Source: an uncultured Candidatus Poseidoniales archaeon
Lineage (GTDB): Archaea; Thermoplasmatota; Poseidoniia; Poseidoniales; Poseidoniaceae
Assembly (NCBI GenBank): GCA_905182125.1
Contig: CAJJAV010000003.1
Location: 1-64,000, forward strand
Length of the DNA stretch: 64,000 nt
Direction: 5' to 3'
Position 1 is the stretch's first letter; each line of letters begins with the position of its first letter. The translations under genes were made by a program, and so were the position numbers. Below the pieces are notes generated by a model that saw only the letters and a list, made by a program, of their open reading frames with translations, was not told the origin of the DNA and did not search any database. Shown here one piece after another: positions 1 to 64,000 of this stretch.

Positions 1-1182
1 ATAGGTGACTTGCAAATTCGTTACGATGTTCTCCCCCTGGGAAAGAGTGGTTTCCATGACTGAGCCAGATGGTGCTAGATCAAGTTGTGTTTGATCGTTC
101 ATCAAATGATCGCGAAGGGTCACTGCATAGTAGAATTGGCCGCTAACGCCCGCTTCGACCGAGTGATTATAGTGCGTTGCAAAGGCAGGGAGTGTGGCAA
201 GCATTTCGACATGCTCACTGCTGAGGTTTGTGATAGCGACGGAACCTCTCCAGACATGGAGGGTGTGATTGACATCTTCAACAACAGACCCACTCCAATT
301 GAGGCTCGTGATGTTGATGGAAGCATTGAATTGAAGATCCAGAGTGCCGTTGAGAACAGATCCAATGTTATCTTCATCAATGGCCTCTGTAAGGGTGTTC
401 CCCGACAGTAAGCGAGCATCAGTTTGGTTGTTTTGAGTATGAAGGACCGTATAATATCGGTCTTGATCGGTTCCTGCTGGATGATGAATCGTCAACGTTT
501 CTTGGTCGGATGAGAGGTTTTCAGCCATTGTCATCTTCGTCAGGTTATCCCAGGTGTCACGGTGAGCCGGAAGTGCGTGACTCCAAACAGAAGTTGTGTG
601 ATTCACATCGTAGGAGTCATCGACTCTTGAAAGGTCAATCCATTCAAGCTCGGTGGTTGAAGTGCTGGCGTGATAGGTCGCTTGCAAGTCATAAGGAGCG
701 CTTGTGGGTGTTCCGTATTCGGTGGTTGGCTCTGCAAGGGTGGCGTTACCAACGGAGAGGTTTGTCCCAATTGTTCCATTCGACATTAGGCTGATGATTC
801 CATAATAATACCGCCCATCAGTGCCAGGAGGGATGGCGTAGACATAGGAATGACTTTTTGCTCGACAATCTCCACCCTGATCGGTTTCTAGACACGCTTG
901 AATGTGTTCTGCAATTGTTTCTGCCTGCATATAGCTGGCTGAAGTGATGGGTTCGTCTGAACGAAGAACGGTGTAATTGGTTGTTTTCAAGGCATCAAGC
1001 AACTGGTAATTGACCGTGTCAATGTTTCGCCATGACAGAGCCACAGTTTCATTGTCCGAATCAACCGTTGCGGTGAGATTCATTGCTCCGAGGTAAGGGT
1101 CGTCTTCAGCAGCAGCAGGCATAGAGAAGGCTGGAAGCAACAAAAGGCAGACCAAAGCATAGCAAACAGTTCGATTTCTCAT
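1..1182 (-). CDS. Secreted beta-sandwich-type protein, C-terminus outside window
   Basis: An open frame of 394 codons runs from an ATG at 1182 off the left edge with no stop. The N-terminus is a classical signal peptide (MRNRTVCYALVCLLLL, then PAAAED near residue 26). The rest is rich in Asn, Thr, Ser and Tyr and contains many N-x-S/T sequons. Stretches such as APYDLQATYH...ELEWIDL resemble fibronectin-III or similar beta-sandwich strands, but no family is recognised with certainty. An exported cell-surface protein is inferred. It is divergent from the TerB-like gene across about 94 bases. Confidence 0.75.
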   Translation of the reverse strand, partial: MRNRTVCYALVCLLLLPAFSMPAAAEDDPYLGAMNLTATVDSDNETVALSWRNIDTVNYQLLDALKTTNYTVLRSDEPITSASYMQAETIAEHIQACLETDQGGDCRAKSHSYVYAIPPGTDGRYYYGIISLMSNGTIGTNLSVGNATLAEPTTEYGTPTSAPYDLQATYHASTSTTELEWIDLSRVDDSYDVNHTTSVWSHALPAHRDTWDNLTKMTMAENLSSDQETLTIHHPAGTDQDRYYTVLHTQNNQTDARLLSGNTLTEAIDEDNIGSVLNGTLDLQFNASINITSLNWSGSVVEDVNHTLHVWRGSVAITNLSSEHVEMLATLPAFATHYNHSVEAGVSGQFYYAVTLRDHLMNDQTQLDLAPSGSVMETTLSQGENIVTNLQVTY

Positions 1183-1276
1183 GGTCCCGCCACTTCGGGG
1201 TAAAGCCCCGAGTATTTGTTGGTTCCCACATTTCACTGACCCAAACGCTCTTGAACACTGCTGTGAACGCCGCATC

Positions 1277-1699
1277 ATGCTTCACGACATCCTCCACGAG
1301 ATTGCTCCCGAGGAGCGTTTCCGATACGCTCAACTTTTAGCTTGTTTGACACAAATCGATGCCGCAGTCACCCGAGCTGAGTTATCCTTCTTTGAACAAC
1401 GGCTCGGTGCATCACTGCTTTCTCCTGAACGTCGACAGCAACTTCGTGAATGCCTGTCCGAGGCACAAGATTTGAACAAATTGTTGTCTGAAATGCAACC
1501 AAAAACTATCAAACTGTGCCTCCGAGATGCTTGCTTGATGACCCTCGCTGACCGAGAAATCGATGACAAAGAGCGAATCGTTTTAGAAAAAGTAGCGAAG
1601 GCCGCCGGCCTCAGCTCTGCGCATGTTGACCGCCTGTTGGGATGGGTCATCCAAGGCTATCACTGGATGCAAAAAGGCTACACTGAACTCGAGATTTAA
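1277..1699 (+). CDS. TerB-like helical protein
   Basis: This is a 140-residue all-helical soluble protein starting MLHDILHEIAP. It has two acidic helix-turn segments typical of TerB/DjlA-N-like domains: an early one (LTQIDAAVTRAELSFFE) and a later one (MTLADREIDDKERIVLE). In other proteins such domains bind metal or partner proteins near membranes; the function here is unknown. A frame extending back to 1181 exists, but that part is arginine/proline-rich and overlaps the divergent promoter region, so the ATG at 1277 is preferred. Confidence 0.65.
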   Translation: MLHDILHEIAPEERFRYAQLLACLTQIDAAVTRAELSFFEQRLGASLLSPERRQQLRECLSEAQDLNKLLSEMQPKTIKLCLRDACLMTLADREIDDKERIVLEKVAKAAGLSSAHVDRLLGWVIQGYHWMQKGYTELEI

Positions 1700-1732
1700 C
1701 CTCTGATCTGAACCAACAAGGATGAACCGGTA

Positions 1733-2914
1733 TCAGCAGGCCGACATTTCGCCGTCTTCGTTGCTGAAATCAAGGTCCCAAGCGCTGGAACTGGATTGCG
1801 TCGAGGTCTCGCCCGTGTAGTATTCGTTGGTGACAACCACTTGGAAGGTATAGCATCCCGCATTATCATAGAAATCCTCCTTCTTGAGAATTTCAATCAT
1901 GCCGGTATCAGCATCGTAACCAGTGCCGGAAATACCCATCCATCGGTCGGTGCTGCCAAACTTTGAACCTGAAACTGCACTCACCCACGTAGCTTCGGTG
2001 CCATCGACTGAGATAATTGGAGATTGCCACTTTTGACTGCTCCCCTTCATGACCTTGATCTGGATGGTATAATCAGAAAAGACAGGGAGGTAATTACTCA
2101 CCGTGCTCATGCTGTGGTCCCCACCATCTTCAGCCTCTTCGGAAGGGCCAAAGAGTCCGACGATCGATTCAACGAGCAAGCCGTCGACTTCCGTATCGGT
2201 GCTGGAACTCGATGTTTCAGTTTTGGTAATCATGGTGATTTTTGCGCCCGATTCAAGCACTTCCCGATTCATAAAAGTTGGAGGTATTTCTCGAGTTTCG
2301 GTTTGACCATCATCGGATTCAATTGATATTTCATATGATTTGATGGTCGCCCCAGTGTTGTCTTGAGCATTGCCTTGGAAGAAGGAACTTACGGGCACAC
2401 GGTATTTAGCGAAATCATTGTTCAGATCCTCGCTTCCAGTCCACAGTTCTTCGCCACCGGATGAAATCGATGCGGTACTCGAAGAGAAACTACCACGGAC
2501 GTAGAACGTCACTTCGTCGCTTTCTTGATCCATCTCAATTTGAGTCAATGCCATGGACGAATCTTGTGGGATTAAAACGAGGGCCGCGTAAGGCCCGAGG
2601 GAAATGAGAACGGCGAGAACGACTGATATGGAGACCTTCACAGTGTTCAGTTCTGGCTGCATTCGTTCGTGCTGAACCAACAAGCCAACACCTACAAGGG
2701 CCACAAGGCAAACAATCACCAGACCGATGGCTCCTCCTTGGAGAGACAAAATACCAGCGATGACAATTGTTGCCCATCCGATACGAGGAAGCACGGGCGA
2801 AGGTTGTTCGGAACCTGCACGATCCGGGGTGGCAGGATTGAGTTTCTTTGGTGCTGCAGTAGCGGCAGCTTCTGACTCTTTTACGGCTGTTGCTTTGTTC
2901 AATAGTCCACTCAT
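1733..2914 (-). CDS. Membrane-anchored protein with extracellular Ser/Thr-rich domain
   Basis: A 393-residue protein. The first 45 residues are cytoplasmic and Ala/Pro-rich. Two or three transmembrane helices follow between about residues 46 and 120 (WATIVIAGILSL, IGLVIVCLVALVGVGLLV, ISVVLAVLISLGPYAALVLI). An extracytoplasmic domain of about 270 residues follows, with beta-strand character and Ser/Thr/Asp-rich linkers. The last residues include two Cys (GCYTF and the terminal Cys) that could pair. No family is recognised. It lies on the same strand as the PGF-tailed protein at 3.0-3.9 kb, about 100 bases downstream of it. Confidence 0.7.
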   Translation of the reverse strand: MSGLLNKATAVKESEAAATAAPKKLNPATPDRAGSEQPSPVLPRIGWATIVIAGILSLQGGAIGLVIVCLVALVGVGLLVQHERMQPELNTVKVSISVVLAVLISLGPYAALVLIPQDSSMALTQIEMDQESDEVTFYVRGSFSSSTASISSGGEELWTGSEDLNNDFAKYRVPVSSFFQGNAQDNTGATIKSYEISIESDDGQTETREIPPTFMNREVLESGAKITMITKTETSSSSTDTEVDGLLVESIVGLFGPSEEAEDGGDHSMSTVSNYLPVFSDYTIQIKVMKGSSQKWQSPIISVDGTEATWVSAVSGSKFGSTDRWMGISGTGYDADTGMIEILKKEDFYDNAGCYTFQVVVTNEYYTGETSTQSSSSAWDLDFSNEDGEMSAC

Positions 2915-3014
2915 AGCAATCCCTGTTATTAGCCCGTTACTCCAAGGGGATTATCAAACCAACCCCTATGAGCGTCGGTTCAAGTGCTGTTGAGAAGGGT
3001 CTGTTGACAAGCCG

Positions 3015-3938
3015 TCACAGACCGGGAGCGGCTTCTCGCCACTCGCCTTCTTCTTCATCTGAACCAGTCATTCGGCGACCGGCGACTGCTGCTGCAAGAG
3101 CAAGCATTGAGATTGCTGGGACCACTTCGAAGCCGGGGAGGTAGACACCACGGACGTAAACGGTGATCATTTGTGATTCACGAAGGCATCCACCGTTGTT
3201 GCATGCGAACTCGGATTCTGCATAGAAGTCGAGGACGTGGTATGCATCGCTCCATCCCTGTGTCTTGGGCGTACGAGCCATAACACGGACGTTGGTTGCG
3301 GTTGGAATTGCATCAATCTGAACCTTGACTGCTGGTAGGTTAATTGTGAATCCTGCCTTCTCCAAATCATCACGGCTTGAGTCAGTAATACCGACCTTCA
3401 TGAAATCGATTTGGTTTCCAAGGTTGTACACCTTGAATTCGAAGTTCTTATCCTTCTTCGGCATGAGTTGAACAAATGGCTCAACTGCTTCAACCTGGAC
3501 AAGGGAATACTGCATGATGTTGACAATCATGTTGTTCTGAGAAGATGCTGTGTTGACTGGCGGCAAGCTGTTGATTTCTTGAACAGTTGCTGAAACGGAA
3601 AGTGTACGGCTTTGCATGACCATGTAAGGGGTGGCCCGGATTGAAATTTGGAAGTCGATTTCTTGGTTTCCACCGATGTACATGTCACCGGGGGAAGCGG
3701 TGGCAAGTCCGTCACTCGTGACGAGGATGCTGATTTTCTCTTGGTAGGTGGTGGGGTTGCTTGCGGTGCAAGTTGTGAAACCGGAGTATGTCGAACCAGG
3801 CTTCACTTCGACGTTGATCGAAATTGGAGCACAGGACAATGAAACAGCCGCAGTAGGGGCTTGTGCAGCCGCAGGAACTGCGACCAGCATCATTGAGGAA
3901 ACATACAAGGCAAGCAAGAACACGGCACGCTTCATCAT
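3015..3938 (-). CDS. Secreted protein with PGF-CTERM-like sorting tail
   Basis: A 307-residue exported protein with a signal peptide (MMKRAVFLLALYVSSMMLVAV, cleavage after PAAAQA). The body is a beta-rich domain with NEW1/CARDB-like strands (VEVKPGSTYSGFTTCTASNPT). Near residue 268 comes PGFEVVPAISMLALAAAVAGRR: a PGF motif, a hydrophobic helix and an Arg pair, as in PGF-CTERM tails processed by archaeosortase. About 18 acidic residues follow the Arg pair, which is longer than usual. The ATG at 3938 is chosen because AGGTGG lies 8 bases upstream; a GTG at 3950 is in frame. Confidence 0.75.
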   Translation of the reverse strand: MMKRAVFLLALYVSSMMLVAVPAAAQAPTAAVSLSCAPISINVEVKPGSTYSGFTTCTASNPTTYQEKISILVTSDGLATASPGDMYIGGNQEIDFQISIRATPYMVMQSRTLSVSATVQEINSLPPVNTASSQNNMIVNIMQYSLVQVEAVEPFVQLMPKKDKNFEFKVYNLGNQIDFMKVGITDSSRDDLEKAGFTINLPAVKVQIDAIPTATNVRVMARTPKTQGWSDAYHVLDFYAESEFACNNGGCLRESQMITVYVRGVYLPGFEVVPAISMLALAAAVAGRRMTGSDEEEGEWREAAPGL

Positions 3939-3984
3939 AGTAAGTTCCACCTAACAGACAACGCCACTAATGCGACCCTCATAA

Positions 3985-4001
3985 CCATTTTGATAAAATG
4001 G
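3985..4001. promoter_or_regulatory. Inverted repeat upstream of the PGF-tailed protein gene
   Basis: CCATTTTGATAAAATGG is a perfect 7-base inverted repeat with a 3-base centre, 47 bases upstream of the start at 3938. The AT-rich centre could overlap a TATA element for the minus-strand gene, so a repressor site is possible. This is inference from symmetry and position only. Confidence 0.35.
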
Positions 4002-4055
4002 AACCTAAGAGAGTGTGAATAAACAGTCAATTTAGTTCACAATAAGGAAAGATAT

Positions 4056-4074
4056 CCGTTTGGTAACCAAGCGG
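4056..4074 (-). terminator. Hairpin just downstream of the CAT-anticodon tRNA
   Basis: An imperfect inverted repeat (CCGTTTGGT, one base, ACCAAGCGG; one mismatch) lies 16 bases beyond the CCA end of the tRNA at 4090-4166. On the minus strand it is followed by a T-rich stretch, so it may end or process the tRNA transcript. Archaeal terminators do not require hairpins, so the assignment is tentative. Confidence 0.3.
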
Positions 4075-4089
4075 AGTCAATCGAAAATG

Positions 4090-4166
4090 TGGTGGGCCCG
4101 AAGGGAGTTGAACCCCTGACCTCCCGGTTATGAGCCGGGTGCTCTAACCAACTAAGCTACAGGCCC
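4090..4166 (-). tRNA. tRNA with CAT anticodon (Ile2 or elongator Met), CCA encoded
   Basis: On the minus strand the cloverleaf folds fully. The acceptor is GGGCCTG paired with CGGGCCC (one G-U), the anticodon stem is CCCGG/CCGGG with loop CTCATAA, the T loop is TTCAACT, and the discriminator is A followed by an encoded CCA (4092-4090). The anticodon is CAT. It could be elongator tRNA-Met or the AUA-decoding tRNA-Ile2 that carries agmatidine at C34 in archaea. The initiator is unlikely because the acceptor lacks the AGCGGG-type start. I see no intron. Confidence 0.9.
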
Positions 4167-4207
4167 CTGTGTTGGTGCACTTGGTCAAACTCATCAAGTT
4201 ATCCTCT

Positions 4208-5509
4208 TCACTCGAAATGAACAAGCGAAGATTGGCTTGGTTTGATCCATTCCCGAACGCGTTGTTCGAGATCGTCTCGAATAGGTTCTGGAACGAAAAT
4301 CAATGCGCGCTCATGGGGTTGTGTCAACGATCGTATCAGTGCAGAGTGTTCAGATGCGTCGCCGCCGTCTTCGATCATAATGCCTTGAGCGTATGGCATG
4401 TAGCCACGTTTCGAGATGCGTGCATAGATGACTTCTGATTCCACATCATAGCCTGCTTCTGCGACAGCTTCTTCGATTCGATCTTTGACAACTTCAACCA
4501 TTTCTATCGAAAGGGCTTCGATTCGAAGTGATTTATGGAAACCACGACGGGACATCATCTTCATGGCGTAACTCGATAGAATCTCATCCGCATGTTCAGC
4601 CCATTCAGGAATTGAAACCCGCACATGCGCATCGTTTAGGCTGGCATACCCACGTGCATCCAAGGCTTCATCGAGGAGCATTTTATGCAGAGGAGCAGAG
4701 AGCTCAAGTTTCCCTTCAATCGCCAAAAGTCGAGCCCGAGCGAGCATACGAACGAGGTAATTCTGAGTCAGCATATTCACCTTGTGGAAGTACACCTGGT
4801 TGTACATGTGATAGCGGGTGACGAGGTAGGCCTCAATGGCTGGTAGGCCCCATGATTTGACGAAGAAACGGCCGTCGTCGCCGACCCTGAGTGCACGAAG
4901 CACCCGAGCGATGTCAAAGCCTCCAATCTGTGCTCCGGTGTTGGCCTGATCACGAACCATGTAATCCATGCGATCAACATCGAGTTGGCTTGATACAATC
5001 TCTTTCAAAAACGGAGGAATCGCGACACCTTTGTGTTCAGAATCACCATCCATGAGGGCGAACAGCCTGGCCATACGGTGCGCACCAAGCGTGGATTCCA
5101 GAGCTGCGCCCACTTCGGTGTCCTTTGACTCGAGCAACAATCGGCCCCAATGTTCGTGGGAGTGGTACGTTGCAAAAACTTCTGGGGTTTCAAGCACGTG
5201 AGAGAACGGAGGGTGGCCGATATCGTGCAGTAAAGCAGCCAGTTGAACCAATTCAGCATCATCATCGCTCAAAATACCCGGTTGAACGTTTTGTAATGAC
5301 GCCGTCAGTTGCCCTGCAAGATGGTAGGCACCAAGTGAATGGGCAAACCGATTGTGATTTGCAGCAGGGAACACATACTCACACGTTGAGAGTTGCTGGA
5401 TGTGACGAAGGCGTTGGAATTCCCTGGTGTCAATGATGGTTGCATGACGGCTTGGGACGAGAATATCCTTGTGAATTTCATCACGTATTACGCGGTCCCG
5501 CATCGTCAT
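4208..5509 (-). CDS. HD-domain phosphohydrolase (dGTPase/SAMHD1-like)
   Basis: A 433-residue soluble protein of the HD superfamily. The metal site is visible: FAHSLGAYHL near residue 58, then LAALLHDIGHPPFSH near residue 90 (the HD pair), a following HSHEHWG segment, and DVDRMDYMVRDQ as the distal Asp. The order and the DRMDYMxRD segment match the family of dNTP triphosphohydrolases and SAMHD1-like enzymes (COG1078). Its natural substrate cannot be read from sequence. The ATG at 5509 is chosen because GGAGGT ends 6 bases before it; the same frame has a TTG at 5515. Confidence 0.85.
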   Translation of the reverse strand: MTMRDRVIRDEIHKDILVPSRHATIIDTREFQRLRHIQQLSTCEYVFPAANHNRFAHSLGAYHLAGQLTASLQNVQPGILSDDDAELVQLAALLHDIGHPPFSHVLETPEVFATYHSHEHWGRLLLESKDTEVGAALESTLGAHRMARLFALMDGDSEHKGVAIPPFLKEIVSSQLDVDRMDYMVRDQANTGAQIGGFDIARVLRALRVGDDGRFFVKSWGLPAIEAYLVTRYHMYNQVYFHKVNMLTQNYLVRMLARARLLAIEGKLELSAPLHKMLLDEALDARGYASLNDAHVRVSIPEWAEHADEILSSYAMKMMSRRGFHKSLRIEALSIEMVEVVKDRIEEAVAEAGYDVESEVIYARISKRGYMPYAQGIMIEDGGDASEHSALIRSLTQPHERALIFVPEPIRDDLEQRVREWIKPSQSSLVHFE

Positions 5510-5529
5510 CCCCAAACCTCCGTCGGTTC

Positions 5530-5541
5530 TCGCATTAAAAA
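5530..5541 (+). promoter_or_regulatory. Candidate TATA element of the exported OB-fold gene
   Basis: The A-rich element CGCATTAAAAAA lies in the 123-base divergent gap between the HD protein and the OB-fold protein. A transcription start about 25 bases downstream would leave a leader of roughly 70 bases before the ATG at 5633. Position and composition are the only evidence. Confidence 0.35.
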
Positions 5542-5632
5542 AATGGACCCTTCTCCATAACCTTCAGATGTGAGGTTTTTTGATTCGACCACAGGGCAAA
5601 TGCCTATGGGCGGAGTGTGTCTGAACTCCACT

Positions 5633-7372
5633 ATGGCCGATCCTCTCAAGGGCATCATGCTGAAAATTACGGATGATGATCCGGCAACTCGGGGCCAGAA
5701 ATTGTGGGTTATGTTTGCCCTTGCAGTGTTCCTTGTTGCTACACTCAACTGGTATGCAATGGTGAGGGAACCTCAGGTCGTCGACATCGAGAATTTGATT
5801 CAACACAAGAACGAAGTGGTTCTTGTCGAGGGCGAAGTCATCTCATGGATTGAAGACCGGTATGGAAACGGTGAGGACAGGGTTGACCTCGTCATCGAAG
5901 ATGACACGGGCGTCATTCAAGTCCGATGGTTCTCTACTGGCCAAATTCCCCCGATCGGAACGAACGTCACCGTCATGGGCGATGTTGTGGATTATAACGG
6001 CCGGTTTTACATGCAGTCAACCGGTTCTGGCGCCATATGGTGGGGGCCAAGCGATCTTCCAGAGGTCGTTCGCTTGTCCCTGACCGACCTCGCCGTTGAT
6101 CCAGAGTCATACCTCGGTGAAATTGTCACCGTCACAGGATTCATCAGCGAAGCCATTAGCCCAGATGCTACATTCACATCAGCCTACATCACCGACGCAT
6201 CGCATCAAATGCAACTGCTGGTTCAGTCAGCCACAGGTGTTTGGATTGAAACAGATTCGAAAGTTGAAGTAACTGGCATGCTGGTCTATCAGGAAACAAG
6301 CCTGCGCTGGGCCTTCCTCACCCAAGGCCCGAGCATCTTGCTCGATGGAAGCCATGTCCCACAAAGCAACCGACTTGAGTGGTCAGGCGAGGCAACATGG
6401 AGTTACGAATCAGGCAGCATGGTCACCCTCGCAGGAACCTTGCTGATCCTCGATGATCAATGGACCTTGTTCGGTCCAAACGGCAACAACATGTGTGTCA
6501 TGCCAACCGATGAAGACATCACCAATGCGGGCGAACAAGGCTACAACGGATCCGCCTTTGATGCATCAGGGCGACTTCTGTGGAACCCTGACCGCAGTTC
6601 ATGGTGCATCGATGCGACCAACGGCAACGCAAGCAACCTCATCGATCCAATGTCATCCCTGACAATGCAAGCCATGTTATCGGTCAACCCGGCCTCGATG
6701 CTTCTTTCTCCGAACACAAAATACACCATCAACACCTACATGCAATATGCGTTTGAACCGCTTGACACTGAAGGTTACTTTGTCGACAGTCAAACCTACA
6801 ATTTCGGTCAAACACGGATCGCCATGACTTTCCCTACCACACGCACTCAGTGGATTGAGTCAGGCCAAGGCATCGTAGCTGATGTCACAGTTGCTTGGGA
6901 TGATGGAGACATGCGCATGCGTTTGATGGTCGGGGCATACCAACTCGTTGGCGAACCCCCCGCTCCGGAGACCCTCTTGTGGGATGATGGCGCCACACAG
7001 TGGAGTTACTCGAAAAACAAGTTCGTCTTACTGAACGGCAAGGCTGTCCAAGAAGACGATGGATGGTACCTCATCCGTGATGGTTCGACACAATCCGTCC
7101 GTTTGAACCTCGACCTGAACCCGATTGGTACAGATGATTTGCACAGCAACGTATCCATGACTTGGATGGGACGCCTCCAACAAGTCGAACACGCAACCGA
7201 AGTCGCCCTTGTGTACACCCTTGATGGTGCCGATGCATTGGACACCGATGGTGACCGCGTGTCCGATTCTTTGGAAAGTGCAAATGGCATGAACATCAAC
7301 AGCCCTGATACCGACGGCGATGGTGTTGATGACAGACTCGAATTGGAAGAAGACAGCAACCCGAACGCGTGA
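5633..7372 (+). CDS. Membrane-anchored OB-fold protein with C-terminal calcium-repeat motifs
   Basis: A 579-residue protein with one N-terminal membrane segment (LWVMFALAVFLVATLNWYAMV, about residues 22-42). Repeated OB-fold-like modules follow, of the form EVVLVEGEVISW...VDLVIEDDTGVIQVRWF and SYLGEIVTVTGFISE, as in nucleic-acid-binding or CcmE-like OB domains. The last 45 residues carry two DTDGDxVxD loops (DTDGDRVSD and DTDGDGVDD) of the thrombospondin-3 calcium-binding type. The OB modules are predicted to be outside the cell. Upstream in-frame starts (GTG 5570, ATG 5600) exist, but MADPLKGIML fits a membrane-protein start better. It is 9 bases from the TctA-like gene. Confidence 0.7.
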   Translation: MADPLKGIMLKITDDDPATRGQKLWVMFALAVFLVATLNWYAMVREPQVVDIENLIQHKNEVVLVEGEVISWIEDRYGNGEDRVDLVIEDDTGVIQVRWFSTGQIPPIGTNVTVMGDVVDYNGRFYMQSTGSGAIWWGPSDLPEVVRLSLTDLAVDPESYLGEIVTVTGFISEAISPDATFTSAYITDASHQMQLLVQSATGVWIETDSKVEVTGMLVYQETSLRWAFLTQGPSILLDGSHVPQSNRLEWSGEATWSYESGSMVTLAGTLLILDDQWTLFGPNGNNMCVMPTDEDITNAGEQGYNGSAFDASGRLLWNPDRSSWCIDATNGNASNLIDPMSSLTMQAMLSVNPASMLLSPNTKYTINTYMQYAFEPLDTEGYFVDSQTYNFGQTRIAMTFPTTRTQWIESGQGIVADVTVAWDDGDMRMRLMVGAYQLVGEPPAPETLLWDDGATQWSYSKNKFVLLNGKAVQEDDGWYLIRDGSTQSVRLNLDLNPIGTDDLHSNVSMTWMGRLQQVEHATEVALVYTLDGADALDTDGDRVSDSLESANGMNINSPDTDGDGVDDRLELEEDSNPNA

Positions 7373-7381
7373 GGTGAAATC

Positions 7382-8893
7382 ATGTTGGATGCTTATTTTT
7401 ACGAACTCGGCTGGATGCTGTTCGCCTTGTTCTTTGGCGTGGGCATGGGAACACTCACTGGCATCATCCCGGGTTTCCACGTCAACAATGTGGCTCTGAT
7501 CCTCCTTGCATTGGCACCAAGCCTTCTGGCCCTCGGCATTCCACTTTCAGCAGTTGCAGGAATCATCGCTTCAACAGGAACCGTCCACACCTTCCTCAAT
7601 TACATTCCATCAGCGCTAATGGGGGCACCGGACGCCGATCAGGCGCTGTCATTGTTGCCTGGCCACCGCATGCTGCTGTCCGGCAACGCTGCTCGCGGTG
7701 TCGCTTGGTCCGCTCGTGGCTCCCAACTCGGCCTGTTTCTTTCGCTCCCTCTGATCGTGTTGGCACGAATTGCTTTCGGTCCTGAACTCGGGTGGTACGA
7801 ATCGTTGCGCAGCATACTCCCATTCATTCTCCTCATCATCTCAGCCCTCTTGCTAGCAACGGAAACCACTCGGCTGGATTGGCCAATGTGGCTACAAAAG
7901 CTTACCTTTGGCAAACTTGGCACGGATTCGAGGTTCGCTGGTTTTTTCACCGCAACTGCCTTTTTCCTCCTTGCAGGTTTGTTCGGCTGGACCATCATTG
8001 GCCCAACAGCCCTCCCCGGGAAATCCCCAATCAATATGCCGGGCGCCAGCCTCTTATTGCCAAGTTTGGCTGGTCTGTTTGGTATTGCCAATTTGCTTGA
8101 TATCTATGCAACAACCTCCCATTTGCCACCCCAGAAAGAAAACTGGGATTTACCACCAGTAAAGCCACTTCTGGTCCCGTGCTTTTGGTCAGGGGTTGCC
8201 GGAGCATCCATGGGTGTTCTCCCCGGTATGACCGCCTCACAAGCCACCGTCCTCGTGATGGGTGGGCGTAACGTGGTAGCCAAAGTCCAAGGAAAAACAG
8301 GATATGGCATGGATTGGGAAACCCGACGACTGACAGAATTGTCAGATGACGAGCTGCTTGAAATTGCCAAAGCCGAATCTGAAGACGGCGTTGAAGGACC
8401 CCAAACCAAGCAAGATTTGGAAATTATTGCCATCTTATCGGCCGTCAACACAGCCGTTACAGTGTGTGTTCTTGGCTTTTTGTACATCATTGGACGGTCC
8501 CGCTCAGGTGCAACACTCGCGCTAAAGGCAATGTACCCTGTCGACACATGGAGCAGCCTTGAACCAACGGCGGACTTCATTCGTTTGCTTGCAATCACGC
8601 TCGCAGCAGGTCTTATGGCCATGCCAATCATGAAATTTGTCGGTCAGGGTATGCTACGTTTGCACGCTGCAATCCCACTGCAACAGATGATCATGAGCGT
8701 GATTGTTTTCGTCGGAGCCTTGGTGTTCATCAGCACTGGGTTCATCGGCATGTCGGTGTTGATTGTGGGGACCATGATTGGCCTCCTCCCACCGCGTCTT
8801 GGAATTCGACGCAGCCACGCCATGGGTGTTATTTTGGTCCCAATCATGATTTTGATGTTCCTAAACTTGGTTGACAACGCTGGTTTCTTGTGA
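7382..8893 (+). CDS. TctA-family membrane transporter (archaeal DUF112 type)
   Basis: A 503-residue polytopic membrane protein with about 11-12 helices. It begins with a glycine-rich segment (FFGVGMGTLTGIIPGFHVNNVALILLAL), and a second related segment (SGVAGASMGVLPGMTASQATVLV) occurs mid-protein. These two G-x-x-PG repeats are the hallmark of the TctA/DUF112 fold, related to tripartite tricarboxylate transporter permeases. No TctB or TctC partner lies nearby, as is usual for the archaeal subfamily (COG1784). The substrate is unknown. The start follows the upstream stop by 9 bases. Confidence 0.8.
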   Translation: MLDAYFYELGWMLFALFFGVGMGTLTGIIPGFHVNNVALILLALAPSLLALGIPLSAVAGIIASTGTVHTFLNYIPSALMGAPDADQALSLLPGHRMLLSGNAARGVAWSARGSQLGLFLSLPLIVLARIAFGPELGWYESLRSILPFILLIISALLLATETTRLDWPMWLQKLTFGKLGTDSRFAGFFTATAFFLLAGLFGWTIIGPTALPGKSPINMPGASLLLPSLAGLFGIANLLDIYATTSHLPPQKENWDLPPVKPLLVPCFWSGVAGASMGVLPGMTASQATVLVMGGRNVVAKVQGKTGYGMDWETRRLTELSDDELLEIAKAESEDGVEGPQTKQDLEIIAILSAVNTAVTVCVLGFLYIIGRSRSGATLALKAMYPVDTWSSLEPTADFIRLLAITLAAGLMAMPIMKFVGQGMLRLHAAIPLQQMIMSVIVFVGALVFISTGFIGMSVLIVGTMIGLLPPRLGIRRSHAMGVILVPIMILMFLNLVDNAGFL

Positions 8894-8920
8894 CCACACT
8901 TGGATTTGAGGAAAGAAGAC

Positions 8921-8941
8921 AAGGGCAAGTGATATGCCCTT
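8921..8941. promoter_or_regulatory. Inverted repeat upstream of the lamin-tail/PLD gene
   Basis: Arms AAGGGCA and TGCCCTT (7 of 7 paired) flank a 7-base loop, 31 bases before the start at 8972. It could be an operator or a leader hairpin. Nothing further supports either. Confidence 0.3.
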
Positions 8942-8971
8942 TGACCACCACGTCGGACTACAGGTGAGTCC

Positions 8972-11900
8972 ATGACCTCGAAACTCCGCCCAATTCTGCT
9001 TGCTTTGCTCTTGGTCTGTTCAACGCTTGGCACCCTTGTCAGCACCGAACTTGACAACCAAACCATTCACGTGTCTTCGGCTCGATCGATGGCATGCACA
9101 GGTGATGTCTGCCTCAATGAAGCACTTCCGAACCCGAACGGCTACGACACCGCAACTTGGCCAAACGGCGAGTGGTTGGAATTGTACAACAGCGGCAACA
9201 CAACCGTCGATATCTCATCTTGGTACGCCACCAACAAAGCCGGAAAGACCCTGTTGTTCAACGAGACAACAATCGTTGGGTATGATGCCAATGATTCAAC
9301 CTCTTGGGAAATTAGCCCGAACGCTTACATGGTCCTTTCAAGGAACGGATTATCAACAACCATGTTTTACCTTGCCAACACAAACGATACCCTCGACTTG
9401 TACGACGGTGCAGGAACCCACATCGATCAAGCCACTTGGAGCTTCGGAAGCAGCGGTTCACCCTCTGGCGTTAGCCTCGAGGAAGACAGTCTTAGCCCCG
9501 TCAACGATTGGGTTGCTACCAACACACCAACACCTGGAGGCATCAACACAGGCAGTGGAACCGGTGGACCGGCCCTCGTGCCAGCTGATCTCAAGATCAA
9601 CGAAGTGATGGCTGATCCTTGGCCCAGTTTTGATGGCGATATGTGGCCTGATGGCGAATGGATTGAAGTGACCAACACCGGTGCTTTAGATTTGGACCTT
9701 ACTGGCTGGAGCATCGAAGATCAAGCTGGGAAAAGGCTCCCATTCAATGCCTCTCACTTAATCGATGCAAACAGTTCTGGTTACCTCATCACACCAGGTG
9801 CAACTCGAATGATTGCCGTCAATGGTTCTGGATCAAGCATGCTCAACAATGGTGTGGAAATGCTGAACTTGAAATGGCCCAATGGAAGCATCGCCCAACA
9901 GGTCGCATGGACCGATAATGAACAAGGCTTCTCGCTTGTTGAAGATTCCACATCCCCTTACATGGTTTATGCATCTTACCCGACACCGAACGCACCAAAC
10001 CCACTTCCACTTGACCAAATTGCTGCAACGGCTTCACCTGTCAGAATGACAGAACTTCTTGCCAACAGCACGGCAGACGGCACGCCATTCCCTGATGGGG
10101 AGTGGGTGGAATTATTCAACAACGGCTCCGCTGATATCGACCTCACAGGATGGTCCATCATCGATGGTATGGGGAACGTGACAATGCTTGACATAGCCTC
10201 CTTGAGCAATGACGAAACCCAAGCAGGCAACACGATCAACGCTGAGAATCGACGCCTTGTTCAATTCACCACAGGCACAGAACTTTGGAACTTCTACAAT
10301 CACCTGATGCTCGTCGACAATGTGGGGAATGTTGTCGATTCAGCCTGGTACACCACTGATTACGGCACCAATGTCTCCCTCATCCCCGCTGAAGTCGCTC
10401 ATGACCCGTGGGTCCCATCGCCTTGGATGACACCAGGTCAACCTGAACCGGACCCTATGGAATCAACCGGTGAAGTGTTCTTCACCGAAGTGATGGCAGA
10501 CGGCGTTGGGAGCGATTCACAGCAATGGCCGCTTGGAGAATGGTTGGAAATCAAGAACGGTGGCGAGGAAGCCATCGATGTTGCAGGTTGGAAACTCCAA
10601 GCTGCAAGCCGAACGTTGACCCTGCACCAGTACAACATGCCATTGCAAGCCACATCGGTCTTGCAACCAGGCGCAGTCGCATTGATTGTGCTCAACGGCA
10701 CAAGCAGTTTCTACCTCAAGCATACCACACCTGACTCCATCGGTTTGGTCGATGCGAATGGGGCTGTGGTCGACACCATCGGATGGTCCTCCTCCGTTGA
10801 AGGTGAATCCCTTATCGCCCCGAACAGCACCCACGCAGGTGCTGGTCCAAGCGGTACCGCTGCTGGTACTGGTTCTGACTGGATCCTTTCAGCGTGGGTA
10901 AGCCCTGGCCAAGACAACCCAGAATGGCCCGAGTACACAGGCTCTGAATCGGTCGTCGTCACCGAGGTCCTTGCCTACTGCATGGATAATTCTGTTGAAC
11001 CAACAGAAGATTGGATTGAATTCCTCAACACTGGAAACGAGAGCCTCAACCTGAGCCGATGGCGCATCGACACAAACGATCAAGATCGGCGTTTCATCCG
11101 TTCCAACGCCATGTGGAACAACACCGACGTAGGATGGAATTCAACCGTGGTTATGCCCGGCGAACGACTGGTTTTCTTAATGGACAAGTCAGTCTTGAGT
11201 GGCCTTGGCGACTCCTTCACTCTTTCAAATCCAGATGGGGCCCCTATAGCGACCGTGCAATGGAGCATTGTCAGTGATTGTCAGACCATGATGCCAGGCG
11301 GAACGGCCGATGCATCTTGGATTCACACCATGTGGCCAAGCCCGGGTGCAATCGAACCAAACGCAAGCCAATTCGCTGATTCAAGCGATGTGATGTTCAC
11401 CCGTTTGATGAGCGAAGGGGAAACCAGTATTTCTTCCAACACTGAATTCTTTGAAATCAGCAACGTAGGTGACAAAACCGCTTTCCTCGAAGGTTGGACC
11501 TTCAGGGTGGTCACCTCTGGTGGAATTGATAATCACATCATCGGCGACGTGACGATTCCAGCAATGAGTGCAGTGATTTTTGCAGCTGATCCAAACGGTT
11601 TAGGCGTCTATGAAGATGGAGTGCTTCACGGTTTCGCATCAAGTTTCAACGATGCCCCCACCCTTCCAAACGATGGAGCAGCACTGCATATGATTGATCC
11701 AACTGGAGACGTCGCAGACACCGTTGTTTACGGTAATGGACCAGTTGACGTGGACGGGTGGACCGGCATAAGTTTAGTCGAACCCGTCTCGGGAATCAAC
11801 CTCATCATTTACCACCGTGGAGATGGATGTGGATCTGTTGAGGACACGGACATGGTTGCTGATTGGCACCACCGGTGGGGACGACTCGGCGGCAGTACCT

Positions 11901-13903
11901 TCTGCGAAGATCAGACCTTCTCTGGTGAATCCATTGTCACACCACTGATCGGGCCAAAGGATGGCTTACTCGACGTGCTCGATTGGCTTGAAGGAGCGAC
12001 TACAAGCCTCAATGTTCACGTCTACCAACTCTCAGAGCCACGTTTGGTGAACGCATTGATCGACGCACAAGCTCGTGGCGTCGATGTCACTGTGGTGCTC
12101 GATGCAGGTTCCCCTGGCTTCTGGTCGGACTTCGACATGATCAACCAATACGGTATGGCAAGTGAACTTGTCAAAGGTGGCGTGACCACGTACTGGTTTG
12201 GTGATGGTGGCGTTGAACCTTATGCTTACATTCACAGCAAGGTGGCAGTGCGAGATGGAACCAGTGTCTGGATTTCTTCGGGCAACTGGAAAAGTTCTTC
12301 GTTGCCAGCACCGGGCGTTCGCGGCAATGTCGACTGGGGCGTTCTCTTGGAAAACCCCGAACTTGCGAGCATTGTTCTCGGACAGATGGCTTTCGATGAA
12401 GAGCCCCTCCGTCAACACATCAAACCGGCTTCTGCTTCGAATGAACCGATCGGTTGGAACATGCCGACCGCCACTGCCGTCGACGGGGAGCGAGCCACTT
12501 CAATCAACGCAACCGTCAATGGAGCGCTTCTAACCTGCCCGGACAATTGCATCGATGGCCTCGTTGATTTGATTGAAAGCGCCGATGAAGAACTGCTCTT
12601 GTCGTTGCAATACCTCGACATGGATTGGTCGTGGGGATGGGGCGATAATCCGATCTTCACTGCATTGAAACAATCAGCAGAGAACGGAGTTCGGGTTCGA
12701 CTGATCATCAATGGAGCCTACCTCGACCAAGACGTTCAGGACGTTGTGGATACGTTCAACGAAGTCTGGAACTCAAGCGATGGCTACGACGTATCTGCGG
12801 TTGTGATGGGTGAAGACGATGATGTGTCTAAATTGCATAACAAAGGCGTTATCGTCGATGGTGAAACGGTCCTCGTCTCGTCGATAAACTGGGGCAACTC
12901 TGCTGTCAATCGGAACCGTGAAATGGGTCTTGTCATCACCTCGGTCGAAGTAACGACACCCTACCGGGTGGCTTGGTTCGAAGATTGGAACCGACTCGAT
13001 AACGTCACAGACACCGACCAAGATGGACTCCCTGATATCTGGGAAGTACCGAATGGCCTAAACAGGACCACTCGAACCCTGCCCGGACCAAACATGCTCG
13101 AAGGCTTGTACGATGCCGATCAAGATGGCATCACCAACCAAGATGAATACAACCTTGGCAGCCATCCAACCAACGCTGATACCGACGGAGACTGCATTAA
13201 CGATGGCGACGAAGTTGCTTGGGCACAGTCCACAGCACTCGACCCGACAATCGAAGATGTCTCCCCGCGCGATGCTTTACTGAAGGCAGATGCTGACATG
13301 GACGGCGTCAATGAATCAGAAGTTCTCGGTTGTGATCTCGGTGGCATTCAAATCGATGAAGAACCCACAGAGCCCGTCGATAACTCCACCCTCGATGATG
13401 ACGCTGATGGTGTCATCAATGCGAAGGACAAATGCCAGGGTACGCTACCAGAAGTACCGGTCAATGTTGACGGTTGCTCGAGCGAACAACGGTTGGCTCA
13501 AGCGACGCCAAGTTCCAGCGATGAAACGAATTTCGGCACTGGGATGATGCTTACACTTATGTTTGCAGGGGTCATATTGGCTCTTGGAGCGTTCTCTATT
13601 CTCAGAAAAATCGAACAAGAAGCAGAGGCAACAAAGGACTTGATTACGCTGGATGCGACCCATCATGATGCGTTAATGGCCGAACCAATCGCCTCTGAAG
13701 GATGGCAAACCCCTGTTCTTGACGGAAGTGGACCCTCTGAAGTGGCCTCTGCCAGCGAGATATCACAAGCCGATTTGGCCCGAGTGCCCGGATGGGATGA
13801 AGCCATGGTGCAGGGCTATCTAGATCTGGGCTGGTCGATGGACCAGTTGGTTGTCTACTATCAAGAACAGGTAGAAGCACACGCTGAATCGACACAAGAT
13901 TGA
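8972..13903 (+). CDS. Giant secreted protein: six lamin-tail domains, two PLD domains, calcium repeats
   Basis: A 1643-residue protein. A signal peptide occupies residues 1-25. Six lamin-tail-like domains start near residues 41, 205, 357, 502, 660 and 806, recognised by the recurring NEVMADP...WPDGEWIEVTNTG...LTGWSI pattern. Two phospholipase-D domains carry intact HxKx4D motifs: H1088-K1090-D1095 (HSKVAVRD) and H1289-K1291-D1296 (HNKGVIVD). Thrombospondin-3-like DxDxDG loops span about 1347-1470, a membrane helix lies near 1523-1546, and a cytoplasmic tail follows. PLD enzymes cleave phosphodiesters in lipids or nucleic acids. Lamin-tail domains often accompany extracellular nucleases, so a surface-tethered nuclease or phospholipase is inferred. 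Confidence 0.85.
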   Translation: MTSKLRPILLALLLVCSTLGTLVSTELDNQTIHVSSARSMACTGDVCLNEALPNPNGYDTATWPNGEWLELYNSGNTTVDISSWYATNKAGKTLLFNETTIVGYDANDSTSWEISPNAYMVLSRNGLSTTMFYLANTNDTLDLYDGAGTHIDQATWSFGSSGSPSGVSLEEDSLSPVNDWVATNTPTPGGINTGSGTGGPALVPADLKINEVMADPWPSFDGDMWPDGEWIEVTNTGALDLDLTGWSIEDQAGKRLPFNASHLIDANSSGYLITPGATRMIAVNGSGSSMLNNGVEMLNLKWPNGSIAQQVAWTDNEQGFSLVEDSTSPYMVYASYPTPNAPNPLPLDQIAATASPVRMTELLANSTADGTPFPDGEWVELFNNGSADIDLTGWSIIDGMGNVTMLDIASLSNDETQAGNTINAENRRLVQFTTGTELWNFYNHLMLVDNVGNVVDSAWYTTDYGTNVSLIPAEVAHDPWVPSPWMTPGQPEPDPMESTGEVFFTEVMADGVGSDSQQWPLGEWLEIKNGGEEAIDVAGWKLQAASRTLTLHQYNMPLQATSVLQPGAVALIVLNGTSSFYLKHTTPDSIGLVDANGAVVDTIGWSSSVEGESLIAPNSTHAGAGPSGTAAGTGSDWILSAWVSPGQDNPEWPEYTGSESVVVTEVLAYCMDNSVEPTEDWIEFLNTGNESLNLSRWRIDTNDQDRRFIRSNAMWNNTDVGWNSTVVMPGERLVFLMDKSVLSGLGDSFTLSNPDGAPIATVQWSIVSDCQTMMPGGTADASWIHTMWPSPGAIEPNASQFADSSDVMFTRLMSEGETSISSNTEFFEISNVGDKTAFLEGWTFRVVTSGGIDNHIIGDVTIPAMSAVIFAADPNGLGVYEDGVLHGFASSFNDAPTLPNDGAALHMIDPTGDVADTVVYGNGPVDVDGWTGISLVEPVSGINLIIYHRGDGCGSVEDTDMVADWHHRWGRLGGSTFCEDQTFSGESIVTPLIGPKDGLLDVLDWLEGATTSLNVHVYQLSEPRLVNALIDAQARGVDVTVVLDAGSPGFWSDFDMINQYGMASELVKGGVTTYWFGDGGVEPYAYIHSKVAVRDGTSVWISSGNWKSSSLPAPGVRGNVDWGVLLENPELASIVLGQMAFDEEPLRQHIKPASASNEPIGWNMPTATAVDGERATSINATVNGALLTCPDNCIDGLVDLIESADEELLLSLQYLDMDWSWGWGDNPIFTALKQSAENGVRVRLIINGAYLDQDVQDVVDTFNEVWNSSDGYDVSAVVMGEDDDVSKLHNKGVIVDGETVLVSSINWGNSAVNRNREMGLVITSVEVTTPYRVAWFEDWNRLDNVTDTDQDGLPDIWEVPNGLNRTTRTLPGPNMLEGLYDADQDGITNQDEYNLGSHPTNADTDGDCINDGDEVAWAQSTALDPTIEDVSPRDALLKADADMDGVNESEVLGCDLGGIQIDEEPTEPVDNSTLDDDADGVINAKDKCQGTLPEVPVNVDGCSSEQRLAQATPSSSDETNFGTGMMLTLMFAGVILALGAFSILRKIEQEAEATKDLITLDATHHDALMAEPIASEGWQTPVLDGSGPSEVASASEISQADLARVPGWDEAMVQGYLDLGWSMDQLVVYYQEQVEAHAESTQD

Positions 13904-13929
13904 CAAGGGACCTCTCGCCAATTGAGACC

Positions 13930-14673
13930 ATGCGTGCCATGCAGACGACAAGCAACCCGGTCCTCTCCGACAATTTTTGGAGCAACATCCCCGCCCATGA
14001 CACAATGTCCTATCAAGGGACGATGCAGAAGATTGGGGTCTTGTTTGGGATCACAATCTTATCTGCGCTCGTGACTGTCTCGATTGGAGCATCCGGTAAC
14101 ATGGGACTCATGGGCATGATGACCATTTCAGGAGCCCTTTTGGGCTTCGGCACCGTTCTTTTCATGGTCATGAAACGACCAAAGAACCCTGCTTTAGGAG
14201 CCATCATTTACGCTGGCTTGGAAGGAATGTTTCTTGGAGGTATTTCGTTTATGTATGAAGGTGCATACTCGGGTATTGTCATGCAGGCCGGAATAGGAAC
14301 CATCTGTATTATTGGCACCATGTACTTCCTTTGGTCTGCAAAGATCATCAAAGCAACCCCTGCATTCCAAGCAGCAATAATCAGCTTGACCATCGGTGTG
14401 GGTGTTTTGTACCTCCTATCCTTCCTCCTCTCCTTCACAGGTTTGCAAGTTCCATTCCTGCACTCATCGGGACCGATTGGAATTATCCTGACATTGTTTA
14501 TTCTTGGTATAGCGTCGTTGAACCTCATACTGGACTTTCATTTCATTGAACGAGGCATTAGCAATAACTCGCCTAAAACCGGTGAATGGTGGGCTGCCTT
14601 TGGCTTGCTCATCACCGTGATTTGGGTTTACATTGAGATGCTCCGCTTGTTGTCGAAGGTACGGAACCAGTGA
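13930..14673 (+). CDS. Bax inhibitor-1/YccA family membrane protein
   Basis: A 247-residue protein with seven predicted helices and the typical family course. It includes NPALGAIIYAGLEGMFLGGISFMYE near the second and third helices and a conserved C-terminal ILDFHFIERG...WWAAFGLLITVIWVYIEMLRLL ending. Family members form pH-sensitive calcium-leak channels; the archaeal role is unknown. The ATG at 13930 is preferred. A TTG at 13900 overlapping the upstream stop is in frame, but adds ten polar residues. The next gene begins with a GTG overlapping this stop. Confidence 0.85.
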   Translation: MRAMQTTSNPVLSDNFWSNIPAHDTMSYQGTMQKIGVLFGITILSALVTVSIGASGNMGLMGMMTISGALLGFGTVLFMVMKRPKNPALGAIIYAGLEGMFLGGISFMYEGAYSGIVMQAGIGTICIIGTMYFLWSAKIIKATPAFQAAIISLTIGVGVLYLLSFLLSFTGLQVPFLHSSGPIGIILTLFILGIASLNLILDFHFIERGISNNSPKTGEWWAAFGLLITVIWVYIEMLRLLSKVRNQ

Positions 14674-15641
14674 TTGCTTTGGCGCGCCGCATCCCTACGG
14701 TCAATTTCGCAGACATGACAGGAGATGAAGCAGCACAAACAAGGTTTGTTCAAGCGGTTGGAGATTCCCTCAAAGACATCGGGTTCTTTGCACTTGAACA
14801 TCATGGCATCGATCTTGGACTCATTGAACAAGCCTACAGTCAAGGTGATGCTTTTTTCTCCTTACCACGAAGCATCAAACAGGGGTACTTGCAACCAGAG
14901 ATTGCACACCAGCGAGGCTACACTGCTTTTGGCGTAGAACACGCGAAAGACAACGATGCTCCAGACCTGAAGGAGTTTTGGCAAAACGGTCGAACCCACA
15001 GCGGCCAGGAGCCTGCTCCAACTTACCCTGCCAATGTATGGCCTGATGCTGATGCACCAGGGTTCAGACAAGTGATCGATGGTCTGTTTGAACAGATGGA
15101 AGCATTGGCTCAGCACCTCCTGAGCGCTTGCAGTGCGTACCTCGGAAAACCCACTGACTGGCTCAACAAAATGAGTCAAGAAGGAAACACAATCATGCGA
15201 ATCATCCACTATCCACCCGTCGGTGATGATGCCCCCAGTGGCGCTGTTCGTTCCGCACCGCATGAAGACATCAACCTGATCACGCTGCTGGTAACAGCAA
15301 CCGCTGATGGACTCCAAGTGATGGACCACGACGGCAGTTGGATCGATGTTGAAGGTGATGCTCGGTACATCATCGTTGATTCTGGCGACATGTTACAGAA
15401 CATCACCAATGGATTGTTCCGTTCAACGACTCACCGGGTGATCAACCCGAAGGACACCGCATCGCGCCGATTCTCAATGCCAATGTTTGTCCACCCACGA
15501 AATGAAATCGATTTGACACCACGACCAGAGTTTATCACTCAAACTGGAGGGCAGGCTAAGTATTCTTCAATCACGGCCGGTGCTTATTTGCACCAACGCT
15601 TGGTCGAAATTGGCTTAGCCGAACCCGAGGATGAAGCATGA
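14670..15641 (+). CDS. 2-oxoglutarate/Fe(II) oxygenase, isopenicillin-N-synthase type
   Basis: A 323-residue soluble enzyme. The N-terminal DIOX_N domain (IPTVNFADMTGD...DIGFFALEHHGI) is followed by a jelly-roll core with metal ligands H198 and D200 (HEDINLITLL) and H255 (THRV), plus an Arg near 266 (RRFSMPMF) that would bind 2-oxoglutarate. It belongs to the family of plant-type dioxygenases and isopenicillin N synthase; the substrate cannot be told. It starts at GTG 14670 in a GTGA overlap with the preceding stop and overlaps the start of the phosphorylase gene by four bases, so the three genes are translationally linked. Confidence 0.85.
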   Translation: MIALARRIPTVNFADMTGDEAAQTRFVQAVGDSLKDIGFFALEHHGIDLGLIEQAYSQGDAFFSLPRSIKQGYLQPEIAHQRGYTAFGVEHAKDNDAPDLKEFWQNGRTHSGQEPAPTYPANVWPDADAPGFRQVIDGLFEQMEALAQHLLSACSAYLGKPTDWLNKMSQEGNTIMRIIHYPPVGDDAPSGAVRSAPHEDINLITLLVTATADGLQVMDHDGSWIDVEGDARYIIVDSGDMLQNITNGLFRSTTHRVINPKDTASRRFSMPMFVHPRNEIDLTPRPEFITQTGGQAKYSSITAGAYLHQRLVEIGLAEPEDEA

Positions 15642-16957
15642 GTGACTTGATTCAACGCCTATGCGATGCCATTGAAAATGGTCAAGCCATGGATCCTGAA
15701 GATTTGTCGACTTTCATCCAGCACGTTGCTGCACGAACCCTTTCAGTTGAACACATCACACAATGGCTGCGTACCGTCCATAAAAACGGAATCAGTTCCA
15801 AAGACACCGTGCTTTTGACAAAGGGGATGATGCATTCAGGAGCCGTGCTGACGTGGGACCCTGAACGACTGATAGCCGACAAACACAGCACGGGAGGTGT
15901 TGGCGACAAGATGTCCTTGATGCTGGCCCCTGCTCTTGCCGCTTGTGGTGTTGAGGTGCCAATGTTGGCTGGTCGTGGCCTCGGCCACACGGGTGGTACC
16001 ATCGATAAATTGGAAGCCATCCCTGGATTCAGTTGTGAACTCAATCCGGCGCAAATGCAAACCATTGTTGATGATGTGGGGTGCTGCATCGCTGCACAAA
16101 ACGAAGCAATCGCACCGGCCGATGGTCTGCTGTACGCCATTCGAGACGTGACGAACACGGTTGATAGCATTCCTTTAATCACCGCTTCAATCGTTTCCAA
16201 AAAGGCTGCTGAGGGACTCAAGGCCCTGGTATTGGATGTAAAATGTGGCCGGGCTGCTTTCATGACAACGCACGATGATGCACGATCGTTAGCGGCGTCA
16301 ATGGTTGGGGCTGCAAAGGGTCTTGGTATCCAAACCATCGCTCAGATCACCGACATGAATGAGCCCATTGGAAGCAATGTAGGGAATGCGCTAGAGATTT
16401 TAGAAAGCATCGAGGTGCTCAATGGACGGGGTTCGGCTGATACAGTGAACCTTGTTGCCATGCAGGGCGGTGCGTTGCTCATGTTGCTTGGTTTAGCAAA
16501 GGACCAACATGCTGGAGAAGAAAAAATCATTTCGAGCCTAAAAAATGGCAAAGCCGCACTGCGATTCGAACGCATGTGCGTGGCCCAAGGAGTGGCAAAG
16601 GAGACGGCAAGCCAACTCATGGCATCCCCTCATGCGGTCTTGCCGCGAGCCAAGCACATCACTCATCTGCTGGTTGAAGGGGACGGTTTCGTAGAAGGAA
16701 TCGATGCAATGACGCTTGCTGAAGTGGCCCGAACCCACGGCGCTGGCCGGTTCAAACTTGAGGATACCATCGACGCAGCTGTTGGGTTTGTCCTTTCGAG
16801 AAGCAAAGGAGATCGAGTAATAACTGGCCAAGACTGGCTTGAAATCCATCATAACCAACCGCTGACTGAACAACAAAACAAGGCTCTCATGGGCGCATTA
16901 ACCATCTCCAAAAGGCCAATTCTGCCCCTTCAGCGTCTCATCGAGATTGTCGAATGA
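15638..16957 (+). CDS. deoA: Thymidine/pyrimidine nucleoside phosphorylase
   Basis: This 439-residue enzyme cleaves pyrimidine nucleosides with phosphate to base and (deoxy)ribose 1-phosphate in nucleoside salvage. The family signature KHSTGGVGDK sits at residues 82-91, followed by AGRGLGHTGGTIDKLEAIPG and the phosphate/substrate segment DVTNTVDSIPLITASIVSKK. The archaeal AMP phosphorylase relative has an extra N-terminal domain of about 80 residues that is absent here, so a bacterial-type nucleoside phosphorylase is more likely. It overlaps the oxygenase gene by ATGA. Confidence 0.92.
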   Translation: MSDLIQRLCDAIENGQAMDPEDLSTFIQHVAARTLSVEHITQWLRTVHKNGISSKDTVLLTKGMMHSGAVLTWDPERLIADKHSTGGVGDKMSLMLAPALAACGVEVPMLAGRGLGHTGGTIDKLEAIPGFSCELNPAQMQTIVDDVGCCIAAQNEAIAPADGLLYAIRDVTNTVDSIPLITASIVSKKAAEGLKALVLDVKCGRAAFMTTHDDARSLAASMVGAAKGLGIQTIAQITDMNEPIGSNVGNALEILESIEVLNGRGSADTVNLVAMQGGALLMLLGLAKDQHAGEEKIISSLKNGKAALRFERMCVAQGVAKETASQLMASPHAVLPRAKHITHLLVEGDGFVEGIDAMTLAEVARTHGAGRFKLEDTIDAAVGFVLSRSKGDRVITGQDWLEIHHNQPLTEQQNKALMGALTISKRPILPLQRLIEIVE

Positions 16958-16979
16958 GAGTGGGCGGGCCCGAAGCCGT

Positions 16980-16987
16980 CATAAAGG
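16980..16987 (+). promoter_or_regulatory. TATA element of tRNA-Asn
   Basis: CATAAAGG lies about 25 bases upstream of the mature tRNA 5' end at 17008, the expected archaeal TATA spacing if transcription starts at or near the tRNA. Confidence 0.55.
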
Positions 16988-17007
16988 GGAGGCGGTTCGC
17001 CAAAGAT

Positions 17008-17080
17008 GCCGATTTAGCTTAGCTGGTGGAGCGTGGGACTGTTAATCCCAAGGTCGAGGGTTCGAGCCCCTCAATCGGCG
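17008..17080 (+). tRNA. tRNA-Asn (GTT)
   Basis: A 73-base cloverleaf with acceptor GCCGATT/AATCGGC, anticodon stem GGGA/TCCC, loop CTGTTAA with anticodon GTT, T loop TTCGAGC and discriminator G, as expected for asparagine. CCA is not encoded here; the next bases are TAA. No intron is visible. Confidence 0.95.
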
Positions 17081-17099
17081 TAATTCAAAAACCGTAGGT

Positions 17100-18050
17100 T
17101 CATTCCCATTCAATGGTGCCAGGAGGCTTGTGAGTGATGTCATACACCACTCGGTTTGCTGCTCCTTTCACCGTATTGGTGATCCTGGTGCTGATCTTCT
17201 GTAGAATGCGATGAGGGATTTCCGAGTAGCGGGCTGACATGCCGTCCATTGACTGAACTGCACGAACAACAATGGTTTCTCCATAGACACGAACATCGCC
17301 GTGGACGCCAACGCTGCGAACTGGAAGAAGCGCAGCGAAGTATTGCCACGGTATTTCCATATCGCCAGCCTCTGCTGCCATTTCAAATTCTTCTTCAACA
17401 ATTGCACACGCTTCTCGAACAACTTCAACCCGCTCTGGAGTGAGTTCCCCAAGGGTTCGCACTGCAAGGCCTGGACCCGGGAAGGGTTGGCGTTCTGCGA
17501 CGTTGATTTTGAGGGCACGAGCTAATTCCCGCACTTCGTCTTTGTAGAGGTCACGAAGAGGTTCGACCACGCTGAGGGTCATGTCTTCTGGAAGACCACC
17601 GACGTTGTGATGGGACTTGATTGTGTCTCGGACACCGCCGCCAGATTCAATCCAATCAGGAGCAATGGTACCCTGGACGAGGTATTTAGCGCCGACTTTT
17701 TCTTGCTCGTCTTCGAAGATGCGAATGAAAAGCTCGCCGATGATTTTACGCTTCTGTTCGGGTTCAGTGACGCCCTTAAGCGCCTCAAAGTACCGATCTG
17801 CTGCTTTTACTGTCACCAAGTTCTCGATTCCTTGTTCTGCGAGCAAAGCTTCGATTTCCTCGGTTTCGTTTTTGCGCATGAAGCCTGTATCGACATAAAC
17901 GCAATGGAGTAAACCACCAACTGCCTGGTTCGCAATCACTGCAGCAACGGTTGAATCAACGCCGCCAGAACAAGCAATGATGGCAATGTCATCGATGGTC
18001 TCACGAAGATAAGCGATGGATTCCTCTATGAACTCCGAGGTATCGAACAT
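17100..18050 (-). CDS. guaAB: GMP synthase, ATP-pyrophosphatase subunit
   Basis: This 316-residue enzyme adenylates XMP and aminates it to GMP, using ammonia from a separate glutaminase subunit. The PP-loop SGGVDST is at residues 28-34. The C-terminal dimerisation/XMP domain shows RQPFPGPGLAVR, a loop with PVRSVGVHGD, and the end FDIT-like segment VYDITHKPPGTIEWE. The glutaminase domain found in bacterial GuaA is missing, as is normal in archaea; no separate glutaminase gene lies in the window. Its ATG directly follows the stop of purE. Confidence 0.95.
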   Translation of the reverse strand: MFDTSEFIEESIAYLRETIDDIAIIACSGGVDSTVAAVIANQAVGGLLHCVYVDTGFMRKNETEEIEALLAEQGIENLVTVKAADRYFEALKGVTEPEQKRKIIGELFIRIFEDEQEKVGAKYLVQGTIAPDWIESGGGVRDTIKSHHNVGGLPEDMTLSVVEPLRDLYKDEVRELARALKINVAERQPFPGPGLAVRTLGELTPERVEVVREACAIVEEEFEMAAEAGDMEIPWQYFAALLPVRSVGVHGDVRVYGETIVVRAVQSMDGMSARYSEIPHRILQKISTRITNTVKGAANRVVYDITHKPPGTIEWE

Positions 18051-18530
18051 TTATTGTCCCCCGTTGACTTCTGCATCTTGGGCCTTGACCTTGGCAACTT
18101 GGTCAAGTTTGTTTTGCTTCAAGGCTGCAGCATAGTCTGGGTTCTTCAATGCAAGAATCTGCGTTGCGAGGTATCCGGCGTTATCACCACGATCGACACC
18201 AACAGTAGCCGCCGGAACACCCGGTGGCAACTGAACAATGGAAAGCAGGGAATCAAATGGAACACGGCCACCACAAGGGACGCCAATCACAGGTTTGGTG
18301 GTCAATGCCGCAACTGCACCAGGCAGAGCAGCAGCGAGTCCAGCCATTGCGATGAACACTTGGCAGCCATCTGCTTCTGCTTGATTGATGATTTCTTCTA
18401 CGAACACAGGGGAGCGGTGAGCGCTTGCAACACGAAGTTGGTAGGGCACGCTAAAGTGGTCGAGAATCTTTGTACATTTTTCTGCAACCGGAAGGTCAGA
18501 AGACGAGCCCAAGAGTATGGTGACATCCAT
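18051..18530 (-). CDS. purE: N5-CAIR mutase / PurE
   Basis: This 159-residue enzyme interconverts N5-carboxyaminoimidazole ribonucleotide and CAIR in purine synthesis. Visible signatures are ILLGSSSDLP near the N-terminus, the ASAHRSP substrate loop, the IAMAGLAAALPGAVAALT helix region and PVIGVPCG. A start at 18560 adds ten basic residues (MMNHPRRRSD) in the same frame; MDVTILLG at 18530 is the usual family start. It is followed with no gap by guaAB, so two purine-pathway enzymes are co-transcribed. Confidence 0.93.
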   Translation of the reverse strand: MDVTILLGSSSDLPVAEKCTKILDHFSVPYQLRVASAHRSPVFVEEIINQAEADGCQVFIAMAGLAAALPGAVAALTTKPVIGVPCGGRVPFDSLLSIVQLPPGVPAATVGVDRGDNAGYLATQILALKNPDYAAALKQNKLDQVAKVKAQDAEVNGGQ

Positions 18531-18602
18531 GTCACTACGCCGGCGCGGGTGGTTCATCAAGATGCCTCTTGGAACTCATGCCCAGTCGAGGGCCAAAAGG
18601 GC

Positions 18603-19271
18603 TCATTCTTCGGAATCATCGAGCGCTTCTTGGAACCCTTCAAGATCGATACCGAAATCCAGCGATTGGAACTCAGCCTTGTCTTTGCAACCGAGCATAT
18701 CGAAGTAGAGAACTGGTTTTCCGTCAATCACCCGGCCATAAATTTGGACAAATTCATTGGAACCAAAGCGTTTGACAGCCATGGGTTGTTGATCAAAGCG
18801 GGTGGTCCTTATTTCCCAGCCCAAGAGCGAGTCAATTGGTAAACGAGTTTTGGCATTCCACGTGCGTTGAAACACATATCCACCGTCCTTAAACACAACA
18901 TCGAGGCCTTTCACCAAAGCAACAACAGCAGCCGAGGAAAACACAAGGCCACCCCATGTGGGGAAGTTTCCTTGCGTCACTAAAGCCCATGCGACAATGG
19001 AGAAACAAACACAAAACAAACCAATACCGACTCGGGTTGCCCCAAGCGCACCCATCCGTGAAGAGAGGCCGGCGATGCCGCCCATCAGAACAAGCAACAT
19101 ACCAGCGATGCCGAGGTAGGGAATCAAATCCATGTTGGTATCAGTGAACCACATCAACCAGGCAAAACCGAGGGGTAACAAACCCCATGCCATCGGGAAA
19201 AGGGCAATGGAAGCACGAGATTCGAGTTTTACCCGTGTCCATCCTCTTTTCGAGAATTCACGCAGTTCCAT
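18603..19271 (-). CDS. Membrane protein of unknown function
   Basis: A 222-residue protein with a basic N-terminal segment, then four or five helices between about residues 20 and 130 (IALFPMAWGLLPLGFAWLMW, LIPYLGIAGMLLVLMGGIAGL, VGIGLFCVCFSIVAWALV, GGLVFSSAAVVALVKGL). A cytoplasmic domain of about 90 residues follows, with alternating strands and an acidic tail. No family is recognised. It lies 44 bases after gcvPB and 72 bases before purE on the same strand, probably in the same transcript. Confidence 0.7.
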   Translation of the reverse strand: MELREFSKRGWTRVKLESRASIALFPMAWGLLPLGFAWLMWFTDTNMDLIPYLGIAGMLLVLMGGIAGLSSRMGALGATRVGIGLFCVCFSIVAWALVTQGNFPTWGGLVFSSAAVVALVKGLDVVFKDGGYVFQRTWNAKTRLPIDSLLGWEIRTTRFDQQPMAVKRFGSNEFVQIYGRVIDGKPVLYFDMLGCKDKAEFQSLDFGIDLEGFQEALDDSEE

Positions 19272-19315
19272 GCCTATGCCAACCGCTTTGGATATTTACG
19301 CATTCGCTCATGAGT

Positions 19316-20815
19316 TCAATCGTCATCGTAAGGATGGCGAAGGCACAAGTTACGAGCTGCATAGACTTCATCAACACGACGAACTGGTGTTGTGATCGGC
19401 GCTGCGTGAAGGGTTTCCGCATCGACCTGAAGCACCTTAGCGAAATCTCGAGCGAAGGTGTCAAGGGTTTCCTTGCTTTCTGTTTCAGTGGGTTCGATCA
19501 TCATGCATTCTGGTACCACGAGTGGGAAGTAGACCGTCGGTGCCATGTAACCCATGTCGAGCAATCCTTTTGCGACGTCCATAGCAGAAATACCATGGCT
19601 TTCCTTTGCAGGTCCAAGGGAGATTGTGAATTCGTGCTTGGCCACGTCTGTTTCCGCTCCGTCAACAATCATGTCGCCCACACCGGCAGCCTTGGCTTCA
19701 CGGTGGAGAACGTGGCGGAGGTAATTGGCGTTGAGTACAGCATGTTGTGACATGGTCGTGAGTCCGTTGCCGTAGCGACGGTAGTACGCCCAGCATCGAA
19801 TGATGGCGCCGGCGTTTCCGTGCCATTGCTGCACTTTACCGATGCTATGGGTTGGTTCATACCATCCGAACCACATGTCGTCGATAGCGTGCTTTGCTTC
19901 ATCATCCATAATCGGTCGCTTCTTGACGATTGGACCGGGTAGGAAGTCCGCCAAATGGGCCTTGACGCCGATTGGGCCAGAACCTGGGCCGCCACCGCCG
20001 TGAGGCTGACTGAAGGTTTTGTGCAGGTTGAAGTGGACCGCATCAAAGCCCATCAATCCGGGCGAGGTGATACCGAGGATGGCGTTGAAGTTGGCACCAT
20101 CGTAGTACATCTGACCGCCGACGTTGTGAACGATGGCAGAGGCTTCAAGAATGTCAGCTTCGAACAAACCGAGCGTGTTTGGGTTGGTGATCATCATCAC
20201 AGCAGTGGTCTCGTCAGCAACGGCTCGAAGGGCATCAAGATCAATTCGGCCATCGATGCGGCTTGGAATTTCAACAATCTCAAAACCACACATCGCTGCA
20301 CTGGCTGGATTGGTTCCGTGAGCAGAATCAGGGACGATGACTTTCGTTCGTTGATCTTCGCCACGCAATCTGAAGTATTCTTGGACGCACCGAACTGCAG
20401 TGAATTCACCTTGAGCGCCAGCAACTGGTTGCAGAGTGACCTGATCCATACCGGCAACAATTTCAAGCATGTGTTGCATTTCATGGTAAATCGAAAGCAA
20501 CCCTTGGAGGTGATGCTCTGGTTGATGCGGGTGGATATCAGCGATACCAGGGATTTGAGCGATGACTTCGTTGACCCTCGGGTTGTGCTTCATTGTGCAC
20601 GAACCAAGCGGGTAGAAACCTGTGTCGATTCCGAAATTGCGCTTTGATAACCAAGTGTAATGGCGCACCATTTCAGGTTCAGAAATCCGGGGCCATCGTG
20701 GAGCAGACTTGCGAATAAGCGAATCTGGTAGGACGAGGGATGATGCTGGCAAGATGGGTGCTGGTTGAGCATAGCCTTGACCTGGGGCTCCATGGTGGTC
20801 GAACAAGTGACTCAT
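19316..20815 (-). CDS. gcvPB: Glycine dehydrogenase (decarboxylating) subunit 2, P-protein C-half
   Basis: This 499-residue PLP subunit of the glycine cleavage P-protein decarboxylates glycine onto lipoyl-GcvH. PLP lysine is about K266 in NLHKTFSQPHGGGGPG. Other conserved segments are GFYPLGSCTMKHNP, SAHGTNPASAAMCG and NPNTLGLFE. The start ATG at 20815 overlaps the stop of gcvPA in an ATGA arrangement; an upstream in-frame start at 20842 lies inside gcvPA. GcvH and the L-protein are not in the window, while gcvT is 2.6 kb away. Confidence 0.95.
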   Translation of the reverse strand: MSHLFDHHGAPGQGYAQPAPILPASSLVLPDSLIRKSAPRWPRISEPEMVRHYTWLSKRNFGIDTGFYPLGSCTMKHNPRVNEVIAQIPGIADIHPHQPEHHLQGLLSIYHEMQHMLEIVAGMDQVTLQPVAGAQGEFTAVRCVQEYFRLRGEDQRTKVIVPDSAHGTNPASAAMCGFEIVEIPSRIDGRIDLDALRAVADETTAVMMITNPNTLGLFEADILEASAIVHNVGGQMYYDGANFNAILGITSPGLMGFDAVHFNLHKTFSQPHGGGGPGSGPIGVKAHLADFLPGPIVKKRPIMDDEAKHAIDDMWFGWYEPTHSIGKVQQWHGNAGAIIRCWAYYRRYGNGLTTMSQHAVLNANYLRHVLHREAKAAGVGDMIVDGAETDVAKHEFTISLGPAKESHGISAMDVAKGLLDMGYMAPTVYFPLVVPECMMIEPTETESKETLDTFARDFAKVLQVDAETLHAAPITTPVRRVDEVYAARNLCLRHPYDDD

Positions 20816-22188
20816 GCGGTCACCCCCTGATCTGCGGCCCAAACTTCCAAGTGTTCTGCTAAGAGTTCAATTTGATTGGCTTGGGTTTGATCGGTGAACG
20901 AGACCAGCAACCAGTTCGGGCGGTCTGCATACCAGCGATGAACGTCAAAACCACCGACGATGCCAACGCTGTCCAGATAAGCAAGGCAATCGCTTGCAGT
21001 GCCCGGCACCTCGATGACAAATTCTTGGAAGTGGTGGCTCGAAGCATGCGGGAGATGAATGCCCTCAATGGAAGCCAACTTTTGCTTACCGAGGGTGCAG
21101 GCTGCCATGTTACGAACTGCCAAATCATGCAGACCTTCTGGACCCAAAAGGGACATGTGCATGGCCCCCATCAAAGCAATCAGTGTTTCATTGGTGCAGA
21201 TGTTGGAAGTCGCTCGGTGACGGCGAATGTGTTGTTCACGTGTCGAGAGGGTGAGGCAAAACGCTTCCTTTCCGTCCACGTCGATGCTTCGACCTACAAT
21301 GCGTCCTGGCATCAAGCGAAGGTAGGGCTGACTGCAAGCAAAGATGCCGTAAATCGGACCACCACCGGTGATTGGGCTGCCGAGTGGTTGGCCTTCACCC
21401 ACGACGATGTCAGCACCGTAGGCGCCAGGTGCTTCGACGAGGCCAAGGGAAATTGGCTGCACTGCAACGATGAGAGCCGTGTGTTCACCGATGATTTCCT
21501 TGAGCAGAGGTAAACCCCCGTCAAGAATACCAATTGGATTTGGTTGTTCAACGTAGACGCCACACGAGCCTGCCGCATCTTTAGCGGAAGAAAGATTCAC
21601 TGTTCCATCTGGATTGTGTCGTAATAATTTAATCTTAATTTCTGCGCCCTGACAGTAGTTTTCAACCACCGACATACGATCGGGAGGTGTGAGTTCAGAG
21701 ACATAGACTGTGTCTTTCTGAGTGGCCTTTCGTGTGTGGACACGAACACAGCAGGTGATGGCTTCAGCTGCCGCTGTTGAGCCGTCGTACAAGGACAAGT
21801 TCGCTATTGGAAGACCAACAAGTTCGGAAATCAATGTCTGGAATTCCCACATGGCTTGGAGCATGCCTTGGCTTACTTCAGGCTGGTAAGGTGTGTAGGA
21901 CGTGAGGAATTCCCCCCGTGTGATGAGTTGGAACACGGCTGCAGGGACGTAATTCCGGTACAGTCCAGCACCTAGGAAGGAGACACGTTCGCCAAGAGCG
22001 ACGTTTGAACCGAGCAAACGTCGTGCGTCAGCAATGATCTCTTCCTCGGATTGAGCATCACGCAAAGGAAGTGGTCCTTTCATCCGAACTTCGTCCGGAA
22101 CATCTGCGAATAAGTCCTCAATTGAAGACATACCCATGATGGCAAGCATTTCGGCCTCGCGGCCCAGATTCGGGAGTTGGTCAACCAT
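20812..22188 (-). CDS. gcvPA: Glycine dehydrogenase (decarboxylating) subunit 1, P-protein N-half
   Basis: A 458-residue partner of GcvPB, with the conserved FLGAGLYRNYVPAAV, GEFLTSYTPYQPEVSQG, SLYDGSTAAAEA and FCLTLSTREQHIRR segments. Two-subunit P-proteins are the norm in archaea and many bacteria. The ATG at 22188 is preferred over an in-frame TTG at 22197. A TATA-like stretch (GTTTATACTA on the minus strand, about 22218-22227) stands about 35 bases upstream. It begins a likely transcript gcvPA-gcvPB-membrane protein-purE-guaAB, which joins glycine-derived one-carbon supply to purine synthesis. Confidence 0.95.
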   Translation of the reverse strand: MVDQLPNLGREAEMLAIMGMSSIEDLFADVPDEVRMKGPLPLRDAQSEEEIIADARRLLGSNVALGERVSFLGAGLYRNYVPAAVFQLITRGEFLTSYTPYQPEVSQGMLQAMWEFQTLISELVGLPIANLSLYDGSTAAAEAITCCVRVHTRKATQKDTVYVSELTPPDRMSVVENYCQGAEIKIKLLRHNPDGTVNLSSAKDAAGSCGVYVEQPNPIGILDGGLPLLKEIIGEHTALIVAVQPISLGLVEAPGAYGADIVVGEGQPLGSPITGGGPIYGIFACSQPYLRLMPGRIVGRSIDVDGKEAFCLTLSTREQHIRRHRATSNICTNETLIALMGAMHMSLLGPEGLHDLAVRNMAACTLGKQKLASIEGIHLPHASSHHFQEFVIEVPGTASDCLAYLDSVGIVGGFDVHRWYADRPNWLLVSFTDQTQANQIELLAEHLEVWAADQGVTA

Positions 22189-22311
22189 AGCAAACAAACC
22201 TATTCTCGGGTGTAGTATAAACTGAGCGCGCGACGGTCATAATAATCACCCCTTGGGGCTCAGGGATTCTAGCGCCGAATACCTCATGTTCTGGCCATGT
22301 ATGGTTTGACC

Positions 22312-23451
22312 ATGGCGAGCGTTGTAATGGTGGTCACCAACGCCTGTGCGCCAGACCCGAGGGTGCAAAGAAGCGCCGCTCTCCTCGCCAAAAAAGGCCA
22401 CGAAGTCACCATCCATGCGTTCGACCGAGCCCAAACCTCCACAATGAGTGAAGTGGTCGATGGGGTTCGAATCATGCGCTACCAAATAGGCACCTATCCC
22501 TATGGTGCCAAATTAGCTACGATTTGGGGCCTTCGTGCTTTTTCCAAGATGGTCAAGTCGACGTTGCTGGCGAAACCGCCAGACTGCATTTATTGCCACG
22601 ATGCAGATACATTGGCGATTGGTGTTTACATTGCAGCACGGACAGAGAGTTGCTTGGTCTATGACATGCACGATCTCCAACACACATGGGCGTTAATGTC
22701 CCGACCAAAGTCCGCTGTTAGACGGTTTGTAGCAAACCGTATGGAACGCAAAGCATTGCAAAGGGCACGCAAAGCCCATTTGGTCATCACCAGTTCAGGC
22801 TCTTTGCCAGAGGGGCGTTCTCCTGGGTTCAAAGAGTACCTCAAAAGGAATCATATTGATTCAATCGTTGTTGAGAATCGCCCCAAAGCAATGGACAGGA
22901 AGCAGAAAAATACTGAACACAATGGAGAATGGACCGTTGCATTCCTGGGGAGGGTCAGAGAGATTGAAGCTTTTCAGTTGTTGACAAGAGCCATCCAAAA
23001 GATACCGGAATCTGACCGTCCAAATCTAAAAATTGCAGGAGATGGAACTGCAGTTGGACCTGTTCATCAACACTTGCTTAGAGAAGCGCCACGCCTTGGA
23101 ATCCACCTGAATCTAAGCCTTGGATTTGAGGCTACGGCATTGCCCGCACTCATGGGTGATGTCGATGTGATGTATGCAATGTATCCGACCGAGCGTGGCA
23201 ACATCATGCATGGTGCCTTACCAGTCAAGATGTTTGATGCAGCATCCTTCGGAATACCAACGGTCGTCAATTCCGGTTGCCTTATGGGTGACATTTGTGA
23301 AAAGGAGGCGCTGGGGTCAGCGGTTGAATGGGGTGATGCGGACGCCCTTGCACAAGCACTCATTTCGCAGCGAAACCGATGCATCGAATTTAGCAACACA
23401 GGTGAAGCGCAACAGGAGGCTTACGTTCAAGCCATCGAAGACCTCTTTTGA
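22312..23451 (+). CDS. Family 4 type glycosyltransferase
   Basis: A 379-residue GT-B-fold protein. The N-terminus (VVMVVTNACAPDPRVQRSAALLAKKGHEVTIHAFDR) matches the acceptor domain of family 4 enzymes. The C-terminal half has VAFLGRVREIEAFQLLTRAIQ, LKIAGDG and the donor-binding MFDAASFGIPTVV with an upstream Lys (PVKMFD). The usual E-x7-E is partly altered to D-x7. It probably acts on a lipid-linked or surface glycan. Its stop abuts the stop of gcvT on the other strand with no base between. An in-frame ATG at 22297 is possible. Confidence 0.8.
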   Translation: MASVVMVVTNACAPDPRVQRSAALLAKKGHEVTIHAFDRAQTSTMSEVVDGVRIMRYQIGTYPYGAKLATIWGLRAFSKMVKSTLLAKPPDCIYCHDADTLAIGVYIAARTESCLVYDMHDLQHTWALMSRPKSAVRRFVANRMERKALQRARKAHLVITSSGSLPEGRSPGFKEYLKRNHIDSIVVENRPKAMDRKQKNTEHNGEWTVAFLGRVREIEAFQLLTRAIQKIPESDRPNLKIAGDGTAVGPVHQHLLREAPRLGIHLNLSLGFEATALPALMGDVDVMYAMYPTERGNIMHGALPVKMFDAASFGIPTVVNSGCLMGDICEKEALGSAVEWGDADALAQALISQRNRCIEFSNTGEAQQEAYVQAIEDLF

Positions 23452-24570
23452 TCACACAAACGGTGGTCGGACGACAACTGCTTTCACAGACTTTCGTGGG
23501 CTGGCAACAACGAGAACTTCATCACCGTCGCTCACGGATGAGAGGTAGCCAATGCCGATACCGAGGTTATCCAGACTCGGTGCTGGTGCGCCAGAAGTCA
23601 ATGCCCCGATGTGTGTACCATCAAGCAGGGTCACAGGTTTTCCTGGACGAGGGAGAGGCCCTTTCTCTGTGTATTTGATGCCCCACCAACGTGCATCATT
23701 TTCGCTGTGATTGATAACGCGGTGCTTACCGATGAACTCATGGTCTAAATCCAAGCCAAATGGAACATTGGTTTCCCAGGAATCTCGGGCAAGGAATGGC
23801 CCGTTTTCGCCTTCGGCAAGTGGCGGCCAGCAAAAGTCAACACCGGAAAGGAGGAACCCTTTCTCGAGACGAAGTGTATCTCGTGCACCGAGTCCAATTG
23901 GTACCGTACCCGCGTTGATCAGGGCGCGCCACAACTTGGGTGCATCGCCGTTAGGGACAAAAATCTCATACCCTGCTTCGCCGGTGTAACCGGTTCCTTG
24001 CAACCAGCCAGTGATACCCAGAGGGTTGTCGCCGATGGCTTGCCATTTGAATCGGCCAACATGATTGGCTTCACCGAGAACTTCGCTCAGCATAGCCTTG
24101 GCGTGCGGGCCTTGGAGGGCCATGATCGATGTCGCATCCGATAGGTCCTCAAGATGAATGGAACCGTCGGATGGAAGGTGTTTTGAAAACCAATCCCACA
24201 TGACTCCAATCATCGAAGCATTTGGGACTCCTAGGATTTCTTCATCACTAACGACTGCAAAAATCATGTCATCGATAAGATGACCATCTTCGTCCAAGAA
24301 GTGAGTGTAAGCACATCGCGGGGCTGCCACAGATGTCACCTTCTGGGTGGCAAGTGTCTCAAGCCATGATTTGACATTCACCCCGCTGAAGCGGAATGAG
24401 CCCATGTGAGACACATCAAAGAGACCGGCTGTGGCTCGTGTGGCCAGATGTTCTTGCTTGATGTTCGAATACCAAATTGGTAATTCGAATCCATGAAAGT
24501 CGACTAAATTTGCTTCGAGTGCAACATGCTCGTCGTAGAGGGCGGTTCGGACCGGTGCGCCTTCGCTCAT
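23452..24570 (-). CDS. gcvT: Aminomethyltransferase (glycine cleavage T-protein)
   Basis: This 372-residue enzyme moves the methylene group from aminomethyl-lipoyl GcvH to tetrahydrofolate and releases ammonia. Visible family features are VDFHGFELPIWY, GLFDVSHMG, MALQGPHA, the TGYTGEAGYEIFVP substrate segment and GLGARDTLRLEKG. It lies 64 bases after the membrane hydrolase gene and is separate from gcvPA/gcvPB by the glycosyltransferase on the opposite strand. Confidence 0.95.
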   Translation of the reverse strand: MSEGAPVRTALYDEHVALEANLVDFHGFELPIWYSNIKQEHLATRATAGLFDVSHMGSFRFSGVNVKSWLETLATQKVTSVAAPRCAYTHFLDEDGHLIDDMIFAVVSDEEILGVPNASMIGVMWDWFSKHLPSDGSIHLEDLSDATSIMALQGPHAKAMLSEVLGEANHVGRFKWQAIGDNPLGITGWLQGTGYTGEAGYEIFVPNGDAPKLWRALINAGTVPIGLGARDTLRLEKGFLLSGVDFCWPPLAEGENGPFLARDSWETNVPFGLDLDHEFIGKHRVINHSENDARWWGIKYTEKGPLPRPGKPVTLLDGTHIGALTSGAPAPSLDNLGIGIGYLSSVSDGDEVLVVASPRKSVKAVVVRPPFV

Positions 24571-24634
24571 GCCGCTGGCACATCAAGCCGCTCCTTAAAC
24601 TCAAGCAACTGGAAAGAAAGCAAAGTTAAATCGG

Positions 24635-26293
24635 TCACAGGACGCCTTCAAAGGTGGCGCAGTACTCGAATTTTTTGTGCTGGTTCAGTGCATCAGTGTA
24701 AACCAAAAGCGGCAACACGTCGGTTCCGTCTGACCACTGCCCCATGGATCGAAGCAGGTCACTGTCGATCAGGTGGTTGTACGCCCAGTCTTCTGTGATG
24801 GTGTCGCCACGGCTCCGTGCCACGACCCAATCTGCTTGAGCGTCAATGCGACGGTATACGCCATAATCGGCGAGACGATCATGCACAGAATCAGTCGGCA
24901 AGTAATGGGAACCGACCAATCGTGGGAAGCCATACAGATCGCTTTGAAGTTCGATGTATAGCACATGCTGCTGAGGCAGGTCACTGAACACCTGCTGATG
25001 ATGCACGCTGTAACAGGCATCCACCGTCATGTCATCGACGCCGCGAGCGATGTGCACCATCGTGTTGTTCGGCATGCGAGAAAGATTGGGCTGGAGCTCG
25101 ACTTGGTTCGGGCGTGTCCAGCCGGACTCGATATCGATGAACAAGGTCTCATTGCCCCATCCTCGCTCAAGCGATTCATAGAGTTGAATGAAGCTGTAAG
25201 CACCTCCGAGACTGTGACCTCCAATCCAAAGGTGGCTCGGATCGATGGTTACGTTGCCAAGAGCCATGTCCACACTGGTATGGCGTTCATCAGAAAGGGC
25301 GACTTCTTCAAGCGTATCGAGAGCTGATGCAATCGCCATAGCCCTGTAGTAGTGGTGGGGCCAGTTGGATGCGCCTTCGATGTCTTCTCCTTCGAGGCCA
25401 TCAGGGATCGGAGGATCGATGTGCGAAGGGTATTGGACGAAAGCGACTGCCATGCCTCGAGCCGATAGATGAGCAATCCAGTCGGTGTATTCCTCATAGA
25501 CAGGATAACCCCAACCATGGCTCAACAGAGCCAACGGTAGGTTCTCCAACGGAAGGTCTGATGAGAGTTCAGGAAGGGTGAGGTACACTGAAAAATCGAT
25601 GTCTGCCTCATCGTCAAGAATGATTCCCGAGACCTCAGCTGGCATGTCGTAAGGATGAACGGTCATCGTTGTATCAAACGGGCCAGGGTCAGCACCGTAC
25701 CCAATGCGTGGCGCATCAGGAGGCGAGGGGGCGATTCCAATCATAGCAGGGATACCGGGCATGACCAACCAAGCTGCGAAAAATATACTCAGCAAATGAA
25801 CCATGCTGGTCATGGCTGATCTTTTGGAGTCACGCATTGGCAACGTCGGTAGTCCGCCCACTGAGAGGACACAGCACAGTAAAATCACACCGTACATTGT
25901 TGGCAAGAGGAGGAATGCGCCACGCAGGTAGAACACATCAAGAAGAAAATAGAGCACTGTAAATCCACTAAAGAGACCGAGGATAAACAAGAGGCTGCGC
26001 TCATGCACGACATGGAGTTGTTTTCCTTTCAAGTGGTTTTGAACCGCAACAAGCGAAGCGAAGAACATCAGCAATGAACAAAGGAACATGATGGTGATGT
26101 GGCTGCGAAGCAGCATCGTAGCTTGGAGAGCCCGATAAGCGTGAGGCCAAATGGCGTCGTTGATGTCCTTGCCCGCTAAGGTGAGCACAATGGGTTGAAG
26201 GAACGATGCAAGGAGGCCCAAACCAAGTATGCCGGGGTTGAGAAATTTAGGTTGAGTCGACTCTTCAACTGACGAATCATTTGCCTCCTCCAT
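24635..26293 (-). CDS. Alpha/beta hydrolase with N-terminal transmembrane domain
   Basis: A 552-residue protein. The first 190 residues contain five or six helices (GLGLLASFLQPIVLTL, IMFLCSLLMFFASLVAV, LLFILGLFSGFTVLYFLL, LLLPTMYGVILLCCVLSV and a further one near 170-190). An exported hydrolase domain follows, with an oxyanion segment LLSHGWGYPVYEEY, a nucleophile elbow GGHSLGGAYS near residue 350, and a late His in VGSHYLP. A platelet-activating-factor acetylhydrolase-like or lipase role is possible; the substrate is not known. Confidence 0.75.
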   Translation of the reverse strand: MEEANDSSVEESTQPKFLNPGILGLGLLASFLQPIVLTLAGKDINDAIWPHAYRALQATMLLRSHITIMFLCSLLMFFASLVAVQNHLKGKQLHVVHERSLLFILGLFSGFTVLYFLLDVFYLRGAFLLLPTMYGVILLCCVLSVGGLPTLPMRDSKRSAMTSMVHLLSIFFAAWLVMPGIPAMIGIAPSPPDAPRIGYGADPGPFDTTMTVHPYDMPAEVSGIILDDEADIDFSVYLTLPELSSDLPLENLPLALLSHGWGYPVYEEYTDWIAHLSARGMAVAFVQYPSHIDPPIPDGLEGEDIEGASNWPHHYYRAMAIASALDTLEEVALSDERHTSVDMALGNVTIDPSHLWIGGHSLGGAYSFIQLYESLERGWGNETLFIDIESGWTRPNQVELQPNLSRMPNNTMVHIARGVDDMTVDACYSVHHQQVFSDLPQQHVLYIELQSDLYGFPRLVGSHYLPTDSVHDRLADYGVYRRIDAQADWVVARSRGDTITEDWAYNHLIDSDLLRSMGQWSDGTDVLPLLVYTDALNQHKKFEYCATFEGVL

Positions 26294-26313
26294 GGCTGAT
26301 GTTATCGGCTCGT

Positions 26314-26326
26314 ACTCTAAAAGAGT
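26314..26326. promoter_or_regulatory. Inverted repeat upstream of the membrane hydrolase gene
   Basis: ACTCTAAAAGAGT (5-base arms, 3-base centre) lies 21 bases upstream of the start at 26293. The A/T-rich centre could overlap the core promoter. This is weak positional evidence only. Confidence 0.25.
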
Positions 26327-26377
26327 CGTATGTTGGCACGACGAAATGATGGTTGAAGTCTGAAGTGATCAATGGCT

Positions 26378-27814
26378 TCATTGGAACGAAGATTCACCTG
26401 GCAAACCGACTTCAATCTCATGACCAATCCTGAGCAATTCTTCGATGAATGCGTCAAGGGATTGGGTGGTAATACCTGGGTTTGAAATCACGGAACGGAT
26501 CACGACATCATCGCCGATGTTCGAACGGCTTACCATGAAATCAGCGTTTTGCATGATGCGGTGTCGCAGTTCGGAATTCACCTCATTGAGGTCCATTTCT
26601 TCTTTGGAGGGCTTGTAACGGAAGCAAACATTGGTCCATGAACGACCAGACATCATCTCGAGGTTTGGATGGTCATCAATGCGCAACTGAAGATGGTCTG
26701 CGAGTGAAACATAATTCTCCACCAGTGAAGCCCAACCGGCATCACCGCATTCGCGCCAAGCAAGCCATAATTTCAGAGCATCATTTCGGCGTCCACACTG
26801 TAGGGAATACCTTCCCAAATCGTGTTCCTTGCTGCTTTCATGGAACAAGTAATGCGCTACGTTGCCGTGCGCACATACCTTGGCCAAGACATCTGATTGT
26901 TTGACGAGGAACACACTGCAAATGAGAGGGAGACCCATCATTTTGTGAGCATCCCAACAGACACTATCGGCGAATTCCACACCATCCATCAACTTGGAAA
27001 GCGCCCCCGAAAACATGGCTGAACCGCCCCATGCCGCATCGACGTGGTGCCAGATTCCTTCTTCATGTGCGATTTCACCGATGGCCTTCAGTGGATCAAA
27101 AGCGCCACGAACCGTTGTACCTGAGGTCGAAACAACGCAGAAGGGAGTCAAACCGTCGGCTTTAGCACGGGCGATTTCATCCAGCAAGGCTTGGGGCTTC
27201 ATGCGCCCATCTTCATCACAGTCAATTTTGAACAAGTTCCGATGGCCAATACCAATCACGTTGGCAGACATCAGGACGGAATAGTGAGACTCAGCAGACA
27301 CGAATGCCGCCATCTTTGTCCCGTCGATGCCTCTGTGAGTTGAACCGGGGAACGCAACCTCCCGAGCGCACAGCATTCCGAGCATGTTTCCGTTGGAACC
27401 GCCAGTCGCGAGTGTACCAGCACCGCCAGAGAAACCGACAAGTTCACCCATACGCTTGAGAAGGGCTTGCTCAATGAGTGTGGCAAAGGGTGCAAGTTCG
27501 TAGGTGTACATCGAGGTGTTGGTTAGTGCGGCAATCACTTCACCTGCGAAACCGGTGGTGTTTAGTCCGCCCCATAGCGGGTTCATGAACTCAGGACGGT
27601 TCGTTTTGACGCACCGTCTTAGAAATTCGTCGATGTCGTCAAACACGGCTTCGACGCCGCGACCTTCGAGTGGAAGCGAGACATCGGTGATCTTGGAAAG
27701 GGATGCTGCTGGAATAAAATCCACTACTTTACCTGGTGCCTCGGCGGCTTTGATGTAAGCAAGAACACGTTCGCACAGTTGATTGACAAACACTTCGAGT
27801 TCCATCTTAGCCAT
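26378..27814 (-). CDS. PLP-dependent group II amino-acid decarboxylase
   Basis: A 478-residue enzyme of the glutamate/aspartate/tyrosine/cysteine-sulfinate decarboxylase family. Seen are NPLWGGLN, the cofactor-binding GGSNGNM and SAESHYS segments, HVDAAWGG, and the PLP lysine in WDAHKMMGLP. The architecture fits family II decarboxylases rather than the shorter archaeal MfnA (about 380-400 residues). A role in beta-alanine, GABA or taurine-like product formation is possible. An upstream start at 27889 adds 25 residues of low-complexity polar sequence, so MAKMELEVFVNQL at 27814 is chosen. Confidence 0.85.
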   Translation of the reverse strand: MAKMELEVFVNQLCERVLAYIKAAEAPGKVVDFIPAASLSKITDVSLPLEGRGVEAVFDDIDEFLRRCVKTNRPEFMNPLWGGLNTTGFAGEVIAALTNTSMYTYELAPFATLIEQALLKRMGELVGFSGGAGTLATGGSNGNMLGMLCAREVAFPGSTHRGIDGTKMAAFVSAESHYSVLMSANVIGIGHRNLFKIDCDEDGRMKPQALLDEIARAKADGLTPFCVVSTSGTTVRGAFDPLKAIGEIAHEEGIWHHVDAAWGGSAMFSGALSKLMDGVEFADSVCWDAHKMMGLPLICSVFLVKQSDVLAKVCAHGNVAHYLFHESSKEHDLGRYSLQCGRRNDALKLWLAWRECGDAGWASLVENYVSLADHLQLRIDDHPNLEMMSGRSWTNVCFRYKPSKEEMDLNEVNSELRHRIMQNADFMVSRSNIGDDVVIRSVISNPGITTQSLDAFIEELLRIGHEIEVGLPGESSFQ

Positions 27815-27913
27815 CCCTATGCTCTCCCCATCGCGGCGGCTCTTAGAAGGCTGTGGTAAGTTTGGATGAGTTGGGACTGCAAAGTACAATGTTCGATGTG
27901 CTTTAGCAGCATC

Positions 27914-28516
27914 ATGGCAACATACCGGGCTAAGCTTCCTCAGGAGTCACATCAACCATGCCACACCGTGTTCATCGGGCACAACCCCTCGCTTGAAACA
28001 TGGAGCAGTGGTCATTTCTTTGCCAACCCTTCAAACCGTTTTTGGAGCCTCCTCGAGCAATCGGGTATCGTTCAGGATGCGAATGCTCGGTTTGATGATG
28101 TGTTGGTCCAATCATATGGCTATGGGTTTTGTGACGTAATCGAGCAACCAGGGAACAACGCCAACGATATTACGCCAGGACAACTACGCGAGAACACGCC
28201 ACTATTCCTGAATCGCATAGAAAAATATGCACTTAGCATGAATGGCACACTAAAGCGCTTATGTTTTGTTGGTAAGCGGCAATGGAAGCACCTTTTCCAT
28301 CCAGCTCTGGCACGTTGTGATCATGGCCTTCAACAACGCAACATCAGACCACCCTCTTGGCCATCAATCCTGAGTGAGGTCGAAGTCTGGATTCTGCCAT
28401 CCCCATCGGGCCGGGCTGTTCTTTCAAAGGCCGAAAGATTAGCGTCATACCTCGATTTGGCAGGTTCTTTCGATCGGGAAGCACCTGAAGAACGACAAGA
28501 ACCAAGGCCCCGATAA
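27914..28516 (+). CDS. mug: G:T/U mismatch-specific DNA glycosylase (Mug/TDG)
   Basis: This 200-residue uracil-DNA-glycosylase-superfamily protein removes uracil or thymine from mismatches with guanine in base-excision repair. The water-activating motif I is IGHNPSLETWSSGHFFANPSNRFW, with the diagnostic Asn of the Mug family, and motif II is WILPSPSGRA. The C-terminus is polar (REAPEERQEPRPR). MATYRAKLP at 27914 is chosen; an earlier frame start at 27866 adds 16 cysteine-containing residues inside the divergent gap. The gene ends 61 bases before the thiamine operon. Confidence 0.85.
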   Translation: MATYRAKLPQESHQPCHTVFIGHNPSLETWSSGHFFANPSNRFWSLLEQSGIVQDANARFDDVLVQSYGYGFCDVIEQPGNNANDITPGQLRENTPLFLNRIEKYALSMNGTLKRLCFVGKRQWKHLFHPALARCDHGLQQRNIRPPSWPSILSEVEVWILPSPSGRAVLSKAERLASYLDLAGSFDREAPEERQEPRPR

Positions 28517-28520
28517 ACTC

Positions 28521-28540
28521 ATGCATGTTGCATAAATTAC
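28521..28540 (+). promoter_or_regulatory. Palindrome and TATA element upstream of thiR
   Basis: ATGCATGTTGCAT (28521-28533) is a 5-3-5 inverted repeat that runs directly into an AT-rich TATA-like stretch (CATAAATTAC, 28531-28540). The start codon at 28578 is about 38 bases further on. A regulator bound there would block TBP/TFB. Given the HTH-ThiN gene just downstream, autoregulation by thiamine phosphate is a reasonable inference. Confidence 0.5.
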
Positions 28541-28577
28541 GAGTAACATTGAATAACACCAGTCGGGAGCCAGGGAC

Positions 28578-29444
28578 ATGCTTGGCGACATTGGCGACAA
28601 ATGGCTTGAACGACTGCATCAACATGTGGCAAAAGATCTGAGGACCAAAGGTTGGTCTCAAAATGACATTGCAGACGTGATGGGGTCGACTCAAAGTACG
28701 ATTTCACGGCAAATGCAAAAATCTCCTCGTGAACTCGGTGCAACAGCTGATGAAGCAACCATCGACAGTTGGGGCCATGAATTGTCTCAGGCCCTTGCCT
28801 CGATGGGACCAGGTTCCCAGGTTATTCGCCAGCGAGTCATCGTTGAATTCCAATTCACTGGGAACCATACACTCCGATTTGACAAAACTCTGACAGGACT
28901 TGACCTCGATGCTGGCCAAGAACAACGAGCGCTCCTCCGACGTCTTGAATGGGCTGCAGGACGATTGGATGTCAAACGAATTGGGCACGCCATACCCGCA
29001 GTAGGCCTCAACATTGCTTCATGCACGCATGGCGCTTTCACAACCGATGAAGTCGCTGCTTTCCCTGGCAGGATCACCATGGTTGATGGCGCCCTCAGAC
29101 ACCATGAAACCCCTTCGTTCGGAACTTCGAAACACCTTGCCAGTTTGTTGTTGCAAGTTCATGCCCAAGATGAAGGAAAGGTTGCTGCCCTCAACATTCG
29201 CCCACCTTTGCTTGACCAAGGTGTGGACATTGAAACCATCAAAAAGTCGTGTGAACACCTTGGCTACACGTTTGGCTACGCCCCGAAGGGGACGCTCGAG
29301 GGCAAGACCACCAAACATGATGTTCTGCTCGATGAAGGGGCATTTGGATGGGAACCATCCCTCTACATTCTGGCACATAACCCACTGGAATTGATCGACA
29401 GAACCCATCAGATCGTGGGCGCTCTATGGGGTGCTGCAGCATGA
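28578..29444 (+). CDS. thiR: HTH-ThiN thiamine regulator
   Basis: A 288-residue protein with an N-terminal helix-turn-helix (about residues 20-50: LRTKGWSQNDIADVMGSTQSTISRQM) and a C-terminal ThiN-like domain (about 115-288) with GAFTTDEVAAFPGRITMV, NIRPPLL and PSLYILAHNPLEL. Domains of this kind bind thiamine phosphate; archaeal HTH-ThiN proteins (ThiR) repress thiamine synthesis and uptake genes. The following three genes encode a thiamine-type ABC importer, and its stop overlaps the start of the first (ATGA), which supports this role directly. Confidence 0.85.
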   Translation: MLGDIGDKWLERLHQHVAKDLRTKGWSQNDIADVMGSTQSTISRQMQKSPRELGATADEATIDSWGHELSQALASMGPGSQVIRQRVIVEFQFTGNHTLRFDKTLTGLDLDAGQEQRALLRRLEWAAGRLDVKRIGHAIPAVGLNIASCTHGAFTTDEVAAFPGRITMVDGALRHHETPSFGTSKHLASLLLQVHAQDEGKVAALNIRPPLLDQGVDIETIKKSCEHLGYTFGYAPKGTLEGKTTKHDVLLDEGAFGWEPSLYILAHNPLELIDRTHQIVGALWGAAA

Positions 29445-30556
29445 AAATATCCATGGCTCTGATGGTGTTGATCCTCCTCGCCACTCCACTAAGCGGCTGC
29501 CTTGAACAAGACGCAGTGGTTGATGAGTGCACCGTTTTACCGCCTGGTCATGACGACGATGGCACGCTTCGCATCCTTACCTACGACATCACGGCCCTCT
29601 CCGAACAGGTCACCGATGAATTCACCAACCAGACTGGCATACCCGTCGAAATGATCAAAGTTGACGATGCCGGTGGCATCCTCGACCAAATGATGCTCAC
29701 GAAGGCTGCACAGCAAGCTGATTTGATGATCGGATTGGATAACACATACCTGCCCACGGCCATTGAGAACTGCCTCCTTCAACCTCACACCACCTCTGCA
29801 GCAAACCTATCCGCTTCTGCCTCAGTATTTTACGACGGGCCGTTAGCCGTCCCGTTTGATCAAGGAGATGTGTGCCTCAACTATGATGAAGATGCATTGA
29901 GCGAAGCAAACATGTCGGTACCGACCCATTTGTCAAACCTCACCGAAGAGGAATGGAAAGGAAAAGTCGCCTTCCCATCCCCCGTCAGTTCCTCGCCCGG
30001 GCGAGCATTCTTAATCGCTTCAATGGAGTACTTTAGCCATCAATCTGAAGGCGATGCTATGGCATGGTGGAGTGCAATGATCGACAATGAAGCCATCATA
30101 ACGAGTGGATGGACCGAAGCATACGAAACCCATTACACGGGTGGATATGGCGAATACACAGAGGGCTACATTGGCGATGCGTGGATGACTGTGTCCTATT
30201 GCCACTCACCTGGTGTGGAAGCATATTACTCCGGAAATTACACTCATTCGACTTCTCTGATGTTGGATCATGCTCATTTCCATCAAGTGGAATACACCGG
30301 CATCATCAACGGGGCTGCCCAGGCAGAGGGTGCTCAACTTTTCATGGACTATTTGCTCTCTGAGGAGATCAATGTGAACATGCCAGAAAACAACCTGATG
30401 TATTCGGTGCTCGAAGGCTACGATCTTCCAGAAACCGATGGCTACCGCTACCATGCAGATGTTCCTGATGTGGTCACGACAATGTCCTATGAGGAGATCA
30501 ACACAAACATGGACACATGGTTGGAATCCTGGAAATCGGCCACTCAGCAATCATGA
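29441..30556 (+). CDS. thiB: Thiamine-type ABC substrate-binding lipoprotein
   Basis: A 371-residue lipoprotein with signal and lipobox LATPLSGC, the modified Cys being C20. The mature part is a periplasmic-binding-fold protein of the iron/thiamine (ThiB) class: LRILTYDITALSEQVTDEFTNQTGIPVEMI, ADLMIGLDNT, LAVPFDQGDVCLNYD and VAFPSPVSSSPGRAFL. It is rich in Trp and Tyr near the ligand cleft (AWWSAMIDNEAIITSGWTEAYE), as expected for thiamine stacking. It is coupled by ATGA to both thiR and thiP. Ligand identity is inferred from family and neighbours. Confidence 0.85.
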   Translation: MKISMALMVLILLATPLSGCLEQDAVVDECTVLPPGHDDDGTLRILTYDITALSEQVTDEFTNQTGIPVEMIKVDDAGGILDQMMLTKAAQQADLMIGLDNTYLPTAIENCLLQPHTTSAANLSASASVFYDGPLAVPFDQGDVCLNYDEDALSEANMSVPTHLSNLTEEEWKGKVAFPSPVSSSPGRAFLIASMEYFSHQSEGDAMAWWSAMIDNEAIITSGWTEAYETHYTGGYGEYTEGYIGDAWMTVSYCHSPGVEAYYSGNYTHSTSLMLDHAHFHQVEYTGIINGAAQAEGAQLFMDYLLSEEINVNMPENNLMYSVLEGYDLPETDGYRYHADVPDVVTTMSYEEINTNMDTWLESWKSATQQS

Positions 30557-32319
30557 GGGGTTCGCAGACAATGAGGCAAACACCACGATTAACTGTGCGG
30601 TTCATCCTCATCTTCGCCTACCTAACCCTCGCCAGTTTACCTTTCATTCTCGCTCTCGTGAGGTTGCAGGTTGTTACCGGCCACACACCAATCGAGGCTC
30701 TTTGGCGTTTTGGCGACGTCTATGGGGCGAGTGAAGCACTGGTATTCACGTTGGTTGAAGCAAGTGCCTCTGCACTGTTAACAGTCATCATTGGCCTTCC
30801 AATCGCTTGGCATCTTGGACGCCATGAATGGCGAGCAGACACCTGGTACCGTGCTTTATTTGCGGTCCCGTTTGTCATGCCAGCCATTGTAGCAGCGATG
30901 GGGTTTCTCCTCTTGATTGACGATGAAGGCATGCTGTTTGCCCTCGGAATAGATTTGCGTACAGAAACGGGCCTCATTGGGGAACTAGCTGAGCGTACAG
31001 GATGGCAACATCCCGGTCACTTCATCGCTCTGGTGTTCGCCCATGCTTGGTTTAATTTATCGCTGATGATCCGATTTGTTGAGCCAACACTCGCCCGATT
31101 AGATCCTGCTTGGGAGGAGCAACTTGGTTTGTTAAGACAGGGCCAAACTCGTATCGGACGAATCCGTCATCTTTGGTGGCCAGTTGTTGGACCAGCAGTT
31201 TTGTGTGCAGCCTCCCTGAGTTTTTTATTCTCTTTCACCTCATTCGCACTGGTCAAATGGTTGACACCATTCAACAACACCCTCGAATCTTTGATGGCCA
31301 AAAGTGGCGGCTCAGCAGGCATCGAAAATTATCGCGTTGATACGAGTGAAATCGTTATGTCTGCATCGATTGTACAGTGCCTCATCCTTCTAGCAGCCCT
31401 CTACCTCACCGCAACACTCCAACAACGCCACTCTTCCCGATTTTCCTTGATCTCTGAATCTGGAGCAAGAGCCACACGAGGCCCTCCGAACTGGAAGGGC
31501 CGACTCATTGTGTATTCAGGAATCGTCTTCGCCTTGGCCCCAATGGGGGCTGCGTTATTGGCATCATTCCGAGTGCGTCACGGAGCAATTGGATCTGGTA
31601 TTTCCTATCAGTGGAGTTCTGCAGGCTGGTCCGCTGCTTGGTCGGGCGATCTCGCAACGATGGGCATCGGAGAAGCTCTCAGTCATTCCCTCCTCTATGC
31701 GGTATGTACCCTCTGCATAGCCCTCCCGACTGGCTGGTTGTTAGCATCGACAATTCTCGCATTGGAACTTCAAAACCGACCAAAGTTAGCGAAGGCATTG
31801 GACGTAGCAACATTGCTCCCTTTGGCCGTGTCTGCAGTCATGGTTGGCCTTGGTGTGCTGCTTGGCATTCTCAAATGGATGCCATCATTGTTTCAATGGG
31901 ATTTGCTACCCGTCCTCCCACACGTCATCCTTACCGTTCCATTTGTCGTCCGAGTGATGCTCCCAGCGATGCGTGCAGTGGAACCAAAATGGGACGAACA
32001 GGCGACAGTGCTCAACTTGAGCCCAATACGGTCATGGTATCATGGTTATTTCTCGTTTGTCCGGGGCCCAGCTGTGGTCGCCTCGTCACTGACAGTGGCC
32101 TTTTCGATGGGTGAATTCGGTGCTTCATGGCTCTTGGTCCGCGCTGGTTCGTGGGACACGCTCTCTGTTGTGGTCGATCAACTGATGTCCCGTCCAAAAT
32201 TTGACCCACTGGTCCAACCGGCTGCTATGGCGGCGGCTTCGGTTCTGATGCTGGTCACTTTTGTTTTGTTTTTCTTAGCTGAACGGTTCAGGCCAGAAGG
32301 CGATGGCGGGGGATTTTGA
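30553..32319 (+). CDS. thiP: Thiamine-type ABC permease, two fused halves
   Basis: A 588-residue protein with about 12 helices. Each half carries an ATPase-contacting loop: the first EEQLGLLRQGQTRIGRIRHLWWPVVGPAVL, the second DEQATVLNLSPIRSWYHGYFSFVRGPAV. Such duplicated permeases are typical of ThiP and FbpB. It starts at an ATG overlapping the thiB stop and its stop is followed directly by the ATPase ATG. Confidence 0.87.
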   Translation: MRGSQTMRQTPRLTVRFILIFAYLTLASLPFILALVRLQVVTGHTPIEALWRFGDVYGASEALVFTLVEASASALLTVIIGLPIAWHLGRHEWRADTWYRALFAVPFVMPAIVAAMGFLLLIDDEGMLFALGIDLRTETGLIGELAERTGWQHPGHFIALVFAHAWFNLSLMIRFVEPTLARLDPAWEEQLGLLRQGQTRIGRIRHLWWPVVGPAVLCAASLSFLFSFTSFALVKWLTPFNNTLESLMAKSGGSAGIENYRVDTSEIVMSASIVQCLILLAALYLTATLQQRHSSRFSLISESGARATRGPPNWKGRLIVYSGIVFALAPMGAALLASFRVRHGAIGSGISYQWSSAGWSAAWSGDLATMGIGEALSHSLLYAVCTLCIALPTGWLLASTILALELQNRPKLAKALDVATLLPLAVSAVMVGLGVLLGILKWMPSLFQWDLLPVLPHVILTVPFVVRVMLPAMRAVEPKWDEQATVLNLSPIRSWYHGYFSFVRGPAVVASSLTVAFSMGEFGASWLLVRAGSWDTLSVVVDQLMSRPKFDPLVQPAAMAAASVLMLVTFVLFFLAERFRPEGDGGGF

Positions 32320-32961
32320 ATGGTAAGAAAAAAAGTACTGGAGATTAATAATATGGGCAAGTCCTTCGGAGATACCAGCGTCATCGATGGCCTTGGATTC
32401 TCGCTTTTTGCCGATGAAATCGTTGCGATATTGGGACCCAGTGGATGTGGTAAATCTACGCTTCTGCGTTCTATTGTCGGCCTCGAAACCATCGACGAGG
32501 GAACCATCGAGATCCTCAGTGCTCGGAACACCGATGCCATTGGCTATCTTTTCCAGAAGCCAATACTCTATCCACACCTCAATGTTGCAGGTAACATTGC
32601 ACTTGGCATCACACAAAAATTGTCCAAGCCTGAAAAGCGAGCGATGATCGCAGAGGAACTGGCTTTTGTTCATCTGAATGGGTTTGAGAAGCGCCGAGTG
32701 GAATCATTATCTGGAGGCGAAGCACAACGAGTGGCTCTGATTCGGGCCATGCTTGGACAACCAGATGTCTTGCTGCTCGATGAACCATTCTCTGCCTTGG
32801 ATTTGATCACACGGCGTGAACTTGCTCTCGAAACTCGTCGGTGGCTAAAAAATCGAAAAACAGCGGCAATTCATGTGACCCATGACCCCGAAGAAGCTGA
32901 AATCATTGCTGATCGAGTGATCTTATGGGCCGATCTGTTCAGCGCTGAAGAAGAAGAATAA
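32320..32961 (+). CDS. thiQ: Thiamine-type ABC ATPase
   Basis: A 213-residue ATP-binding subunit. Walker A is GPSGCGKST, the Q-loop is FQKPILYPHLNVAGNI, the signature is LSGGEAQRVAL, Walker B is VLLLDEPFSALD and the switch His is in VTHDPEEA. The short length, ending shortly after the switch region with an acidic tail, matches ThiQ rather than longer ATPases with a regulatory domain. The next gene begins at the base after the stop codon. Confidence 0.87.
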   Translation: MVRKKVLEINNMGKSFGDTSVIDGLGFSLFADEIVAILGPSGCGKSTLLRSIVGLETIDEGTIEILSARNTDAIGYLFQKPILYPHLNVAGNIALGITQKLSKPEKRAMIAEELAFVHLNGFEKRRVESLSGGEAQRVALIRAMLGQPDVLLLDEPFSALDLITRRELALETRRWLKNRKTAAIHVTHDPEEAEIIADRVILWADLFSAEEEE

Positions 32962-33573
32962 ATGGGACCCCCGAGCCTACCCACCAGTGCGTCATATACT
33001 TCGGGAACCAACTTCAATATGGTCTTGAAGATGGTAGGAACACCCGTTGACGCTTTGCCTTACCTCCGTGGAATACAAGCAGTTCTCGCTGGCTATGAGG
33101 GCTACACCAAAGGCAAACGAAGAACCGCTGACCGTGCCATACGTGATGAAATCATTCGAGCAGCCCGCCGAACACGGGCGCACATTGCTAACATTCACGA
33201 TGCTGCATTTTTGAACAGCGACTTGACGATGGCGTTGGTTGCCAAACAATGTTGCGCTTCCATCGATGCCTTGATCGAAGAGGTCGCAAAAGCTTCTTCG
33301 GGTCTACCAAATTCGTTTTTTTCAAGTCATAGGGCTGTCACAAATGGTGACCTTAAGCGATTGATTCGACATGACCACCATGCAATTATGATGGTGACGA
33401 AAGCCACCAACATAGCAAACGCAGCGGAACGGGAACTGACCCAAGCGTCAGAAGAGGGGGCCGTTCATGGACTGGTTCAACGATGTCAACAAATGGTCAC
33501 AAGCGCAACGGGCTTTTTTTCTGAACGCACAATGCTGCTCGATGGACTACGACAAAAGAAAAGGAGAATATGA
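32962..33573 (+). CDS. Helical protein of unknown function in the thiamine operon
   Basis: A 203-residue, predominantly helical, basic protein with many Ala, Arg and His (RAIRDEIIRAARRTRAHIANIHDAAF; RLIRHDHHAIMMVTKATNIANAAERELTQ). I do not recognise a family; a translin-like or four-helix fold is possible but unsupported. Its ATG directly follows the thiQ stop (TAAATG) and its stop overlaps the start of the SPFH-like gene by ATGA, so it is translationally tied to both. A second in-frame start is at 33019. Confidence 0.65.
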   Translation: MGPPSLPTSASYTSGTNFNMVLKMVGTPVDALPYLRGIQAVLAGYEGYTKGKRRTADRAIRDEIIRAARRTRAHIANIHDAAFLNSDLTMALVAKQCCASIDALIEEVAKASSGLPNSFFSSHRAVTNGDLKRLIRHDHHAIMMVTKATNIANAAERELTQASEEGAVHGLVQRCQQMVTSATGFFSERTMLLDGLRQKKRRI

Positions 33574-34535
33574 AGATGGCACAAGCATACAAATGGAGAA
33601 GCGAACCAAACATCATCGCACGCATGGTGGATGGGAATGAGATCAAAACTTGGCGTTCAAGGAACATTACCCTCAAGCCAAATGAGGCATGTGTGTTCGT
33701 CGTCGATGGACAGATTGGACCGATCTTTTCGGACCGAATGGTCAACCAAATTGGTGGTGGTTTTACTCGTCATGTTGCTAACATCTTCGGGGCTACTGCC
33801 ACAGACCGTCGAATCCTTTTCGGAATGACTGGTCCGTTTGACATCGCCATTCCTTTTTCAACTCTCACACAAAGAGGACTGCAAGTTCAAGGTCATGTCC
33901 GATTACGATTGAAGCTCATGAAGGAAGATTTGCCTAAGATGCTCAATTACTTCACCAATCATGGGTCGACCTTGAATCGGCTCAACATTGTGAACCTCTT
34001 CAAGGAACATGTGAACCAACGACTCATAGCCGCAAGTTTCTCCAATTGCGATAGTGAATCAACCATCCGAAGTGAACAGTTTCAAGCAATGTTTTCGATG
34101 AATGCGGAAGCCCTCTTGAGGCATCCTTTGGCATCTGTTGGCTTGACCTTACTCAGCGTTTACGCTGTCACTGAAAGAACATCATCGGAACACCTTGCTT
34201 TGCATCGAGTGCGGGTAGAACAAGGAACTGAGCAGGAACAAATCAATGCAACAGCAAGGCAGAAAGCAATCGAAGTCCGTGAAGGAATCGCTTTGAGAAC
34301 AATCGCTTGCGAAGTTGAAGTCGCACGTGCAAAGATCCGTGGTGATCAAACCCTTGAGGTTGAAAGGGAATTGATACATATTCGAGCTTTGGAGGCCGTG
34401 CTTCGCAGCGAAGATGAGCGAAACATGCGACTGATGGCAGAACATGAACGGCAAAAGGCAACTCGTATCGAACAAGCAGTTGCCATGTTTGAACGGGTAC
34501 AGTCTGCAAAAAGGGAGCGTCAAAATGCAAATTGA
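33570..34535 (+). CDS. SPFH-like (stomatin/YdjI-type) membrane-scaffold protein
   Basis: A 321-residue protein. The first 200 residues resemble the SPFH domain of the YdjI/virion-core-like branch: SRNITLKPNEACVFVVDGQIG, a glycine-rich turn, then FDIAIPFSTLTQRGLQVQGHVRLRLKLM. The last 110 residues form a long charged coiled coil (QEQINATARQKAIEVREG...AEHERQKATRIEQAVAMFERVQ). No transmembrane helix is seen. SPFH proteins form membrane-bound oligomeric rings. It starts with a good GGAG site within the previous gene and is the last gene of the overlapping chain. Confidence 0.65.
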   Translation: MKMAQAYKWRSEPNIIARMVDGNEIKTWRSRNITLKPNEACVFVVDGQIGPIFSDRMVNQIGGGFTRHVANIFGATATDRRILFGMTGPFDIAIPFSTLTQRGLQVQGHVRLRLKLMKEDLPKMLNYFTNHGSTLNRLNIVNLFKEHVNQRLIAASFSNCDSESTIRSEQFQAMFSMNAEALLRHPLASVGLTLLSVYAVTERTSSEHLALHRVRVEQGTEQEQINATARQKAIEVREGIALRTIACEVEVARAKIRGDQTLEVERELIHIRALEAVLRSEDERNMRLMAEHERQKATRIEQAVAMFERVQSAKRERQNAN

Positions 34536-34585
34536 AATGCTTTGCCGGGATTATCTTTACACCATGCCCATGATTCCATCCACTC

Positions 34586-35344
34586 ATGAAGAACTTCGGG
34601 ACACGACCATGGTGGTTTTGGAAACACCATTGGTCTAAGCGCTCTTCATGGGCAAATAGGCGACTTACAATCATCATCCTTTTGATGATGGGGTTGTTCA
34701 ATGCCATTCCTTACACGAGCATTAATCACCTCTCCAATTACTTGCAGAGGAAAGCATTCGACCCAACACTTTCGTTTGACACACATTTATGGTTTCTCCC
34801 ATGGATGTTCATCCCTTACATTACGCTCTATCTTTACTATCCAGCAGCTGCTCTGTTTGGGAATAAGAATGACACAATGTGGAGACAGAACATAATTTTC
34901 CATCAAATGATGACCATCAGTTGTTGGTATGTCTTCTTGGTCTTCATCATTGCACCAGTGGAAATTGACTTGCGGGGCCCAATAAAAGAACAATTGAAAG
35001 AAGGTTCGTTTTGGCTCCCCGTTTACGATTTCATGCATTCAATCGACACGCCTTGGAACTCTTGGCCTTCCCTGCATGTTGTCCAAAGCACCCAGGTGGT
35101 GTTCGTCCTCAGATACTGGTTCCCCTCTGAAACCAAAAAAGTCCAGTACTTGCACTGGTGCCTGTTGTTTGCTTGGAGCATGCTGATCATCTCAACCATG
35201 TTTACGAAACAACACTACCTTTGGGACGTCGTGACAGGTCTCGGTTATGCAGTTGTCACATGGCGGTATTGGATGCGGCCCGCTTTAGATCGTGCAGGAA
35301 CTGAAGAGTTCGCTGCTGACTTTGATCGAGCAATGAACGTTTAA
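34586..35344 (+). CDS. PAP2-family membrane phosphatase
   Basis: A 252-residue protein with about six helices. The PAP2 active-site motifs 2 and 3 are visible (WPSLHVVQS and TKQHYLWDVVTG, with catalytic His residues). Motif 1 (K-x6-RP) is not clear. It probably dephosphorylates an isoprenoid or phospholipid phosphate, or acts as a lipid phosphotransferase. It starts 50 bases after the SPFH gene and its stop touches the stop of the convergent CcdA fusion gene. Confidence 0.78.
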   Translation: MKNFGTRPWWFWKHHWSKRSSWANRRLTIIILLMMGLFNAIPYTSINHLSNYLQRKAFDPTLSFDTHLWFLPWMFIPYITLYLYYPAAALFGNKNDTMWRQNIIFHQMMTISCWYVFLVFIIAPVEIDLRGPIKEQLKEGSFWLPVYDFMHSIDTPWNSWPSLHVVQSTQVVFVLRYWFPSETKKVQYLHWCLLFAWSMLIISTMFTKQHYLWDVVTGLGYAVVTWRYWMRPALDRAGTEEFAADFDRAMNV

Positions 35345-36811
35345 TTAACCAAAGATTTGACCAACCAGCGATGGATTGGTGAGGTACAATGTCAGGCTAA
35401 TACCTGCCATAATCATCATCCATGAACCAACCATCTTGATCATTCCTGTTGAACGACGGAGGAAATTGATCATTACCTGACGACCCATGCCAACCATAAC
35501 TGTCACGAAGACCATCAAGACGAGCAGGCCAATCATTAGGCCACCAATGCCTACGCCAGTTGCAGTTCGTCCAAGGGTGCTGAGGTACAGAACAAATGGT
35601 AAGACCGCGGCTGCTGTACAATCGATGGATGCAGCAGCATAGCCAATGCCATAGAGGTACATGTTTCTACGAGGCGTGAAGGTTTCGTCTGCTTCAGTGG
35701 TGCTGTATTTGCTCACCATCTTATCGACGAAGCCCATGATGTGAGAGGTAATGCCAAGCAGCATCATCGAACCAAGCACGACCAAGAGAGCCGCAATGAA
35801 GATGGCAATGTAATGCACTGCACCCGAGGCGGTGAAAGCTTCACCCATGATGATGGCGACGACTCCGATGGCTGCGAAAAATGTCCACATACCAACACCT
35901 GAAAGCAAGCCTATGACCACAGGAGAGGGCATTTTAGTTTTCATTTTCCCTGCTGCAATCATTTCATCTTCCCGGGCACCCAATGAGAGGTAGTAGGAAA
36001 TGAACCCAGGTAAAACTGGGAAAGCACATGGTGAGAAGTAAACCAAGATTGAGAGCACCATCCCGAGAACGAACACTGCCACGTAGGAAGTGTCCGGCTC
36101 TTCCCAAGCGATTCGACTGTTCATGGTCTCTTCGACCGAACCAGTGAGGGCTGTTTCGAGAACGCTATCAAACTTTTTCCAACCGTCTGAAGGAGTCCCA
36201 GTGGCTTCTCTAGCGATGATATAACCTTCCTCGTCAAGGATCATCACAACAGGAATTTGGCCGCTCCCACCAGTGGTGAATAACCGGACCGGGTCAGTCG
36301 TCGTCCCATCGTCCAATTCTGCAGTGTTTACAGTTCCAAGTCCAGTTGGGTATTCTGGTACATGGTAAGCACCTGAAGTTTCGTTGAGGTAATCGAGGGT
36401 TTCAGAATACCAGGCGCCATATCCAAAAATCTTGAGGTTTTTCCCGGATGCATTGGCGGTATCCATCCACGCTTCCATGTTGGTTTCGATGTGTTCCTGG
36501 ACCGCATGGCAATTGCTACAATCATGGGCCATGAAGTCGAGGATGATGATGTCACCTCGGTGGTCATTCAAGTGAATCCAGCCAGTTTCGTTGACCACAT
36601 TGGATTCAACGCCACTGCGATTCAATGATTCAAACACCATGTTTGGTATTGGTGCGGGATCAGCATCGGACGCAAAGATTTCGTCCATGCTATCGAACAT
36701 GGACAGCGCTGCGAAGGATATGGTGACAAACATGAGCGCTGCAATTCCGAACGCTTTCCAAGTTTCAGCCCTTTTAAACACGCCAAAATCGGCTTGTTGC
36801 AAGAAGCCCAT
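35345..36811 (-). CDS. Thioredoxin-CcdA/DsbD-like fusion
   Basis: A 488-residue protein. One membrane anchor (residues 20-40) is followed by a thioredoxin-like domain with CxxC at C98-C101 (AHDCSNCHAVQEH), and then a CcdA/DsbD-beta membrane domain of about six to eight helices with paired cysteines in YFSPCAFPVLPG and SIDCTAAAVLPF. The membrane part would bring electrons from cytosolic thioredoxin to the attached outer domain. The domain order (thioredoxin first) is the reverse of DsbD gamma. It serves either disulfide reduction or cytochrome c maturation. Confidence 0.85.
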   Translation of the reverse strand: MGFLQQADFGVFKRAETWKAFGIAALMFVTISFAALSMFDSMDEIFASDADPAPIPNMVFESLNRSGVESNVVNETGWIHLNDHRGDIIILDFMAHDCSNCHAVQEHIETNMEAWMDTANASGKNLKIFGYGAWYSETLDYLNETSGAYHVPEYPTGLGTVNTAELDDGTTTDPVRLFTTGGSGQIPVVMILDEEGYIIAREATGTPSDGWKKFDSVLETALTGSVEETMNSRIAWEEPDTSYVAVFVLGMVLSILVYFSPCAFPVLPGFISYYLSLGAREDEMIAAGKMKTKMPSPVVIGLLSGVGMWTFFAAIGVVAIIMGEAFTASGAVHYIAIFIAALLVVLGSMMLLGITSHIMGFVDKMVSKYSTTEADETFTPRRNMYLYGIGYAAASIDCTAAAVLPFVLYLSTLGRTATGVGIGGLMIGLLVLMVFVTVMVGMGRQVMINFLRRSTGMIKMVGSWMMIMAGISLTLYLTNPSLVGQIFG

Positions 36812-36955
36812 GGCACGCGGAATTGCTCACATCACTTGAACGTAATGGGCCTCTTAACAACGACACACCCATGATTTTTGAGACCAAATTCGTGCCAAAG
36901 GGGAGGGAAAGATGGAAAGGGGTGTCACAAAATAGTGGAAAGGACTCCAAGAGGC

Positions 36956-37165
36956 ATGGAGTTCGCAAACTATCCCATCGCACTCATTGCAGGTTATGCA
37001 GCAACTCGCTATGCAACTGAGCAAGCAAGCTTCCACCTCCCAATAAAGGGGCTATGGATTCACCATTGAATCATAGCATCTTTGCCTATGGGCGTATTCT
37101 ATTGGTTCTCAATCAGTGAACCTTGGGTTTGGGGCGGCCTTACTGGTGCTGCAATCGAGGGATAA
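36956..37165 (+). pseudogene. Small membrane protein broken by an in-frame TGA
   Basis: Within a 397-base gap (36812-37208) a plus-strand frame starts MEFANYPIALIAGYAATRYATEQ and reads to GLWIHH, where TGA occurs at 37067-37069. In the same frame the next 31 codons still look like protein (IIASLPMGVFYWFSISEPWVWGGLTGAAIEG) up to TAA at 37163. A Trp in place of the stop would give a continuous membrane protein of 69 residues. It may be a nonsense mutation or a sequence error. I see nothing else in the rest of the gap except two minus-strand gene borders. Confidence 0.45.
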
Positions 37166-37208
37166 ACACGCAAAAACGGGTCGATTCGAGATTCCAAGAA
37201 AAAGGAAC

Positions 37209-38423
37209 TTAGTCGTCTTTGAGAACGTAAATCGTACCCGCCCAACTGAAGATAAGCAGTTCGTCATCAAGGCCATGCCCGAAACCAACAATCATGGTGC
37301 CTGTTTGGGCAATGATCTCGCTGGACCAGTTCCCGAGGGTCCCAGTGATGAGCCAGACCGTTCCCGTGCAGAAATCCCCGTACAGGTAACCGTCACGAAG
37401 TGGATCTGGACCCCAATCCATCCACTCGCCTCCAGAAATCGAGCAATTCCCTCCTTCATGCGGGTAGACTTCAATCGGGTCTGTGTAATTGGAATCTGAG
37501 TTTACCGGTGACGAGCCACATGCTGCAGATTCGTTAAATTCATGGAATCCTTCCCGCATTGACCAGCCCAGATTGTGAGGTTCATGCAGTGGAACATAGT
37601 TAATCTCCTCAAAACATTTCTGTCCGACATCAGCAATCCATAAGCCACCTGAAGGATCGACATCGAAGCGCCAAGGGTTTCTTAGCCCATGGTGCAGGAT
37701 GTATGGGTTTCTCGAGGGATCATCCAACACGGGGCTCACATCGCCATTTTTGTACTCAACAAGGTGAATTGCACCCAGAGGCGAGGAGAGGTTTTGACTG
37801 GTCTGATTTGGATCGTTTGATCCACCCCCATCGCCTAAACCCCAGAGGTATTGATTGTTGCCAATGCCCAGAAGATGGCCGCCGTTGTGATTACGGTAGG
37901 GCTGTGGAACCTCGCGCAAAGGTCGAATCGTGCTGACGTTTATTTCTCCATTCTCGACCACAGCATCTGCTAAAACTAGTTTCGACTGATTCGGACCCTC
38001 ACAGATGCCGTCCTCCACATAGGAGAGAAGCACTTTTTGGGAGGTGTTGAAGTCTTCAGCAAAAACGAAACTCAACAACCCTTGTTCAAGATGACAAAGA
38101 CTCACCAAGTCAGTCATGTTGACGACAATCCGTAGGCTTTCACCATCCCATGCAGAAATGACTCCGCTGAGATCTGCGATCCAAATTTCTGATTCTTGTG
38201 GATGATGAAGGCCGACGACCGGAGTTACGAAACCCGTGAGGTATTCTTCGCAAACCAGGCCATCTTTAAGGTTGGAATTACAAGGGATTTCCATTTTTTC
38301 TTGCCATTCAAAACCAGGGGTTTTGACTTCTCTTTCCTCTGCAACACAACCTGAGAGGGCGGGCAGCAAAAGAACGAGGACTCCTAGGAAAGCGAGGTAT
38401 TTCAAAAAAATCCTCTCACTCAA
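37209..38423 (-). CDS. PQQ-type glucose/sorbosone dehydrogenase-like lipoprotein
   Basis: A 404-residue exported lipoprotein with lipobox LPALSGC, Cys 26. The rest is a six-bladed beta-propeller of the soluble glucose dehydrogenase/HHIP class: NHNGGHLLGIGNNQYLWGLGDGG, HHGLRNPWRFDVDPSGGLWIADVGQ, FEEINYV and DGYLYGDFCTG. Family members oxidise sugars with PQQ or have lost cofactor binding. No PQQ biosynthesis gene is in the window. The frame starts with TTG overlapping the upstream stop (TTGA); no ATG is available before the signal peptide. Confidence 0.8.
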   Translation of the reverse strand: MSERIFLKYLAFLGVLVLLLPALSGCVAEEREVKTPGFEWQEKMEIPCNSNLKDGLVCEEYLTGFVTPVVGLHHPQESEIWIADLSGVISAWDGESLRIVVNMTDLVSLCHLEQGLLSFVFAEDFNTSQKVLLSYVEDGICEGPNQSKLVLADAVVENGEINVSTIRPLREVPQPYRNHNGGHLLGIGNNQYLWGLGDGGGSNDPNQTSQNLSSPLGAIHLVEYKNGDVSPVLDDPSRNPYILHHGLRNPWRFDVDPSGGLWIADVGQKCFEEINYVPLHEPHNLGWSMREGFHEFNESAACGSSPVNSDSNYTDPIEVYPHEGGNCSISGGEWMDWGPDPLRDGYLYGDFCTGTVWLITGTLGNWSSEIIAQTGTMIVGFGHGLDDELLIFSWAGTIYVLKDD

Positions 38424-39508
38424 TCTAGGTTGTACTTGTCGTTGAAGTAAGCCTTGATACCGGGAACATCTTCAATGAGACTGCCATACGAGCCAAGGTG
38501 ATTTGTCGTGTTGGTAATGGTCATTCCAGGTGTGCTCATGACGTTATCGAAGATGTCGAGCCCCGAACTTTCATTGTTCATTTGAGCAAATGCATTTTGC
38601 AGGGCAGTCACATTGTCCGCATCCATGAATTCAGGGTTGAACATCACTGGGTGGCTTGGCGCTTTTCCAAATGTAGGAAGCGCATAGTAGTCGTCGACGG
38701 AGGTGAATTCACCCTTGAAGCACCATGCTTCATTGTCACTTGATTTTTCATTGCCGCAGTAAGAGGGGACCGTTGGGTCTTTTGCGAAGGCAATGTCACC
38801 AACGCCTTCTGCGAGGCAACGAAGTGAACCTTTGTACTTGTAGTAGGTTGTACCGCTTGCAGGAATGCTCGAGTCTTCAGAGAAATGGTTGGTCACAGTG
38901 TCTTCGAGGGATTCAATTTCATTGGGATCTCCAACGACTTCGATGTATCCGTTTCCAATGAGGTAACCCATGGGAAGAAGCATACCAGCGCTACCGAGTG
39001 CGGCTGTATGACACGACGTTTTTCCAGCCATCAATTCAAATGGATCCGTCGAGTTGTCTTCATCCTGTGCTGCAAGGGCCATATCGGAATCTTTGTGAAC
39101 CCAAGCGAGGGCGTTGTAGAAAGGACGGCCGTCCGCTTTTTGTTCAGCAGCGAGTACTTCCAGACCATAGATTTGCCAGCTGAGCCAAGCAGCCCCACCG
39201 TCAAGGAAACCGACGTCAGCATGGCCAAAGCGAAGAGCTTCAATGATTGCTGAAGGGCTGGAAACTGGATAAATTTCAACCTCTTTGCCGAGGATTTCAG
39301 AAAGGCGATCTGCCAGTTGTTGTGGGTTTTCATCTGCGTTCTGGTATTCTTCCTTGGTTTCGAAGGCAATGGTGAGGCAGTTGTCTTTGTCATCACACTT
39401 ATCGAAAACGGCAGGGTTCGAAAGACACCCCGACAATCCTGCTGTTGAAATACAAAATACGATTAGGAAACTTTTGACAAAATTACTGAGCATAGGGTTC
39501 ACCTTCAT
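38420..39508 (-). CDS. PhnD-like ABC substrate-binding lipoprotein
   Basis: A 362-residue lipoprotein with lipobox TAGLSGC, Cys 28. It has the phosphonate/phosphite-binding (PhnD) fold with NPQQLADRLSEILGKEVEIYPVSSPSAIIEALRFGHADVGFLDGGAAWLS and a Ser/Thr-rich ligand loop (GKTSCHTAALGSAGMLLP). The last part is typical too (HPVMFNPEFMDADNVTALQNAFAQM). No PhnC or PhnE gene adjoins it, so it is an orphan binding protein or works with a transporter elsewhere. It is coupled to the PQQ-type gene. Confidence 0.82.
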   Translation of the reverse strand: MKVNPMLSNFVKSFLIVFCISTAGLSGCLSNPAVFDKCDDKDNCLTIAFETKEEYQNADENPQQLADRLSEILGKEVEIYPVSSPSAIIEALRFGHADVGFLDGGAAWLSWQIYGLEVLAAEQKADGRPFYNALAWVHKDSDMALAAQDEDNSTDPFELMAGKTSCHTAALGSAGMLLPMGYLIGNGYIEVVGDPNEIESLEDTVTNHFSEDSSIPASGTTYYKYKGSLRCLAEGVGDIAFAKDPTVPSYCGNEKSSDNEAWCFKGEFTSVDDYYALPTFGKAPSHPVMFNPEFMDADNVTALQNAFAQMNNESSGLDIFDNVMSTPGMTITNTTNHLGSYGSLIEDVPGIKAYFNDKYNLD

Positions 39509-39536
39509 CGGTGCGGTATCGAAGGGGGTATCTAAA

Positions 39537-39554
39537 GTTTAGGGAGCCCTAAAC
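39537..39554. promoter_or_regulatory. 8-base palindrome upstream of the PhnD-like gene
   Basis: GTTTAGGGAGCCCTAAAC is a perfect 8-base inverted repeat with a 2-base centre, 29 bases upstream of the ATG at 39508. On the minus strand a TATA-like CTTTAGATA directly follows it. It could be a repressor site at the BRE/TATA, or a hairpin ending the tRNA-Val transcript coming from the same strand. Confidence 0.5.
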
Positions 39555-39611
39555 CTTCAAAATAGCAGTCAGCCAACTGAATTCTGCAGAGGAATCATCG
39601 AGGGTCACGAG

Positions 39612-39800
39612 TGGGCTCGGCCGGAATTGAACCGGCATCAATGAACAAACCAAACCGAGCAGTGGTGTTCATGACTGGAGCAATTCCGCTCTTGAGGATG
39701 ATTGGTGGGCTCGGCCGGAATTGAACCGGCATCAATGAACAAACCAAACCGAGCAGTGGTGTTCATGACTGGAGCAATTCCGCCTCTTGAGGATGATTGG
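39612..39800 (-). repeat. Two tandem repeat units carrying the 3' end of tRNA-Val
   Basis: Units at 39612-39705 (94 bases) and 39706-39800 (95 bases) are identical except for one inserted base. Each has 25 bases equal to the tRNA-Val 3' end (T-stem, T-loop, 3' acceptor strand and discriminator) plus a 69-70 base spacer. The spacer holds a 6-base inverted repeat (ATGAAC...GTTCAT). The full tRNA-Val follows at 39801. The short minus-strand reading frame crossing them is a by-product. Integration scars or local tandem duplication are both possible. Confidence 0.9.
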
Positions 39801-39873
39801 TGGGCTCGGCCGGAATTGAACCGGCGATCTTCGCCATGTGAAGGCGACATCATAACCCCTAGACCACGAGCCC
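39798..39873 (-). tRNA. tRNA-Val (CAC), CCA encoded
   Basis: On the minus strand the cloverleaf is complete. The acceptor is GGGCTCG/CGAGCCC, the anticodon stem is TCGCC/GGCGA with loop TTCACAT and anticodon CAC, the T-stem is GCCGG/CCGGC with loop TTCAATT, and the discriminator is A followed by CCA (39800-39798). No intron is seen. Its last 25 bases are repeated twice downstream. Confidence 0.95.
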
Positions 39874-39900
39874 TAAGGTAGTCTGCCCTAAAGCACCGAT

Positions 39901-39909
39901 GATATAAGT
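39901..39909 (-). promoter_or_regulatory. TATA element of tRNA-Val
   Basis: ACTTATATC on the minus strand lies about 28-36 bases upstream of the tRNA 5' end at 39873, a normal archaeal TATA distance. It is in the 62-base gap between the tRNA and the radical SAM gene. Confidence 0.55.
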
Positions 39910-39935
39910 CTCGCCGTTCACCCCTTTCGGAGAAT

Positions 39936-41021
39936 TCAGCGATGTTCATTGAGGTGGACCAATCCAACCTCGAGGCGGTCATGTGTAGGGTGAACTTCGA
40001 CTAGATAAACCGGGACTTCCAGCAGATCAGCGAGTTCCTCTGCGAGGGAAAGTGGCAATTCAATTCGCTCATGATGAGCATCATAACGGATCCACCCATC
40101 AGCGACACCGAGTTCCTGTTTGAGTTCTGCCACATCGTCGGGAGCATCCGCTAACAGGGTCGGTACGGCACCAAACAAGATGGTGTCGTCGTTGCTGAGC
40201 ACTTCATAGGGGCGAAGGGTGGCTTGACCTCGACGGCGGAAACGTGCTCGCAATTGCCCAGCATCTTTGTATCGAGCTGAGCAATACTTGAGATGGAAGT
40301 TGAGTGGTTCTGCTGCATCTTTCAATCGCAGAGCCAAATCTGCGGACCCTTCTGCCGCTGCAGTGATACCACCGCTGAGGTTGAAGCCTCGGACATCCAT
40401 GTTTTCTTGATTGCCAACAGTGATTTCCAATTCATTGAGGTTCAAGAACGAGGCGGGAGAGGCGTGAATTTGATCGAGGAGCAGGAACAATTGCTTCTCC
40501 TTATCAGGTTCACATGGAAGTTCCACGCCAACTTGGATGCCGGCATCGACACATGCTTGCATCACATCGAGGTACTTATTGACGGTTCCATCGAGAAAGT
40601 GGAAGCGGATTTCATCAAGACCCGCATCGCCAAAATCCTTGGCATGAATTGTCGCAAAGGGGATGGAAGTGTAGAGATGAATGTGATGTTCTGGACCAAA
40701 GGCTGCTTTGAGTTGTTTGACTGCTTCAAGCGAACGTTCCATGTCAAGCATTGGGTCACCGCCAGTGATTCCAGTACCCGTGGCTCGCATAGCCCGACCT
40801 TCTTCGATCACTTCTGACCAATCTGAGCATCGACGTTCGTTAGCAAACATGTCGGGGGATTCTTTTCGGTTGTCTGACAGGGGGCAATAATCACAGCCCC
40901 AATGGCACTTGCCGGTCACGAATAGAACTAATTTACTGCCCCGTTGACATTGGACACAACCTTCGGCTTCTCCATCCTCTGCAGGGAGGATTTCAGTTGC
41001 CATTTGTAGGGAGGTGACCAT
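39936..41021 (-). CDS. Radical SAM protein related to PFL-activating enzymes (COG2108 type)
   Basis: A 361-residue protein with the radical SAM CxxxCxxC at C39, C43 and C46 (GKCHWGCDYCP). A second pair of Cys stands before it at C22 and C25 (GCVQCQRG). Downstream are TGITGGDPMLD (the GGE-like motif, here GGD) and HLYTSIPF strands. This fits the archaeal uncharacterised radical SAM group; the substrate is unknown. A TTG at 41084 is in frame, but overlaps pdxT; the ATG at 41021 is chosen. Confidence 0.8.
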   Translation of the reverse strand: MVTSLQMATEILPAEDGEAEGCVQCQRGSKLVLFVTGKCHWGCDYCPLSDNRKESPDMFANERRCSDWSEVIEEGRAMRATGTGITGGDPMLDMERSLEAVKQLKAAFGPEHHIHLYTSIPFATIHAKDFGDAGLDEIRFHFLDGTVNKYLDVMQACVDAGIQVGVELPCEPDKEKQLFLLLDQIHASPASFLNLNELEITVGNQENMDVRGFNLSGGITAAAEGSADLALRLKDAAEPLNFHLKYCSARYKDAGQLRARFRRRGQATLRPYEVLSNDDTILFGAVPTLLADAPDDVAELKQELGVADGWIRYDAHHERIELPLSLAEELADLLEVPVYLVEVHPTHDRLEVGLVHLNEHR

Positions 41022-41064
41022 GGAACTCAACCTGTCGTGCCGACGGTTTGGTTTGAAGCCGTCG

Positions 41065-41763
41065 CTAAGGTTCCTCTGAACCAATGCGGTCTGCTTCTGC
41101 TAACAACCAGCGATGGAACCTTCGATCGGTCGTCAGTTCTGGGTGGAATGTCAGCGCCAATCGTTTGCCATCAAGAACGCCGACTGGCTCTTCATCAAGA
41201 CGGGCGACCGTTTCACATTGAACGCCACTGGTTTCGAATCGGGGGGCCCTGATGAACACACCAGGATATCGGCTGGAATCCAAAGACGGCGCGGTTTGAC
41301 TGACTGGGAGCGGACGGTGATTGAAACGGTCGACGTCTGCGTTGTGTTGGCCCTCGGTGTGAGCTTCAGGGACTGGTAAATTTACGTCAACCTCGGCTTC
41401 AAACGATTGGCGTTGACGCCCCCAAGCATTGCGAGCGATGGAGGCAGCGATGTACGGTGTTCGGTCGCCATCGGGCGATGCGAGCAAAATCGCTCCAGCA
41501 CAGGTACCCAAGACGGGGCGTGTCTGGTGCTCATCCATCCACGCATAGATGGCAGGCAGCAAGGCTTCGCTTTCACTCGCTTTTCGCATGGCTGTCGACT
41601 CTCCGCCTGGCAACACGAGAGCAGCGAGGTCGTGGTCGACCTGATCGCCACGGCGCAATTCCACCACCTCGACGGAGAGTCCAAGTTCCATCGCTGCACC
41701 ATGAAGTGCTTCGATGTGTTCATGGCGTGCGCCTTGTAACATTGCAAGTCCAATGCGCACCAT
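41065..41763 (-). CDS. pdxT: Pyridoxal 5'-phosphate synthase glutaminase subunit
   Basis: A 232-residue class I glutamine amidotransferase that supplies ammonia to PdxS for PLP synthesis. Signatures are ALVLPGGESTAM, the nucleophile in GTCAGAILLA, and the catalytic His/Glu in TFHPELTTDRRFHRW. It is about 30 residues longer than typical because of an Asp/His-rich insert (EAHTEGQHNADVDRFNHRP). PdxS is not in the window. An in-frame ATG at 41781 adds six residues. Confidence 0.9.
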   Translation of the reverse strand: MVRIGLAMLQGARHEHIEALHGAAMELGLSVEVVELRRGDQVDHDLAALVLPGGESTAMRKASESEALLPAIYAWMDEHQTRPVLGTCAGAILLASPDGDRTPYIAASIARNAWGRQRQSFEAEVDVNLPVPEAHTEGQHNADVDRFNHRPLPVSQTAPSLDSSRYPGVFIRAPRFETSGVQCETVARLDEEPVGVLDGKRLALTFHPELTTDRRFHRWLLAEADRIGSEEP

Positions 41764-41898
41764 GGGGTAACCAAATGCCACCTCCCTAAGAGGTCAACGG
41801 AACCCATGGGAATCAACGGCATCTCGGCTTGACCAAAGAGCGGCATCCAAGCACCTTCATGCACGGTGTTGAAAAACCTCCATGTGGTGCAACAACCA

Positions 41899-43080
41899 AT
41901 GGGCTACGACGACGATTGCTTCCTTGTCCCAGGACCCGTTCGAATGGGTCAGCCTTGCCTCGATGCCATGGGGTCGCCAGTCATCACTGCTCGTGGGCCA
42001 GAATTTCGAGACGTTATGGCGAAATTGAACTCCGGTCTTCGTTCTGCGTTCGACCTCACACCCTCGTCACCCCATCGTAAATCTCAATCTTGGACGGGTG
42101 ATGACGGCTACAAAGTGGTCGTCGTTTCCGGCAGTGGGACCGCTGCAATGGAAATGGTGATTGCGAATCGCTTCCGATCCAACGACCTTGTGCTCGTCCC
42201 AACCAACGGTAAATTTGGAGAGCGTGTGGCAGATATCTGCAGCAGGTTTTGCAATGTCAAGCACCTGAAGGGTGAATGGGGTCGGACTTTCGATCTTGGA
42301 GAAGTGGAACGACAATTGGAGCGTAAATGCTACGAAGCGGTGTTGATTTGCCACAATGAAACCAGCACAGGCATCACTCAAGACGCTGAATCCATCGCAG
42401 AAATGTGCGCTCGTCATGAGACTTCTTTCATCATCGACGGCATCACCTCAGTCGGTGGCATGCCGGTTCACCCCGCAGCTTGGAAAGCAGAAGCCGTCGT
42501 GGTTGGAGCCCAGAAATGCACTGCAGGCCCATCGGGTATTGCGGCCATTGCCATCAATAATCATTACATCGAACGGGTCAAAGCCATTCGCGAACAAGGC
42601 GATGCAAATCCAACCTACTACCTGGATATGATTTCCGCTCTCAAGAAAGGCGAGGACGACCAGACACCATGGACACCGGCGATCAACCTCGCCATGGGTT
42701 GGGGTGCTGCTTTGGAAGTCTTGCAGAAGGAAACCAATGAAGCACGATGGGACCGCTGTGCTCACATGGCCAACGGTGTCCGAACCTTGTTTACAGACCT
42801 CGGATTTGAGTTGCTGGCAGACGCCTCGGGTCGCAGTGCGTCAGTCACTGCAATCATGTACCCTGAAGGAATCGATGATGCATGGAGATCGCGTTTGAAA
42901 GACGAATACAACACGCAAGTCATTGGAGCTCAAGACCATCTCAAAGGAAAGATGTTCAGGGTTGGTTCGATGGGTGAAACTCCGATCAAAGAAATGATCG
43001 AAGGTTGTGTTCGAATGCTCGATTGCTTCCGCGCATGTGGTCACGCCATCCCCGAAGTGGATGTAGCAGGATATTTCTGA
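41899..43080 (+). CDS. Class V aminotransferase (alanine-glyoxylate/serine-pyruvate type)
   Basis: A 393-residue fold-type I PLP enzyme. Seen are FLVPGPVRMGQPCLDAM at the start, VVVSGSGTAAMEMVIANRF, CHNETSTGI, IIDGITSVGGMPV and the PLP lysine in VVGAQKCTAGPSG. The likely substrates are small amino acids or phosphoserine-like compounds, but the exact reaction cannot be given. The frame extends to a GTG at 41866; the ATG at 41899 matches the usual start of the family. It is 9 bases before nadM, suggesting co-transcription. Confidence 0.82.
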   Translation: MGYDDDCFLVPGPVRMGQPCLDAMGSPVITARGPEFRDVMAKLNSGLRSAFDLTPSSPHRKSQSWTGDDGYKVVVVSGSGTAAMEMVIANRFRSNDLVLVPTNGKFGERVADICSRFCNVKHLKGEWGRTFDLGEVERQLERKCYEAVLICHNETSTGITQDAESIAEMCARHETSFIIDGITSVGGMPVHPAAWKAEAVVVGAQKCTAGPSGIAAIAINNHYIERVKAIREQGDANPTYYLDMISALKKGEDDQTPWTPAINLAMGWGAALEVLQKETNEARWDRCAHMANGVRTLFTDLGFELLADASGRSASVTAIMYPEGIDDAWRSRLKDEYNTQVIGAQDHLKGKMFRVGSMGETPIKEMIEGCVRMLDCFRACGHAIPEVDVAGYF

Positions 43081-43089
43081 AGGTGATTG

Positions 43090-43638
43090 ATGATGCGTGC
43101 CATTGTGCTCGGACGATTCCAACCGCTTCACAATGGCCATGCATACCTCATCGCTCAAGCAGCCGCAGCCTTCCCAGATGAACCAGTCATGATCGCCGTT
43201 GGTTCCGCTCAAAGTGAATGGGAACCAAACAACCCTTGGTCAGCAGCAGACCGAACAGCCATGGTCGTAGCCTGGGCTGAATCAACTGGCCACAATGTCG
43301 AAGTGTGCACCATCGAAGACATCAACGATCCACCGAATTGGGTTGAACATGCACGCAAGCATCACGGTGAAGGTACCCTTGTGACGTCTGATGAAACGAC
43401 ATCAGCGCTCTACAATGATGCGAACTTCCCAGTCCACACCATCGAATTAAGCGAGCGTGAGAAACATGAAGGATGGCGAGTTCGTCAAACAGCAAAGATG
43501 CTTTCTACCGTGTATGATGACGAAGCCGTGCGCGAAGTTCTGAGTTCAACCGTCCCACAGGCTGTGATTGAGTGGTTGATCAAGAACGATGCACTGTACC
43601 GGCTTTCAACCTTTGAAACCGGCGTGCATGCTGGATGA
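43090..43638 (+). CDS. nadM: Archaeal nicotinamide-nucleotide adenylyltransferase
   Basis: This 182-residue nucleotidyltransferase condenses NMN and ATP to NAD. The GRFQPLHNGH motif is at residues 8-17, which combines the G-x-FxPxHxGH metal/ATP site. Later segments are IAVGSAQSEWEPNNPWSAADRTAMV and the C-terminal HEGWRVRQTAKML. Length and motifs match archaeal NadM. Two adjacent ATGs (43090 and 43093) follow AGGTG. Confidence 0.92.
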   Translation: MMRAIVLGRFQPLHNGHAYLIAQAAAAFPDEPVMIAVGSAQSEWEPNNPWSAADRTAMVVAWAESTGHNVEVCTIEDINDPPNWVEHARKHHGEGTLVTSDETTSALYNDANFPVHTIELSEREKHEGWRVRQTAKMLSTVYDDEAVREVLSSTVPQAVIEWLIKNDALYRLSTFETGVHAG

Positions 43639-43887
43639 TCACTTGCGGAACAGTTTCTTTTTCACGTCTTTCTTCAGTTGCTCTTTTACAACTTCTCGAA
43701 CCTTCGATTCAGCCTTCGATTTGATCGATTCTGAGAAGGCATTGACCTTCTTTTTGGCCGCTTCTTTCATCGGCTTGGTCGCTTCATCAATCACGTTTCG
43801 TTTCACCGCACCCGTTGCTTCTTTAGCCACCGATTTGGCAGTTCTGCTCGCAGCGCCCGCAGCTTTGCCTGCAAACTTCTTGACCAT
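43639..43887 (-). CDS. Small Lys/Ala-rich basic helical protein
   Basis: An 82-residue protein with about a quarter Lys/Arg and a fifth Ala, no aromatic residues except Phe, and a heptad-like course (KEATGAVKRNVIDEATKPMKEAAKKKVNAFSESIKSK). It resembles LEA-like or nucleic-acid-binding amphipathic helices, but no family is recognised. It starts 39 bases after the grpE stop on the same strand and its stop adjoins the nadM stop on the other strand. Confidence 0.6.
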   Translation of the reverse strand: MVKKFAGKAAGAASRTAKSVAKEATGAVKRNVIDEATKPMKEAAKKKVNAFSESIKSKAESKVREVVKEQLKKDVKKKLFRK

Positions 43888-43926
43888 GCTGTTCCATCAA
43901 GCGCCTTCATCAAGAAGGTTGCGTCT

Positions 43927-44475
43927 TCATTCCTCTGAAGCAACGACGACTCGAACCGCTGTAAGAACACGCTGTTTGTACATGTATCCACCTTCAAGCA
44001 CATCAACGACGTGACCGGGCTGGAATGCCTCGGAGGAAGGAATAGTGGTGATGGCTTCCATCTTGGCGGGATCGAATTTCTGACCTTTCGCTTCAATAGC
44101 GCTGACCCCATCTGCTTGAAGTTCATGCCACATTTTGTTGCGTGTCAAACGAAGCCCTTGGGCCACAGCGCTCTCATCATCCTCGCCGACACTGGCAAGA
44201 GCACGGTCGACATCACCGAGCACAGTGAGCATGCGTCGTGCAAGGCCCATACCGCTGTACTGAATGAGGTCTGCCTTTTCTGCCATCAAGCGTTTGCGGA
44301 CATTTTGTATTTCAGCGTCCTTGTAAGCAATTTCTTTTTCGGCTGTTTCAGCCCGTTCAAGTGCAACTTCCAGAGGGTCCTGCACTTCGACTTCGACTTC
44401 TTCTGCCAAGTCCATGGTTTCCATGCCCTCTTCGATGACCGGAACTTCGTCGTCAACAACTTCGTCTTCGCTCAT
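43927..44475 (-). CDS. grpE: Nucleotide exchange factor GrpE
   Basis: A 182-residue co-chaperone that releases ADP from DnaK. An acidic N-terminal tail and a long coiled coil (LERAETAEKEIAYKDAEIQNVRKRLMAEKADLI) precede the beta-domain end VSAIEAKGQKFDPAKMEAITTIPSS...GYMYKQRVLTAVRVVVA, which is diagnostic. DnaK and DnaJ are not in the window. Bacterial-type Hsp70 systems in archaea are generally thought to be acquired by transfer. Confidence 0.93.
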   Translation of the reverse strand: MSEDEVVDDEVPVIEEGMETMDLAEEVEVEVQDPLEVALERAETAEKEIAYKDAEIQNVRKRLMAEKADLIQYSGMGLARRMLTVLGDVDRALASVGEDDESAVAQGLRLTRNKMWHELQADGVSAIEAKGQKFDPAKMEAITTIPSSEAFQPGHVVDVLEGGYMYKQRVLTAVRVVVASEE

Positions 44476-44514
44476 TGTTTGTCGGTGCAGGAAGTGGTCT
44501 TTGAACCCCTCGTT

Positions 44515-45195
44515 TCACCGGCTAAGAAACTCGTTGAGGTTCCAGACCCCATGGCCCCACTCCGCAGCGCGTAAGTGTTCACGACCAACGATGCCCACAA
44601 GGTTACTTTCGGTCTGCCAACGAGTCACAGCGTGGACGAGGATTCGACTCGCCCGGTCGTGTGCCTCATAGGTGGGAACAATCTTTGCGTCTTCTTTCTC
44701 ATCGAGCGTTTCACCCAATGCCTTTCGCCGTTCCATCCAATCAAGGCACACCGATTGAGCAAATTCCTCTTCAGGCAGACCATTCAGCCGGTTTGAAACA
44801 TCCATCCATGTTGATTCACTGTAGAGAGCGTCAACGTGAGGCACACTTGTTTTGAGCGCCACATCGAGGTAAAGGAAAGCACGACCTTCCCAGACTTCCC
44901 ATGCGCCCGGGCTTGCGAAATGCATTATGTGGAGGAGGCCTTCTTCTGCTTCTTTGGTTGAGGCTAAGGCTTCGAGCACTGTTGGGTTACCCTCGAGTTC
45001 ACACGAGTCCATCCAATCCAAGATCTCAGCTTCGATGTCAATATCGAATGGGCGTTTCAAGCGCATATCTCTTGGTGGCCTTTGGTCACGAAGGGCCCCT
45101 TTCTCCATGCCGGAGTAGAGGCTTGCCCATTGCATGTCAAGCAGATGCCGCAACGCTGGTTCATCAACGAGGAGGAGCACCATCTCAAGGCCCAT
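44515..45195 (-). CDS. Uncharacterised soluble protein upstream of grpE
   Basis: A 226-residue acidic protein rich in Trp, Leu and Glu (DWMDSCELEGNPTVLEALASTKEAEEGLLHIMHFASPGAWEVWEGRAFLY; WNLNEFLSR at the end). It has no membrane segment and no family I recognise. It ends 39 bases before grpE on the same strand. A TTG at 45207 and an ATG at 45183 are alternative starts. Confidence 0.65.
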   Translation of the reverse strand: MGLEMVLLLVDEPALRHLLDMQWASLYSGMEKGALRDQRPPRDMRLKRPFDIDIEAEILDWMDSCELEGNPTVLEALASTKEAEEGLLHIMHFASPGAWEVWEGRAFLYLDVALKTSVPHVDALYSESTWMDVSNRLNGLPEEEFAQSVCLDWMERRKALGETLDEKEDAKIVPTYEAHDRASRILVHAVTRWQTESNLVGIVGREHLRAAEWGHGVWNLNEFLSR

Positions 45196-45328
45196 GGAAC
45201 GACCCAAGTCCGCAACCCGTTTGATGCCATCGGCTCAAAACCCCCGTCGTGAAACTCCTCTCGGTCGAGAAAGCAGGCAACAGCATTGAAGAATGCGGGA
45301 CGCGCCGTTGCGCTTGGAGGGTGTTGTT

Positions 45329-46444
45329 ATGGCCACAATTAAGGAGCAAATCGAATTGATTCGCGCCGAGATTGACAAGACTCAGAAGAACAAGGCTACA
45401 AACGCTCACATCGGGAAACTGAAGGCTAAAATTGCGCAGTTGAAAATCAAGGAGGAGCGTGCCCACGCTCACTCCAAGGCCAGCGGTGGTGGCAAAGGAT
45501 TCGAAGTCAAGAAGTCTGGCGATGCTACGGTGGCACTCGTTGGGTTCCCATCCGTAGGTAAATCTACGCTGATTTCACAAGTCACGGATGCCCACTCCGA
45601 AGTTGCAGGCTATGCCTTCACCACCTTGACCTGTATTCCGGGAGTCATGGAGCATCGAGGGGCCAAAATTCAGATTCTGGATCTGCCCGGTTTGATCAAG
45701 GGTGCTGCAGAAGGAAAAGGGCGTGGCCGTGAGATTCTCAACGTTATTCGAAGCGCTGACATGGTGTTGTACATCGTCGATCCCTTCCAAGATGCCCACT
45801 TTAACGTTCTTCATCGAGAACTTCACAATGCAGGACTCCGACTCAATGAAACCCGTCCTCCAGTGTTCATCAAGCGGACCGAACGCGGTGGTATCGATGT
45901 TCGTACCACCGTGGAACAAACACATTTGGCTGATGATGAAATCGGCGACATTATCCGTTCCTTTGGGTTTACTTCTGCCATCGTAACCCTCAGAAATGAT
46001 ACGACTGCCGAACAGATTGTCGATTGTCTCGCACAAAACAGAATCTATGAAAAAGCAGTTGTTGCCATCAATAAAATTGACATCGCAACAGAAGAAGAAC
46101 TCGTCAAGGCACGCTCCAACCTTCCCGAAGATTGGCCCGTGATGAGAATTTCTGCGTTCAAGGGGATTGGATTGGATGAACTCAAGGACTTCATCTATGA
46201 CAACCTTGGATTCATGCGTGTGTACCTCAAACCACAGGGCCAGGATGCGGATATGGAAGAACCGTTGATCGTTAAAGATGACACGACGGTGGAACACATT
46301 TGTAACAAGTTGCACCGCAACTTCGTTCGTAAATTCAGATATGCACGTGTAAAAGGACCGAGTGCTAAGTTTGATTGGCAACGTGTAGGCTTGGACCATT
46401 TGCTCAAGGACGGCGATTTACTCACCGTCGTTGTCAAGCGCTGA
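45329..46444 (+). CDS. DRG/Rbg-family GTPase
   Basis: A 371-residue ribosome-associated translational GTPase of the Obg-related DRG family. The basic N-terminal helical part precedes Walker A GFPSVGKST, switch region AFTTLTCIPGV, DLPGLIKGAAEGKGRG, and the NKID nucleotide-specificity motif (AINKIDIA). A C-terminal TGS domain (FMRVYLKPQG...VEHICNKLHRNFVRKFRYARVKGPSAKFD) is present. Homologs are found in all archaea and eukaryotes. The start at 45329 follows GGAGGG; 45293 is an in-frame alternative. Confidence 0.93.
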   Translation: MATIKEQIELIRAEIDKTQKNKATNAHIGKLKAKIAQLKIKEERAHAHSKASGGGKGFEVKKSGDATVALVGFPSVGKSTLISQVTDAHSEVAGYAFTTLTCIPGVMEHRGAKIQILDLPGLIKGAAEGKGRGREILNVIRSADMVLYIVDPFQDAHFNVLHRELHNAGLRLNETRPPVFIKRTERGGIDVRTTVEQTHLADDEIGDIIRSFGFTSAIVTLRNDTTAEQIVDCLAQNRIYEKAVVAINKIDIATEEELVKARSNLPEDWPVMRISAFKGIGLDELKDFIYDNLGFMRVYLKPQGQDADMEEPLIVKDDTTVEHICNKLHRNFVRKFRYARVKGPSAKFDWQRVGLDHLLKDGDLLTVVVKR

Positions 46445-46447
46445 GGT

Positions 46448-46765
46448 TCAATCCCAGATGCCCATATCCATCTTTGCGTCTTCAGTCGCATGGATTTTGG
46501 GGTCCCATCGAGGCGACCATACCAAATTGATGTGAACTGAATTCAATCCCTCGGTCATCAATGCTGCACGGTGGGTTGCAGCCATGATCTCTGGTGCCGC
46601 TGGGCAGCCTGGTGAGGTCAGTGTAAGATCGATTTCGGCGTGCAAGCCTTCGTCTTTGGTTTCAAACCGGACATCATAGACCAAGCCTAAATCGACAATC
46701 GACAGTTCCAATTCAGGATCTTCAACTTCATCTAAGTGGTGCATCACATCTGCTTTTTCTACCAT
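46448..46765 (-). CDS. sufT: SufT-like MIP18/DUF59 protein
   Basis: A 105-residue protein of the DUF59/MIP18 family, with EDPELELSIVDLGLVYDV near residues 15-32 and the conserved Cys 54 in TSPGCPAAPE. Members support iron-sulfur cluster delivery or maturation. It is the last gene of the suf operon, two bases after sufE, and converges with the DRG gene. Confidence 0.87.
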   Translation of the reverse strand: MVEKADVMHHLDEVEDPELELSIVDLGLVYDVRFETKDEGLHAEIDLTLTSPGCPAAPEIMAATHRAALMTEGLNSVHINLVWSPRWDPKIHATEDAKMDMGIWD

Positions 46766-46767
46766 AA

Positions 46768-47181
46768 TTAAGCCTCCAGTCTTCGGATTTCCAACATCAC
46801 CTTGTCGAACATGTTTCTAAATCCATTGGAACGTCCGGGTGAAAGGGAGTTTAAAATGCCCATTTCCGTAGCGAAATCAGGCGAAAGCAACAGGGCTTGG
46901 GCTGGAGCAGCACCGTTGATGGCGATGGAGAGGATTCCCATCAAGCCTTGAACGAGTTGAGCATCAGCGCCACCAGACATGAGCACTTTTCCATCGTCCA
47001 AGGTAACGAGCACGTGAGCTTCAGACTGGCAACCAAGGATCCGTGTTTCATCGGACCAGACATCCACTGCTAACACAAGGACTTCATCGGCCATTTCAAA
47101 CACCATTTCGAGGCGTTCCATTTGGTCTTCGACTTCTTGGAATTCCTCGATGAGTTCAACAAGGTGGACTGGGTAAGTCAT
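46768..47181 (-). CDS. sufE: Sulfur-transfer protein SufE
   Basis: A 137-residue protein that takes persulfide sulfur from SufS to the SufBCD scaffold. The acceptor is C51 in RILGCQSEAHV, and the C-terminal LSPGRSNGFRNMF helix is characteristic. It overlaps the sufS stop by ATGA. Confidence 0.92.
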   Translation of the reverse strand: MTYPVHLVELIEEFQEVEDQMERLEMVFEMADEVLVLAVDVWSDETRILGCQSEAHVLVTLDDGKVLMSGGADAQLVQGLMGILSIAINGAAPAQALLLSPDFATEMGILNSLSPGRSNGFRNMFDKVMLEIRRLEA

Positions 47182-48380
47182 GCAAACCTCTCCAAGATGA
47201 TCTTCAACTGAGCAATGAACTTCTCTGCCTCTTCCATGGTGTTGTAGAAGTAATATGAAGCACGAACAGTGCTCGTAATGCCAAGTCGGTGGAGCAAAGG
47301 TTGAGCGCAGTGATGTCCAGTTCGAACTGCATAGCCAACTGCGTCGAGCAGGTGAGCCATGTCTTCGCTGTGCAACTTTGGATGTAAAAAGGATACAACG
47401 GCGCTGTCACCGTCATCATGGCGCCCGTAAACCGTCATGCCCATGCCTCGCAATTCCTTAGCAGTGTACCTTGCAATTTCGAGCATGCGTTTGTGTTCTT
47501 TCTCGAGGTCGAGTGATTCCATCCAGCCAAACGCTGCATTCCAACCGATGGCTTCAGCGATGCGGGGTGTTCCGGCTTCGAACTTGTGCTCATTTTCCTG
47601 ATAGGTTGAACCTTCCGTGGTCACGGTTTCAATCATATCACCGCCTCCCATGAATGGCTGCATTTCTTGGAATGCATCTGGGCGTACAAGCAAGGCTCCA
47701 ATACCGGTTGGTCCACACATTTTATGAGCGGAGAAGGCCATGAAATCTGCGCCGAAGGCATCGAAATCAATCCGCACGTGCGGCGCACCCTGTGCTGCAT
47801 CGATCAGCACTTTCGCGCCAGCGGCATGAGCAGATTCGATGATGCGCTCCAATGGGTTTCGGACCCCAAGCACGTTCGAAGTATGGACTACGCACACAAG
47901 TTTCGCCCCGACAAGAGATGCTTCGAACACTTCCATGTCGAGTGTGAAGTCATCAAGAACTGGGACATAGCGTATCTCGACTCCCCGTTCTTCTGCTAAC
48001 ATCTGCCATGGTACAATGTCGGAATGATGTTCCATTTCAGTGAGAACGATGGCGTCGTCCTTGGTAAGGTTCGCACGACCCCAAGCATGAGCAACGAGGT
48101 TGATGGCTTCGGTTGTGCCACTGGTCAAGATTGCTCGCTCGGCGTTAAACCAGGTTTTGAGACGGGTTCGGCAACCCTCGTAGCCATCGGTTGCTTCACC
48201 GGCCAAAGTGTGAACTGCCCGGTGTACGTTGGCATTCGAGCGAGAGTAATATTCACTCATTGCATCGATGACGACCTGTGGCTTTTGAGTTGTTGCAGCG
48301 TTATCCAAGTACACCAGTGGGTGACCGTGGACGGTTCGTTGTAGGATTGGGAAATCATCTCGTAATGCCAGATAAATCAC
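47178..48380 (-). CDS. sufS: Cysteine desulfurase SufS
   Basis: This 400-residue type II cysteine desulfurase releases sulfur from cysteine for iron-sulfur assembly. Visible are YLDNAATTQKP, TSGTTEAINLVAHAW, DAAQGAPH, the PLP lysine in SAHKMCGPTGIG, and the active-site Cys in RTGHHCAQPLLHR. The start is taken as GTG 48380, a GTGA overlap with the sufD stop; a GTG at 48395 is also in frame. Confidence 0.93.
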   Translation of the reverse strand: MIYLALRDDFPILQRTVHGHPLVYLDNAATTQKPQVVIDAMSEYYSRSNANVHRAVHTLAGEATDGYEGCRTRLKTWFNAERAILTSGTTEAINLVAHAWGRANLTKDDAIVLTEMEHHSDIVPWQMLAEERGVEIRYVPVLDDFTLDMEVFEASLVGAKLVCVVHTSNVLGVRNPLERIIESAHAAGAKVLIDAAQGAPHVRIDFDAFGADFMAFSAHKMCGPTGIGALLVRPDAFQEMQPFMGGGDMIETVTTEGSTYQENEHKFEAGTPRIAEAIGWNAAFGWMESLDLEKEHKRMLEIARYTAKELRGMGMTVYGRHDDGDSAVVSFLHPKLHSEDMAHLLDAVGYAVRTGHHCAQPLLHRLGITSTVRASYYFYNTMEEAEKFIAQLKIILERFA

Positions 48381-49411
48381 CTCTTCAGTTCGCACTCCAA
48401 ATGAACGGTGAGCCGTGTACGCATTTGTTCAGTGAGGGTTTTGTTCTTGAGGTTAGAAAAGGCATCGATGAGGAAACCATTGACGACCATGGATTCTGAT
48501 TCGTCCGGGCTTAGGCCACGGGACATGAGGTAGTGCAGTTGGGTAGGATCGATCGGAGCGCTTGCTGCACCGTGTGCAGCAGAGACGTCATCTGCGAGCA
48601 CTTCGAGTTCAGGAATAGCCTCTGCCCTGGCTTTTTCTGAGAGCAGCAGGTTGCGGAAGACTTGACCGGCATCCGACCGGTTGGCTTTTTCGGCAATGGT
48701 CAGCAACCCTGTGGCAATGAAGTGGCTGCTGTCTGCTAAAGCTGAGTTAACGATTAAATCCGAATTCGTATGACTCGTGAGATGGTGAATTTCAACATGA
48801 TGATCGTCGTGACGGGCCCCTTGCCCGTGAGCAGTGATGGCTTGGCGCACTGATGCCCCTTGGCCGCTGAGGGTTGCCCGGAGGTCGGATTTGCACCTGA
48901 AACCGCCCACTGAAAGGGTTGCTGTGTCGAGGGATGCATCTCGTGCGACCATCCAATCCTCGCAGCGAAGCAGGTTGCTGTTGCCATCGAGTTCATTGAT
49001 GAGTCCATAGCCGACCTGAGCGTTCTTCTGAAGGCTTCCAGTCAAATGCAGACCGCACCAACCTGCTTCACCCGTCAGGTGAACCAAGACGGTGACTTCA
49101 CCTTTGATGACCAAGTCAAGATGGCCAACGGCAATGTGGCCGGAAGCACGCGCATGAATGTGAACAGTCTCACCTTTACCGTGGATTGTGAGCCGCATTG
49201 ATGAACCACCGATGTCTTGTAGAAAGACACGAGCGATGTCGTCACTTTGGCCATCTCGCGTAAAAGGTTCAGCTTCGGCATGTTCCACCGTGAAGGTGAT
49301 TTCACTTGCTTCGGGTAGTTCCTTCACTTTTGTGGGGTGAATTCGGGGCCAAGGTGTGTAACGCCACAAATGAGCCGAACGCGGAGGGACTGCCATTTGT
49401 TGGTAGTTCAT
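48377..49411 (-). CDS. sufD: Iron-sulfur assembly protein SufD
   Basis: A 344-residue beta-helix partner of SufB and SufC. The core ends with the SufBD hallmark [36 protein letters not shown]. It is somewhat shorter than the usual 400+ residues, the N-terminal helical part being reduced. It starts with an ATGA overlap on sufB. Confidence 0.9.
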
Positions 49412-50814
49412 CCAATGGACCCCTCCATTTCCAACTCGAGGAGTTTGTTGAGTTCCACTGCGTATTCCATCGGCAATTCCCTCGTGAAGGGCTCAAAGAA
49501 TCCGTTGACAATCAAGCCCATTGCTTCTTCTTCGCTGAAGCCTCGGCTCATGAGGTAGAACAGTTGATCGCTGGAGACCTTGGACACACTTGCTTCGTGT
49601 TCCAAATCGGCGGTAGCGTTGCCAATCTCCATGGTAGGATAGGTATCAGAGCGCGATGAATCGTCGAGGATCAAGGCGTCACATACAACCTTTGAACGGC
49701 ATCCTGTAGCCTTTGGCATGACTTGGAGCATGCCTCGATAAGAGGAGCGTCCACCTTTCTTGGAAATCGATTTTGAAAGAATGTTGGACGTGGTGTTCGG
49801 TGCGAGGTGGTGAACCTTAGCACCGGTGTCTTGATGTTGACCTTCGCCGGCGTAGGCCACTGAAATCACTTCTGCATGGGCGCCTTCGCCCTTGAGAAGC
49901 ACGGATGGATATTTCATGGTTAACTTGGAGCCGATGTTTCCATCCACCCATTCAACTGTGGCGTTCTTGTAGGCAACAGCACGCTTTGTGACAAGGTTGT
50001 AAACGTTGCTCGACCAGTTTTGGACGGTAGAGTAACGAATTTTAGCGCCTTCCATAGCGATGAGTTCGACAACTGCAGAGTGCAGTGAATCAGTGGAATA
50101 ACTTGGGGCTGTGCACCCTTCAACATAGTGAAGTGTGCTTCCTTCATCAACGATGATCAGGGTTCGCTCAAACTGACCCATGTTCTTGGCATTGATGCGG
50201 AAGTAGGCTTGAACTGGCATCTCAACTTGGACGTTTTTTGGCACGTAAATGAACGATCCACCGGACCAAACAGCAGTGTTAAGGGCGGAGAATTTATTGT
50301 CAGAGTGAGGGATGACGGTTCCAAAGAACTTTTTGACCAATTCAGGATGGGTCTTCAGTCCTGTGTCCATGTCGAGGAAAATGACACCTTGTTCTTCGAG
50401 GTCTTCCCTGATTGAGTGGTAAACCGCTTCGGATTCGTATTGAGCGGTGACACCACCAAGCCATTTTTGCTCAGCTTCTGGTATGCCCAACCGATTGAAG
50501 GTGTTCTTGATGTCATCAGGGACATTGTCCCAGTCCTTTTCAGTTTTGTCAGATGAACGAAGGAAGTAGGTGATGTTCTCGAAATTAATTGAATCGAGCA
50601 GGTTGCAGTTGCCCCAATCGGGCATGGCTCGTGCTTCGAAATGGCGGTATGCTTTGACGCGGAGGTCTGTCATCCATTGAGGTTCGTCCTTCAGGGCAGA
50701 AATGTCTCGAACGACCTGCTCAGAGAGACCTTTGTCGAATCGGATCGTGGCGTTTTCTGGGTCGTGGAAACCGTAGCGGTAGTCGCCTACTGCTTCTAAT
50801 GCATCATCGTTCAT
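49408..50814 (-). CDS. sufB: Iron-sulfur assembly scaffold SufB
   Basis: A 468-residue scaffold subunit with [76 protein letters not shown] and [18 protein letters not shown], and the end [30 protein letters not shown]. These are the strongest SufB markers. The ATG at 50814 follows AGGTGA, 11 bases after sufC; an in-frame extension lies inside sufC. Confidence 0.96.
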
Positions 50815-50824
50815 TTTTTTCACC

Positions 50825-51580
50825 TCAGGCAGGCATATCAAGCCAATCATAGCCGCGCTCTTCAAGTTCGAGCGCTAATTCTGGACCGCCGGTTTTGACG
50901 ATCGTGCCATCGATCATGGCATGGACAAAGTGGGGTTTGACGTGGTCGAGGAGTCGTTGGTAGTGTGTGATGATGAGGCAGCCTGCCTGTGGTGCAATTT
51001 GGTTAATGCCCTTTGACACGATTCGCAAGGCGTCGATATCGAGGCCAGAATCGGTTTCGTCAAGCAAGGCTAAGCTGGGTTTTAGGAGGAGCATTTGCAG
51101 GATCTCAAGGCGTTTCTTTTCGCCGCCGCTGAATCCTTCGTTGACGTAACGAGAGAGGAAACTCTTGTCCATTTCTAACTGAGACATTGCTTCAGTGAGC
51201 TCTTTTCGGAACGCTCTGCCTTTCGGGGCTTCGTCTCGGACGGAGGCAACCGATTTTTTGAGGAAGGTGCCGACTTGGACGCCAGGAATCACCGCTGGAT
51301 ATTGAAACGAAAGGAACATACCCGCACGGGCTCTTTCAAAGACTGCCAGTTCTTCAAGAGGTTGGCCTTGGAAAAAAATACTCCCTTCGGTGATCTCATA
51401 GGCCGGGTGACCCATCACGACGTTTGCCAGGGTTGACTTACCAGCGCCGTTGCGGCCCATGATTACATGGATTTCGCCTCGGTTGATGGTCAAATCCAGC
51501 CCTTTGATAATCGCTGTACCTTCAACGCTGACATGAAGATTTTCAACGCGTAACATCTCGTCCTTCATCGCCACACCCAT
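50825..51580 (-). CDS. sufC: Iron-sulfur assembly ATPase SufC
   Basis: A 251-residue ABC-type ATPase that drives SufBD. Walker A is GRNGAGKST, signature FSGGEKKR, Walker [13 protein letters not shown], and [21 protein letters not shown] is the SufC-specific end. The start ATG at 51580 follows AAGGGAG; later ATGs at 51568 and 51556 are possible. It is the first gene of sufCBDSE-sufT. Confidence 0.95.
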
Positions 51581-51633
51581 CACTCCCTTACGCCTCTCCC
51601 TTATCAAGTGGTGTAAGCGCTTTAGCAACATTT

Positions 51634-51644
51634 CTATTTAAAAG
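51634..51644. promoter_or_regulatory. Shared TATA-like element between sufC and nfu
   Basis: CTATTTAAAAG lies 54 bases upstream of the sufC start and about 41 bases upstream of the nfu start. It is AT-rich on both strands, so one element could serve both directions, or two overlapping TATA boxes exist. Confidence 0.45.
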
Positions 51645-51684
51645 GGATAAGGAAAAATCCGAGGATGAAAATCCGAGCCTTGAA

Positions 51685-52167
51685 ATGGTGGTGTTCAAAC
51701 CCAGAGGCATGGAGGAAGATGATTTGGTCGCCGCCTATGCTGCAGAAGCAAAGGCTGCAATGTCTGCAGAAGCAGCAAAGCGCATAGCTGAAACCGTTGA
51801 TCCCGAAGAGGAAGAACGACTCCGGGCCACTTCGCTTCTTACCGTAATCCATACGCCAACAATGGTGCCTGCTCTGCTGTCCCGGCTCGGCGAAGTACGT
51901 GCTGCACTTGATGGCCATGGTGGCGGTATTGCGGTCACAAAATTAGACTGGGCTGAGGGGGAAACTGAGGCTTTGGATTTGATTTTAGATTTGACAGGGG
52001 CCTGCTTGTCCTGTGGTGCTGCACCTGGCACACTTGAAGGGGTCAAAACCGATCTCGAGAAAGATACAGAAATTGCAAGGGTCCGATTCGACAAAGCTCT
52101 CCTCGATTCCTTTGATGAACTGGGTCGAGAATTTATTCTCGCCCATGGCGCAGTTGAGTTTATCTGA
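51685..52167 (+). CDS. Nfu-type iron-sulfur scaffold protein
   Basis: A 160-residue protein. The C-terminal NifU-like domain has HGGGIAVTKLDW and the CxxC at C107-C110 (GACLSCGAAPGTLEGVKTDLEKD). The first 50 residues are an Ala/Glu-rich helix not found in typical Nfu. A later in-frame ATG at 51709 is equally plausible. It is divergent from the suf operon, consistent with a joint role in cluster delivery. Confidence 0.85.
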   Translation: MVVFKPRGMEEDDLVAAYAAEAKAAMSAEAAKRIAETVDPEEEERLRATSLLTVIHTPTMVPALLSRLGEVRAALDGHGGGIAVTKLDWAEGETEALDLILDLTGACLSCGAAPGTLEGVKTDLEKDTEIARVRFDKALLDSFDELGREFILAHGAVEFI

Positions 52168-52233
52168 AGCGAGCATGTTCGACCGCCTTCCGTGAATGGA
52201 TGGATTGAAGGACACACGCCGACGGGCCACATC

Positions 52234-54501
52234 ATGGGCGCATGGAAGGAAGGGCGACGGGAAGACCCAAAGCCTTGCAGAGAACAGGACCAAGGTCTGT
52301 TCGAAATCATCGGACGCGATGGACGAGCCCGTTTGGGTCGCCTCCACACATCGCACGGGGTGCTCGAAACACCTGCATTGCTTCCTGTTGTCAACCCGAA
52401 CATTCGTACAATCGAACCTCGTGAAATGTGGGATCGTTATGGCATTGGAGCCCTGATCACCAACTCTTACATCATTTGGAAGCATGAAGAATTGAAGACC
52501 AAGGCTGCGACTGATGGGGTCCATGCACTGTTGGATTTCCCCGGCATTGTCATGACAGATTCTGGAACATTCCAATCGTACATCTACGGCGATGTGGACG
52601 TGGGTGTGGATGAAATTGTAGAATTCCAACAAAGCATTGGCGTTGACATAGCCACGATGCTGGATGTGTTCTCTCGCCCCGATATGACGCACGAACAAGT
52701 GGAACATTGCGTTGATGAAACGATCCTACGAGCCCAACAGAGCGTCGATGCTTCTGGCACCACAATGCTCAACGGACCGATTCAAGGAGGGTTGTTCAAA
52801 GACCTTCGGACCAAATCGGCCAAAGGCATGGCTGCCTTCGATTTCGCAGTTCATCCAATCGGTGGAATCGTCCCCGTCATGGAACAACACAAGTACAAGG
52901 ATTATGCCAAAATCATGCTGGCAACCCTTCCCTACCTCCCACCGCACCGACCTGTCCACATGTTTGGCTGCGGCCACCCGATGCTCTTTCCAATGTCCAT
53001 CGCTCTTGGTGCAGATTTGTTTGACTCGGCCGCTTATGCATTGTTTGCTCGCGATGGGCGCCTTTTGACGCCTTGGGGGACTGAGAAAATCGAATCACTG
53101 ATGGAGTGGCCTATGATGATGCCATGTGTTGCCAACGTGACACCAATCGATGTCAAAGCGCTTGGCAAACAAGAACGTGAAACACTACTTGCACGGTACA
53201 ACCTCGAGATGACATTGAGTGAATTGAGCAGGTGCAAGCAGGCCATTCGAGATGGAACCATCTGGCGGCTTGTTGAACGGCGAAGCCACCAGCACCCAGC
53301 CCTTCGCGAAGCGTTCTTGTGGCTTTCAACACGTCCCCAGCAGGCGATGATGAAACTCAAGATGCTCGATGACATGATTCTTAATGATCGCGACGCGGGT
53401 CGCGAACGTGGTGAACAAGCAGGCACCTGGGAAGAAGGATGGAGTTGGCTGGTTCACGCTCAAGAAACCCCCCGCAAAGGCGGAGAACCTTGGGGCGGGG
53501 AAGACACTTTTGTCCGACCTCAAATTGTTGCAGCACGCCGGCAAGTCATCGACCGTTGGCAACCTTCGGGAATCGGTGGCACTGGACAAGAACATGTGCT
53601 GGTGATGCATGGTTCACCAGGACCTTGGCGCGACCGTCTCAGTGACATCATGGTGCGACTTACACATCACGCACCGGGCCTCGAAGTCATGATCCTCACC
53701 CCAGTTGGCCTCGTCCCTTACTCCCTCGAAGATCTCAACCCCTACGCTCACATTGATGGCCCAGATTGGCTTTGGCGTCGGCGACCAAACCTACCTTGGG
53801 TTCGCAGAGAATTGGACAGATTGAGCCTTGGAGAACGAAAAATTGTCACCGTCGATATGCTCGGCGAAGGCATCCAATTCCGATGCATGACAGCACTGCA
53901 CGAAGCAGGCGTTTTGGAAGGTACCGATGACACTTCAGCAAGTGAAAAACCTCTTGATCGTGAGAGCAGAGAAGCTACAAAACTTTTGATTTACAGGCGA
54001 CTTGTATCGGATAAATTAACCGTGTTGATGAACGTCGACTTTGAAGCGGCACGTAAGCTCCTTCTCGGTGCAACCTTTGTCGTCAACCGCCAAGGTCGAG
54101 TCAAGAACGCCATCACCCCAGAAGGCGACCATTTGGCAAGCCCACGCCTTGGAGACGGTGGACTGTCCTTGACCGGTGCGGGTGCGGTTGCTCTGCATAA
54201 ATTGAGAACCGTCGATGCACCCACTGGCCTTGGAATCAGCCCTGAGCGACCGGTGACAGGCGTTGGCCCAGCATGGCTTGTGGTCGATGATGACGCAGAA
54301 CCATTTGTTCGTCAAGGCCGCAATGTGTTTCACGGCTTTGTCCTTGCTGTTGATGCTTGGATTCAACCCTCGCAAACCTGCCTGATTGTCAATAAGCAAG
54401 GCGATTTGCTCGGTCACGGCCTTTCGAATGGAACCGCTGATGAGTTTGGTGGATTCAAGAAAGGAATCGCCGTAAAGACCAGAGGCGGAATTCTCCTTTA
54501 G
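52234..54501 (+). CDS. tgtA: Archaeosine tRNA-guanine transglycosylase homolog lacking zinc ligands
   Basis: A 755-residue enzyme that exchanges guanine-15 in tRNA D-loops for preQ0. The TGT barrel is clear: TDSGTFQ with D109, NGPIQGGLF, GCGHPMLFP and DLFDSAAYALFARDGR (D264). The zinc site, which is a CxCxxC plus His in TgtA, is missing. At residues 293-302 the sequence reads PMMMPCVANV, with one shifted Cys, and the His position is Tyr (Y322, LLARYNL). A DUF5591-like region (TPVGLVPYSLEDLNPYAH) and a C-terminal PUA domain follow. An in-frame GTG at 52192 is possible. Confidence 0.85.
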   Translation: MGAWKEGRREDPKPCREQDQGLFEIIGRDGRARLGRLHTSHGVLETPALLPVVNPNIRTIEPREMWDRYGIGALITNSYIIWKHEELKTKAATDGVHALLDFPGIVMTDSGTFQSYIYGDVDVGVDEIVEFQQSIGVDIATMLDVFSRPDMTHEQVEHCVDETILRAQQSVDASGTTMLNGPIQGGLFKDLRTKSAKGMAAFDFAVHPIGGIVPVMEQHKYKDYAKIMLATLPYLPPHRPVHMFGCGHPMLFPMSIALGADLFDSAAYALFARDGRLLTPWGTEKIESLMEWPMMMPCVANVTPIDVKALGKQERETLLARYNLEMTLSELSRCKQAIRDGTIWRLVERRSHQHPALREAFLWLSTRPQQAMMKLKMLDDMILNDRDAGRERGEQAGTWEEGWSWLVHAQETPRKGGEPWGGEDTFVRPQIVAARRQVIDRWQPSGIGGTGQEHVLVMHGSPGPWRDRLSDIMVRLTHHAPGLEVMILTPVGLVPYSLEDLNPYAHIDGPDWLWRRRPNLPWVRRELDRLSLGERKIVTVDMLGEGIQFRCMTALHEAGVLEGTDDTSASEKPLDRESREATKLLIYRRLVSDKLTVLMNVDFEAARKLLLGATFVVNRQGRVKNAITPEGDHLASPRLGDGGLSLTGAGAVALHKLRTVDAPTGLGISPERPVTGVGPAWLVVDDDAEPFVRQGRNVFHGFVLAVDAWIQPSQTCLIVNKQGDLLGHGLSNGTADEFGGFKKGIAVKTRGGILL

Positions 54502-54577
54502 ACAACAAGGGCGACCTCATGCCGTGGTAGCATTCAAGGGGCGTCGCTTACCTCCTTTCGTACAGGGAGGGGTAAGT

Positions 54578-55588
54578 ATGGTCGATGAACTCATTATTAA
54601 GACCACGAACCTCAGCAAATCTTATGGCCCACACGTGGCATTAGATGACCTAAATCTGGCCGTAAAAAAAGGCGCAACAGGGTTGCTTGGGCCTAACGGA
54701 GCGGGAAAGTCAACCTTCCTCAAAACAATCCTTGGATTAATTCAAGCAACCGAAGGTGAAGGCACTGTTCTTGGCCACGATATCCGCACGGAAGGGGACG
54801 CTATTCGAGCACGAATTGGCTACATGCCAGAATACGATGCGTTGAATCCTGACATGGATGCGATTCATCAAGTCAGGTATTCGGGTGAATTGCTTGGGAT
54901 GAACCCAACCATCGCCCTAGCGCGAGCGCATGAATCCCTGCAGTACGTCGGCCTCGGTGAAGAACGCTATCGCAAAATAGGCACGTTCTCCACCGGAATG
55001 AAACAGGCGACAAAATTGGCCTGTGCTTTGATTCACGATCCAGAATTGATCATTGCAGATGAACCGTCAAACGGCCTGGATGCAAAGGCTCGTGAATACA
55101 TGATTCAAACGCTGACAACCACGGTAAAGGCGGGCGGGCGGTCTGTGTTGATGGCATCGCATCTGATGGATGACGTGGAACGGGTGTGCGAAAACATCGT
55201 GTTGCTCCACAAGGGAAAACTCGCAGCTCAAGGAGCAATTGTTGACCTCAAAGCAATCGACAGAGAAATTGAAATTCATGTATGGGGCGGTGCAACTCGT
55301 CTTGCCGAAGCCATGGAAGCCGACGGACTTGCAGTGCGTCGCGAAGGCCGAGTCATGCGAATTGGTCACACTGATGAAGACACAACAACCAGAATCTTGC
55401 GATGCGCCGCTCAAACCGGTGCTCAAATTCGGCGAATGCATGAATATGAAGCATCCCTCGAAGATCTGTTTTTGGTGATTATGGAAAACCTCGGTTATGA
55501 AATCAAAACGAGCGAAGATTTGCTTGGCTCTCCTGCCCTTGCGCGAAAGGTTGACGCACCCGCTCACATGGGAGGCGGAGGAGCATGA
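54578..55588 (+). CDS. ABC transporter ATPase 1
   Basis: A 336-residue ATPase of the ABC-2/natural-resistance (CcmA-like) class with Walker A GPNGAGKST, signature FSTGMKQ, Walker B LIIADEPSNGLD and switch MASHLMDD. A C-terminal part of about 100 residues has two alpha/beta motifs. It begins with the strong site GGAGGGGT. It overlaps the permease start by ATGA. It is the first gene of a five-gene operon. Confidence 0.88.
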   Translation: MVDELIIKTTNLSKSYGPHVALDDLNLAVKKGATGLLGPNGAGKSTFLKTILGLIQATEGEGTVLGHDIRTEGDAIRARIGYMPEYDALNPDMDAIHQVRYSGELLGMNPTIALARAHESLQYVGLGEERYRKIGTFSTGMKQATKLACALIHDPELIIADEPSNGLDAKAREYMIQTLTTTVKAGGRSVLMASHLMDDVERVCENIVLLHKGKLAAQGAIVDLKAIDREIEIHVWGGATRLAEAMEADGLAVRREGRVMRIGHTDEDTTTRILRCAAQTGAQIRRMHEYEASLEDLFLVIMENLGYEIKTSEDLLGSPALARKVDAPAHMGGGGA

Positions 55589-56622
55589 CTGAAACGCCGC
55601 CAGTTGAATTGGGACCCGGTGAATACGGTGCTGAAGCACCCGTCACTGGCCAGGGGCGAATGGAAGCGGCTTGGGGTTCAAGCGAAGGTGATGAAGACCT
55701 GAGCGACACGCAGATGACTCAACCAACCTCCACGGGGCATGTGTTTGAGCAAGTGTACAAACCATGGCAAGGTGAACTCAACCCTCGATGGATGAGGAAC
55801 TGGGCTATCCTTCGACACCACTTGTTGGGTATCTTCAAGAAGGGCCACAGGCCGTGGGGCATGCCAACTCGATTGTTCATCCTCGTCGTGTTCCTCGCAT
55901 CACTAAGCGATGCTGCTCTGACCCTCCTTTCGGGCTTGCTCGGTGAGGCTTCGATTCACCAGTTATGGGGTGTAAGCCGTGACAATTTGTACGGCCATGT
56001 GCTTGGATTCTTCCCGAGGAACGTCCTCTACTACCCCATTGTAGCCGCATTACTTGTCGGCAGCGTGATCTCTGAAGACCGTCAACATGGCACTTCTGCT
56101 CTCTACTTCTCACGACCAATCACGCGCTTTGATTACGTCGGTATGAAATTTATCTCAGTGGCATTGATTCAAGCAATCGTTGTCCTTCTCACCCTGACGC
56201 TCTACTATTTGGCCGAAATTATCTCCTTAGGGCGTGGGTGGGCTTGGATTTTGGATACGTTCCCTCTCTTCCTTGCAGCCTTCCTCTCTGGCTTCTTACT
56301 CATCTTCACCTATACCAGCATTGGATTGGCTCTCTCCAGCGTTTCAAAAGGCAAGTTCTTCCCTGGCATCGGACTTCTAGCGATTGTTCTCGGAACCAAG
56401 GTTCTGGCGGTCTTGGTCTCCACACTCTTCGACCGTGAAATCCTCTACCTGTTGTCACCTTACGACTGTATGGCGCACGTCGGTCAAACCATCATTGGGA
56501 CCCAACCAACCTATGACCAGTATTCATGGACGTGGTCGCTTGCTTCCCTTGTGGCCATGAACGCACTGGCCCTTTACACCTTGAGTGCAAGGGTCTCGAC
56601 GATGGAGGTGACTCGCGAATGA
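55585..56622 (+). CDS. ABC-2 type permease 1
   Basis: A 345-residue membrane protein with a long cytoplasmic N-terminal part (about 90 residues, Gly/Glu-rich) and six helices (FILVVFLASLSDAALTLL, VLYYPIVAALLVGSVI, FISVALIQAIVVLLTLTLYYLAEI, LFLAAFLSGFLLIFTYTSIGLALS, FFPGIGLLAIVLGTKVLAVLV and a C-terminal one). It has the ISEDRQHGTSALYFSRPITRFDYV loop common to ABC-2 permeases. It is coupled by ATGA to both neighbours. Confidence 0.85.
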   Translation: MTETPPVELGPGEYGAEAPVTGQGRMEAAWGSSEGDEDLSDTQMTQPTSTGHVFEQVYKPWQGELNPRWMRNWAILRHHLLGIFKKGHRPWGMPTRLFILVVFLASLSDAALTLLSGLLGEASIHQLWGVSRDNLYGHVLGFFPRNVLYYPIVAALLVGSVISEDRQHGTSALYFSRPITRFDYVGMKFISVALIQAIVVLLTLTLYYLAEIISLGRGWAWILDTFPLFLAAFLSGFLLIFTYTSIGLALSSVSKGKFFPGIGLLAIVLGTKVLAVLVSTLFDREILYLLSPYDCMAHVGQTIIGTQPTYDQYSWTWSLASLVAMNALALYTLSARVSTMEVTRE

Positions 56623-57611
56623 TGCCGGATTTCGACCAAGACGGAAAGGGTCAAACCAAACAATGGCAACCAGATTTGACGGCACCTGCCGTGTTACTGG
56701 AAGGTGTTTCGAAGTCTTATGGACGAATCTTTGCCCTCTCGAACATCACCATGGCTCTCAACGGAGGTGTTACAGGCGTTCTTGGCATGAACGGGGCTGG
56801 GAAATCAACCATGTTCAAACTGCTCATGGGCAAACTCAAGCCAAGTCAAGGCAAGATTCGCCTCTTTGGAACCGACCCTTGGAAAAACCCCGCCCCATAC
56901 GCAAGAGTTGGGTTTGTCCCAGAACATGAGAAGATGTACGATTGGATGACTGCACACCAATTCGTATCGACCTTTGCACGACTCAATGGCCTGACACGCG
57001 CTGAAGCTGGAATCGAAGCTGACCGAGTGCTAAATTTCGTAGGACTCGCCGATGTGGCTCACAAGAAGTTGGGCCAATATTCCAAAGGAATGCGGCAACG
57101 AGCAAAAATCGCTCATGCCCTTGTCAATGACCCTGATCTCATCATCTTAGACGAACCATTGCAAGGCTGTGACCCGCTGGCTAGAACCACCATCATGAAC
57201 GTGATCAGGGAATTGGGACGAATGGGAAGAACTGTCCTCGTAAGCAGCCATATTCTCCAGGAGATTGAGCGGATCACCGAACAAATCATCATTCTCCATA
57301 ATGGACGTCTGCTTGCGCTCGGCAACTTACATGCAATCCGAGAGAAACTCGATCAAATACCTCACCGAATTACCATCGAAACAGACGATGCCAAGGCCCT
57401 AGCAAAGGATGTCATCGACATGGATGAAGTCCAAGGTATCTCCTTCCCAGACCAAAAGAACCTGACGATTCAGACCCACAACCTTGGAGCAATCCATGCC
57501 CAATTGCCCAAGGTGATTGTCGATCATGCTCACAAAGTCCACTCCATTGACAATCCGGACGATGATTTGGCTTCGATCTTGGGCTACCTCACGAACGGAG
57601 GGGGGGTTTGA
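56619..57611 (+). CDS. ABC transporter ATPase 2
   Basis: A 330-residue ATPase with Walker A GMNGAGKST (Met in place of Pro), signature YSKGMRQR, Walker B LIILDEPLQGCD and switch VSSHILQEIE. The C-terminal extension is like that of the first ATPase. It is similar in architecture to ATPase 1 but only distantly related. It starts with ATGATG at 56619/56622 overlapping the permease stop. Confidence 0.88.
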   Translation: MMPDFDQDGKGQTKQWQPDLTAPAVLLEGVSKSYGRIFALSNITMALNGGVTGVLGMNGAGKSTMFKLLMGKLKPSQGKIRLFGTDPWKNPAPYARVGFVPEHEKMYDWMTAHQFVSTFARLNGLTRAEAGIEADRVLNFVGLADVAHKKLGQYSKGMRQRAKIAHALVNDPDLIILDEPLQGCDPLARTTIMNVIRELGRMGRTVLVSSHILQEIERITEQIIILHNGRLLALGNLHAIREKLDQIPHRITIETDDAKALAKDVIDMDEVQGISFPDQKNLTIQTHNLGAIHAQLPKVIVDHAHKVHSIDNPDDDLASILGYLTNGGGV

Positions 57612-58933
57612 TGCAAACAAAACCCAACACAATTTACAGAGCCCTTGACCGAAAGGCAGCAGCCCTGACTGAATTCACCATGCGGCAATACCGTACAAAG
57701 GTCTCAACATGGGTGGTTTTGGGTGTGGGCTTGGTTGCGATATCCTTGGTCATGCTCATCTACATCGACGTCATGGCAACCGGTTTTGAATCGGTGGACA
57801 ACGATGGCGACAGTTTTGATTACGACAATGATGGTTACCCCAACGGCCAAGAATTGAAATTGGGAACTGACCCCTACATGGCGGATTCCAACCCTGGTCT
57901 CCTCGACCCACCAGTCGAACCCGAACCCGCATCGAATTACATCGACGAAGATGGCTTTGACATCACCTTAGAGGGCACTTCAAATCTACAATCCACAGGG
58001 TTCGATGACGATGGAGACTGCTACAATTACGATGGCACTTCCTCCCGGAAAGATGCAAACAACAACAACATTGAGTGTGATGTTTTGCTGGTTCAAAACC
58101 GATACACTGGGGAATGGGAAGTGGTTTATGACCTCAACGTCGATGAAGATCCCGATGATGCTGCATACGCTGCGGAAGCAACGCACATGGCGTTCGTGCT
58201 CGGCATTGGAAAAATGGGCTTCGTCCTTCTGCTCGGTCTTTTCCTCCCATTGTTCTTGGCCACGGGCCTGATACGAGACGAAATGTCTGCAGGTACGATG
58301 CATTTTATGTTGGCAAAACCAATCGCACGAACCGAAGTTTTCCTCTATCGAATTTTAGGCTACCTCGGTATTGTATGGCCTTACTTCATTGTGCTCGGGG
58401 TGATTTTCGCCACTATTTCTGGATTCATGGGGCCGAGTGAGGGGTTGTTCCGATTCCAAGACCTCGGTGTTTGGTTGGCTATCGTTTTCGCAACGATGAT
58501 GGCTTCATTTGTCTATGGGATGCTGTTCTGCACCATGGGCGTCATGTGGCGTTATGGCATCGTTTTGGCCATCCCATTTGCGGCATGGGAACTTGGAATG
58601 TGCTTGGTTTCAATGGGTGCACCTGATGCAGCCATCCTTAGGTTCTCAGTCATTGGTTGGGCGTTGATGATCGTCGACTCTGCAGCGGTGATGGTGTGGC
58701 CAAACATGGACATGTTCTTGCTTCAAGGCACCACCTTTGAAGACGGTGGACCTGGAAACTTCCTTAGCATCATCGAATCAAGTGCACTGGCCTTGGACTT
58801 CTTTTATTCGAAGCCAGGGACCGGTTCAAGTGGACTGGCATCTTCTGTCATCGCCACGGTTGTCTTGCTGATTCAAGGAGCGTTTTTGTGGTTTATCGGT
58901 GGAGCAATTTTCAAAGGGAAGGAAATTGAATGA
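57611..58933 (+). CDS. ABC-2 type permease 2 with calcium-repeat-like outer loop
   Basis: A 440-residue membrane protein. After one helix (VVLGVGLVAISLVMLIYIDVMA, about residues 36-55) comes an outer insert of about 130 residues packed with Asp/Asn loops (DNDGDSFDYDNDGYPNGQE, DEDGFD, DDDGDCYNYDG), as in thrombospondin-3 or EF-hand calcium motifs. The remaining helices and the RDEMSAGTMHFMLAKPIARTEV loop are ordinary for ABC-2. The start ATG at 57611 overlaps the preceding stop. Confidence 0.85.
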   Translation: MQTKPNTIYRALDRKAAALTEFTMRQYRTKVSTWVVLGVGLVAISLVMLIYIDVMATGFESVDNDGDSFDYDNDGYPNGQELKLGTDPYMADSNPGLLDPPVEPEPASNYIDEDGFDITLEGTSNLQSTGFDDDGDCYNYDGTSSRKDANNNNIECDVLLVQNRYTGEWEVVYDLNVDEDPDDAAYAAEATHMAFVLGIGKMGFVLLLGLFLPLFLATGLIRDEMSAGTMHFMLAKPIARTEVFLYRILGYLGIVWPYFIVLGVIFATISGFMGPSEGLFRFQDLGVWLAIVFATMMASFVYGMLFCTMGVMWRYGIVLAIPFAAWELGMCLVSMGAPDAAILRFSVIGWALMIVDSAAVMVWPNMDMFLLQGTTFEDGGPGNFLSIIESSALALDFFYSKPGTGSSGLASSVIATVVLLIQGAFLWFIGGAIFKGKEIE

Positions 58934-60135
58934 ACGATGATATGACCGCCTTTGCGGGCGATTTGTCCAACATGTGGAGCTTGCAAAACAGGCCACCGTT
59001 GCATCATCTCACATGGGATTGGTGGTGGTGGCTGGTGATGCTTGAGGATCCTGATGGAAAACCAAGTGGCCGGCAATTGATGGTGCTGTGGTCAACAAAA
59101 GACAACCCGCTCGTGGAAGTGAATGGCACCCCATGGATGCCTCAAGGCCGCCCGGGTTTCGATGACCATCAAGGCATGGCACTCGACGGAATGGTCTGTG
59201 CTTGGTGGTTTGATGGAACGCAAATGCATGAGCCCGTTATCAAGCGAATCTGCCGAATTGTAGCCCTCCCTGACACCCATCCAAACTGGCCTGGAGCCAA
59301 CGTTGGAACTGGAAAAGGTGGAGGCGCAGTGGTTCCCCTTTTGGATGAAGATTTGAGCATGGGACTCAAGAGTGATCTCAGTGAGTTCTGGCTCAACCTT
59401 ACCACCGATGAAGAAGCACAGCACCCAAAGGTGCCCAAAGAGATGCGGCTCAAACTCACTCCATGGAATACGGCAATGTCCACGGCAAGAGAAGCCACGG
59501 CCACCTATGCTGCCAACATGGGCTATGACATCCTCCGCCTTCACGGGACCAAAGCCGCTGGCACACTCGATGGTGAAGAAGTCCAAGGAACCGCTTATTT
59601 CCAAAAGGTGGCAGTCCAAGCACCTTCGGTACCATGGTACTGGGGTGTGCTCCATCTTGACGATGGGTCGTACATTGATTGGTTCCTACCCCACCTTTCG
59701 TTTACGGTAACTGCACGGGATAATCGGCCGTGGAAACGACGAGATTTTGGTCACCTCGGCCTCTCACAGGGCGGTCTGTTTCATGATGGGAAACACAAGC
59801 GAAGCGAACGCTTCACGAACGTCACAATCGAAAAACGAGGATCTGATATGGCAGAAGGTGAACATGGACACTTCCCCGGCGCTCCACTACCGCTGTTCAA
59901 CATAAAAATGTGGAACGGACGCACCACGATTGAACTCACCGTTCAGGCCATTGAGCGTGCTCATTGGACCTTCAATCAACCCACACGAGGCGGTATCACC
60001 TCTCACCTGACCTACAATGAATACCCGCTCAAACTTGAACGCATGAGGATCATTGATGAACATGGGATCAGAAAAGAAACCGATTATGCATGGGCCCGCG
60101 GCAACGCTGAACATTCTTGGGGGCTGTTGCATTGA
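58930..60135 (+). CDS. Lipocalin/CrtC-AttH-like protein in ABC operon
   Basis: A 401-residue protein rich in Trp and Tyr with repeated beta-strands. The N-terminus (HHLTWDWWWWLVML) and VPWYWGVLHLDDGSYIDWFLPHLSFT resemble hydroxyneurosporene synthase/AttH lipocalin-like proteins, some of which are encoded next to ABC-2 transporters. No membrane segment or signal peptide is clear. It is coupled by ATGA to permease 2, and its stop ends the operon. Function remains unknown. Confidence 0.55.
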   Translation: MNDDMTAFAGDLSNMWSLQNRPPLHHLTWDWWWWLVMLEDPDGKPSGRQLMVLWSTKDNPLVEVNGTPWMPQGRPGFDDHQGMALDGMVCAWWFDGTQMHEPVIKRICRIVALPDTHPNWPGANVGTGKGGGAVVPLLDEDLSMGLKSDLSEFWLNLTTDEEAQHPKVPKEMRLKLTPWNTAMSTAREATATYAANMGYDILRLHGTKAAGTLDGEEVQGTAYFQKVAVQAPSVPWYWGVLHLDDGSYIDWFLPHLSFTVTARDNRPWKRRDFGHLGLSQGGLFHDGKHKRSERFTNVTIEKRGSDMAEGEHGHFPGAPLPLFNIKMWNGRTTIELTVQAIERAHWTFNQPTRGGITSHLTYNEYPLKLERMRIIDEHGIRKETDYAWARGNAEHSWGLLH

Positions 60136-60145
60136 CCTGCGCTCT

Positions 60146-60156
60146 GACTTTTTTGT
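60146..60156 (+). terminator. T-rich stretch after the ABC operon
   Basis: A run of T residues (GACTTTTTTGT) lies 11-21 bases beyond the operon's stop, the type of oligo-T signal at which archaeal RNA polymerase terminates. No hairpin is needed or seen. Confidence 0.4.
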
Positions 60157-60238
60157 TCAAAGACACTGCATCTAAACGAAGCATGAAGGCAAGGTCTTAT
60201 TTGGGTTGTCCACCGCACAAAAGAACGGAGCGATTGCT

Positions 60239-61276
60239 ATGAGCGAAGAATCCACCGATACTGAACTGGCGCCTGAACCAACCCCAGAGGTCGATACGAA
60301 GGCCGCTGAAGAAGCAAAACATGCGGCTGACCAAGCCAAATTGGCAAAGAAATTCCGTTTGATCACGGGTGAAGAAGTGCTGCTAACCAAGCGCCCAAGC
60401 ACCTTTGCTTTCCTGAACCTTTACCTTCTAGGTATCTTGGTTTTGGCCGTACATTTGCTGTTTGAAATCGAGCCGGGGACAGAAAGTGAAAACCCCTTCG
60501 TCAGCATCCTAGCGTCCATCTTCTACACAAGCGGAGAGGTTGGACTCACAGCGGTCATGCTGTTCATCACCTGGATGAACCGCTTAATGAACGTCTCAAC
60601 ATCGGGTCGTTGGGTCACCGTCGGTTTGTTGCTCGTCACCCTTGCTCCGACCCTTTTCCTGCTCGATGATGGAATCAACTGGGTCACTGGAATTTTCATG
60701 GACGGCTCCGGTGTGCTTGGAATTCTTCCTGATTACAACTCGCTTATCGCAGGTCCAGCTTTCGTAAGCATCTACATGGCGTTGGTGTTCTACTACCAGC
60801 GAAGTTTCCACTATGCCATCACAAGCGATGCCATCATCTTCGAACACAGTTTCTTACTTTCGAGGTCTCATCGACGAATTCTCTTCGATCGCATCTCGGA
60901 AGTTGTGGTCAACCGTTCCCCTACTGGCACCCTTCTTGGGTTCGCTACCGTCACGGTCCTCACGGATTCTGGCGTTGGCATCGTCGAGGAATCAAACGTC
61001 CCAGTTGTCAACCATACCATTCCTGGGACAACTGACAAAGACGGTGATTCCGCAACTGAGAGGGCCGGTAAGGGCTTGATTCGCACAGTCGTTGGTCTGA
61101 TGACCTACCAGCGAACCATTCGCACCATTCGCCCCGATCCAAAGCACTGCATGTACAACATTCGAAAGTGGGAAAAAGCCAAAGGTTTGCTGAATGAAAT
61201 GCACAAGAAAAACAGCCAATCCCACCTGCTCAGTGATTTGAAGAAGACAATTACTGAGACAGCATCGAAGGAATAA
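60239..61276 (+). CDS. Membrane protein with bacterial-type PH domain
   Basis: A 345-residue protein with an acidic, Ala-rich N-terminal tail, four helices between about 60 and 210 and a bacterial PH/YdbS-like domain (YAITSDAIIFEHSFLLSRSHRRILFDRISEVVVNRSPTGTLLGFATVTV). The C-terminus is polar and basic. PH-like membrane proteins of this type often bind lipids or partners. A TTG at 60206 is in frame; the ATG at 60239 follows GGAG. Confidence 0.72.
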   Translation: MSEESTDTELAPEPTPEVDTKAAEEAKHAADQAKLAKKFRLITGEEVLLTKRPSTFAFLNLYLLGILVLAVHLLFEIEPGTESENPFVSILASIFYTSGEVGLTAVMLFITWMNRLMNVSTSGRWVTVGLLLVTLAPTLFLLDDGINWVTGIFMDGSGVLGILPDYNSLIAGPAFVSIYMALVFYYQRSFHYAITSDAIIFEHSFLLSRSHRRILFDRISEVVVNRSPTGTLLGFATVTVLTDSGVGIVEESNVPVVNHTIPGTTDKDGDSATERAGKGLIRTVVGLMTYQRTIRTIRPDPKHCMYNIRKWEKAKGLLNEMHKKNSQSHLLSDLKKTITETASKE

Positions 61277-61322
61277 ACTCAAGCCGCTCGAACGAGTGAT
61301 TGAAAAGTCTGAACGCACCGGC

Positions 61323-61862
61323 ATGAAACAGGCGATGCACATGAGCGATGACGAACTCCTCCAACAACCGATTGAAATGCTACGCAATGGCGACCTTGAC
61401 GGCGCAATTGCAGACTTAGACGCAAAGATGGCTACCAACAAGACCAACGCTCAGGTTCACCACATGTACGCCGAGTTTGCCAACATGAAAAACATGGAGG
61501 CACAAGAAGACGTGATCCCCGGTGGAAAAATCATGATGGCTTACAAGAAAGCCATGCAACTCGATGAGGAAAACGAAGAATACATTGCTGATTTCGCAAG
61601 CTTTGCCCTTGAATGCCGCCGCATTCCTGTCGCAGTCAAGGAATTCCAGCGATACGCCAAGAAACTTGAACTCAATGACATCCCTACAGATGAGATCCTC
61701 TTCAATGCCAGCCGAAGCATTGTTGATGCAATCGAAGTTATGGACCCTTCCAAAAAGAATCCAATGGTTCAGCCATGGATCAAGCAAGCCCTCATTTGGG
61801 CTGTTGGCGGCCTTGGTTATTCCCCAGAGGAAGCCATCGAGATGCTCAGCAAAGAAGAGTGA
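61323..61862 (+). CDS. TPR-like helical protein
   Basis: A 179-residue soluble, helical protein with tetratricopeptide-like repeats (LRNGDLDGAIADLDAKMATNKTNAQVHHMYAEF; AYKKAMQLDEENEEYIADFASFALECRRIPVAVKEFQRYAKKL). No catalytic site is seen. It may be a scaffold. Starts at GTG 61296 and ATG 61341 are in frame and cannot be separated. It lies 9 bases before truA. Confidence 0.65.
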   Translation: MKQAMHMSDDELLQQPIEMLRNGDLDGAIADLDAKMATNKTNAQVHHMYAEFANMKNMEAQEDVIPGGKIMMAYKKAMQLDEENEEYIADFASFALECRRIPVAVKEFQRYAKKLELNDIPTDEILFNASRSIVDAIEVMDPSKKNPMVQPWIKQALIWAVGGLGYSPEEAIEMLSKEE

Positions 61863-61871
61863 GGTGGGCGA

Positions 61872-62786
61872 ATGACGAACGGAACGACCGTTCGTCTTGC
61901 TTTCCGCATTGGCTACCTTGGCGATGCTTATCATGGCAGTCAAATTCAGCCAGATGTCAAAACCGTACAAGGTGAATTGGTTCGTGTCTTTCAAAAACTC
62001 AAGTGGCTTGACAAGGACGAAGAAGAACACAACTTGGTGCTCTCAAGTCGAACCGATGCTGGCGTACATGTGCGTGTCAACGGAGGTGTTGTGCGCATCA
62101 AACGAGAATTGTGGGAAGTTCTGACCCCGCGTAAAATGATTCGAGCCCTCGATGATCGTCTTCCAAAAGACATCGCTTTCCTCGATGTGACTGAGGTGGA
62201 TGAATCATGGAACCCACGGTTGGCTGAACATCGCGTCTACCGATACCGTTTGGAAGGAATTGAATTTTGGAACCACCCCGGTGATATTTTTAACGAATGG
62301 TTACAGATATTTGTCGGAACATATGATGCTCGCAATTTCGCTCGCCTCGAAGAAGGCAAGAATCCTCTACGGACAATCCTGTCATGTGAACCATGGGTGG
62401 TCGATGGCCGAGTTGTTGGCTTCGAAATCGTTGGCAAAGCCTTCCTTTGGAATCAAGTCCGTCGAACCGCAATGGCCATTCACCGGATGTGCATTGGTGA
62501 AGTGAGCCCCGAAGAAGTTCAACGCGCCATCGATGCTCCAGAGATCGAAGTTGACTTCGGCGTGGCACCAGCAGACTGGTTGATTCTCTGGGGCGTTCAT
62601 TGGCCGTCGATGCCTCTTGACACAGAGACCGTTGAGATTCAATGTTTTTCTAAACCCCCCGAAGGACCTGCCGTTGAGCGTACAATGCGGAAACGATGGC
62701 GTGAGGCTGCTCGCCATGAGCAAAAAAGTATTCTTCACAATGAGTGGGCCCGTTTGGGCGAATTGCCAATCGTACGGCACCGTTGA
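61872..62786 (+). CDS. truA: tRNA pseudouridine synthase TruA
   Basis: This 304-residue enzyme makes pseudouridine at positions 38-40 of tRNA anticodon arms. The catalytic Asp is in LSSRTDAGVHVRVN near residue 65; YRYRLEG and FEIVGKAFLWNQVRRT are further signatures. It stands 9 bases after the TPR-like gene and its stop faces that of ribK. Confidence 0.93.
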   Translation: MTNGTTVRLAFRIGYLGDAYHGSQIQPDVKTVQGELVRVFQKLKWLDKDEEEHNLVLSSRTDAGVHVRVNGGVVRIKRELWEVLTPRKMIRALDDRLPKDIAFLDVTEVDESWNPRLAEHRVYRYRLEGIEFWNHPGDIFNEWLQIFVGTYDARNFARLEEGKNPLRTILSCEPWVVDGRVVGFEIVGKAFLWNQVRRTAMAIHRMCIGEVSPEEVQRAIDAPEIEVDFGVAPADWLILWGVHWPSMPLDTETVEIQCFSKPPEGPAVERTMRKRWREAARHEQKSILHNEWARLGELPIVRHR

Positions 62787-62789
62787 TGG

Positions 62790-63257
62790 TTAGTCCAATT
62801 GAATTTGGACGACTGCGCCGTCTTCGAGATTGAACATTTCCCGTAGGCAAGCACCTGCAATGATTTCAACCACATCGATGTGACGGGTCAAATCTGGGAT
62901 CAGCACTGCGCATGGTATCGTACCAGAATCTGTCGTGAATTGTGCTTTGTAGGCTGTTGCACCACCAAACGAGACCCCGTCGCGAAGGAACCCGCGAATC
63001 CGGTGAGCCTCAAACGATGACACATCCACATCCATGGCTGAAGAACGATCTTCATCAGATGCATCCAATGTATCGATGCCAGATTTTTTGCGCAATGCAA
63101 TGTATTCAATCAAATCAGTGCCTGACACATTCACATTCAGTGTTCCCGGCCAAGCGGTCTTTCCAAGCAATGCTCGGAATTGCTCTTGGTAATGCGGTTG
63201 TGCCATGAAGACATGGGCGCGACCGAGCCCGCTGCTGACTTCGCCGCCCAACTCCAT
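62790..63257 (-). CDS. ribK: CTP-dependent riboflavin kinase
   Basis: A 155-residue protein of the archaeal riboflavin kinase (DUF120) family that makes FMN using CTP. Signatures are GGEVSSGLGRAHVFM, WPGTLNVNV and the C-terminal RHIDVVEIIAGACLREMFNLEDG. The ATG at 63257 is the typical start; an in-frame start at 63362 would add a basic tail that overlaps the divergent promoter region of kbl. No HTH domain precedes it. Confidence 0.92.
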   Translation of the reverse strand: MELGGEVSSGLGRAHVFMAQPHYQEQFRALLGKTAWPGTLNVNVSGTDLIEYIALRKKSGIDTLDASDEDRSSAMDVDVSSFEAHRIRGFLRDGVSFGGATAYKAQFTTDSGTIPCAVLIPDLTRHIDVVEIIAGACLREMFNLEDGAVVQIQLD

Positions 63258-63376
63258 GGAGCGGCGACGAACGCCTCCTTTTTGAGGTGCTTGGTCAAAG
63301 ACGGTGTTCGGATGGAGAAGGAACCTCCAAAAGGAACATCTACGGGGGCGCCTTCCCGTCAAATGGAGGCGATGTT

Positions 63377-64000
63377 ATGCCCGGTGATATGTCTTGGATG
63401 AAAGCCCGTTACGATGAACTCGCAGATAAATCGCTCCTGTGGGAACCTCCTACCCTTGAGAGTCCAAACCAGCCTCGATGCAGAATGGACGGCAAGCCCA
63501 CCATCATGCTCTCGGCCAATAACTACCTCAATCTTACAACACACCCAAAGGTCAAGCAAGCCATGCTTGATGCAACGGAAAAGTACGGAGCAGGGAGCGG
63601 CAGCGTACGTGCCATCGCAGGCACCATGGACATTCACCTTGAAGCAGAGCGAAAGGTTGCTGAATTCAAAGGTGTGGAAGCAGCCCTGATTTATTCCGCT
63701 GGTTACACGGTCAATGTGGGCTTGATTCCAACCCTCGTCACAGGTCCCCAAGATGTGATCATCAGTGATTCTCTGAACCACGGCTCCATCATCGATGGTG
63801 TCCGCTTGACCAAGGCCAGCCGTGCAGTCTATGCGCACAATGACATGGGCGAGTTAGAAGCCGTTTTGAAAGCCCATGAAGGTGCAGGCCGTAAGCTGAT
63901 CATCACCGATGGTGTGTTTTCGATGGATGGCGACATTGCTCCGCTTGATGAAGTGACTGCCTTGGCCGAAGAGTATGGAGCCATGGTCTACGTCGACGAT
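63377..64000 (+). CDS. kbl: Glycine C-acetyltransferase (Kbl/BioF family), 3' end outside window
   Basis: 208 codons are present and the frame runs off the right edge. It is a fold-type I alpha-oxoamine synthase with LSANNYLNLTTHPKVKQAM, GAGSGSVRAIAGTMDIHLEAE, ISDSLNHGSIIDGVRL and TDGVFSMDGDIAPLDEV. The PLP lysine lies beyond the window. The sequence pattern fits glycine C-acetyltransferase (threonine breakdown) best; 8-amino-7-oxononanoate synthase is the alternative. GGAGG lies 8 bases before the ATG. Confidence 0.88.
   Translation, partial: MPGDMSWMKARYDELADKSLLWEPPTLESPNQPRCRMDGKPTIMLSANNYLNLTTHPKVKQAMLDATEKYGAGSGSVRAIAGTMDIHLEAERKVAEFKGVEAALIYSAGYTVNVGLIPTLVTGPQDVIISDSLNHGSIIDGVRLTKASRAVYAHNDMGELEAVLKAHEGAGRKLIITDGVFSMDGDIAPLDEVTALAEEYGAMVYVDD

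Follow-up and report, generated by a model that had tools for sequence, protein, structure and literature searches.

The tRNA-Val(CAC) locus

In the window, the whole 64-kb stretch of DNA that we analysed, an intact tRNA-Val(CAC) gene is followed directly by two tandem units, and the array is bounded distally by a protein-coding gene. The features of the locus are:

39801..39873, minus strand: tRNA-Val(CAC), intact; T-arm GCCGGTTCAATTCCGGC, the form seen with arrays
39706..39800, minus strand: unit 1, 95 nt, with a tRNA 3'-end copy at its end; covariance-model match 39706-39785, E 1.3e-20 (unit 1 belongs to the training set of that model)
39713..39785, minus strand: unit 1 hairpin, from covariation in 18 relatives
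39785-39760, minus strand: left arm of the unit 1 hairpin, its outer part an inverted T-arm copy
39759-39742, minus strand: loop of the unit 1 hairpin
39741-39713, minus strand: right arm of the unit 1 hairpin, its outer part a T-arm copy
39706..39730, minus strand: tRNA-Val 3'-end copy 1, 25 nt, read from the sequence
39612..39705, minus strand: unit 2, 94 nt, with a tRNA 3'-end copy at its end; covariance-model match 39612-39691, E 1.3e-18
39619..39691, minus strand: unit 2 hairpin, laid out as in unit 1 (left arm 39691-39666, loop 39665-39648, right arm 39647-39619)
39612..39636, minus strand: tRNA-Val 3'-end copy 2, 25 nt, read from the sequence
38420..39508, minus strand: gene for a periplasmic-binding-type protein, the next one downstream in this orientation, bounding the array distally

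The original prediction described two units of 95 and 94 bp, one base apart and each with 25 nt repeated from the tRNA 3' end, and this is borne out by both the sequence and Tandem Repeats Finder. The units differ by a single deleted base, GCCGGTTCAATTCCGGCCGAGCCCA is at once the last 25 nt of tRNA-Val(CAC) and the 3' end of both units, and Tandem Repeats Finder returned a period of 94 (2.3 copies, 99 % match, score 423), the only tandem repeat that it reported within the window. An artefact of this one assembly, which had been raised as a possible refutation, is ruled out because like arrays recur in many independently assembled genomes. Contigs of several relatives stop within or just ahead of the tRNA-Val array, and the arrays are a possible reason for assembly breaks behind these tRNAs.

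A covarying hairpin in the tRNA-Val units

A nucleotide search of the family found tRNA-Val units (90-96 bp) in two genera, with the copy number varying from 0 to 3 among relatives. When the units are aligned, the spacer and the tRNA-end copy together form an imperfect hairpin consisting of a left arm (GGCCGAATTGAACCAGYCA-YGAACA), a loop of approximately 18 nt and a right arm (TGTTCATTGRCGCCGGTTCAATTCCGGCC) whose outer part corresponds to the copy of the tRNA T-arm. The earlier remark that each fragment could still form a T-arm is thus relevant otherwise than proposed, the T-arm copy being the 3' arm of a long hairpin. Over 18 units, 90.7 % of cells were paired, with 27 double-change cells, and 0 of 500 shuffles performed as well. 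Pairing was lost when the partners were slid against each other, a control biased towards the structure on account of its having been drawn from the same sequences; the double changes are independent of that. In the upper stem alone, double changes occurred in five pairs (e.g. CCAAGAACA/TGTTCTTTGG versus TCATGAACA/TGTTCATTGA).

As a single RNA fold, the window unit scored no better than shuffled sequences (z -0.93); it is therefore the covariation, and not folding energy, that constitutes evidence for the hairpin. No close match for the units was found in Rfam. Weak matches, including permuted tmRNA, fell far under the gathering scores and were driven by the T-arm, and a reading of the units as minihelices or tRNA mimics was rejected, as the acceptor 5' strand is not conserved across relatives.

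The presence of units is associated with the form of the tRNA itself. Where the tRNA-Val T-arm reads GCCGG or GTCGG, 18 cases have units and 9 do not, compared with 0 of 13 where it reads GAGAG. An incoming end could once have replaced that of tRNA-Val, although shared ancestry fits too. In genomes G161 and G162, the tRNA-end copy within the units has the GTCGG T-arm, matching the local tRNA.

Distribution across tRNAs and genomes

A covariance model of the Val unit, run on 319 Poseidoniales genomes, revealed related units behind tRNA-Ala(GGC), tRNA-Met and tRNA-Val(TAC), and a pattern search combined with a second model placed tRNA-Ala(GGC) arrays in approximately 25 Poseidoniales genomes from six genera and both families. 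The window derives from a Poseidoniales archaeon, and the relatives with matching arrays that bear names are Poseidonia and Candidatus Poseidoniaceae genomes. Single units lie behind tRNA-Ala(CGC) in G123, tRNA-Met in G168 and tRNA-Val(TAC) in G171, and the G123 copy mirrors the end of its own tRNA-Ala(CGC) (CTCGCC, not CTCGGC). The layout is the same at all these tRNAs: a linker, an inverted tRNA end, a bulged stem-loop and a direct tRNA end. Hence, the 69-70-nt spacer of the window units is a hairpin module that is also present in other genera and behind other tRNAs. Model matches in the sister family were weak, being real for G171 (tRNA-Val(TAC)) and G204 (tRNA-Ala), and 137 evenly sampled genera of the phylum returned no Val-model match at E<=1e-4 outside Poseidoniaceae.

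Of 194 distinct tRNA flanks, approximately 30 contain a downstream copy of the 3' end of their own tRNA and none contains an upstream copy, indicating that the copies are not due to chance; many of these flanks were picked for having arrays, and the upstream control is still valid. The idea that every tRNA carries an array was contradicted by the tRNA loci read from the genome of the window (G000), G050 and G060, where arrays occur only at tRNA-Val(CAC) and tRNA-Ala(GGC). The units belong to a repeat family that is widespread and apparently undescribed so far, a targeted literature search having found no description of such arrays.

Two further loci carry inverted and direct end copies in the style of the units. 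In G026 (L047), tRNA-Val(GAC) is followed by GCAAATGGGCTC, an inverted end that includes the start of the insert, and, approximately 100 nt further, by a direct end copy; this unit has diverged beyond the reach of the models. Downstream of tRNA-Arg(TCT) in L202 (c4215-4289), the tRNA end recurs perfectly in inverted orientation (GGTGGGCGCGCC), and a direct repeat of >40 nt that includes the tRNA end lies approximately 155 nt further.

Fixed geometry and own-start complementarity of the tRNA-Ala units

A single tRNA-Ala array can comprise as many as four complete units that are dissimilar to one another. Each of the 35 unique units (83-102 bp) comprises a linker, an inverted end designated R'' (e.g. 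ATGGTGGAC), a stem-loop and a direct copy designated R' (CTCGGCACGTCCAC, the tRNA end); R' corresponds to the tRNA 3' end (CGTCCAC or T-arm) in every unit. The stems are unrelated in sequence (CATGAAGAA, ATCAACGAA, ACAAAAG, ACGACCG, AAAACCG, ACGGCTTC and others), yet the geometry GC(C)-stem-loop-stem'-one extrahelical base-GGC is constant, with the extrahelical base on the 3' strand (the L'-R' arm) in approximately 34 of the 35 units. Across the eight stem pairs, 99 % of cells were paired and 52 were double-change cells, with a covariation of 0.648 versus 0.174 for shuffled alignments (0 of 500 shuffles as high).

These stems contain 412 Watson-Crick pairs and one G.T, compared with 127 G.T in 1493 pairs (8.5 %) in tRNA stems of the same genomes. 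As RNA helices tolerate G.U, the composition of the stems suggests that the Ala units fold as DNA, with the caveat that the units are related and a recent origin would likewise reduce G.T. This bears on the reading of the units as a structured RNA, co-transcribed with the tRNA and processed to RNAs of approximately 90 nt, with the tRNA 3' end as processing signal, like the rtT repeats behind E. coli tyrT, and selection acting on the RNA fold. The location of the units downstream of the tRNA on its own strand, their conserved and covarying fold and their tRNA-like 3' ends would all agree with such an RNA. Against it stand the near absence of G.U from the Ala stems, the shuffle-level RNA fold of the window unit, the lack of a close Rfam match, the absence of arrays from many relatives and the presence of dissimilar units in varied order. 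We rank a structured RNA next after serial site-specific insertion and consider it rather unlikely.

In the Ala units, R'' is complementary to the tRNA end together with the bases that open the unit itself (GTCCAC|CAT with ATGGTGGAC, GTCCAC|TCTC with GAGAGTGGA and CAC|CATTGAC with GTCAATGGTG). The mean energy of the duplex between R'' and the own start was -19.5 kcal/mol versus -16.6 kcal/mol for permuted starts (0 of 20000 permutations as good), and the own start was a better partner than that of the next unit in 10 of 13 Ala-type comparisons. In integron cassettes, complementarity of this kind arises because circularisation of the cassette is what completes the site. Own-start complementarity is an integron-like sign, although a local hairpin of the preceding tRNA end with R'' also fits. 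R'' of the Val type displays no complementarity to the unit start.

Order, junctions and polarity of the arrays

Dissimilar units are stacked in differing orders, and linker (start) types and stem types combine freely. In G149 (Poseidonia MOX_bin38), the tRNA-Ala gene is separated from its trailer by two different units (102 and 91 bp), whereas in G013 nothing intervenes between the tRNA and the trailer. The junction is flush, and identity over the 100 nt beyond it is 97 %. The possibility that G149 and G013 are near-identical strains was rejected, as the flanks show a local match only. Upstream of the tRNA, identity drops to 80 %, and the G013 contig, at 4.3 kb, may be misbinned; hence, we use this pair for the flush junction only and not as a recent event. 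Decayed or truncated units are mostly distal from the tRNA, with one exception (G143), where the decayed end is in the first unit.

Tandem duplication was the second origin offered by the original prediction. Recombinase-free slippage of a single ancestral hairpin, accompanied by unequal crossing-over and concerted evolution, probably explains the near-identity of the two window units and would suit the identical neighbouring units in G146 and the near-identical neighbours in G038. It does not account for the dissimilar units behind tRNA-Ala, the same layout at unrelated tRNAs, the flush junctions or a geometry that is retained although the stem sequence has been replaced. Variable copies among relatives without any integrase had been proposed as a sign of slippage, and such copies are literally what we find, but slippage leaves the heterogeneous units unexplained. 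As the origin of the arrays as a whole, tandem duplication is improbable.

The other origin offered was serial insertion at the tRNA 3' end by an element whose later loss left scars. Insertion at that end is retained in our interpretation; the scars are not, as the spacer is a conserved covarying hairpin module. Ordinary mobile elements such as viruses or satellites, recombined into the tRNA 3' end through double-stranded att sites and then mostly deleted, would leave remnants at loci that are indeed probable integration sites: a 27-nt copy of the tRNA-Ala end contains the terminus of a small ORF in both G053 and G047, with an HNH-type gene present in G053. The difference in the tRNA-Val T-arm between genomes with and without units points the same way, as do the Charybdis elements reported to insert beside tRNA genes of these archaea (PMC12324425). 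Random decay cannot, however, yield dozens of 83-102 bp remnants that share one bulged-hairpin geometry and own-start complementarity, and the tRNA-Val end is absent from viral contigs, so we regard deleted elements as a distinctly improbable source. Rather than random scars or simple products of slippage, the units represent a conserved hairpin module whose copies are linked through tRNA 3' ends.

The sequences in G053 and G047 also merit description in their own right. The small ORF (L133 in G053, L130 in G047) terminates inside the tRNA-Ala end copy just ahead of the tRNA-Ala array, an HNH-nuclease-like ORF lies alongside it in G053, and foreign-looking DNA occupies the tRNA side of the array in both. 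A mobile element has apparently been inserted between tRNA-Ala and the array in these genomes.

Proposed serial insertion of hairpin mini-cassettes

The explanation that we prefer, at roughly an even chance of being correct, is that the array consists of gene-free hairpin mini-cassettes stacked by serial site-specific recombination at the tRNA 3' end. Each unit would comprise a linker, R'' (the inverted partial tRNA 3' end), an L''-loop-L' stem-loop with one extrahelical base and R' (the direct copy). Pairing of R'' with R' and of L'' with L' on a single DNA strand would create an attC-like site, which a recombinase would exchange with the tRNA 3' end, leaving the tRNA intact. Every insertion would shift older units outward, where they would decay, and near-identical neighbours such as the window pair could arise by re-insertion or unequal crossing-over. 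We infer folding as DNA, insertion next to the tRNA and mobility of the units, and take their structure and distribution as established.

Serial insertion is favoured because the Val hairpin covaries in two genera and the same layout recurs at other tRNAs; because copies often match the local tRNA, the geometry is fixed while the stems vary, and R'' complements its own start in the Ala type; and because the junction is flush, dissimilar units occur in varied order and decay is mostly distal. Several observations argue against it, namely, the lack of an integron-type integrase, a circle, an insertion event and a viral or gene-bearing unit among the sequences searched, the extrahelical base on the L'-R' arm, the Val R'' without start complementarity, the G143 polarity exception and the merely local match of G149 and G013.

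The candidate enzymes are XerA and the integrase of a transient element. XerA is a candidate because the only tyrosine recombinase match in the genome of the window (82 % complete, 31 contigs) is closest to archaeal XerA; no integron integrase was found in this 82 % complete genome (TIGR02249 score 107.8 versus a cut-off of 265). The XerA-like recombinase occurs in nearly all genomes of the genus, whether arrays are present or not. A recombinase could also be supplied in passing, since foreign-looking DNA adjoins the G053 and G047 arrays and Charybdis elements are reported to integrate at tRNAs. Integration of CTX phage by the Xer recombinases of its host proceeds via a folded single strand, a precedent for Xer acting on hairpins. 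Somewhat more speculatively, the system may be an active one and of a distinct kind, in which host XerA or another enzyme would recombine hairpins folded from single strands into the 3' ends of certain tRNA genes, the tRNA gene being the platform and the units the smallest known cassettes, possibly minimal geneless selfish elements.

An integrase-bearing element between the copies had been suggested as a check in relatives, and none was present in any array read. Likewise, viral contigs, in which the original prediction had proposed to look for the units, contain neither the tRNA-Val end nor an Ala array. They returned 15 single 16-mer matches, all without a hairpin, and one Val-motif match that looks like chance; with no arrays or hairpin-bearing matches in the viral contigs, a viral source of the units was rejected. 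No gene-bearing unit was found, the Ala (83-102 bp) and Val (90-96 bp) units being too short for an ordinary gene, and neither an excised circle nor an insertion event was seen among the arrays.

One integrase-like gene was found in L274 (G013:C40, 1757-2899). Its C-terminus, VPGFEPGFPA, reads as an antisense tRNA T-arm, as expected where the attachment site of an element overlaps its integrase gene, and it is followed by a primase/helicase-like ORF.

Comparison with known systems

The units resemble integron cassettes and CALINs (clusters of attC sites without an integrase) in that they end in a folded site with R'', L'', L' and R' arms and an extrahelical base. With attC features defined as in PMC2727003, the units possess R and L stems, an unpaired central spacer and a variable terminal loop. 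They also share with integrons the complementarity of R'' to the unit's own start (Ala type only) and, apparently, growth from one end. In contrast, they lack the GTTRRRY/RYYYAAC boxes, which are replaced by the tRNA 3' end; the tRNA takes the place of attI, no integron integrase is present and the units carry no genes. The extrahelical base lies on the L'-R' arm here and on the R''-L'' arm in integron attC sites (PMC2727003). The array thus works partly like a CALIN but falls outside the integrons in its integrase, box sequence, extrahelical base position and gene content. The text of a paper on archaeal integrons (PMC9668308) makes no mention of tRNA or Poseidoniales.

Archaeal mobile elements that integrate conventionally at tRNA genes, through tyrosine recombinases, as Charybdis elements or in tandem, likewise use the tRNA 3' end as their site and leave direct copies flanking the insert, but the inserts described here are approximately 70-85 bp, gene-free and themselves folded sites. 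In the E. coli tyrT tandem repeats, units of approximately 178 bp with copies of the tRNA 3' end lie behind a tRNA gene and are processed to rtT RNA. The units in the window are likewise tandem, directly behind the tRNA and equipped with tRNA 3'-end copies. Compared by description, they are set apart from tyrT/rtT by their conserved bulged hairpin, inverted tRNA end, dissimilar units, occurrence at several tRNA types and presence in an archaeal order.

Casposon targets comprise a repeat at a tRNA 3' end and grow next to the leader. If a casposase or Cas1-type enzyme inserted DNA at the tRNA 3' end and duplicated the target site, a CRISPR-like array would result, and casposons and CRISPR arrays share with the present ones short repeats with inserts, a tRNA 3'-end target and leader-side growth; the resemblance rests on a 14-nt repeat at the tRNA 3' end and on apparently leader-proximal growth. 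Here, however, the inserts carry an inverted repeat-end and a conserved hairpin, not casposon ends, and a search across 63 genomes of this genus detected no Cas1 homologue, compared with 9 positives among 14 control genomes. Short of a mobile casposase, the absence of Cas1 refutes a casposon or CRISPR origin at the genome level, making this by far the least credible of the alternatives.

The site-specific recombination system behind the units, if serial insertion is correct, looks like one not previously described. A very abundant marine archaeal order would then use tRNA genes as docking sites for gene-free hairpin cassettes, following an integron-like logic without an integron integrase and representing a new sort of minimal mobile DNA. 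Folded-strand recombination at an organism's own tRNA ends would further bear on the origin of integrons from Xer recombinases. The covariance model is usable for annotating these loci.

The gene downstream of the array

The product of the gene at 38420-39508 matches both a phosphonate-binding profile (PF12974, E 6.6e-21) and a transferrin profile (PF00405, E 4.1e-20), which together suggest a periplasmic metal- or anion-binding protein. Just upstream of this gene (39508-38420 in its reading direction), a perfect 16-bp palindrome (TTTAGGGAGCCCTAAA) occupies positions 39538-39553 of the window. An imperfect form is retained in relatives (e.g. L017, L020 and L032), and the palindrome resembles the operator of a metal-dependent regulator of the DtxR/MntR type.
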